DNA from: a virus
Direction: 5' to 3' (one strand)
Virus record (IMG/VR): IMGVR_UViG_3300023172_003867
Location: 1-30,383 of that record
Length of the DNA: 30,383 nucleotides
Shown: positions 1-30,383 of the stretch, in pieces
Layout: every line of letters starts with the position of its first letter
Position numbering within the stretch: position 1 is the stretch's first letter
Notes under the pieces: generated by a model
What the model was told of the DNA's origin: nothing
What the model saw: the letters and a program-made list of their open reading frames with translations, nothing else
Databases searched by the model: none
Translations under genes and position numbers: made by a program

Positions 1-497
1 GACCGAGCCATAATCAACCTGTTCACACTGTCTTGAAATATCTTTGACAAAGTATGCACACATGGGTTTGGCGCCATCCGACAAGGGAACGGCAAGCATC
101 TGCCCGGACTTGATCTTTGGGAAATACCATTTCACTTCTGTGTATATGTCTACTATGTCTATGGGCATAAAGTCAGGTTTGCTACTACTCAACGGATTAA
201 ATGTGAAGGCATCAAACCCTCTATCGTTGAGACTTGTCAATGGTAACACATGCATCTCAGATTGTCCGGCCTCGCCTATCAACATCTTCCAATCCAGAGG
301 CATTTTAATTTTGTAATCCCCTATCTCTAGTACGGCGGCAGGTGCATTAAAACTTTCAAGGAATATCAATGGTATGTAGAAGAAATCCGGGTTGCTTGGG
401 TCTGAATTATCCAAAACCGCAAAACGTAATTTCTCGTCCACCCATTCCGGGATCTTTTCTAGTGTGTATGTCTGGTTATCCAGAGTAAGGATTTTCA
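1..497 (-). CDS. Conserved-looking phage protein of unknown function (3' end outside window)
   Basis: This minus-strand reading frame starts at ATG 497 (MKILTLDNQTY...) and stays open to the window edge, giving 165 codons with no stop, so its C-terminus is missing. I do not recognise a domain. It is rich in hydrophobic and aromatic stretches (for example FFYIPLIFLES) and has no signal peptide or obvious membrane helix, so it looks like a compact soluble protein. It overlaps the end of uvsW by 22 bp and is therefore probably co-transcribed and translationally coupled with it. No clear Shine-Dalgarno sequence is seen. Its place after uvsW suggests a role in the replication/recombination or transcription block, but that is inference from position only. 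Confidence 0.75.
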
Positions 498-1942
498 TAA
501 TCTATCTTTTCTATATTATACGGATAATTTGCCTCTTTGTAAAACTTTTTTCTCTGGCCGAGGTGTCTTTTTGCAAACTTGCAACTGCTTGTGATGTCCC
601 ATATCTGCACACTGTCTTTGTCCTCTGCCTTCCTTATTCCACGTCCTATACTCTGTATCACTCTCACGAACGACTTACCAGGCTCTATAAGGACAAGATT
701 AAAAATCCTAGGAATATTAATGCCAACAGCGGCAACTCCATATGTGGCAATAATAACTTTATTTTGGCTAGTAGATACTTCATCATACTGCTCCTTTCTA
801 TCTGTATTTTTGGTTGATCCAGATACAAACACTGAATCTTTTATTTTCTTTTCAAGTATTTCTCCTGCTGATATTCTATCAACGAGTATCAGCGTGTTCC
901 CCGATGTTGCGATACTTTGTATGGTCTGTGCTACCCAAGTCATTCTTGTAGAGTCTGTTGTCAGCCATTTCAATTCTTCTCCGTATGTTTTGAACTGTGG
1001 ATGGTCCTGTGTCTGCAACACATTCACGTGGCAGTTGGCCAACACACCCTTGTCTTGCAATTCACTTGCCTGTATTCTATTTGCGACCTCACCAATGCTA
1101 CATTTCAGACCCATGAATTCGTAATCTGCCTTTGGAACTGTGCCTGTGAGTCCCCATCTTATTCCACAGTGTGCAAATGGTCCTGTGAGAAGTCTTTTCA
1201 GTACATCTGCCTTTGCCATGTGCACCTCATCAATTATGATTGTGTTGATGCCTTGTATGGCTTCGAGGAACTCTGTTGTGTGTTCGTCTTTGGCTTTCTT
1301 TTCAAGCACGTTTAGGCTTTGCCAGGTTGCTATCGTGTTGTAGCGTCCTAACTCCTTTCGATCGCCGTAGTATACACCAACATCCAAGTTGCAAGTGAGA
1401 AAATCTTCTTCGGTTTGTGTGACCAAACTCTTGTTGGGCACGATTGTGAGAGTTCTACCATACGGCTCGACCAGTTGGCACAACGCCGCTGTGATTATGG
1501 TCTTACCTGCTCCGGTGGCGATCTCTTGTATGCACTGCGGGTTTTCGATAAACTTGTTGATTGTTTCTACCTGGTAGTCTCGTAGTTCGAGTTTCTGTCC
1601 TGCGCAGGGATGATTGTCCGGCCAAGTGATGTGTGATAGGTAGTCCTTATCTACCTTTTTAAATTCAAAGTTATGTTGTTCTCTCCTGTCCTCAAAATCA
1701 ACATACACCCCTCCGTCCTCTAGTATTGGTAGTATCTGATCGACTAGATTTAGATAGGTTGTGCCTCCCAAGCCAAAAAACGAAACTTTGCCATCCCAAC
1801 GGCCGAGTTTGACTGCAGGTAAATGCCTTGCATATGGTATCTCGTACTTGAACTTGTTTGACAGTTTCTTACGCCACTCGAGTGACAAGTTTTCAAACTT
1901 CACATTTACTTCGTCTTTGATTACTAGTTTACAACTGCTCAT
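476..1942 (-). CDS. uvsW: UvsW-like superfamily 2 DNA helicase
   Basis: An ATP-dependent helicase/annealing motor of the T4 UvsW type, which acts on recombination intermediates and stalled forks and helps move T4 from origin-dependent to recombination-dependent replication. The 488 residues are close to T4 UvsW in length. Visible SF2 motifs in order: Walker A ATGAGKT (about 142-148), DEVH box (about 238-241), motif III TGT (about 266-268), and motif VI QSIGRGIRK (about 430-438). The N-terminal 110 residues before the Q-motif-like LRDYQ fit the small DNA-binding domain of UvsW. Its ATG follows the stop of the upstream gene directly (TAAATG), suggesting coupling. All catalytic motifs are intact. 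Assignment as UvsW rather than another SF2 helicase rests on length, domain layout and the T4-like neighbours uvsX, uvsY and gene 32. Confidence 0.93.
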   Translation of the reverse strand: MSSCKLVIKDEVNVKFENLSLEWRKKLSNKFKYEIPYARHLPAVKLGRWDGKVSFFGLGGTTYLNLVDQILPILEDGGVYVDFEDRREQHNFEFKKVDKDYLSHITWPDNHPCAGQKLELRDYQVETINKFIENPQCIQEIATGAGKTIITAALCQLVEPYGRTLTIVPNKSLVTQTEEDFLTCNLDVGVYYGDRKELGRYNTIATWQSLNVLEKKAKDEHTTEFLEAIQGINTIIIDEVHMAKADVLKRLLTGPFAHCGIRWGLTGTVPKADYEFMGLKCSIGEVANRIQASELQDKGVLANCHVNVLQTQDHPQFKTYGEELKWLTTDSTRMTWVAQTIQSIATSGNTLILVDRISAGEILEKKIKDSVFVSGSTKNTDRKEQYDEVSTSQNKVIIATYGVAAVGINIPRIFNLVLIEPGKSFVRVIQSIGRGIRKAEDKDSVQIWDITSSCKFAKRHLGQRKKFYKEANYPYNIEKIDYENPYSG

Positions 1943-3277
1943 TTATACTTTTTCAATCACATGATCATGCCAATCCCAACTGCTGGGTTGATGATCACTA
2001 TAATACAACTTTTTTGGAAGATTCTCAAGAAGTCTTTTTAGGTTGTCTGTGCCTGTGGCATAATATCCACCACCCAAAGCGATCACCGCCGCTTTTGGTT
2101 TTACCTCGCTCTTGATTAGGGAACGTGGTATTCTGTTTCTAACAAATATAACCTTGGTGCTTTCATCTATGAACTTGAACTGCTTACTCATCTGGTGGAG
2201 TTCATAAAGATTCTCGAAAAATTCTCTGGGTTTTTGACTATCCACTAAAAACTTTTTCTCGTCAAATTTATCTATTTCTTTCCTGTAAATAGGTTCTTTC
2301 AGATCAAAACCCCAAGAACATTCTTTCATCATATCTATTCCTTTTGATTCAAAAACTTTTAACCATTCCCAAAATTCTCTGATCTCTGCTTCTTCATGTA
2401 CATCGCTGTGGCATGGCATTATTACAGGAAATGCATCTAGTTCTATCAAAGCCTTGACCACTTCTTGCTTAGAATATTCTTTCGAGTTTATCCATAACTT
2501 GTGGTAATCGTGATGTGCAATTTTACTTGCCAATCCTGATTCGCTAGGGACAGATATGCTCTTTGATGATATGTAGAAATTTTTTAAACTGTCAACTTGA
2601 TGTAACAAGGGTTTGTCCTTTAAGTGGGTGTTCCAATATTCTGCCAAAGGTTCACTGGCATTGTCTATCACTATCTTCTCACCGACTAGTCTAGCAGTTG
2701 GTTTTCTATGACCCATGATTTCTTTTTTGATTTGTTCGTAGTCATCTAGCAACTCAGGAGTTATAAACTTGAAATCATACCTGACTGCTATCAAGGTTAG
2801 GTAGTACGCAGTAACATCAGTGTGAAGAGCAGTCCATTTTTTGGATTCTCCGTCATACTGCAAGTACAAACCAGGCAGGTCCTTTTTGTCCTTTAGGCAA
2901 CGAATAAGTTGAATAACTTTCTTGTCATAAGGAAATCTAATTTCAATTTTGGTCACTTCGTCTTCGTCTACAAATTTTTCAATGCTTTTCTGAAAGTTTA
3001 TTACCCTAAAAGCATCGTCATATATTGGGTTGTCCAATAAATTTTTGATGTCCATATGATGGGCCTGGAATTTGGACAGGTATCTCTTAAGAATCACTAG
3101 GGCCAATCTGGCCTGTTTTTCGGTCCATGCATACTGCGACTCTGCTAGTGAAGTCACGGTTGATCTGTCCTTAGGATGTGGATTAATCTTGCTTTTTTGT
3201 GGGTCTCCCCAGAAATATTCATTATATGCTAATATTTTGAGTGCTTCGTTTATTGTTTTTGGCAAATCTGACTGCAT
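1943..3277 (-). CDS. Unknown replication-block protein with HARP-like segment
   Basis: A 444-residue protein that I cannot name with certainty. Residues about 111-150 (IEIRFPYDKKVI ... ESKKWTA) resemble the HARP/substrate-recognition segment found before the motor of SMARCAL1-type and many phage SF2 helicases, where a 'FPYD..li..lk' strand is followed by a 'tk.W' turn. No Walker A, DExH box or motif VI is present. The C-terminal part (about 375-425, KVIFVRNRIPRSLI ... ALGGGYYATGTDN) alternates strand and helix like a RecA-fold domain but lacks nucleotide-binding residues. It lies directly upstream of uvsW (stop abutting the uvsW ATG), so a helicase partner or a degenerate helicase is plausible inference. 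The start ATG has no evident Shine-Dalgarno sequence. Confidence 0.7.
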   Translation of the reverse strand: MQSDLPKTINEALKILAYNEYFWGDPQKSKINPHPKDRSTVTSLAESQYAWTEKQARLALVILKRYLSKFQAHHMDIKNLLDNPIYDDAFRVINFQKSIEKFVDEDEVTKIEIRFPYDKKVIQLIRCLKDKKDLPGLYLQYDGESKKWTALHTDVTAYYLTLIAVRYDFKFITPELLDDYEQIKKEIMGHRKPTARLVGEKIVIDNASEPLAEYWNTHLKDKPLLHQVDSLKNFYISSKSISVPSESGLASKIAHHDYHKLWINSKEYSKQEVVKALIELDAFPVIMPCHSDVHEEAEIREFWEWLKVFESKGIDMMKECSWGFDLKEPIYRKEIDKFDEKKFLVDSQKPREFFENLYELHQMSKQFKFIDESTKVIFVRNRIPRSLIKSEVKPKAAVIALGGGYYATGTDNLKRLLENLPKKLYYSDHQPSSWDWHDHVIEKV

Positions 3278-3340
3278 TTTAATACTGGTAATTTAGATAA
3301 TTATTAGTATATTATACTATAATTGGTAATATTGTCAACC
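3278..3340. promoter_or_regulatory. Divergent AT-rich promoter region
   Basis: This 63-bp spacer separates two divergent genes. On the plus strand it holds sigma70-like -10 hexamers TATACT (3313-3318) and TATAAT (3318-3323), about 18-23 bp before the SprT-like ATG. The region is nearly all A/T and also reads as TATAAT/TATAGT-like hexamers on the minus strand. No good -35 box was found. Promoter activity is inferred from divergence and composition. Confidence 0.4.
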
Positions 3341-3808
3341 ATGCAAAGAAGGAAAACACATTCAAAAGTCAGGAGTTTGAAAAAAGAACTTAAACGTAGC
3401 CTCGAAACAAGGGGTCGTGTACAAGGTTACAAGCCAACTCCCATGGCGGTGGCTCATTGGTTTACCAAATTAAACACAATGTTGTTTGGTAATAGGCTCG
3501 GACGTGTACATATAGAAGTCAAAAAACTTCATAAGGACTGGGGCAGATGTATAGCAAGTTGGGATGGCAGACAAGCACCCAAAGGCAAATTTGACCAACG
3601 TAAATTACCACATCATGTGGTCGAAGGATACTACATTCAATTGCACAGCAAATTCCCAACGTGGAAAGACTTTATCGAAACCCTGGCACACGAAATGGTG
3701 CACCTGTATCAGATGACAGTATTGAAAGATCCTTATTCGAACCACAATGAAAATTTTTATTCTTTCAGGCCTACTTTTGAGTCTGCTGGTTTAAAACTGT
3801 ATCGCTAA
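3341..3808 (+). CDS. SprT-like zinc metalloprotein
   Basis: A 155-residue SprT/WSS1-type zincin. The HExxH zinc motif is HEMVH (about 117-121, within TLAHEMVHLYQ), followed by a likely third-ligand histidine in NHNENFY (about 134-140). Family members are metalloproteases or putative ones; in eukaryotes Spartan cleaves DNA-protein crosslinks, while the phage versions are uncharacterised. The N-terminus is very basic (KTHSKVRSLKKELKRS), suggesting nucleic-acid contact. I chose ATG 3341 over a TTG at 3323 because the TTG would add six residues lying inside the AT-rich promoter spacer. The gene is an isolated plus-strand unit, and its last 38 bp overlap the 3' end of the convergent gene at 3771-4529. 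No C-terminal zinc ribbon is seen. Confidence 0.85.
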   Translation: MQRRKTHSKVRSLKKELKRSLETRGRVQGYKPTPMAVAHWFTKLNTMLFGNRLGRVHIEVKKLHKDWGRCIASWDGRQAPKGKFDQRKLPHHVVEGYYIQLHSKFPTWKDFIETLAHEMVHLYQMTVLKDPYSNHNENFYSFRPTFESAGLKLYR

Positions 3809-4529
3809 ACTCTGCATAAGAAATAATCTTAGAATTCTTTAGATCTGTACCTGTCTGCAAGTAATTTAAAAATTCGGGAGGGTTATCATGAACAACAGTG
3901 TAGTTCACGTAAGGCCTCATTTTCAGCATGTCTCTAAATTGTTTCAACCAACCTTCAAATATAGAATCACTGTGCCTTTCACCGTAACAGGTTGTGTCTT
4001 GGTATATGTTGTTCAATTGGTCCTTTCCATACTCTCTGAAGTCATATCCTATCAGGTAGATGTTCTTGTGTCCATGCACACCCGCGGTCCAGAATGCCTG
4101 ATTGCCTGATATCCAGTGTGGATTGTTAGGAATAAGATGTAACATGCCTTTTGTTTGTTTCCGGTTTACTTCTAAAGCAGGTGCGTAGTGGACAGTCTTA
4201 AGTCCTACTTCGTCCTCGACCATCTGCATTGTCATTTTAGTATCAACGGAAAATATGAAATCAGGCATGAAGTCTCGATACAGAGCATTACATCCGTATG
4301 TCTGTCCTGTCGACTTCAACAGATTTAGATCAAATTCCTTTCTCGAAGGACCATTACCTATACAGTAAGCATTGCCCTTTGGGGTGGCCTTGACCTTGTC
4401 CTCGTAGAACGCTGTCTCTATTATCTTTTGTCCTTTTCTCAATATTGTTCTCACAGTGATAGTTTCGCCTGTGTAGGGTTGCCATTCTATAGGTTCTATG
4501 ACATTTCGCTGATTTAGGTTGATTCTCAT
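3771..4529 (-). CDS. MptE/DUF115-like putative glycan enzyme
   Basis: A 252-residue protein whose core (about 50-100) reads GNAYCIGNGPSRKEFDL ... GCNALYRDF ... PDFIFSVD. The pattern of a glycine-rich 'IGNGPS' loop, a 'GCNALY' strand end and a 'PD...VD' strand is shared by the DUF115/MptE-like (6-hydroxymethylpterin pyrophosphokinase-like) proteins and related sugar transferases found in surface-glycan and flagellin-modification clusters. A second Rossmann-like strand is seen at NIYLIGYDF. The start overlaps the upstream gene stop as ATGA, so it is the last gene of the minus-strand glycan operon. Its 3' end overlaps the convergent SprT-like gene by 38 bp. A role in glycan modification is inferred from fold and context; the substrate is unknown. 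Confidence 0.65.
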   Translation of the reverse strand: MRINLNQRNVIEPIEWQPYTGETITVRTILRKGQKIIETAFYEDKVKATPKGNAYCIGNGPSRKEFDLNLLKSTGQTYGCNALYRDFMPDFIFSVDTKMTMQMVEDEVGLKTVHYAPALEVNRKQTKGMLHLIPNNPHWISGNQAFWTAGVHGHKNIYLIGYDFREYGKDQLNNIYQDTTCYGERHSDSIFEGWLKQFRDMLKMRPYVNYTVVHDNPPEFLNYLQTGTDLKNSKIISYAEFSDTVLNQQTQK

Positions 4530-5398
4530 TTGATGTATTTCTCCTCTAGTCTCTTTTTGATCCTACGCCATGGAAGGCCTTCTTCTATTTCTTTTTTGAA
4601 CCATTCCGTGTATGCCAGTTTGTTCGCCCACGTGATCCTGTTTGGCATTGCTGGAGTGTTGATATCTAAAAGTTTGGTGTTACCAACATCGTGGCACAAA
4701 CTCGACTGAGACACGAAAACCGGAATTCCTTTGATCACGGCTTCTATTGCAGGGTTGGAACTGTGATTTACAACCGCCCACGTTCTCTCGAGAGTTTGTT
4801 TAAAATCTGTGTCGTCATAGGTGCGGTAATCTCTTTTTGGTAAACGCACCTTGACGTTCTTGAAATCGTTAGAATTAAATCCTATTTGATTTCTAGGGTG
4901 TGGTCGTACTAGAATTGGTCTAGTTGTGTATTTTCTTATTTCCGTGATTTGCTGGGCAATCCAGGTGTCCATCCTTGGCATATCCTTCCATTGTTCTGAT
5001 GCTTCATGTTGACCGCATATCACAATAATATCTCCTGTAGGATTCCATGGTCTGAGTTCATGTTTAAACAACGGCCAGCGTTTGTCGTCAAAATCTTGAT
5101 TGGCAAAATCGGCATCTCTGTTTATTCCGTTGATGCCTATTTTAAAACTTTCATTACGTCTAAGACCTCCAACCTCGATCACTACAACAGGTTTGTTTTG
5201 ACTGCGGTACTCGTTCCATATCCTATGGTACTGTTCCATCCTGCCTCGCCAAAGCACACTCCATATCACTGCCACGTCAGCGTTGGCACGTTTGTTTAGG
5301 TAAACTTTATCACCGGCATCGTGCAAACTTTTTATGAAAGCCTCAAAAATAGGTTTAGAGTTCAATGGTCCATACTCTGTCCAAATTTCTATTCTCAT
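4526..5398 (-). CDS. KpsC/KpsS-like (Capsule_synth) transferase, copy A
   Basis: A 290-residue protein of the capsule polysaccharide biosynthesis/export family, whose studied members KpsC and KpsS are GT-B beta-Kdo transferases. Two family signatures are visible: RPILVRPHPRNQ at about 155-170 and the nucleotide-sugar-side segment VVNHSSNPAIEAVIKGIPVFVS near the C-terminal third. It ends with the segment LAYTEWFKKEIEEGLPWRRI, which has counterparts in the other three paralogues of this window. Only the core transferase unit is present, without the tandem domains of host KpsC. It is joined to both neighbours by ATGA overlaps (5395-5398 and 4526-4529). Copies A and B (7068-8057) keep the RPHP motif, which copies C and D lack. 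The acceptor glycan and the sugar transferred are unknown. Confidence 0.82.
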   Translation of the reverse strand: MRIEIWTEYGPLNSKPIFEAFIKSLHDAGDKVYLNKRANADVAVIWSVLWRGRMEQYHRIWNEYRSQNKPVVVIEVGGLRRNESFKIGINGINRDADFANQDFDDKRWPLFKHELRPWNPTGDIIVICGQHEASEQWKDMPRMDTWIAQQITEIRKYTTRPILVRPHPRNQIGFNSNDFKNVKVRLPKRDYRTYDDTDFKQTLERTWAVVNHSSNPAIEAVIKGIPVFVSQSSLCHDVGNTKLLDINTPAMPNRITWANKLAYTEWFKKEIEEGLPWRRIKKRLEEKYIK

Positions 5399-6300
5399 TT
5401 CAGTGCCGGTGGTACTTTCTTCCAGTAGTCAACGTTGAATATGTCGACCGGAGCATTTGGATTTCGCCTTAGGTCATTTTTTGCAGATGTGCCTAGATTT
5501 TTACGTTTACCTTTCAAGTGATCCATATACAATCCTAGTTCACTGTTAACGAACACATGGTGTCCTTTAACACCCTTCCAGTATCCTATGTCATTGACTG
5601 TAATTTGTTTTTCTTTTCTGTAGATTTTTGAAAGGTACCAAAAAACATAACTGTCATGCCATTCTAACAATTTGAAAATCTCGTCAGTGATATAAAGTTT
5701 TTCCCAATCATTAATGAAGTTTTGTATTTCGGGGTGTTTCATATTGTATCCCACAAAACCACATTCGGGGTATTTTCCGCCATCGTTGAGATTTGGATTT
5801 TCTCTACCGAGGTAGGTAAGCATGGTATTTTTAGGTAGCAAACTTTCAAAAAAGTTTATTGGCACTGGACGGAATGTAAAAGTGTCTCCGTCTATCCAAA
5901 CTACATAATCATAATCTTTAGAATTACGCACAGCGTTCACGACACAAAAAACTTTGTTTGCAAATCTCACAGCGGCCCAGAGATATGAACCTTTGTTCTT
6001 GTCCTTACCGCCTTTGGCCTGTAGTTCTTCAGGTCTCCTCACCCCGCCTGGTATTTCTTGCAGTTCACCGTTGGCCACGGGATCGTCTTTATGCTTGTTC
6101 TTGAATTTAAAGAGTTCTGGTTCGGCTGTGTTGAGGTCAACCCATTGCAATCTTTCATACTTACAATCAGGCTTTGGTTCTTCGGCGTAGACAACTATAT
6201 CCACTTCTGGTGGAAACTGCTCGGCCATTGACTCGATGCCCTTCTTTCCGTACTGTTCCCAGGTACCTGGTTTGTATGATGTGACAACTTTAATCTTCAT
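5395..6300 (-). CDS. GT-A type glycosyltransferase with DxD motif
   Basis: A 301-residue protein beginning MKIKVVTSYKPG, the first strand of a Rossmann-like GT-A fold. Around residues 130-140 it has DYDYVVWIDGDTF, a classical DxD site (D137-G-D139) for divalent metal and nucleotide-sugar. Downstream, the ECGFVGYNM segment and WHDSYVFWYL (acidic plus aromatic acceptor-side residues) are typical of small phage and bacterial GT-A transferases. No signal peptide or membrane helix is visible, so it should act in the cytoplasm. It overlaps the sulfotransferase gene upstream by 11 bp and the next gene by ATGA. The donor is not predictable from sequence. The glycosyltransferase call is firm, the exact CAZy family is not. 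Confidence 0.82.
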   Translation of the reverse strand: MKIKVVTSYKPGTWEQYGKKGIESMAEQFPPEVDIVVYAEEPKPDCKYERLQWVDLNTAEPELFKFKNKHKDDPVANGELQEIPGGVRRPEELQAKGGKDKNKGSYLWAAVRFANKVFCVVNAVRNSKDYDYVVWIDGDTFTFRPVPINFFESLLPKNTMLTYLGRENPNLNDGGKYPECGFVGYNMKHPEIQNFINDWEKLYITDEIFKLLEWHDSYVFWYLSKIYRKEKQITVNDIGYWKGVKGHHVFVNSELGLYMDHLKGKRKNLGTSAKNDLRRNPNAPVDIFNVDYWKKVPPALK

Positions 6301-7078
6301 TTATTCTCCTATTTAAATCTTTGTATCCCGGCCAGTTTTGTAAGATCTCCTGCTGTTCGTTTGGTAATTCATTTATATAATTTGATCCCCCGCGTCTGTA
6401 AAATTTAAGTTCGTCTGGAACATCTGTTTTATTTTTTTCTTGCATTTTTGTAAACGTTGTCTGGGTTTTAGCATATTCGAATGCTTCTTTATCCCAGGCA
6501 TAGGCATATGAACTGAATATCAAGTCTATCATATTCCGCCATTGCTCGTCATCTTTCTTAAGATCTTCATAACGAACTTTCAGTTTTTTACCTTTGTGCT
6601 GGTCATAATGATCTAGTTGTGCATTCATAAAATTTATAATTATATCAAACCCCCACTGCTTGTCATGTGCAAAATCAATTATGTCCTTGTGCTGTGGAGG
6701 TGTAAAGTTTTTATAAGGCACACTCTTTAGGTAGGGCCAGTAACTGAACAAAACATCCAGTGGATTTCTAAAAAGGTAGATTATATTCTGTTCCTGCATC
6801 TCATCTAAAAAAATAAATTTTCGTTTGTTTTGTATTTGGAAATATTCTTCCCATGGGATATGTCCCGTGGCACTCATCCAGTCGTGTCTGAAAAGTATTC
6901 TTGGAATGCCCGGCCTAGGACGGTCAACCCATTTACTGAACTCAACGTTGTATTTTTTTGCAATATAGTGTCCGAACAGGTGTTTCATCCAAGTCCTCCC
7001 ACAACGGGGAAAACTTAAAATCAAATTAGGAATGTTGACATACTGATTTTTCAGTACTCCTATCCGCCTATGCATCAA
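6290..7078 (-). CDS. PAPS-dependent sulfotransferase-like protein
   Basis: A 262-residue protein with both cofactor signatures of the PAPS-dependent sulfotransferase fold. The 5'-phosphosulfate loop is SFPRCGRTWMKHLF (about 22-35; the family norm is a PKSGTTW-like P-loop). The 3'-phosphate segment is IYLFRNPLDVLFSYW (about 100-114), with the conserved R104 and S112. A candidate catalytic histidine is H65 in RHDWMS. A late RRGG segment (in FYRRGGSNYINEL) matches the region that closes over PAPS in cytosolic sulfotransferases. The enzyme would transfer sulfate from host-made PAPS to a hydroxyl, here most likely of a sugar given the glycosyltransferase genes on both sides (11-bp overlaps at each end). 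Length is normal for a compact bacterial member. The substrate is inferred from context only. Confidence 0.82.
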   Translation of the reverse strand: MMHRRIGVLKNQYVNIPNLILSFPRCGRTWMKHLFGHYIAKKYNVEFSKWVDRPRPGIPRILFRHDWMSATGHIPWEEYFQIQNKRKFIFLDEMQEQNIIYLFRNPLDVLFSYWPYLKSVPYKNFTPPQHKDIIDFAHDKQWGFDIIINFMNAQLDHYDQHKGKKLKVRYEDLKKDDEQWRNMIDLIFSSYAYAWDKEAFEYAKTQTTFTKMQEKNKTDVPDELKFYRRGGSNYINELPNEQQEILQNWPGYKDLNRRINED

Positions 7079-8057
7079 ACCCTAACCTTTCTTTGAATCT
7101 TTTGAATACCAGTCCAGAACGTATCTCATCAGTTGTCCACTGCATGTATCCAATGTTGTTCAACCACTGTTGCCTGTCGGGATACAATGGTGTTTCAATG
7201 TTGTTAAGATCCTTATTTGCCACGGGATAACAAATGGCGAGGTCACTAGTTACAAAAGTCGGTATACCTCTCACACAAGAATCTATGCTGGCGGTCGAGT
7301 TGTGAGTGACAACAGCGTGACAGTTGGCGATTGCCTCCTGGAAGTTGAATCTGTAATATTTTTTTTCGTCTCCTTTGAAGTGTGCTTGTCCTTCTATGAG
7401 TGTGCAGTCTTCTGGGAATTCATTTTTACGATTAATCATTTGTGCCATGTGATTTGGGTGTGGACGTATTAAAAATTTTCTTTCTGTGATTGGTCTCAGT
7501 TTGTCGTAAACACCCATGAACCAATCTATCGGGTCAAGTTCGTCCATGCTCCAGTTGTCCTTTGGCTGTAGGACAAACAGTATAGGGTCATCTTGGTTTG
7601 ACTTACGCCATGGTTCGTTTTTGACATTCCACAACTTTTTCATCATCTTCCACCTATCGCTTGGTGAGTTGTCATTCAAAAAGTCGCCGTTGTTCATGGG
7701 CGAATATAAACTGACACGCCAGTGATGTTGGGGGTGTGTGACAGTGTTGCCAAAACTAGAAAGTATGCCACCGTCAAATGTGATTATGTAAATGCCCTTT
7801 TTCTTAGCACGTTCCACTAGGTCCCTCCTACGCCCCTTGGTATGGTGTGGTTGGTTCTTACCACCGTAGCCAAACATACAACCTATCGGTGCTGTGGGTT
7901 CCATCTCGTTATCGTCCCATGGCCCTTCCTTGTGCTCATTAACTATTATGGGATTGTCGCCGCAGGCCCTAATGCCGTCAGCCATGTGCTGTAGAAGTTG
8001 CCAACTGGCACCTCGCTTACGGTCCTTTACTGTCCTTCTAAATATTTCAACGTCCAT
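7068..8057 (-). CDS. KpsC/KpsS-like (Capsule_synth) transferase, copy B
   Basis: The longest of the four paralogues, at 329 residues. It carries the RKFLIRPHPNHM signature and the VVTHNSTASIDSCVRGIPTFV segment, which together mark the capsule-synthesis (Kdo-transferase-like) GT-B family. The tail IGYMQWTTDEIRSGLVFKRF aligns with the tails of copies A, C and D. The N-terminal 100 residues have a GYGGKNQPHHTKGRRR segment not seen in the others, probably an acceptor-side insertion. It overlaps copy C upstream by 11 bp and the sulfotransferase gene downstream by 11 bp, so the chain C, B, sulfotransferase, GT-A appears to be one coupled operon. Copy B is most like copy A. Donor and acceptor are unknown. 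Confidence 0.82.
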   Translation of the reverse strand: MDVEIFRRTVKDRKRGASWQLLQHMADGIRACGDNPIIVNEHKEGPWDDNEMEPTAPIGCMFGYGGKNQPHHTKGRRRDLVERAKKKGIYIITFDGGILSSFGNTVTHPQHHWRVSLYSPMNNGDFLNDNSPSDRWKMMKKLWNVKNEPWRKSNQDDPILFVLQPKDNWSMDELDPIDWFMGVYDKLRPITERKFLIRPHPNHMAQMINRKNEFPEDCTLIEGQAHFKGDEKKYYRFNFQEAIANCHAVVTHNSTASIDSCVRGIPTFVTSDLAICYPVANKDLNNIETPLYPDRQQWLNNIGYMQWTTDEIRSGLVFKRFKERLGFDA

Positions 8058-8862
8058 TTAGTATCTCCCAGGCGTATCCATTTTGCATTTCTTTTGCTGT
8101 AAATTGTCCATATGCGAGACTATGAAACAAAGGTCTAGGATCCTCATACACCGGTTGCTCGATTCGTGCTAGACTTTTTCCTGCAATGGGAAAAGCACAA
8201 TTATTGCTGTCGGTGAACACCGGCACACCGTTTGCCAGTGCCTTTATTGTGATTGAACTGTTGTTAGTAACCACTGCGTGGATCTCGTCCCACGCGATTG
8301 GTTGTTTTGGTACTTTGGTGCTGTTTTCTCCTGTGTGTATTATGCCATCAGAGCCTAATTGTGCTTCAGGATTGTAAGGTTTTTCCCTCACTAAAATTTC
8401 TCTGTCTGTGTTTTGCTTTAATTCACTTATTGTTTTGTCCAACCAGTTTTCGCATTTGAAGAAAGTGCTTATGCTGTTTGTTGGAGGACACACTAATATC
8501 TTGCTTCCATTCTTATGGTATGGTTTCACTTCGAAAGGAAAAGTCGCCTTGAACCTATCATCTGGACGCTCTTCTATGAAATTTTTTACGTGGTCGTTCT
8601 TTACTATCCTAAGGAAGTATGGTGCCTGTCTACTAAGACCCCAATACGGTCTATCCATGAAGAAGAAATCAATTTTATTTTTTTGACAGTGTTCGTACAC
8701 AAGATTTGTGCCCCTCAAAATACCAAACAGCGATATGCTGTCGGCGTCGGTTGCCTGAATGCACTCGTTGTGAGGAAGTATTTTTGAATTAGGTATTCCT
8801 TGTTTGAAAAATTCAATGTACTTTTCGGTAACGTGTCTGTTTGTTTTTGAAAGGTAATTCAT
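8047..8862 (-). CDS. KpsC/KpsS-like (Capsule_synth) transferase, copy C
   Basis: A 271-residue member of the same family, recognised by VVTNNSSITIKALANGVPVF and the tail LAYGQFTAKEMQNGYAWEI. At the position of the RPHP signature it reads REILVREKPYNP, so the conserved histidine is replaced. Copy D on the other strand has a similar change (RLRHKP), and C and D also share the N-terminal pattern 'FGILRGTN' / 'WGFVGNN' followed by a 'D.PYWG'/'DTPYFG' element. C and D are therefore sister paralogues, possibly with a different donor or reduced activity. No strong Shine-Dalgarno sequence precedes the ATG. An 18-bp spacer separates it from the GT61 gene upstream. Confidence 0.78.
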   Translation of the reverse strand: MNYLSKTNRHVTEKYIEFFKQGIPNSKILPHNECIQATDADSISLFGILRGTNLVYEHCQKNKIDFFFMDRPYWGLSRQAPYFLRIVKNDHVKNFIEERPDDRFKATFPFEVKPYHKNGSKILVCPPTNSISTFFKCENWLDKTISELKQNTDREILVREKPYNPEAQLGSDGIIHTGENSTKVPKQPIAWDEIHAVVTNNSSITIKALANGVPVFTDSNNCAFPIAGKSLARIEQPVYEDPRPLFHSLAYGQFTAKEMQNGYAWEILNGR

Positions 8863-8880
8863 ATTACATTTTAATAATTT

Positions 8881-9966
8881 TTAGTCCAAATGTCTAATCA
8901 AATCTTTGACATCTACTTCGAAATCTATCAAATCGTTGAGTCGTTTCACTCCTTTTGGCCTGTTTCCGCTGTATTGTATTGGAATAGTTTTTGCAAGGTA
9001 AAGTTCGTGATCTAGGGCCAAACAGTTTGCCAACACCGGGTAAACTTTTTTGTGTATCATTTTTGGATCTTGTATCTCTATTATTTTTGTTCCTTGTTCA
9101 CACCATAAGATGTTCGTAAGTCCTGCGCCATGTGGCGCAACGATATGACTTGCTTCGGAAAAACATTTTACTTGTTCTTTTATAGACATGTCTTCGAGAG
9201 TCACTGTTTGCCATCCTTTTAGAGCCATCATAAGTTTTTCAGCATTCAGTAATCTTCTGGTAGTTGCTTTGTTCCGTGACACGTAGATCTTCTTTCCTTT
9301 GCTTTTGCCCACCCCTATTACATTTTTTAACACGTGTAACCATGGAGCCAAAGACGGTGCTATCACTCCATCCTGATGATTACTAAGACTGGGTACGATA
9401 AGGTGTTGGAACTGCCAGGTCTCTTTCTCGGGTAGCACCATGTATTTTAGATCCGGAAAGAATGCCTCTGCCACTTTATCAAAATATTTGCTTGGGTTAG
9501 ATAACACGAAACAATACTTTGTGAACAATGTACTCCAACGTTTTTCGACTAACCTGAACTTTGATATTATATCTATCCATACGTGCCATGGATTGTTAGC
9601 ACTCTCTTTATCGATAGGCAACCATACGTAGGTGTACCTTTCATTGAAATGCCTTGTGACTTTGGGTAAACGTATCTCGATTTTCTCACCCCAGGTGTCC
9701 CATAAGCCATGTGTCTTATTGGGTTTATTTTTGTACCTGTGTGTGAGGTTCCAGACGTGATTAGTGATAAGATGATTCTCGTTGGTCACAATCAACGGAC
9801 AGGAGTTGACCTGGCAGTCAAAAAATTCTGCCATGAATGTTGGTAAAGATTTATATGACGAAGGGGCATCGGGATGATACGGTACATGATAATCGAAGCC
9901 TGAATCGATCGTTGGAAACCTGTTCAGAAAATATTTGATATCGGTGATGTTTTTGACTGTTGGCAT
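8881..9966 (-). CDS. GT61-family (DUF563) glycosyltransferase
   Basis: A 361-residue protein with the GT61 hallmarks: KKIYVSRNKATTRRLLN (about 225-241, the basic YVSR motif) and IVAPHGAGLTNILWC (about 275-289, the HGAGLTN motif). GT61 enzymes add pentoses or hexosamines to polysaccharides or glycoproteins; bacterial members occur in capsule and LPS loci. The N-terminal 120 residues are less conserved and contain an aromatic-rich stretch (YVWLPIDKESANNPWHVW) that may bind acceptor. It is the first gene of the minus-strand glycan operon, divergent from the SGNH gene across a 28-bp spacer. The start at 9966 is the only sensible one; a Shine-Dalgarno sequence is not evident. Family call firm, sugar unknown. 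Confidence 0.85.
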   Translation of the reverse strand: MPTVKNITDIKYFLNRFPTIDSGFDYHVPYHPDAPSSYKSLPTFMAEFFDCQVNSCPLIVTNENHLITNHVWNLTHRYKNKPNKTHGLWDTWGEKIEIRLPKVTRHFNERYTYVWLPIDKESANNPWHVWIDIISKFRLVEKRWSTLFTKYCFVLSNPSKYFDKVAEAFFPDLKYMVLPEKETWQFQHLIVPSLSNHQDGVIAPSLAPWLHVLKNVIGVGKSKGKKIYVSRNKATTRRLLNAEKLMMALKGWQTVTLEDMSIKEQVKCFSEASHIVAPHGAGLTNILWCEQGTKIIEIQDPKMIHKKVYPVLANCLALDHELYLAKTIPIQYSGNRPKGVKRLNDLIDFEVDVKDLIRHLD

Positions 9967-9994
9967 TTCTAAATAACTAGTATATAATTATCGT
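9967..9994. promoter_or_regulatory. Short divergent promoter spacer with CTAAATA and TATAAT
   Basis: Only 28 bp separate the divergent GT61 and SGNH genes. On the plus strand the spacer holds CTAAATA (9969-9975) and TATAAT (9983-9988). On the minus strand TATACT can be read across 9985-9980. With either box, plus-strand transcription would begin within a few bases of the ATG at 9995, so any transcript from here would have little or no leader. Function is inferred from motif and position. Confidence 0.42.
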
Positions 9995-10672
9995 ATGACC
10001 ATATCCAAATTGTTTATAAACGGTTGTTCATTTCTCACACCCAGACCAAAGGACAATGTAATCACACACACAGGCATTGAACTTGCTCGTCTATTAGATT
10101 TGGAAATAGCGGAAAATGTCGCACAAGGTGGCAGGGGAAATGACAGGATAAGTTTCACAACTAAACTTTGGTTCACACAGAAAAGGCCTGTGGATACAAT
10201 GGCCGTTATAGGTTGGTCCAGCAGTGACAGGTACGATTATGTGACCGATGACGGATGGAAGAAGGGCAGAATACCATCTTTTGATTCTACCTGGAGGACC
10301 TGGAAGGTCGGCGAACAACTGCGTTTTGTTTCCAAGCAACCAGGCTGGAGCATTGAACAGCAGTCGGAGATGAGATTCGTAGACCACGTGATTGATCTAC
10401 AGAATTTTTTTAAACTGAACGGAATACCATACGTGATGTATAATAGCCTAAGCAATGATTTGTCTTCGGACAACAAAGATATCGAGCTGATGAAAACTCA
10501 GATAGATAGATCCAGATTTTTCCGCTTGGACGATTGTCATTTCAATTATATTATGGATAATAAAATGATTGTTGCACCAAACGATCCACATCCGTCAACG
10601 GAAGGACATGAAAACTGGGCAAAAAAACTAAAGGAATTCATAGATGCTAACAATTTATGCACCACAAAATAA
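9995..10672 (+). CDS. SGNH-fold hydrolase or O-acyltransferase-like esterase
   Basis: A 225-residue protein with SGNH/GDSL blocks: FINGCSFL (nucleophile S12), QGGRGNDRI (about 45-52, the glycine/asparagine oxyanion region), and NDPHPSTEGHENWA (about 196-209) giving the catalytic D197/H199 or H205. Such enzymes remove or transfer O-acyl groups on sugars. It begins the plus-strand sub-block of the glycan island, so acetyl editing of a polysaccharide is a fair inference. There is no signal peptide, so it should be cytoplasmic. The ATG has no Shine-Dalgarno sequence and lies just after TATAAT. Its last 29 bp overlap copy D of the KpsC-like family. Hydrolase versus transferase cannot be decided from the motifs. 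Confidence 0.8.
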   Translation: MTISKLFINGCSFLTPRPKDNVITHTGIELARLLDLEIAENVAQGGRGNDRISFTTKLWFTQKRPVDTMAVIGWSSSDRYDYVTDDGWKKGRIPSFDSTWRTWKVGEQLRFVSKQPGWSIEQQSEMRFVDHVIDLQNFFKLNGIPYVMYNSLSNDLSSDNKDIELMKTQIDRSRFFRLDDCHFNYIMDNKMIVAPNDPHPSTEGHENWAKKLKEFIDANNLCTTK

Positions 10673-11456
10673 TCTAAACAGCAAGGCATGGGAAGTCTTC
10701 GATGGAGTCAAAAAGTCCTGGCCAGAGCAAGTGTCAGTATTGAATAATCGGCAAGAAAATGATCCCAAACCAAATTCGATGTTTTGGGGTTTTGTGGGTA
10801 ACAATTTGGAAATGGTCAAGAAGTTAGAAGCAAGAATGCACAATTATTGGTTCACTGACACACCTTACTTTGGCAGATTTGATAACAGTAATTTAAAATC
10901 AGACAACCACTATTGGCGAATTTGTAAGAACAGAATTCACGCACATTATATCAAAGATTGCAAAGCAGATAGGTTTGAAAAATTTGGAATGCGAATTAAA
11001 GCACCTAACTTTGCAGGCAAACACGTTTTGGTGTGTCCTAGCAGTTCAGGTATACATGGATATCTGGATACACCCAACTGGACGAACGAAACAATCAAAC
11101 AGATTAAAAGGTACACGGACAGACCAATCAGACTTCGACACAAGCCTAGGGGCAGGGGTACATCAGGGCCAAGTGAGGCAAAGGTACCCCTATCCGAGGA
11201 CCTTAAGGAAGCCTGGTGTGTAGTGACCAGTTGCAGTATAGCGGCGGTAGAAGCAATATGTGAAGGTATACCTGTGTTCTGCCATAATCTAAGTTTTGCA
11301 GTAGATGTTGGAAATATCGAATTGTCAGATATAGAAAATCCTTATTATGGTGGACCGGAACCTTGGTTATACAGTCTTGCCTACCAACAGTTTACTCCAG
11401 AGGAAATCAACGACGGCAAGGCTGTTGAAATTTTAATGGACAAAGGATTGTTATGA
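10644..11456 (+). CDS. KpsC/KpsS-like (Capsule_synth) transferase, copy D
   Basis: A 270-residue protein that starts inside the end of the SGNH gene; an AAAGGA-like ribosome-binding site lies 10-15 nt before ATG 10644. Family signatures are CVVTSCSIAAVEAICEGIPVFC and the tail LAYQQFTPEEINDGKAVEIL. The RPHP position reads RPIRLRHKPRGR, so the histidine is shifted or replaced as in copy C, its nearest relative in this window. It is followed by FkbM copy 1 through an ATGA overlap. Lying on the opposite strand from the other three copies, it probably reflects duplication and inversion within the island, or separate acquisition. The sugar transferred is unknown. Confidence 0.78.
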   Translation: MLTIYAPQNNLNSKAWEVFDGVKKSWPEQVSVLNNRQENDPKPNSMFWGFVGNNLEMVKKLEARMHNYWFTDTPYFGRFDNSNLKSDNHYWRICKNRIHAHYIKDCKADRFEKFGMRIKAPNFAGKHVLVCPSSSGIHGYLDTPNWTNETIKQIKRYTDRPIRLRHKPRGRGTSGPSEAKVPLSEDLKEAWCVVTSCSIAAVEAICEGIPVFCHNLSFAVDVGNIELSDIENPYYGGPEPWLYSLAYQQFTPEEINDGKAVEILMDKGLL

Positions 11457-12094
11457 AAATAGAAAAACTTAAAAACAATCTATGGGTTCCTTCCAATGAC
11501 GCTCAGATAGAACAATGGAGAGAGAAAGGATATCCACATATGCAAGAACGTTGTCTCAATGACTTTGTAAAATGGTGCGAGTCGCAAAACAAAAAATTTA
11601 ATTGTATCATAGATGTAGGAGCATGGTGCGGAACCTGGAGTATGGTAATGCAAAAGTTCGCCAGGCAGGTTAAATGCTATGAGCCAAACAAAACACATTT
11701 TGAATGTCTGACTAGGAATTTGGCACCATACAACCATACAAGTTTGTACAATCAAGCAATAGGAAGCCAGAACGGATTCATAAAATTATCTGACGAAACA
11801 GCAACACAGAACACAAGGGTACTTGAAGAACCAGGAAACACTCCAATAACTACCTTAGACAGCCTCGAGATAAAAGGTGTAGAAATGATAAAATTAGATG
11901 TTGAAGGATTTGAAATGGAAGTATTAAAGGGTGCGGAAAAAACACTTCAAGATGTCAAATTTGTAATGATAGAACTGAACAACAACAGTAAAAAATACGG
12001 AAGTAGTAATCTAAAGATAGAGAAATTTTTAGTTAAACTTGGGTTCAAAACACTGATAAAGGTGTGGCCCGATGTGGTATGGTATAGGAGTTAG
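11453..12094 (+). CDS. FkbM-family SAM methyltransferase, copy 1
   Basis: A 213-residue class I methyltransferase. Motif I is CIIDVGAWCGTWS, the post-motif acidic strand end is KCYEPNK, and the FkbM hallmark MIKLDVEGFEMEVLKGAEK is intact near residues 143-161. FkbM enzymes usually O-methylate sugars or polyketide hydroxyls. It starts in an ATGA overlap with the KpsC-like copy D and has AAAGGA six bases upstream of the ATG. A methyl cap on a glycan is a reasonable role given the neighbours. No membrane segment is seen. The family is clear, the substrate is not. Confidence 0.85.
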   Translation: MKIEKLKNNLWVPSNDAQIEQWREKGYPHMQERCLNDFVKWCESQNKKFNCIIDVGAWCGTWSMVMQKFARQVKCYEPNKTHFECLTRNLAPYNHTSLYNQAIGSQNGFIKLSDETATQNTRVLEEPGNTPITTLDSLEIKGVEMIKLDVEGFEMEVLKGAEKTLQDVKFVMIELNNNSKKYGSSNLKIEKFLVKLGFKTLIKVWPDVVWYRS

Positions 12095-12095
12095 T

Positions 12096-12713
12096 ATGGA
12101 AGAAATGTATGTGTGGCTCAAAGAGAACTTGGCCGACAAAGGATACAAGCCAGAAAAAATTTTAGATATCGGTGCTTGGAATGGTTTTTGGACAATCAAT
12201 GCAAAAACTTTTTGGCCGGACAGTAATTACACCTGTATTGAAGCAGGCCAAAAACATGAAGACAACTTGAAGAAAGTCGCAGATCAATATCATATTGCAG
12301 TGCTAGGCGATGAAAACAAGGAAGTAGACATGTATATAAATCCTGTGGGTTACACCAAAGGTGCAACACTTTTGCCGGCCTCCACAAACAAGAAAAAGAG
12401 ACCCGACCGAAGGACGATGCAGACACTGGACACGCTAGTAGGTAAGGACGCCAAATTTGATTTCATAAAACAAGATATTCAAGGTGCTGAAATATTATGC
12501 ATGAAAGGATGTCCTGAAATATTCCAACGGGCAGATTACGTGTTGAATGAAGTAAATCTTTTTTCCTACGCTCACTCTCCGAACACGCCTTGTAGGAAAT
12601 CAATGGACGAGTATATGCGATCTATAGGCTTTCCCTATGCAATATCAATCAACACACACTTTGGTGACCCTAAGCAGGTAGATAGGTTGTACAGCAAAAA
12701 AGAATTTAATTAA
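12096..12713 (+). CDS. FkbM-like SAM methyltransferase, copy 2
   Basis: A class I methyltransferase of 205 residues from ATG 12096. I prefer this start to an in-frame ATG at 12072 because AGGAG (12086-12090) sits five bases before it and it clears the upstream stop. Motif I is KILDIGAWNGFWT; the acidic SAM-ribose strand ends CIEAGQ; the FkbM-like motif is FIKQDIQGAEILCMKGC, in which the usual DVEG is DIQG. That change (glutamate to glutamine) may alter the active site, or it may be tolerated as in other divergent members. It is the last gene of the plus-strand block and overlaps the convergent FkbM copy 3 gene by 4 bp (TTAA). Confidence 0.8.
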   Translation: MEEMYVWLKENLADKGYKPEKILDIGAWNGFWTINAKTFWPDSNYTCIEAGQKHEDNLKKVADQYHIAVLGDENKEVDMYINPVGYTKGATLLPASTNKKKRPDRRTMQTLDTLVGKDAKFDFIKQDIQGAEILCMKGCPEIFQRADYVLNEVNLFSYAHSPNTPCRKSMDEYMRSIGFPYAISINTHFGDPKQVDRLYSKKEFN

Positions 12714-13264
12714 CGCACGAAGATATAATCATTAGGACGACCTTTTGTGTCCCACGTTCCCACATGTTTGTAACCGAGTCCCTTCAACAAGTCAGATGCT
12801 GAGAAGTCACCCCTGTTCTGTTCTATCACTATGGTCGGATTGCAACGCTCTATTGTGTCCAGTGATCCTTGCAATATCTTGGTCTCGTAACCCTCAACGT
12901 CACACTTGATGAAGTCCACGTTGGCGAATTTGAACTTGTCAACGGTGGTTATGTTCACCTTTAATCCACTGTCTAGTTCCTTGATTCTGCCTACGCCTCT
13001 TTTGGTGTAACGCACATCATCCTTCTCGCCCAGCCCTGTGTTGTGGTAAGTGAACTTGTTCACGTCTTTTACTTCTTTAGCCAAGAATGACTGCCTGTCC
13101 CTGAAGTCAAAACAATGCACGTGTTGGAAGTCGGGCTCGAGCCATTTGGCGAAGCCAAACGTGTCACAGCCTATGTCCAGGGCGTTCCTGAATTCTTTTA
13201 TGTGGGGTTTGCACCACTCATAGAAGTTATTCCATACTACTAGTTTTTTTTGATACGTTGACAT
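12710..13264 (-). CDS. FkbM-family SAM methyltransferase, copy 3
   Basis: A 184-residue methyltransferase, smaller than copies 1 and 2. Motif I reads NALDIGCDTFGFAKWL, a divergent version of the usual DIGAxxG loop. The strand VHCFDFRD follows, and the FkbM hallmark FIKCDVEGYETKILQGSLD is clear. It ends VIEQNRGD ... FVR, the usual C-terminal strands. It overlaps the upstream 145-residue protein gene by 25 bp and converges with FkbM copy 2 with a 4-bp overlap. The three FkbM copies differ widely, so they probably methylate different positions rather than being recent duplicates. The substrate is inferred to be a glycan from context. Confidence 0.8.
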   Translation of the reverse strand: MSTYQKKLVVWNNFYEWCKPHIKEFRNALDIGCDTFGFAKWLEPDFQHVHCFDFRDRQSFLAKEVKDVNKFTYHNTGLGEKDDVRYTKRGVGRIKELDSGLKVNITTVDKFKFANVDFIKCDVEGYETKILQGSLDTIERCNPTIVIEQNRGDFSASDLLKGLGYKHVGTWDTKGRPNDYIFVR

Positions 13265-13677
13265 ATACTCTCAAATTTTTTATTTGACATATCCAGTTGT
13301 ACAACCGGGCGTCTTATGTAGTTTTTATTTTTCTCCAACACCTCTATATCTTTGCTTTTTGTTATAAGGAACGTATTAGGAAAGTAAAGTATATTTTTAC
13401 CCGCGAGACGCAAGTCATCCCTGTTGTTACGATCATTCCTTTCCTTAAAAAACCAAAGGCATATTACTTCTTTTTGAAAATTTATGTGCCTTAGGTCGTC
13501 AATAAACTCGAATCCTGTTTTATATTGCTTGTCAAACTCCTGCCAGGTATGGTGATCTAGATTGTTTTGATTCTCATACAACTTGTCGTATTCCTTAGTG
13601 TCAAATATGTTGGTAGCATACACGTGGGTTACCGGTTCGACAAAAATTTGATCTGACTGAATTTTTTCCCAATTCAT
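13240..13677 (-). CDS. Small unknown protein of the glycan operon
   Basis: 145 residues from ATG 13677 (MNWEKIQSD...). This start is chosen because it forms a TAATG stop/start overlap with the GT8-like gene; an upstream in-frame ATG at 13713 would lie deep inside that gene. I do not recognise a family. The middle (ICLWFFKERNDR ... LAGKNILYFPNTFLIT) looks like paired beta strands and ends in a basic tail (FESICQRIKKN). It vaguely resembles one half of a double-stranded beta helix, but the HxD...H metal ligands are not evident, so I do not assign it. Its position between a glycosyltransferase and a methyltransferase suggests an accessory role in the same pathway. Confidence 0.65.
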   Translation of the reverse strand: MNWEKIQSDQIFVEPVTHVYATNIFDTKEYDKLYENQNNLDHHTWQEFDKQYKTGFEFIDDLRHINFQKEVICLWFFKERNDRNNRDDLRLAGKNILYFPNTFLITKSKDIEVLEKNKNYIRRPVVQLDMSNKKFESICQRIKKN

Positions 13678-14351
13678 TATGCCGAGAAAAGGTTTATAAC
13701 TTCTTTCTTCCACACGTCGGCGTATTCACATTCTCTGTAACCATCAAACCAAGGACCACCTTCCGTGTAGTGAAGTATTTTTGGTTTTCCGTCTTTAGGT
13801 TCTTTGTACCATCCAACTAGCCAATTGTAATGATGTGGTAAAGATCCTATGTCTGCATCGTCTAGCCACGAAAACCTGTGTAGAAACTTTGGACTTTCTT
13901 GATTAAGCAGTGCAGGAGTTAGGATTTTATTTTTCTCGTGACCACAATTCCACAGAACCATGGAACTCCAATTCTTACGTGGGTACACGGATTGTACCTG
14001 TCCGTCCATCTTTGTAGTCTCTTTTGGTTGGTACTCATGTTGCACACATACAACTGCTTTTGATTCATCACAGTATTGCTCTAGTTCTGTGGTTGGAACT
14101 TTCCAAACAAAATCGCAATCGCAAAACACCGCCCAGCCTTTGAAGTCGTTAAGGTATGGAACAAAAAACCTAGTAAAAGTAAATTCTGTAGATGCAAGTT
14201 TATCGGACTCTCTGGTGTATATGCCTTGCGATCTCATGTCGTTCTGTTTTAATGGTATAACTTCTGCTGAGGGATCTCTGCGTTTGATCGAGTGTTCACA
14301 CACCTGATATGCTATGTCTTCTCTGCTGTCCCAACCTACATAAACCTTCAT
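13677..14351 (-). CDS. GT8-like glycosyltransferase
   Basis: A 224-residue GT-A transferase. It begins MKVYVGWDSRED (donor-binding first strand) and has TFTRFFVPYL followed by GWAVFCDCDFVW with a DxD motif (D78-C-D80). KILHYTEGGPWFDGY lies near the C-terminus (about 191-205), where the HYTEGGPW segment corresponds to the late metal/phosphate-binding histidine of GT8-type enzymes. Compact GT8-like proteins of this size are common in marine phages. The ATG is preceded by TTAAATA (14358-14364) with a six-base spacer and has no Shine-Dalgarno sequence. The gene follows the radical SAM gene by one base. Donor and acceptor are unknown. Confidence 0.82.
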   Translation of the reverse strand: MKVYVGWDSREDIAYQVCEHSIKRRDPSAEVIPLKQNDMRSQGIYTRESDKLASTEFTFTRFFVPYLNDFKGWAVFCDCDFVWKVPTTELEQYCDESKAVVCVQHEYQPKETTKMDGQVQSVYPRKNWSSMVLWNCGHEKNKILTPALLNQESPKFLHRFSWLDDADIGSLPHHYNWLVGWYKEPKDGKPKILHYTEGGPWFDGYRECEYADVWKKEVINLFSA

Positions 14352-14352
14352 A

Positions 14353-15546
14353 TCAAATATTTAAGTCTTTGGCCAGTTCAGGTATAAAATTAGATAGTTC
14401 TATCTTCCTATAGGCATCTCTTTTAGATATGACTTGCTTGAATCTTTCTATCTGCCTGTACACATCTGAGTCTAGATTTTGTTTGATGTTTTTAATCAAA
14501 GCATCAAAGTTAGTTGTGTGCATCAGTTTGTCTTGTTGCAGTCCTAACAATCTCTCGAGAGACTTCTCCTTGGATTTTTTTGGTAAAACTCTTAAGTGTA
14601 GGTAATCTGGCCCTTCGAGAATATTGAAATTACAATGTATCTTGACAGCGTTTGCATAATCGATCATGTCTTTTATATACATCAAATTGAAATTTTGTAC
14701 TGTATGATTAATCATGAACGTGGCATTCTTTAATTTTCTTAACATCTGCACGTTGTATTTGATTGTTTCAAAATTACTAGGAAATCTCAGGTAATCGTTC
14801 ACTTTGTCTATGCCATCGATGCTGAAAATAATTTTCAAATTTCTAAATCTTTCTAGAAGTTTATGTAGGTCATCGTTATATATTGTGCCATTCGTTGTTA
14901 TCCATACAGCGAGATTATGTAGGTCCTTCTTCCAACTTAATTTTTCCAATAGTTGTATTATCTTTGGATTCATCAAGGGTTCACCACCCTGTAAAGTTAT
15001 GTGTGTCACATTGTGTTTTTCAATTTGTTCTATGAGGTAGTCCAGTCTCGAGTCATCGTAATCATAGTTCTTCTGATCTAGTTTCTCAAACCCCAGGTCG
15101 TTGTTCTCAACTAGCAACTTACTGCTTAAAGTTCCACTGCACATATAACATTTTAGATTACAAAGATTTGTGATGTCGAGGTTGTAGTCTTCGGGGTGTT
15201 CCAAGTTTTCTTTGCCAAGCAGTTTCAAATATTCCTCTGCTTTTTTATTACCAATCACTTTGTATTGGAAGTTTGAGTTTTGACGCAAACTTCTTGATCC
15301 TATTGCCTCCTTCTCCCAACATATCCTACACTCCTTGGGAGTTTTGTTTTCTTTGAAGGCATTTATAAGATACTGCCTGTAATCACTATTCCAATAATCC
15401 ACTATATCGTTTTGTTTTAGATTGAATCTGTGTTGTCCTTTGAATTCTGTTTCGTTTGGTCTGGCGTCACAACATACTTTGATTGATCCGTCTGTGGTAA
15501 TGTTGATGCTGTTGTAGGGTCTGATGCAGAATTTATTTTTTTCCAT
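14353..15546 (-). CDS. Twitch-domain radical SAM protein
   Basis: A 397-residue radical SAM enzyme. The catalytic 4Fe-4S motif is CNLKCYMC (C129, C133, C136; CX3CX2C). SAM-binding GGEP follows in TLQGGEPLMNPK. N-terminal to the barrel is an auxiliary cysteine set: C7, C25-C26, and C73/C76 in KECRICW, the arrangement of proteins annotated as twitch-domain radical SAM, where these ligate a second Fe-S cluster. Relatives occur in marine phages and in surface-glycan loci, with unknown reactions; SPASM/twitch enzymes include peptide-maturation and sugar-modifying enzymes. It lies one base before the GT8-like gene and overlaps the HAD gene by 14 bp. All cluster-ligating cysteines seem intact, so it is probably active. 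Confidence 0.85.
   Translation of the reverse strand: MEKNKFCIRPYNSINITTDGSIKVCCDARPNETEFKGQHRFNLKQNDIVDYWNSDYRQYLINAFKENKTPKECRICWEKEAIGSRSLRQNSNFQYKVIGNKKAEEYLKLLGKENLEHPEDYNLDITNLCNLKCYMCSGTLSSKLLVENNDLGFEKLDQKNYDYDDSRLDYLIEQIEKHNVTHITLQGGEPLMNPKIIQLLEKLSWKKDLHNLAVWITTNGTIYNDDLHKLLERFRNLKIIFSIDGIDKVNDYLRFPSNFETIKYNVQMLRKLKNATFMINHTVQNFNLMYIKDMIDYANAVKIHCNFNILEGPDYLHLRVLPKKSKEKSLERLLGLQQDKLMHTTNFDALIKNIKQNLDSDVYRQIERFKQVISKRDAYRKIELSNFIPELAKDLNI
14358..14364 (-). promoter_or_regulatory. TTAAATA element 6 nt before the GT8-like start
   Basis: Read on the minus strand, TTAAATA is followed by TTTGAT and then the ATG at 14351. It matches the core of the T4-type late promoter (TATAAATA) and occurs at the same spacing before five other genes in the window. 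Here it lies in the last codons of the radical SAM gene, so chance is possible. Confidence 0.3.
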
Positions 15547-16159
15547 GTAGTAATGAATGAATTTCTTTCCAATTACTTACACGTATGATTTCTGGGTGAT
15601 CGAAGTCACGGTTGTATGGGTGGTCTATTAAAATAGGCTTTAAACCGTAATTGAGCCCTGCTAAGGCGTTGTGAGGCTTGTCCTCGACCCAATACAGTCC
15701 GGTTCCGTGAAATTCTGCTAATGCGCTGTCTTTGTCTGCACCTGTACCAAGAATATGGTAGTTTGTAAAAATGTGTTCACCAAATAATTCACCGAGTCTA
15801 CGCTTTCTCAGTTCCTGTGCTGGCTTATCTGATGTCTGCGACGTGATGGGAATGAACGTCCAACCTTCCGCCGCTATCAGTTTAACCCAGGTCTGTGATT
15901 CGAGCATGGGACGTTGTGTGCCCATCCAAGCACTCCTATTGAATTCTCTAATTTCTTTCCTCACCTCTGTTTTTGTAAGTCCAAATCTTTCCGCCATTTC
16001 GTAGGTGTTTTCTTTGTCGGGGAGAAGTTTATAAGGATGATATCTCGCACCACGTTCGTCGAACAGTGTGCGTTGCAACATCCATTTGGTGAAATGGTGC
16101 TCCCATTCCAGTAGCACTCCGTCTACGTCTGTTAATATGATTCTATTTGATGTCGGCAT
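15533..16159 (-). CDS. HAD-superfamily phosphatase
   Basis: A 208-residue HAD hydrolase. Motif I is ILTDVDGVLLEW (nucleophile D11, acid/base D13), motif II is FIPITSQT, a motif III lysine/arginine lies in the KRRLGELF region, and motif IV is YWVEDKPHNA with acidic E-D. A helical cap of about 70 residues between motifs I and II indicates a C1-type cap. HAD proteins of this kind in T4-like phages include nucleotidases and polynucleotide 3'-phosphatases; a sugar phosphatase is also possible given the glycan genes downstream. It overlaps uvsY by 17 bp and the radical SAM gene by 14 bp, so it bridges the recombination block and the glycan island. The substrate is undetermined. Confidence 0.8.
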   Translation of the reverse strand: MPTSNRIILTDVDGVLLEWEHHFTKWMLQRTLFDERGARYHPYKLLPDKENTYEMAERFGLTKTEVRKEIREFNRSAWMGTQRPMLESQTWVKLIAAEGWTFIPITSQTSDKPAQELRKRRLGELFGEHIFTNYHILGTGADKDSALAEFHGTGLYWVEDKPHNALAGLNYGLKPILIDHPYNRDFDHPEIIRVSNWKEIHSLLHGKK

Positions 16160-16604
16160 CTTCCATTCCAGCGACCCTCAGTTTCACAATGTTGGTTATC
16201 TGCCATTGCTTCTGATCCAGTCCTTTGGTTATGCCCAGCCATTGGTTTCGCAGTAGTGCGAAATCGTTTACGATTTTTGTCAGGTCAACAACGTCATCCT
16301 CGCCGTCGACATACTTCTCTGCGTCTCTGCTTGATAGTGCTCTGTTATAGTTCTCTAGAAATTTCTTAAATGTTTTTGATCTCAATCTTCTCAGTTCGAT
16401 GTTTAGGTACTCTAATATTGCTTCTAATTGTTGAAGTTGTCCAAAACGTTCTTCCACTATACCTGGAAGTGCCGCGGATGCTCTTTCAAGGTTGCCGTAT
16501 ATCTTACACTGCTTCTTTGCTTCAAGCAGTTCCTTGTCAAAGTGTGCGACGCAATCTGGAATTTTTGCTAGACTTCTACTAACTTCGTTGTACCAATTAA
16601 TCAT
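16143..16604 (-). CDS. uvsY: UvsY-like recombination mediator
   Basis: 153 residues, close to T4 UvsY (137). UvsY loads UvsX onto gp32-coated single-stranded DNA. The C-terminal half follows the UvsY plan: a basic helix (LRRLRSKTFKKFLENYNRAL), an acidic linker (YVDGEDDVVDLTKIVND), then LLRNQWLGITKGLDQKQWQITNIVKLR, which corresponds to the 'GILLDFCSGAL...RGFAIKHIQDMR' end of T4 UvsY. The protein is mostly helical with heptad-like spacing, as expected for an oligomer. It overlaps the small acidic protein gene by 8 bp, and uvsX is one gene upstream, matching the T4-like functional grouping. The match is remote, so I rate it probable rather than certain. Confidence 0.75.
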   Translation of the reverse strand: MINWYNEVSRSLAKIPDCVAHFDKELLEAKKQCKIYGNLERASAALPGIVEERFGQLQQLEAILEYLNIELRRLRSKTFKKFLENYNRALSSRDAEKYVDGEDDVVDLTKIVNDFALLRNQWLGITKGLDQKQWQITNIVKLRVAGMEDADIK

Positions 16605-16842
16605 CTCTATACCTGTCGTCGTACGGCTCGTCTACTTCGTCCTCGTCTTCAAACACGGTATTGATTGCTTCTTCTAGTTTAGGATCAAACTCTCCGGATG
16701 CCTTTATCTCGTCGGATTCCACACCAATGTCTTCTAGACTTTTGATAAAATCAATTGCCGCATCTAGTCTTGATCTTTCTGGTACGTAGTGCGAAATCGA
16801 ACTCCAAAGACGTTCTATGTCTTCGTGGGTGAAATCAATCAT
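16597..16842 (-). CDS. Small acidic protein between uvsX and uvsY
   Basis: 81 residues, strongly acidic, with a C-terminal tail rich in D and E (EDEDEVDEPYDDRYRDD). I do not recognise a family. The N-terminal half is likely helical (HEDIERLWSSISHYV). The start shares TAATG with the uvsX stop and the end overlaps uvsY by 8 bp, so all three should be co-translated in similar amounts. An acidic tail next to recombination proteins could mimic DNA or bind gp32/UvsX; that is speculation from charge and position. Confidence 0.75.
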   Translation of the reverse strand: MIDFTHEDIERLWSSISHYVPERSRLDAAIDFIKSLEDIGVESDEIKASGEFDPKLEEAINTVFEDEDEVDEPYDDRYRDD

Positions 16843-17945
16843 TATTCTGCGTCGTCCTCTTCTATAGTTTCTGTTTTCTTCGCTTTTGATTTTGGTGCTT
16901 CTTCAACACTTTCCGCTTTCGCTTCTGTGCTTTCTTTGAAGTTTGCCATTATCATATCTAATTTATCACCAGTCCACGCTTTTCTGAAGTCTATGTGTTC
17001 TTTCCCTTGTGGATCAACATATTTCAGTCTATTTCCGGTTTGTACAAGAATACCTTTCTTCTCGAACAGGTCCACCAGTCCACTGTAGGGATCCATACCT
17101 GTGTCATAAGGGATCTTGACCTGCACACCCTCGAATGGTTTAGCATATCTTGTTTTCATTACCTTACAAGCGGCCCTGATACCTCGAACTTCAGATATCT
17201 TGTTGCCCTTCTCGTCTTCTTTGAGTTTCAATTTCTTCATTGCTATCACGATAGAACTTGCATAGATGAATCCCTGTCCGCCTGATATCTTGTCATCTGG
17301 ATCAAACATGTCCTGTGATGCGTAGGTGTGGTTGGTCGCAATCAATCCCACGTTCCAACTTCCAAACATGTTTACACAGTTCCTGACCAGTGCGGTAAGA
17401 GCCTTTGGCTTCCTACCAAGGTCGCCTTTCATGTCTCCCGCTTCAAATTGGTTCACGTCTGTAGGTGTCAGCATCATGCCCAAACTGTCTATCACGAAAA
17501 GAACTTTAGGAGCACCTTCTTTGTTGTCAGCATGTTGTTCCTTGTAGCCTTTCATAAACTCTGATATGGTCTTGGCCACGTCATCCACCATTGACATGCT
17601 CAGTTTTAAAAGTTTTTCTTCCGAGGTGTCAACGCCCAGTGCTTGTAGCCATGTCTCATCAAGTGCGTTCTCTGTGTCTATCAATATAACGAAGATACCC
17701 TGTGCTTGGGCGTTCTTGATTATGTTTCCTGATGCTATGTATGATTTACCTGCCCCTGATTCTCCTGCGAGCACAGTCACCTTACCCAATGGAATTCCTT
17801 TGTTGAAATCACTGGTCATCAAATAGTTCAGAGCATAGTTGCCTGTAGATATCCAGTCTGTTGGATCACTGAAACCTATTCCTAGTCCTTGGATTGATTT
17901 TGTGATACTCTTTCTAAATTTTGTTGCGTCAAATACTTTTGTCAT
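16842..17945 (-). CDS. uvsX: UvsX, RecA-like recombinase
   Basis: A 367-residue RecA/UvsX strand-exchange protein, which forms filaments on gp32-bound single-stranded DNA with UvsY help and drives recombination-dependent replication. Walker A is GESGAGKS (61-68), with the context GKVTVLAGESGAGKSYIASG; the adjacent strand is FVILIDTENAL; Walker B is VLFVIDSLGMML (about 148-159). The L1/L2-like region includes DKISGGQGFIYASS. The acidic, lysine-rich C-terminus (ESVEEAPKSKAKKTETIEEDDAE) is typical of T4-like phages. A ribosome-binding AGGGGC lies a few bases before the ATG. It is followed by the small acidic gene via TAATG. Length is close to T4 UvsX (391). Confidence 0.95.
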   Translation of the reverse strand: MTKVFDATKFRKSITKSIQGLGIGFSDPTDWISTGNYALNYLMTSDFNKGIPLGKVTVLAGESGAGKSYIASGNIIKNAQAQGIFVILIDTENALDETWLQALGVDTSEEKLLKLSMSMVDDVAKTISEFMKGYKEQHADNKEGAPKVLFVIDSLGMMLTPTDVNQFEAGDMKGDLGRKPKALTALVRNCVNMFGSWNVGLIATNHTYASQDMFDPDDKISGGQGFIYASSIVIAMKKLKLKEDEKGNKISEVRGIRAACKVMKTRYAKPFEGVQVKIPYDTGMDPYSGLVDLFEKKGILVQTGNRLKYVDPQGKEHIDFRKAWTGDKLDMIMANFKESTEAKAESVEEAPKSKAKKTETIEEDDAE

Positions 17946-17952
17946 ATTGCCC

Positions 17953-18057
17953 CTATAATATTATCCAAAGGATTATTGCCACAATCAACATCCACGCGGG
18001 TATTTGTTTGTACAATATCCATTCTATTGCTTTTGTAATTTTTCTTTTTATATCCAT
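17953..18057 (-). CDS. Small 34-residue single-pass membrane peptide
   Basis: A short frame between gene 32 and uvsX: ATG at 18057, TAG at 17953. It encodes a basic amphipathic start (MDIKRKITKAIEWILYKQ) followed by a hydrophobic segment AWMLIVAIILWIIL that can span a membrane. It fills a spacer that is otherwise unused between the uvsX start and the hairpin, and ends 8 bp before the uvsX ATG. The basic start and terminal hydrophobic helix are consistent with an inner-membrane peptide with its N-terminus in the cytoplasm. No strong ribosome-binding site is seen. Conservation in related phages would decide whether it is real. Confidence 0.5.
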   Translation of the reverse strand: MDIKRKITKAIEWILYKQIPAWMLIVAIILWIIL

Positions 18058-18073
18058 ACGTTATATTACTACA

Positions 18074-18104
18074 CAAGGCCCTAACAGTCAATATCAGGGC
18101 CTTG
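18074..18104 (-). terminator. Perfect 9-bp stem-loop downstream of gene 32
   Basis: CAAGGCCCT (18074-18082) pairs perfectly with AGGGCCTTG (18096-18104) across a 13-nt loop, GC-rich in an AT-rich spacer and 13 bp after the gene 32 stop. No T-run follows on either strand, so it is not a textbook intrinsic terminator. It could be a weak terminator, an RNase processing or mRNA-stabilising structure separating the abundant gene 32 message from uvsX. Confidence 0.55.
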
Positions 18105-18117
18105 GTAAAATGTCAGA

Positions 18118-19098
18118 TTATTTTGCTTGTCTTGATCTGATCAGTTTCAGTATGTCCTCTGCCCTCTTGGCACTGTCAGTTGCAGGAGCCGCCGGAGCCG
18201 CCTCTGGTTGTGGTGCTGGTGCAGATTCAGTTACTGGTGCCGGTGCAGGTTCAGATGCAGGTGCTGTCGTTGCCGCTGGTGCCTGTGCCACAGGTGTCTG
18301 TGGTGCATTGTAGGCCACGCCCGCTGGTCTGAAGTACTGTCCGTACTGTTCTAGATCATAAGCCTCACCTTCAACAGATTTCTCAAATAATTCCTTGATT
18401 ATTTTTACCTCTGTCTCGGTAGGCTCTTTTGGTCTGAAGTCGTTTAGGTTGTGTAAACCATGGGTGTCGATCGCGGCTCTCTCTGCCTCGTCCAACGCTC
18501 TTTCTCTTCTTGACCATTTTGATGTTGAGTAGTCAGCGTAACCACCTTTAGTGGTTTTCGTTATCCTGAAGTCAACACCCTTCACGTAGTCAGTTGGCAT
18601 TTCTTCCATCTCTGGATCCATCAGTGCCCCTCTGATAATGTTGAAGATCTGAGGTCCGATGATGAACCTTCTGATCGGATTCTCAGGTGTTGTGTCCTCT
18701 GATAACGGATTCGTGACTACGAAACCTTGGAATATGTAACTTTTCTTCTTCCAATATTTCCTACCCATGTCTTCCATGCTCTTGTCTTTGAACCATGGTC
18801 TCACTTCCGTTAGCACTGGACAAGTCTTGCCATACATCTCCATACACGGTACTTGTACTGTTACCGGTCTTGAATCTGTCTGACCCTTGATACCTGCGAA
18901 AGGTAGTTTTATCATGTTCCTTTCAGTCCAGAAGAATGTGTTGGTCTCGTCCTTGTCTGGTAAGAACCTAACTACTGCTTCAGAACCTTCAGATATATTC
19001 CAGTGTGGGTAGATGGCGTTGTCTCCGCCTGATGATGAAGTGGAGCGATTCACTTCTTGTGCTTTTAACTTCGCTCTTATTTCAGCCAATGATGCCAT
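18118..19098 (-). CDS. 32: gp32-like single-stranded DNA-binding protein
   Basis: 326 residues, slightly longer than T4 gp32 (301). It coats single-stranded DNA in replication, recombination and repair. The N-terminal basic B-domain-like segment is ASLAEIRAKLKAQEVNRST. The OB-fold core includes HWNISEGSEAVVRFLPD, FFWTERNMIKLPFAGI and VPCMEMYGKTCPV, with the WF/KKKSYIF aromatic-basic surface after it. Only two cysteines (C85, C93) lie where T4 gp32 has a CX9CX2C zinc site plus histidine. The C-terminal tail is a low-complexity Pro/Ala/Glu stretch ending in KRAEDILKLIRSRQAK, rather than the purely acidic T4 tail. It has the best ribosome-binding site of the window: AAGGAGG (19107-19113), 8 nt before the ATG, consistent with high expression. 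Confidence 0.93.
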   Translation of the reverse strand: MASLAEIRAKLKAQEVNRSTSSSGGDNAIYPHWNISEGSEAVVRFLPDKDETNTFFWTERNMIKLPFAGIKGQTDSRPVTVQVPCMEMYGKTCPVLTEVRPWFKDKSMEDMGRKYWKKKSYIFQGFVVTNPLSEDTTPENPIRRFIIGPQIFNIIRGALMDPEMEEMPTDYVKGVDFRITKTTKGGYADYSTSKWSRRERALDEAERAAIDTHGLHNLNDFRPKEPTETEVKIIKELFEKSVEGEAYDLEQYGQYFRPAGVAYNAPQTPVAQAPAATTAPASEPAPAPVTESAPAPQPEAAPAAPATDSAKRAEDILKLIRSRQAK

Positions 19099-19188
19099 AA
19101 TGTAAGCCTCCTTTATTGTGCCTATGTTTGTTTGTGCCTAAATGTATATTAGACATACTGCATAATATACACACTTATTTATCTAATG
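19099..19188 (-). promoter_or_regulatory. 32: Gene 32 leader with GATAAATA and strong Shine-Dalgarno
   Basis: This 90-bp spacer carries, on the minus strand, GATAAATA (19176-19183, one mismatch to the T4 late box TATAAATA), further AT-rich -10-like words around 19145-19170, then an A/C-rich unstructured leader with repeated CAAACA/GGCACAA words, and AAGGAGG (19107-19113) before the gene 32 ATG. T4 gene 32 is autoregulated by gp32 binding its unstructured leader; the A-rich single-stranded-looking leader would allow the same here, by inference. Confidence 0.5.
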
Positions 19189-20517
19189 TCAATGATTATT
19201 TTTTTGTAGAAAACTTTCCATATGGCACAATGCAAGGCCATTGTCAATAATCCTGTTATACCTATCCATTAGCCATTGGCAAGCCATTATTTCCCTGATC
19301 ATTTTAAGATTTCCTCTGAACCGATTTAGCAGATCTGACAGCAGTCGTTGTAGAATTTTTTGGTTTTCTGTATTGGTTGAGTAAATTTTGGTAGAACTGT
19401 TCAATGTGTGAGTAAGATCTGCAAGTCCATCATCAACGTGCTGACTAATATAACTCTTCCAAATTTTTGCACTTAAACAATTATCAATCAAATCTAAATC
19501 TAATTTAGACCAATCTATAGTTTCCCATAGATCTAACCAATTTTCGTTTGCCAGGTTTAGAAATTTATCATCGTTATTTTCGTATTGTCTTGAGTAAGAT
19601 CTCCAAGAACCGTGGTCAGTACATCTGACACTGTCGGAGTTCCAAGTTGGCACAACATACAAGTTGTCTCCCCATAACGGCGACCAATCTGAATATGCAT
19701 TATATACAGTTTCAAATATACTAGGATATCCTACTTTAGAGAAAGTCTGCGAAGTAATAAATGATTTCCATTTTGTATCTAAACTGTTGAAAGCGGGCAA
19801 AATCCATTTACCGGTGTGTAACATGGTTGCATTGGAACCGTTACCATGTAATATCCAATCGCAATCTTGTTTCAACTCGCCTATTGTTCTTTCGTCATAC
19901 CCATCCAAATTCATGACAGCAGGTTTAGGAACACTTGCAAGACTACTACCTGTTATGTAGTCATTCACCAACAGGTGTCCATCTAGCTCTTTGATGTTTG
20001 CAGACACGTGCTTCCTTTTCCATATACTAATAGTATCATTGATAAGTTTTGTGTTTTTTATATTATACCGAGGGCCATCTGTGAATCCTACCACGTTGAA
20101 ATCAAGTTTATTCTTGTACAGCCATGACGCCATCATGTTGCTGTCTATTCCGCCCGAGCACAACACCGTGTACTTGCCTTTGTACTGTTCGGCTAAACTT
20201 GTCATGTGTGCATCGAACATTTTTTCAACACTGTTGTAGTATTCTCTTACACAATAATCGCGTTGGACAATTTTTTTGGTTTTAATTCTTTCATTGATCA
20301 TTTCAAGATCGTCGGTAACTTTTATACCTTCATAGAAATCTAAATGCTGATCCACTAGGGTCGCACTGGTTAAATGATCTAAGATTCCTGGAGTAAAATT
20401 CGTGTCATTTTTCCAATCAGTCTTAGCAAAGCAACCGCCAACTTCACTGTGTGGAATTTCTACACCTTTGAATTTGTGTTTGACAGGGTACCAATCTCGG
20501 TCGTAAGGCAACTTCAT
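19189..20517 (-). CDS. Asparagine-synthetase-like PP-loop protein without glutaminase domain
   Basis: A 442-residue protein with the PP-loop ATP-pyrophosphatase motif YTVLCSGGIDSNMMASWL (SGGIDS at about 121-126), followed by a FNVVGFTDGPRYN strand and IKELDG, as in the synthetase half of asparagine synthetase B and beta-lactam synthetases. Residue 2 is lysine and no N-terminal cysteine nucleophile or Ntn glutaminase domain is present, so it cannot use glutamine by itself. The C-terminal half (HGNGSNATMLHTGKW, WSPLWGDNLY) is divergent and tryptophan-rich. PP-loop enzymes adenylate a carboxylate or similar group; a substrate is not evident. It sits alone between gene 32 and the virion block. 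The ATG follows TTAAATA by five bases and lacks a Shine-Dalgarno sequence. Confidence 0.8.
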   Translation of the reverse strand: MKLPYDRDWYPVKHKFKGVEIPHSEVGGCFAKTDWKNDTNFTPGILDHLTSATLVDQHLDFYEGIKVTDDLEMINERIKTKKIVQRDYCVREYYNSVEKMFDAHMTSLAEQYKGKYTVLCSGGIDSNMMASWLYKNKLDFNVVGFTDGPRYNIKNTKLINDTISIWKRKHVSANIKELDGHLLVNDYITGSSLASVPKPAVMNLDGYDERTIGELKQDCDWILHGNGSNATMLHTGKWILPAFNSLDTKWKSFITSQTFSKVGYPSIFETVYNAYSDWSPLWGDNLYVVPTWNSDSVRCTDHGSWRSYSRQYENNDDKFLNLANENWLDLWETIDWSKLDLDLIDNCLSAKIWKSYISQHVDDGLADLTHTLNSSTKIYSTNTENQKILQRLLSDLLNRFRGNLKMIREIMACQWLMDRYNRIIDNGLALCHMESFLQKNNH

Positions 20518-20522
20518 GTGGA

Positions 20523-20529
20523 TATTTAA
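20523..20529 (-). promoter_or_regulatory. TTAAATA element 5 nt before the PP-loop gene
   Basis: On the minus strand the order is TTAAATA, TCCAC, ATG (20517). No Shine-Dalgarno sequence is present. It matches the core of the T4 late promoter box and lies in the 33-bp spacer after the large virion-type gene start region, where a promoter is plausible. Confidence 0.42.
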
Positions 20530-20550
20530 TGTGCCTGATGTTGGTGGTGA

Positions 20551-22749
20551 TTATTTGTAGAACGCTAGGTTCTTGATACGATCTATCTGGGTGTCGTATG
20601 CCATTTCTTCTTCTGAGTAGAAATCTTCCAATTGTAGGCCTGCAAGTTCTATGGCATCTCTCAAAGTGTATTCCTGGTCGCCAACTTTGAACTTGTCGCC
20701 TGCCTTCATGCCCGCCGCCTTGGCTTTCTGAACTGCCTGTGCGAATTGATTGCCTTCAAATTTACCTGCGTGTGCACCGCCTTGCATTTTATCGTAGTGT
20801 TCCGCGGCTTCTTCTTGACTTAATCCTAGTTCATCTGCTTTACTCATGAATTCTTCCTTGCTCATGCTCTGTGCCATGTCTGCTATCTTGTCTCCCATTC
20901 CTTCTGTCTTGTCTGCGTACTTGGGATCACCTGATTTCATTCTTTGATATGCTGTGGTATTCATCATCTTGTCTGCCTTTGTCACATCAAGTTTTGTAGC
21001 GTTCTCTTTGTCTTTCTTTTCTATCTCAGGATCTTTTTTAGGTTCTGTTGTATATTCCTTTAATTTGTCATAGTTCTGATGTAGGTATTTTTCAGCCTCT
21101 TTGTAATCGGCTGACTTGAATGCCGAATTGCTGTCCTTGTCAAGCACGTCGTATATCATCTTGCCGTCTTCGCCCTTGTACATTGATACATAAGGCTTGA
21201 TTGTAGATTCTCCAACGTTGTCGACCCAACTTTCAAACGCTTCTGTTTCTTTTGGTTTGCCCTTAAGGTCTTTCTTTGGTGCGAATTCGCCTGGATCTTT
21301 CCTCACCTCATCTTTGAATGCTGGATCATTCTGCATCTTCTTGTAATCGTCGATGTATCTCTTGGCAAGTTGTATTGCTATCTTCTTGTTCTTCATGTAG
21401 TCTGGAGTTGGTTTGAAGTTCGCGCTGTTCTCTTGTTCCATCTCGTCCGCTACCCTTGAAGCGAAGTTTGCCAGCCTGTCTTCCTCACCTGATTTTGTAA
21501 GGAGCCTACTTGCTATGTCTGATAGTATAGAACTCAACATTGTGTTCTTGTTTGTGAATTTCGTGTTCTTCAACATCTTGTCAGCGGCGTCATCTTTCCT
21601 CAGTACAAGTTTGCTGTCTGGATCTGTAAGGAATGACTGTACAATAGCACCGTGGTCCACTGGTGGTTGTATCGGTGCATCAATTGGCTCTGCATCTGGT
21701 TCAAGTTCGTTGATTGGTTCTTCCTTAGGTGCGTTTTCTAATTCAGCCATAACCCTGCTGATAAGAGGAAAAGCATCTTCCACCCTGCTGTCTAAATTTG
21801 TCTGTGTGAATTTTTCTCTCAACTTGTTCACTGTCTCGTCATCAAGCACCTGGTCTTCTTTTTTCTTGTAGCTCTTGCAACTTGATTCGTAGTGTGACTG
21901 TTTTGACAAGTTTCTCATGTATTCCCTTAGGTTCTCTAATTGTAGTTTCGTGTTCTCAATAATGTCGCCTGCGTTGTCGTTCAGTTGATCCTTGTTTGAA
22001 ACATATCTTGAGAATGATTGTAATTTTGCTATATCTTCGGAAGTCTGTATGATGTGTTCACCAAACTCGTCATGCGGTCTTCCACCGTTGGCCACGTGTC
22101 TCATCATTGCTCTCGCACCTGATAGATGTGTAAGTGGATACTTGAATCTCTCACCGTCTTCGTTTTCGATGTAAAGTGATTGTATCTGTCTTGACCTTGC
22201 ACCTGGCACAGTCTCATCAACCTTGCCTTTGTGCCTGATTATCAATTTTGTTTTGTTTAGGTTCTCGAATGAACTCTTAGAAGTGCCTGTTAGGCCTTCT
22301 GCAACTGGTGCCTTTTCAACACCCGCTAGTTTAGTGATTCTTGCTAGTTCTTCCGACATCTCGTCAGTATTTACCGTTTTGTTCGTATCTGCGAGATTTT
22401 CATAATCCTGCTTCGTTAGGTTGTTTTTTGTGATATCTCTGACATCAAATGATAATTGATGCTCTACGGCGAAATCCTTCAACTCCTTCAAGAAAGCATA
22501 CCATTCGTCTCTGCTGTCCTCGTCAATTTTGCTGACAAGGTCTCTGTTGTAGTAAACTTTCATGTGCTCACCGTCGGCTAGGCTTATGCTTACCGCACCA
22601 AAAGTGTCTGCATCTTCTCTGAATTCGAACTCAAAAAACACAGCATTTCCTGGGTCTCCTGTAGCGGCACCATTCTCGTCTCCTAGTCGTATGTTGGAGA
22701 ACTGTGATCTTATCTTGTTGAATAGGTCATTTGATGTTTTTGGATTCAT
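20551..22749 (-). CDS. Large charged virion-type protein
   Basis: 732 residues, mostly hydrophilic and helical, with long K/E/D-rich stretches. The N-terminal module (FFEFEFREDADTFGAVS, MKVYYNRDLV, EWYAFLKELKDFAVEHQLSFDVRDI) recalls a module I associate with large structural proteins of T4-like cyanophages and pelagiphages. Residues about 137-145 read RITKLAGVE, a short motif also present in the gene at 24937-25776, and the end has LRDAIELAGLQLEDF. A role as an internal head or other virion protein is likely from these features and from the terminase neighbours, but I cannot name a T4 counterpart. The ATG is preceded by CTAAATA with a seven-base spacer and no Shine-Dalgarno sequence. Confidence 0.72.
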   Translation of the reverse strand: MNPKTSNDLFNKIRSQFSNIRLGDENGAATGDPGNAVFFEFEFREDADTFGAVSISLADGEHMKVYYNRDLVSKIDEDSRDEWYAFLKELKDFAVEHQLSFDVRDITKNNLTKQDYENLADTNKTVNTDEMSEELARITKLAGVEKAPVAEGLTGTSKSSFENLNKTKLIIRHKGKVDETVPGARSRQIQSLYIENEDGERFKYPLTHLSGARAMMRHVANGGRPHDEFGEHIIQTSEDIAKLQSFSRYVSNKDQLNDNAGDIIENTKLQLENLREYMRNLSKQSHYESSCKSYKKKEDQVLDDETVNKLREKFTQTNLDSRVEDAFPLISRVMAELENAPKEEPINELEPDAEPIDAPIQPPVDHGAIVQSFLTDPDSKLVLRKDDAADKMLKNTKFTNKNTMLSSILSDIASRLLTKSGEEDRLANFASRVADEMEQENSANFKPTPDYMKNKKIAIQLAKRYIDDYKKMQNDPAFKDEVRKDPGEFAPKKDLKGKPKETEAFESWVDNVGESTIKPYVSMYKGEDGKMIYDVLDKDSNSAFKSADYKEAEKYLHQNYDKLKEYTTEPKKDPEIEKKDKENATKLDVTKADKMMNTTAYQRMKSGDPKYADKTEGMGDKIADMAQSMSKEEFMSKADELGLSQEEAAEHYDKMQGGAHAGKFEGNQFAQAVQKAKAAGMKAGDKFKVGDQEYTLRDAIELAGLQLEDFYSEEEMAYDTQIDRIKNLAFYK

Positions 22750-22756
22750 TTTGTAT

Positions 22757-22763
22757 TATTTAG
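22757..22763 (-). promoter_or_regulatory. CTAAATA element 7 nt before the large virion gene
   Basis: On the minus strand CTAAATA is followed by ATACAAA and the ATG at 22749. It includes the TAA stop of the methyltransferase gene. There is no Shine-Dalgarno sequence before the start. It matches the T4 late promoter core and would place the transcription start close to the ATG. Confidence 0.45.
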
Positions 22764-23305
22764 CGCCTTTTGAACTTGAATATGGTTCCATGGAGATGAA
22801 CCTGTTTGGTACGGTGTACTAGTTCAAAGTCGTTGTCAACAGCAATTTTCAGCACCTCTGCGGCAGGCACACCCACCGTTTTTGAGACGTTTTTGTCTAT
22901 TACTGGTATTCGTAGATAGAGCATGGAATTGCACTTCTTAAACATGGTATCAAGCGATCGCTGTCGCGATATGGTTTTAATTTTATGGTAAACTCCAAGA
23001 CAGAAGATCTGGTCATAACTTTGATAATCGTAGGTCAGGTAGTTTTTCGTTGAAAAGAATATGTTCTTTATTCCCTTTGCGTTATTCTTGGCCTGCTGTA
23101 TTCTGTAAGGTTCTATGTCAAAGGCATGGACCTCTTTGAACATTTTGGACAAAGATATTGAAATCAATCCCTCTGCACAGCCAACGTCTAATGCGATGTG
23201 TGAAGGGTCTGCTTCTATCAGGTCTCTGAGATCGTTCCATCTGTCCGCAAAGTCAACGTTGCCAATCATGTGTTGACCGGTCTTGTAGTAAAGGCTATGT
23301 TTCAT
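22760..23305 (-). CDS. Class I SAM-dependent methyltransferase
   Basis: 181 residues. Motif I is HIALDVGCAEGLISISLSKM (D40-V-G-C-A-E-G46), the SAM-ribose acidic residue is in VHAFDIEPYR, and YDQIFCLGVYHKI supplies the motif IV-like strand. This is a small Rossmann methyltransferase without a recognisable target domain. The FkbM DVEG motif is absent, so it is separate from the three FkbM copies. The start shares TAATG with the terminase stop and the end precedes the large virion gene, so it is embedded in the packaging/virion operon. Methylation of a virion protein, of DNA, or of a host target are all possible; there is no NPPY/DPPY-type base methylase motif. Confidence 0.78.
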   Translation of the reverse strand: MKHSLYYKTGQHMIGNVDFADRWNDLRDLIEADPSHIALDVGCAEGLISISLSKMFKEVHAFDIEPYRIQQAKNNAKGIKNIFFSTKNYLTYDYQSYDQIFCLGVYHKIKTISRQRSLDTMFKKCNSMLYLRIPVIDKNVSKTVGVPAAEVLKIAVDNDFELVHRTKQVHLHGTIFKFKRR

Positions 23306-24897
23306 TATCCTGTGAACGATCCAAATATCGGCATTGGTGTTATCTCACTGGTGCGGTCAGTCCATTTCTCGAATATTTTTGGATCAAAATCTGCCAACAC
23401 TTTCATCATACGTGTCATCAGTAGACACGCACTGACTAGGTCGTCGTGCTGTCCAGGTTTGGCTTTGTAACTCAATCCCGACGCCACAAAATCCTTCATC
23501 TCGGATATAAGCAGTTGCGAGTTAATTTTCATCTTGCCACCCTCGACAAGTTCTTTGAATTTTGTACATGCGTCGATCTTGTGTTTGGCTGTGGTGTTGA
23601 ATCCACGTCTAAATTTCCTCCTGTGTCCTTTCCTTATGGGTTCACTGAGGAACATTCCCACAATGTTTTCTTCACCTATGTCCATCACACGCATCAAGGC
23701 GGCTTCACCTATGGTATTGTTTTCCATGCTGTAGAAAATTTGTGGAGTTGCACTGGCATCTCTCTCTAGTATTGTGTCGTGTATATGTTTGTTAATACCC
23801 TGTAAAATCCTTACCTGCTGGTTCATCGGAGTCATGTTGTGATGCCATTCTCCCACTTGCTCGAATGTTGGCAGTTCAAAAACTTGTATGGCCGCGTAGT
23901 CTCCTCCTGTACCCATGCTTGGGTCTAGTGATACCATGTAGGTGTGTCCCGGTGTTGGACGTTTGAACCAACGCACCTGTCCTGTGGTTTCTACTGGCGG
24001 TACTCCTTCCATGTCTGCAAGTGTTAAACTGCTGATCAAGGTTTCGTCAAAGATCAAGAATTCACACTCGTGTTCCCTCCTGAATCTCTCTTCGCCAATT
24101 CTGGCACGTTCCGCGTCTGCCCATGCCTCGTCCCTATCTGGGTGTTCCGACCAATGCGCCTTCATGGCATAGAAACCGTTTGTACCTGTTATCTTGTCGT
24201 TGCCATACTCATCAAATCTTTTATTTGCTTCTTTCCATATCATAGCAAATTGGTCTTCATCACTGTTCGGAGTGGATGTGATCATACACTTACCACCTGT
24301 ACTCAATGTTGGTGACAGTGAAGTCCAGAACTCTTTAGCCTTTTCGGGTGGTTGCACGAACGCGAACTCATCACAGTAAATTAGCGTGAGTGACATACCC
24401 CTACCTGTGTTCTCAGTTGTTGTGGTTGCCATTATCTTTGAACCGTTGTCAAACTCTATCGAGTTCCTGTTGTATTGATTTACTCCGGCCTTTATCCAAC
24501 TAGGTAACATCTCGTATGCGTAACGCACCCTTGACATGATGTCAGATGCTCCTGCGTATTTGTGTGCGGCGATTAGTATCTGCGAATCTGGTCTGAACAT
24601 CGCATACCATATTAGATAGCCTGAAGCACAGGTTGTCTTGCCTGTCTGTCTAGGCAACATAGCAATTGAAAACCTATGATTGTTGTAACTTTCTATCAAT
24701 CTCTCTTGGTATGGGAAAGGCTGGAATGACATTTCTCCCTTAGTAGGATGCTGTATCTTCATAAATTTCTTCATGAAATACAGAGGGCCTGTTTCGGGGT
24801 TCATGCACTGCTCAAGGGCTTCTACTTGTTCCTTTGAGTATTTGTGCTTCTTATTGGCTTTCTTTATCTGATCTGAATCTAAACTAACGTATGCCAT
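23305..24897 (-). CDS. 17: gp17-like terminase large subunit
   Basis: 530 residues, against 610 in T4 gp17. The packaging ATPase has a Walker A-like loop SIAMLPRQTGKTTCAS (about 81-89) and Walker B LIYCDEFAF (172-180) with catalytic glutamate, then coupling motif TSTP (208-210 region). The C-terminal RNase H-like nuclease has acidic residues D325 (MVSLDPSMGTGGD), E392 (FYSMENN) and D485-D486 (QHDDLVSA), as in the gp17 D-E-D triad. It cuts concatemers and pumps DNA into the prohead with gp16. It lies two genes after gp16, separated by virion-type genes and a hydroxylase-like gene rather than directly adjacent as in T4. TTAAATA precedes the ATG by seven bases; no Shine-Dalgarno sequence. Confidence 0.95.
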   Translation of the reverse strand: MAYVSLDSDQIKKANKKHKYSKEQVEALEQCMNPETGPLYFMKKFMKIQHPTKGEMSFQPFPYQERLIESYNNHRFSIAMLPRQTGKTTCASGYLIWYAMFRPDSQILIAAHKYAGASDIMSRVRYAYEMLPSWIKAGVNQYNRNSIEFDNGSKIMATTTTENTGRGMSLTLIYCDEFAFVQPPEKAKEFWTSLSPTLSTGGKCMITSTPNSDEDQFAMIWKEANKRFDEYGNDKITGTNGFYAMKAHWSEHPDRDEAWADAERARIGEERFRREHECEFLIFDETLISSLTLADMEGVPPVETTGQVRWFKRPTPGHTYMVSLDPSMGTGGDYAAIQVFELPTFEQVGEWHHNMTPMNQQVRILQGINKHIHDTILERDASATPQIFYSMENNTIGEAALMRVMDIGEENIVGMFLSEPIRKGHRRKFRRGFNTTAKHKIDACTKFKELVEGGKMKINSQLLISEMKDFVASGLSYKAKPGQHDDLVSACLLMTRMMKVLADFDPKIFEKWTDRTSEITPMPIFGSFTG

Positions 24898-24904
24898 AAC
24901 GTAG

Positions 24905-24911
24905 TATTTAA
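24905..24911 (-). promoter_or_regulatory. TTAAATA element 7 nt before terminase gene 17
   Basis: On the minus strand TTAAATA, CTACGTT, ATG (24897), in the 39-bp spacer between the virion-type gene and gene 17. No Shine-Dalgarno sequence is present. Matches the T4 late promoter core; a late promoter for terminase would be expected. Confidence 0.45.
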
Positions 24912-24936
24912 GGCTGTGATTTGAAGTTGAAAAGTA

Positions 24937-25776
24937 TTACTTTGCTTCTTTGTCTTTGATGGCTTTTTTCATTGGTTCTTTTTTGTCGCCATCTTTGTCC
25001 ATATCCAAGAAGTCAGGTTTTGCTTTTTTGGCTTCTGCCTGGTACGCTTCCTTGAAGTTCTCGTACTGATTCCTTAAACTGTTTGCAATTTCTTCCTCAG
25101 TGATTTTATCTTCTGCGTATGCCATTGGACTGTCACCGCCTGCAACTTTAGGATATGATTTTTTCTGTCTGTTCAAACCACCAGAATTTACATTTACCAA
25201 AGTGTCCACGTCTGACACTTTTTCTTGTGGCTCGTTTGCAAAAGTTTCTTCTTGTTGATCGTCTTTAGGCTTGTTAACTATGTCTCTCATTCTAGCCATG
25301 TCCATTGAACCTGTTGCGTCGTCTGGATTCATTTCTGGTTCGTCTTTCGGCTCGTCCGCGCCAATCATTTTAGCGTCTACTGGTTGCACACCTGCAAGTT
25401 TTAATATCTGCATCATCATTGATGCTTCTTGTGGAGTGTCAGTTGAAATCTGGATTGCTTCTTTAACAGTTTCTTTTTTGTCTTCTTTGCCTGCTTTTTT
25501 GTCATGGTATGCTTTTAGACCCGCTGGCATCTTGCCTTCAACTGCTTCTTCTGTTCCGTTGATGCTGTCCCAGAAACCTGCTAGGCTCTCACCATGTTTT
25601 TTAATGAATTCTTCTCTTGAAAGTTTCTCTGCCTCGTCGTGCAAATAGTCTTTCATTCCGCCTTCTGTGACCGCTTTAGGATTTGTTCTCTCCACGTTGT
25701 CCACAGCGTCTTTCACTAATTCTGGTTTTGTCTCTGCAATTTCTTGTAGTCTCTTTAAAACGTCGATCATTTCCAT
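24937..25776 (-). CDS. Charged virion-type protein with EF-hand-like C-terminus
   Basis: 279 residues, very hydrophilic, with D/E/K-rich linkers and little hydrophobic core. Residues 122-131 read QILKLAGVQP, sharing the KLAGV word with the large virion-type protein. The C-terminus has DFLDMDKDGDKKEPMKKA (about 255-271), where D258-x-D260-x-D262-G matches the start of a calcium-binding EF-hand/dockerin loop. I associate this tail with marine T4-like phage virion proteins. A purine-rich AAAAGGAAAA lies before the ATG, which comes two bases after the preceding stop. An internal head protein or scaffold-like role is inferred; no T4 name can be given. Confidence 0.7.
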   Translation of the reverse strand: MEMIDVLKRLQEIAETKPELVKDAVDNVERTNPKAVTEGGMKDYLHDEAEKLSREEFIKKHGESLAGFWDSINGTEEAVEGKMPAGLKAYHDKKAGKEDKKETVKEAIQISTDTPQEASMMMQILKLAGVQPVDAKMIGADEPKDEPEMNPDDATGSMDMARMRDIVNKPKDDQQEETFANEPQEKVSDVDTLVNVNSGGLNRQKKSYPKVAGGDSPMAYAEDKITEEEIANSLRNQYENFKEAYQAEAKKAKPDFLDMDKDGDKKEPMKKAIKDKEAK

Positions 25777-25778
25777 AA

Positions 25779-26402
25779 TTATTTTCCTTTTGCTGGGTGC
25801 GGGTTACCTTTTACTGGACCATCATGTGCCGCTTTCAACATTGATGGTTTAGATTCTTCTTCGTTGCTCTGTGTGTCTTGAACTTTGTTGTCTGATCCTT
25901 TTTCGATCTCGTATTTGTTTTCCTTGTCTTTTAGTAATTCTTTCAACAAACTCATGTTTGCTTTTGTAGAATGGAAATCTTCTGCGTTCACTTTTGGTGA
26001 ATCTTTCATTTCAATGTCTAGCAATTTATTTTGATATTCTGAATTTTTTGCAACTTGCATCTCATCCTGATATTGTTCAGTAGGCTCACCTGGTTTTCTC
26101 ACCACTATGTGTGTTGCTGGTACCCTTAAAATATCTGAAAGGTATTCCTTCATAGTGATTGAAGACGCTGGATAATTTGTTGTCACGTCAAATATTGTGA
26201 CTTCCTCGTTGCTCAACTGAGGGAAATCTAAAGGTAGTGTCATTATAGGTGTTTTCTTGCCTGCTGACATTTTGGCCACTTCAAATTTGGCCAGTGCTGA
26301 CTCTAATTTGTTCGCAAAATCGTCTGCGATCATTCCAGCGACCTTTATTTTGTAGTCATATGACTTTGCTGATTCTGTTAGGTAGTCTTTAAACGTGCTC
26401 AT
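25779..26402 (-). CDS. Conserved T4-like marine phage virion-type protein
   Basis: 207 residues from ATG 26402 (MSTFKDYLTES...). This start is preferred to an in-frame TTG six bases upstream because the TTG lies right against the CTAAATA element. The N-terminal half (YDYKIKVAGMIADDFANKLESALAKFEVAKMS ... IMTLPLDFPQLSNEEVTIFDV ... YPASSITMKEYL) looks like an alternating alpha/beta ferredoxin-like domain. I associate it with a conserved protein next to the terminase genes of T4-like cyanophages. The C-terminal 60 residues are charged and low-complexity, ending HPAKGK. Probably a head protein; the exact role is unknown. Confidence 0.72.
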   Translation of the reverse strand: MSTFKDYLTESAKSYDYKIKVAGMIADDFANKLESALAKFEVAKMSAGKKTPIMTLPLDFPQLSNEEVTIFDVTTNYPASSITMKEYLSDILRVPATHIVVRKPGEPTEQYQDEMQVAKNSEYQNKLLDIEMKDSPKVNAEDFHSTKANMSLLKELLKDKENKYEIEKGSDNKVQDTQSNEEESKPSMLKAAHDGPVKGNPHPAKGK

Positions 26403-26408
26403 ATGCAA

Positions 26409-26415
26409 TATTTAG
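26409..26415 (-). promoter_or_regulatory. CTAAATA element 6 nt before the 207-residue virion gene
   Basis: On the minus strand CTAAATA, TTGCAT, ATG (26402), in the spacer after the oxygenase-like gene. No Shine-Dalgarno sequence. Matches the T4 late promoter core. Confidence 0.45.
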
Positions 26416-26438
26416 TCTTTTCTAGGCGATACTAATGC

Positions 26439-27167
26439 CTATTCTATGTTGACTATACCTCCCTTTTTGATCTTATCAAGCGTCTTTTCACTAGGCACAC
26501 CTGTTATACGCAACGAATAACGCCTATATCTTGAAGCGTTTGCGGTTGCGTGAGGTATGCTCGGATCATAGGATATGCTGTCGCCTGCTTTCCACTGTTG
26601 AACGTTCCTGTTGCCCCAAAGTATGAATTGTCCGGGTTCCCAATCCTGTAAATGTATTATGATACGTTGTAATTTTTTTATTCCATATCCGCTTGGATGT
26701 CCGTCCATTGTGTCCACGTGATAAGGTTCAAAATTGCCCACATTTTTCTCCATTATTATTGGTTGCACTTCGTCTTCCCACTCGAACCAATCTACTATCT
26801 TTGTGAGCGTGGGGTGTTTTTCCGGTTTGACCACTTCCTTGAATCCAACGTGATCCATGCCTCTCACTTCCATTTCGTGTAACCACCATGCCGCGTGTAG
26901 CACAGCGATATCGTTTGGATGTATATTTCTTGACTTTTCTCTAACGAACGGAAATATTTCTTTAGTGATATCAGTCTTCCATCTGAATGATAATCCTGTC
27001 TGAATGTGATCATTGTCGGAGTCATCACGCCATTTGTCAAAGTGGTATGGACTTTTGCTATCTAGGTAATGATTCCAACTCGGATAGTCGAAACATTCGT
27101 GTTCTACTGCCAAATGATGTCCTTTGGGTAATTTTGGTATCTCGTGAACGAATTTTTTTCCTGACAT
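26439..27167 (-). CDS. 2-oxoglutarate/Fe(II)-oxygenase-like hydroxylase (DSBH fold)
   Basis: 242 residues. The second half has the double-stranded beta-helix metal and cosubstrate pattern: H150-V-D152 in EPYHVDTMDG, strands KLQRIIIHLQDW and GQFILWG, distal H206 in IPHATANAS, and R220 in RRYSLRITG, the expected 2-oxoglutarate-binding arginine. The N-terminal half is rich in W, H and D and may form the substrate face. Such proteins hydroxylate amino-acid side chains or small molecules. The gene ends 37 bp before the 207-residue virion gene, and its ATG directly follows the gp16 stop (TAG-ATG), so it is part of the packaging operon. The target could be a virion or host protein. Family call good; reaction inferred. 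Confidence 0.75.
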   Translation of the reverse strand: MSGKKFVHEIPKLPKGHHLAVEHECFDYPSWNHYLDSKSPYHFDKWRDDSDNDHIQTGLSFRWKTDITKEIFPFVREKSRNIHPNDIAVLHAAWWLHEMEVRGMDHVGFKEVVKPEKHPTLTKIVDWFEWEDEVQPIIMEKNVGNFEPYHVDTMDGHPSGYGIKKLQRIIIHLQDWEPGQFILWGNRNVQQWKAGDSISYDPSIPHATANASRYRRYSLRITGVPSEKTLDKIKKGGIVNIE

Positions 27168-27692
27168 CTAATCTTTTTTTAGAAGTTTTTTCATTAATTC
27201 ATTACGATCAGAGATCACAAAACCTTCAGATTCCTCAACTGCTGGACCATCCTTGGTGCTTTGATCTAGTTTCTGTTTCTTTAGTTGCAGTTCAATCATC
27301 TTGAGTTTTTTATCAATTTTGCCACTTTTTGCATCTATGGCGTTCCTTAAAAAGTTTCCTGCAACTTCAAATATCCTGCCCGAGTATCTTGAATCAACGT
27401 TCATCCCCAGGTCCATTAGGTTCTTGTAACTTTCTTCAGCCTCCACAGCAAGTTTGTCTAATTCTAGATCAGACAGTTCGCCTAACCCTTTTACTTGGGG
27501 CAGTGCGGCCGCTACTTTGTCGAATTCCTTGTAACTTTTCTCTAGGTTTGCCTTTGTTTGTGGATCTAAATTTTTATTACTTGCGATGCCGTTGGCCTCT
27601 TTGATGGCCTTGTCCTTTTCTTTCTTGTCCACTTCCTTGAAGGCTTCTTTAACATTTGGTAAATTTAAAATATCTTCTAGTTTTTTTGTCAT
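27168..27692 (-). CDS. 16: gp16-like terminase small subunit
   Basis: 174 residues, near T4 gp16 (164). The small subunit recognises DNA and regulates gp17 as a ring. The central helical hairpin LAVEAEESYKNLMDLGMNVDSRYSGRIFEVAGNFLRNAI, followed by the basic helix KSGKIDKKLKMIELQLKKQKLD, matches the long antiparallel coiled-coil oligomerisation core of gp16. The N-terminus (LEDILNLPNVKEAF) recalls the start region of T4 gp16 (LDISDLPGID). GTAAATA precedes the ATG by five bases without a Shine-Dalgarno sequence. The stop directly abuts the oxygenase-like ATG. Gene 4 upstream and gene 17 three genes downstream support the call. Confidence 0.82.
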   Translation of the reverse strand: MTKKLEDILNLPNVKEAFKEVDKKEKDKAIKEANGIASNKNLDPQTKANLEKSYKEFDKVAAALPQVKGLGELSDLELDKLAVEAEESYKNLMDLGMNVDSRYSGRIFEVAGNFLRNAIDAKSGKIDKKLKMIELQLKKQKLDQSTKDGPAVEESEGFVISDRNELMKKLLKKD

Positions 27693-27697
27693 ATTTT

Positions 27698-27704
27698 TAT
27701 TTAC
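27698..27704 (-). promoter_or_regulatory. GTAAATA element 5 nt before terminase gene 16
   Basis: On the minus strand GTAAATA, AAAAT, ATG (27692). It includes the TAA stop of gene 4. No Shine-Dalgarno sequence. Same placement as the other TAAATA elements, with G instead of C/T at the first position. Confidence 0.4.
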
Positions 27705-28141
27705 TTACGTTTGCCGTTGTGGAACAACTGTTCTTCTGAAACTACCCTGAAGTGTATCCTTCTTTGCTTTGCATAGGCAGACGCCGCTTCCCATTTGGCG
27801 GTGTTTATTACAACTTGTTTCTTCTTTGCTAGACTTCTACCTGCTTTTTCCATTGTGGTTTGTGCCATTGGTTTGACCTCTATCATCTCTGCGTGTTTCT
27901 TGCCGTTCTTATCAACATATACTATGAAGAAATCTGGCACGTACACAGTATACTTGCCTGTGAAAGGATGTCGATAGGGAATCTTAATTGATTCGCTGGC
28001 CCATTGGTACACGTTCGGATGTTCGTCACAAAGTCGCATAAAGGCGTGTTCCCAACTACTCCTATAGGTGGGAGTTTTTGTGCCAACATATTTTTCACTG
28101 TTCTTTGGGGAAAATTTACCTTTGGCAAATCTTGGTATCAT
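27701..28141 (-). CDS. 4: gp4-like head completion nuclease
   Basis: 146 residues, close to T4 gp4 (about 150). The order of motifs follows gp4: KFSPKNSEKYVG, PTYRSSWEHAFM (E31), YVPDFFIVYVD (D70) and AEMIEVKP (E88-x-K90), a PD-(D/E)xK nuclease layout also seen in TnsA-like N-domains. The tail VVINTAKWEAASAYAKQRRIHFRVVSEEQLF is typical. In T4, gp4 is needed to complete heads after packaging. It has a good ribosome-binding site (GGGAGGAA, about 28149-28156) and an ATGA overlap with the hydroxylase-like gene upstream. Confidence 0.9.
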   Translation of the reverse strand: MIPRFAKGKFSPKNSEKYVGTKTPTYRSSWEHAFMRLCDEHPNVYQWASESIKIPYRHPFTGKYTVYVPDFFIVYVDKNGKKHAEMIEVKPMAQTTMEKAGRSLAKKKQVVINTAKWEAASAYAKQRRIHFRVVSEEQLFHNGKRK

Positions 28142-28602
28142 TGTGTTATTCCTCCCACGATATGTACTCTATCTTCGTTTTGTCTAGAACCATTCAATGC
28201 TGTGTGCATTTTGGTGGTGTCAACTACATAATAATTACCATCTGCAGGTAAGTGTCTAAGTTGTCTGTCTTCGACAATAAAACTGCTTTTGTTTGTAATG
28301 ACCGGTATGTGTATCCTTTGTGTGAAATCACAATGGTATGTGTAGCACTCTCTGGGTTTTAGGATCATGATTCTTGTCCTAAACATTTTCAGTTCTGACA
28401 TTATTGAATTGATATATGGTATGTCGAATATAGGAACAACGAAATCTGTTTCATTGTATTTAGATTTAAGTTTGTTCATGGATCCCACACTCAGGAATGG
28501 ATCAAGATTGTCTTTTGTGCCTTGTAGGCCCAGTTGTTTTATACCATCCATGCTAGGTAAGGTCTGCAATTCTTTTTTTATTTTTTCTAAATCTAAGGGC
28601 AT
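28138..28602 (-). CDS. Aspartyl/asparaginyl beta-hydroxylase-like protein
   Basis: 154 residues from ATG 28602 (MPLDLEKIKKEL...). A longer in-frame start at 28644 would overlap the SDR gene by 52 bp, so the shorter one, with a 10-bp overlap, is preferred. The Asp_Arg_Hydrox-type pattern is visible: H90-C-D92 in YTYHCDFTQRIHIPV, GNYYVVDTTKMHTALN with H133, and R145 in DRVHIVG. The spacing of H, D, H and R fits a compact Fe(II)/2-oxoglutarate enzyme. Known members hydroxylate aspartyl/asparaginyl residues; others act on lipids or free amino acids. It lies between a mini-SDR and gene 4. Substrate unknown. Confidence 0.78.
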   Translation of the reverse strand: MPLDLEKIKKELQTLPSMDGIKQLGLQGTKDNLDPFLSVGSMNKLKSKYNETDFVVPIFDIPYINSIMSELKMFRTRIMILKPRECYTYHCDFTQRIHIPVITNKSSFIVEDRQLRHLPADGNYYVVDTTKMHTALNGSRQNEDRVHIVGGITQ

Positions 28603-29027
28603 GTTGTAATATCTTTTATGCGGTGTTTCTGGTTCAGCACCCAATCCACTACCGAAACACAGTAGTCGATGCTCATTTTGTCTGCCTTAACTGACGCGAC
28701 TCTCGGAGAATCAAAATAACCAAACCTTATTATAGATGTATCTGCTCCTTGATAGAATAGTTGTTCATTTGCTTTGTCTAGGGCAGACTTTTCCACTTGG
28801 TATGGATGTGGTTTGTGTTTGTTTTGGTCTGGACTGTTTGATCCAATGTTGATTATTTTTTTTTTCATCTCCGCCGCCTTATATAGTAAATGCACTTGAT
28901 CAAATCCGTTGTGTTTGCAGTTGATAAAAATGTCGCAATCTTCTAATTTTTCTACTGACCCGTATTTTTTGTGAAGTGCTTGTCCCAGGCCACGCCTTAT
29001 GCCTGTGATATAAAATTTTTTTTTCAT
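28593..29027 (-). CDS. Miniature short-chain dehydrogenase/reductase
   Basis: 144 residues, against about 250 for ordinary SDRs. The cofactor loop is ITGIRRGLGQAL (TGxxxGxG, 8-15), the NNAG-like strand end is FINCKHNG, and catalytic residues are S63/S65 (NIGSNSPD), Y76 and K80 (PYQVEKSALD, the YxxxK motif), followed by IIRFGYFDSP, the usual post-catalytic 'RPGxxxT' region. The core Rossmann fold thus seems present with loops and helices shortened, not truncated. It would use NAD(P)(H) to reduce a carbonyl or oxidise an alcohol. It sits three bases after a virion-type gene and overlaps the hydroxylase-like gene by 10 bp. The pairing suggests a short oxidative pathway, by inference. Confidence 0.78.
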   Translation of the reverse strand: MKKKFYITGIRRGLGQALHKKYGSVEKLEDCDIFINCKHNGFDQVHLLYKAAEMKKKIINIGSNSPDQNKHKPHPYQVEKSALDKANEQLFYQGADTSIIRFGYFDSPRVASVKADKMSIDYCVSVVDWVLNQKHRIKDITTCP

Positions 29028-29030
29028 AGG

Positions 29031-29408
29031 TTAATCTATGATATTTCGAGAAACCGTTTCTTTGGTTGTCAGTGTTTGCCTTACTCCTAACCTACTGGAC
29101 TTGTACCTGTTGGCATTGAGTATGATTGTCATTAGCTCGGACAGTTGCACCGGATCGGCGTAGGTCAATTTGTCCAGTAATTCTTGTGGATTGATGTTGT
29201 CAATTTTGGCCTGCACCAGCACCACGTATGCAGTGCTTTCGGCAGAGACCCTAGTGAACCCTCTTTTCACAAAGAACGCCACTGTGCTGTCATACTCTCC
29301 CACATTGAACTGGTAATCAGATTCGTAGGCAGTAGTTGTAAGTTTTTCTATAGTTTTATCCAGGTCATCCTTCTGTTTAGGTGGTAGGTTAGTGTAAAAT
29401 TCTGTCAT
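29031..29408 (-). CDS. Small conserved virion-type protein
   Basis: 125 residues. The middle and C-terminal parts (YDSTVAFFVKRGFTRVSAESTAYVVLVQAKIDNINPQELLDKL ... LSELMTIILNANRYKSSRLGVR) match a helical pattern I associate with a small conserved protein in the structural region of T4-like cyanophages, where the tail NxxRxxxSxLG-R is constant. No catalytic motif is present. The start shares TAATG with the stop of the upstream structural gene. A structural or assembly role is probable; no T4 gene name is assigned. Confidence 0.7.
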   Translation of the reverse strand: MTEFYTNLPPKQKDDLDKTIEKLTTTAYESDYQFNVGEYDSTVAFFVKRGFTRVSAESTAYVVLVQAKIDNINPQELLDKLTYADPVQLSELMTIILNANRYKSSRLGVRQTLTTKETVSRNIID

Positions 29409-30383
29409 TATAACGATGCTTTCTCAGTGGCTATTGCCACGTCCTGTGTTGTACGATTTATCTTAATAAAACCTTCGGTCACAAGTTTTCTAATGTCCGT
29501 GATTGCCTTATTCCTGTAGACAGTCTTGACGGCGGCGGAGGCGCCGGAGTACTCGACATCAGATTCTGCCACTGTGAGGTCGTTCCTTGAACCGATGTCT
29601 TTGTAATATAGGTAGGACGCTATTTCATCCTTGATTGTTTCATCGTTACTGATTAGATTGAAAGACTCTTCCGCTGTCAGGAAAGTTACTGTGTCCAGAG
29701 TCGGTGACGTGATGACTCTAGTGTCGTTTTGTTGCTTTTTGTCGTTAGTGCTCTTTGCCGCGGCCACTACCGCACCTGCCGCCACAACCGCACCAACCGA
29801 AAAGGCACCAACAGGATTAGTAATAGTGCCTGCCTGTTTTCCAATTTCTAACACACCCTGTTTCGCGATTCCTTTAAGTTCTTCCTTGACATCTCTCTTC
29901 TTGATCTTCTTGGCGTTGTTATATGTGTTTGATGCTGAAAGTATTGCACCTAGAATGTTGCCTGATTGCACATTCCTTATGACGGAACCTATTCCGTCGA
30001 CTACCCCGCCTGGTCCAAATATACTGTTGGTACCGCCACCTAGAACTGTTAGAGGGGAAGGTTCCTTGTCATAGTGTACGGTGGCAAAACCGGGAACGTT
30101 GTTGCTGTTGATCAATCCTGACTTGTATATAACGGTCTCATAGAACACCTGCATGGTGTTTTGCAAAACACCAGCACCGTCGGCCTGGTTTAAGTTGTCA
30201 TGGCTGAATGATCCTATCACTGGATTCACTAGTGTCATTGATGTGAATCTCTGTTTGTGTAATACAAATATTTCAATACCTTTGAGATAAGGTTTCTTCC
30301 TTACAGAGGGTGTGTCCATTCCAAATTTTGATACGTTTTTCTTGTTGATGCCATCGTAGTAGTCGTCCTTAGTGTTGGATATT
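29408..30383 (-). CDS. Virion structural protein, possibly tail-tube-like (5' end outside window)
   Basis: The frame is open to the window edge, so the true start lies beyond base 30383; the internal ATG at 30319 is only one candidate. The segment MTLVNPVIGSFSHDNLNQADGAGVLQNTMQVFYETVIY resembles the beta-sandwich of tail-tube-type proteins, in which '(N)P.I.SF.HD' is followed by 'M.V.YE.V.Y', and is typical of a structural protein of T4-like marine phages. A glycine-rich linker, a basic segment (NNAKKIKKRDVKEELK), and a hydrophobic Ala/Val stretch (FSVGAVVAAGAVVAAA) follow. The C-terminal 80 residues are charged and helical. Exact T4 equivalent unknown. Confidence 0.72.
   Translation of the reverse strand, partial: ISNTKDDYYDGINKKNVSKFGMDTPSVRKKPYLKGIEIFVLHKQRFTSMTLVNPVIGSFSHDNLNQADGAGVLQNTMQVFYETVIYKSGLINSNNVPGFATVHYDKEPSPLTVLGGGTNSIFGPGGVVDGIGSVIRNVQSGNILGAILSASNTYNNAKKIKKRDVKEELKGIAKQGVLEIGKQAGTITNPVGAFSVGAVVAAGAVVAAAKSTNDKKQQNDTRVITSPTLDTVTFLTAEESFNLISNDETIKDEIASYLYYKDIGSRNDLTVAESDVEYSGASAAVKTVYRNKAITDIRKLVTEGFIKINRTTQDVAIATEKASL

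Follow-up and report, generated by a model that had tools for sequence, protein, structure and literature searches.

A gene on the minus strand of the window, by which we mean the whole viral record of 30,383 bases, encodes a protein with a supported PAPS-type sulfotransferase fold, and it occupies an exchangeable slot within a conserved cassette of sugar-assembly genes. The fold, the PAPS-site residues, the purifying selection on the gene, its linkage to the cassette and the exchange of genes at its slot were all computed. The reading that we favour, with moderate confidence, is that the product would be a cytosolic sulfotransferase that acts on carbohydrate, depends on PAPS and decorates the cassette glycan as an exchangeable tailoring enzyme, with a sulfated host-surface glycan as the likely product.

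The sulfotransferase gene, its fold and its predicted PAPS site

The reading frame described from the sequence alone is real and is open on the minus strand over 6290–7078, with its stop at 6290. Translation almost certainly begins with the ATG at 7075 and not with the TTG at 7078, because the ATG is retained in nearly all relatives and the preceding codon is not, which would give a product of 261 aa and an overlap of 8 bp with the upstream neighbour (7068–8057). The sequence-only reading had given an overlap of 11 bp on each side, a figure that holds for the downstream neighbour (5395–6300) but not for the upstream one. The Pfam profile Sulfotransfer_1 (PF00685) matches residues 18–248 with E=2.7e-11 and a score of 43.8 bits (cut-off 22), the Sulfotransfer_3 profile (PF13469) stays below its cut-off (17.7 bits vs 27), and no family in PHROGs or NCBIfam matches the protein. 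In addition, a profile built from 11 relatives recognizes cytosolic sulfotransferases of known structure among the PDB chains (E=6.8e-6).

An AlphaFold2 model built from 9 near-identical sequences had a pLDDT of 44, which rose to 76.8 (pTM 0.76) once divergent relatives were added to give 19 sequences. When this model was compared with the PDB by Foldseek, the structural check that had been proposed earlier, 19 matches with E<=0.001 were obtained and 19/19 are PAPS sulfotransferases, with TM values of up to 0.61. Pfam, the PDB profile match and the structure comparison agree with the PAPS-type identity originally assigned to the protein; PAPS binding and sulfate transfer are predicted from the sequence and the model. 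It is extremely improbable that a P-loop kinase or another nucleotide-binding protein was mistaken for a sulfotransferase, a reading rejected on the fold-search results: the two groups share a fold core and G-alpha proteins do appear low down in the search, but only with TM 0.20–0.25 and E>0.003, whereas the matches at E<=0.001 are sulfotransferases only and no kinase is among the best, the protein has no Walker A motif (GxxxxGK[ST]) anywhere, and its RxxxDxxxS and C-terminal RxG are invariant.

The relatives aligned (19 sequences of 57–100% identity) allow the putative PAPS site to be described by residue. The 5'-phosphosulfate loop is SFPRCGRTW (residues 21–29), in which Arg24 stands where Lys is usual, and the definition of the loop in PMC11625862 allows K/R; the 3'-phosphate motif is RNPLDVLFS (residues 103–111), of the defined type RxxxDxxxS (PMC11625862). 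Both motifs match letter for letter those quoted in the sequence-only reading, and the loop as well as R103, D107 and S111 are invariant in the alignment. A further motif absent from that reading, the C-terminal FYRRG (residues 225–229), follows F-x-R-[RK]-G in 19/19 sequences, and we take it to be the R-K-G type motif, with the same role as in SULTs. The catalytic base in SULTs is a histidine; His64 (FRHD) is invariant and His72 variable, which makes His64 the candidate base. The cytosolic Sulfotransfer_1 enzymes SULT2A1 (4ifb), plant SOT18 (5mek) and StaL/Teg12 have the fold, the PAPS loop, RxxxDxxxS, the C-terminal RxG and, as a candidate, the catalytic His in common with the phage protein, which differs from them in being shorter, only ~15–18% identical in the fold matches, provided with Arg24 in place of the usual Lys and surrounded by sugar-enzyme genes.

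A search for homologues in other viruses, also suggested by the sequence-only reading, identified 30 related loci in IMG/VR that encode relatives of 54–100% identity. Among the aligned sequences synonymous change is saturated (pS 0.64–0.92) and nonsynonymous change is low (pN 0.09–0.27), and the gene is under strong purifying selection. The Pfam match, the 30 related viral loci, the invariant columns and the pS and pN values place the motifs beyond chance. The gene could instead be a degenerate or neutral passenger of a plastic region that lacks a selected sulfotransferase role, since not all related phages have it and the content of the slot can be exchanged, but purifying selection, the retention of frame and overlaps, and PAPS residues that are invariant in all 19 aligned sequences make this very improbable.

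The surrounding glycan cassette and its exchangeable slot

The genes around the sulfotransferase gene are listed in Table 1. The glycosyltransferase family 61 gene is firmly the best-supported glycosyltransferase of the cassette as judged from its profile match, and the sole firm one, while both immediate neighbours of the sulfotransferase gene are likely glycosyltransferases. The upstream one shows 72–100% identity among relatives and a sub-threshold similarity to DUF6716 in 11/16 aligned members; the downstream one has no match in Pfam, NCBIfam or the PDB and is recognized by its invariant DxD alone, and its homologue in the cultured phage Mosig is 30% identical. The CstII-like protein at the cassette end resembles a phrog sialyltransferase (E=0.0025) and, over 29 residues, an alpha-2,3/2,8-sialyltransferase in the PDB (E=2.2e-4), and is strongly conserved.

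Table 1. Features of the window and of related contigs (positions refer to the window unless a contig label, L, precedes them)
Feature	Position	Strand	Basis or remark
SprT-like metalloprotease gene	3323–3808		convergent with the glycan cassette, less conserved than its neighbours
CstII-like sialyltransferase-related protein	3771–4529	minus	cassette end; short nucleotide-binding region matched
Paralogous RPHP-type probable GT-B protein	4526–5398	minus	cassette comparison
Downstream slot flank, probable GT-A-like protein	5395–6300	minus	invariant DxD (D137, D139)
Sulfotransfer_1 sulfotransferase gene	6290–7075	minus	ORF, Pfam, alignment, structure comparison; 261 aa
Upstream slot flank, RPHP/THNSTAS-type, probable GT-B glycosyltransferase	7068–8057	minus	DUF6716-like, below cut-off
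Paralogous probable GT-B protein	8047–8862	minus	cassette comparison
Glycosyltransferase family 61 gene	8881–9966	minus	Pfam E=7.5e-23
DUF6071 gene	9995–10672	plus	SGNH-like by eye; first of a plus-strand island amid minus-strand genes
Three consecutive FkbM-type methyltransferases	11453–12094, 12072–12713, 12710–13264	two plus, one minus
Radical SAM protein	14353–15546		scores above cut-off for NCBIfam NF033640 (twitch domain-containing); flanked by GT-A-like and HAD genes in a plastic region
442-aa protein	19189–20517		weak PP-loop ATPase (QueC) similarity, no confident family; adjoins the gp32 gene
Second, cupin-like oxygenase candidate	26439–27167
Asp/Arg beta-hydroxylase-type (2OG oxygenase) gene	28138–28644		near the head-closure gene
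AsnB-type glutamine-dependent amidotransferase	L019:6275–8008, L021:6287–8011, L143:8983–10749		575–588 aa, N-terminal MCG
Ferredoxin (4Fe-4S with DUF3470)	L129:9797–10132		~111 aa; slot of several relatives, between the sulfotransferase or flank and AsnB
259-aa protein with APS-kinase/AAA_33-like P-loop kinase domain	L141:785–1564, L122:444–1223		apparent HxGH nucleotidyltransferase (by eye); beside a GT-A-like gene

When the upstream flank was used as the query, 147 contigs were obtained; 80 of them were read, and the 74 with both flanks were counted for the slot. The order GT61, GT-B, GT-B, slot, GT-A-like, GT-B and sialyltransferase-like is retained in nearly all of the 80 contigs, and all sulfotransferase-bearing loci of sufficient extent keep it, save that AsnB is inserted in some relatives, where it directly adjoins the sulfotransferase. 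The cassette sits between the recombination genes UvsW and UvsY. Several glycosyltransferases (GT61 firm, GT-B and GT-A probable) occur together with sugar-tailoring enzymes (FkbM, and epimerase/dehydratase in relatives), the combination by which a phage cluster for surface-glycan (LPS/capsule) modification is recognized. The FkbM sub-block itself varies, and relatives carry an epimerase/dehydratase and a GT2-like gene instead. The coupling to glycosyltransferases that had been proposed is borne out as linkage to the cassette by gene order in the 74 contigs, but the glycosyltransferase label of the two immediate neighbours is only likely.

The content of the slot differs between the contigs, all of which are fragments, and the counts refer to contigs and not to independent viruses, because some are near-copies. 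The commonest occupant is an AsnB-type amidotransferase alone (37/74), followed by the PF00685 sulfotransferase alone (19/74). Both are present in 7/74, with AsnB and then the sulfotransferase in 4, and the sulfotransferase and AsnB with or without ferredoxin in 3; ferredoxin with or without AsnB occupies 6/74 (ferredoxin and AsnB in 5, ferredoxin in 1). An unrelated Sulfotransfer_2-like gene together with AsnB is found in 2/74, and the slot is empty in 3/74. In three contigs (L072, L127 and L129) the sulfotransferase is masked by long open frames and was counted as present, and the slot gene of two others (L139 and L141) resembles PF03567 below the cut-off (E=0.022 in hmmscan). On the tree of the upstream flank the presence of the sulfotransferase falls in two separate clades and requires two changes, so that it must have been acquired or transferred on at least two occasions, unless it was lost.

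The AsnB-type enzyme WbpS makes uronamides in the O-antigen and A-LPS surface glycans (PMC7468200). The slot AsnB scores below the cut-off of the WbpS-like family eps_aminotran_1 (TIGR03108; 186–204 bits vs 817) and above that of the general asparagine synthase asn_synth_AEB (TIGR01536), so this parallel is suggestive only, and the idea of a sugar decoration slot rests on context. A 577-aa insert in the slot was considered as a PAPS synthase and rejected as AsnB-like.

Supply of PAPS and sulfotransferases in other phages

No APS kinase was detected on the sulfotransferase-bearing contigs searched or in Mosig, and, as may be expected of fragments, the phage contigs showed no clear gene for PAPS synthesis; the sulfotransferase would therefore depend on PAPS from the host. 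An APS-kinase-like domain does reach its cut-off in 8 relatives. We do not read it as a PAPS supply, because AAA_33 matches better, a nucleotidyltransferase-like stretch follows, and 0/8 of these contigs carry the PF00685 sulfotransferase (one has a Sulfotransfer_2-like gene). The 259-aa protein in question could make a nucleotide sugar or could bear on PAPS supply. At its position the window has the radical SAM gene.

The window also contains UvsX-, UvsY-, gp32- and UvsW-type genes, a terminase and a head-closure gene. The nearest relative of TerL is that of the Pseudomonas phage PA5oct (286-kb; 55%) and those of UvsX are in the jumbo phages Atu_ph07, Phosso and GAP32, which points to a jumbo-type member of the T4 superfamily and not to a classical T4-like phage. 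The earlier label T4-like is thus right at the level of the superfamily but not beyond it, and the marine setting is an attribution of the same reading.

A tblastn search of 50,697 phage and 72,556 plasmid records returned no close relative of the sulfotransferase, and of two scans of GTDB genomes, both limited by patterns, one yielded no bacterial relative that tblastn confirmed and the other one pattern match, at the end of a contig. Each flank has two relatives only among the 50,697 annotated phage records, and one of them is the cultured pelagimyophage Mosig EXVC030M. The Mosig genome (MT647606) encodes a PF03567 sulfotransferase (QOI69147.1, E=4.3e-12) directly after a GT-B-like gene, in the same cluster as the GT-A-like homologue. 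Both T4-type marine phages thus have a sulfotransferase in the company of FkbM methyltransferases and of GT-A-like and GT-B-like genes that are homologous between them, but that of Mosig belongs to PF03567 and not to PF00685, and there is no credible alignment between the two sulfotransferases. PF03567 genes recur elsewhere, with scores above the cut-off in 12/50 related contigs. That sulfotransferases from different families adjoin the same flank genes would be difficult to account for if sulfate transfer were not part of what the cassette makes.

Sulfotransfer_3 genes have been annotated in OM43-phage genomes and in Synechococcus phage S-SRM01, where they are listed as auxiliary genes and their function is stated to be unclear (PMC10580990); they belong to PF13469, a family that the protein studied here reaches only below the cut-off. 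Synechococcus phage S-SCSM1 and Xanthomonas phage FoX4, as well as the OM43 phages and S-SRM01, likewise encode sulfotransferase-family proteins of unproven function. No characterised phage sulfotransferase was found in the open-access literature searched, although annotated cases exist. The LPS/capsule clusters of large cyanophages (P-SSM2 type) similarly combine several glycosyltransferase families with tailoring enzymes and vary among related phages; the review that describes them does not mention sulfotransferases (PMC7824862), and a slot that alternates between sulfotransferase and amidotransferase is a feature of the present lineage. The annotation of sulfotransferases in phages is already known; what is new is that the slot is exchangeable and that unrelated sulfotransferases have been recruited repeatedly.

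Acceptor and destination of the sulfate

Sulfated polysaccharides are widespread in the sea, and sulfate alters the charge and the recognition of surface glycans. The occupants of the slot and the PF03567 gene of Mosig make glycan tailoring the best explanation for the gene. Under the mechanism that we propose, the enzyme would bind host-derived PAPS at its conserved site and pass the sulfate to a sugar that the cassette enzymes assemble or alter, and elsewhere in the lineage the amidotransferase would replace or accompany it. A surface glycan sulfated in this way may then keep rival phages from adsorbing to the infected cell, as in superinfection exclusion, or prevent the loss of progeny on debris. 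The change in surface charge and receptor use put forward in the sequence-only reading may be a further effect.

The same enzymes and the same cassette could also serve to sulfate a glycan of the phage virion instead of the host surface, on capsid, tail or fibre proteins that carry sugars. The sequence is silent on the destination of the glycan, and a phage with a large genome could supply the glycosylation of its virions itself. However, the cassette, which lies between UvsW and UvsY and not among structural genes, has no export or virion-linked gene specifically associated with it, and the precedent in large phages has been interpreted as a change of host LPS or capsule, proposed to preempt rival phages (PMC7824862). 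We consider a virion glycan unlikely. Slightly less likely still is an acceptor other than a glycan, that is, a small molecule, a peptide or a modified nucleotide (a metabolite, a signal or hypermodified DNA), with an incidental linkage to the sugar genes. The nearest solved structures are those of small-molecule sulfotransferases, the SULT/SOT enzymes and the glycopeptide enzymes StaL/Teg; other genes present encode a radical SAM protein, AsnB-type enzymes, 2OG-type oxygenases and FkbM methyltransferases; and sulfation of nucleotides has been proposed for viral sulfotransferases (PMC10829341). Against such an acceptor stand the conserved place of the gene within the glycan cassette and the fact that sulfotransferases from unrelated families were recruited next to the same flank genes.

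To conclude, a real and conserved sulfotransferase lies in an exchangeable slot amid sugar-assembly genes, and the large marine phages of this family thus probably sulfate a surface sugar in the course of infection. More tentatively, and with rather less than even confidence, jumbo marine phages may possess a modular decoration slot in which unrelated sulfation and amidation enzymes are swapped, which would rewrite the charge of host-surface polysaccharides in a receptor arms race with competing phages. Since the slot, between the same flanks, can contain the sulfotransferase or the amidotransferase, the two together, or neither of them, it offers natural comparisons that make the role of a phage sulfotransferase directly testable, and Mosig, isolated on SAR11, is a cultured phage with an analogous locus.
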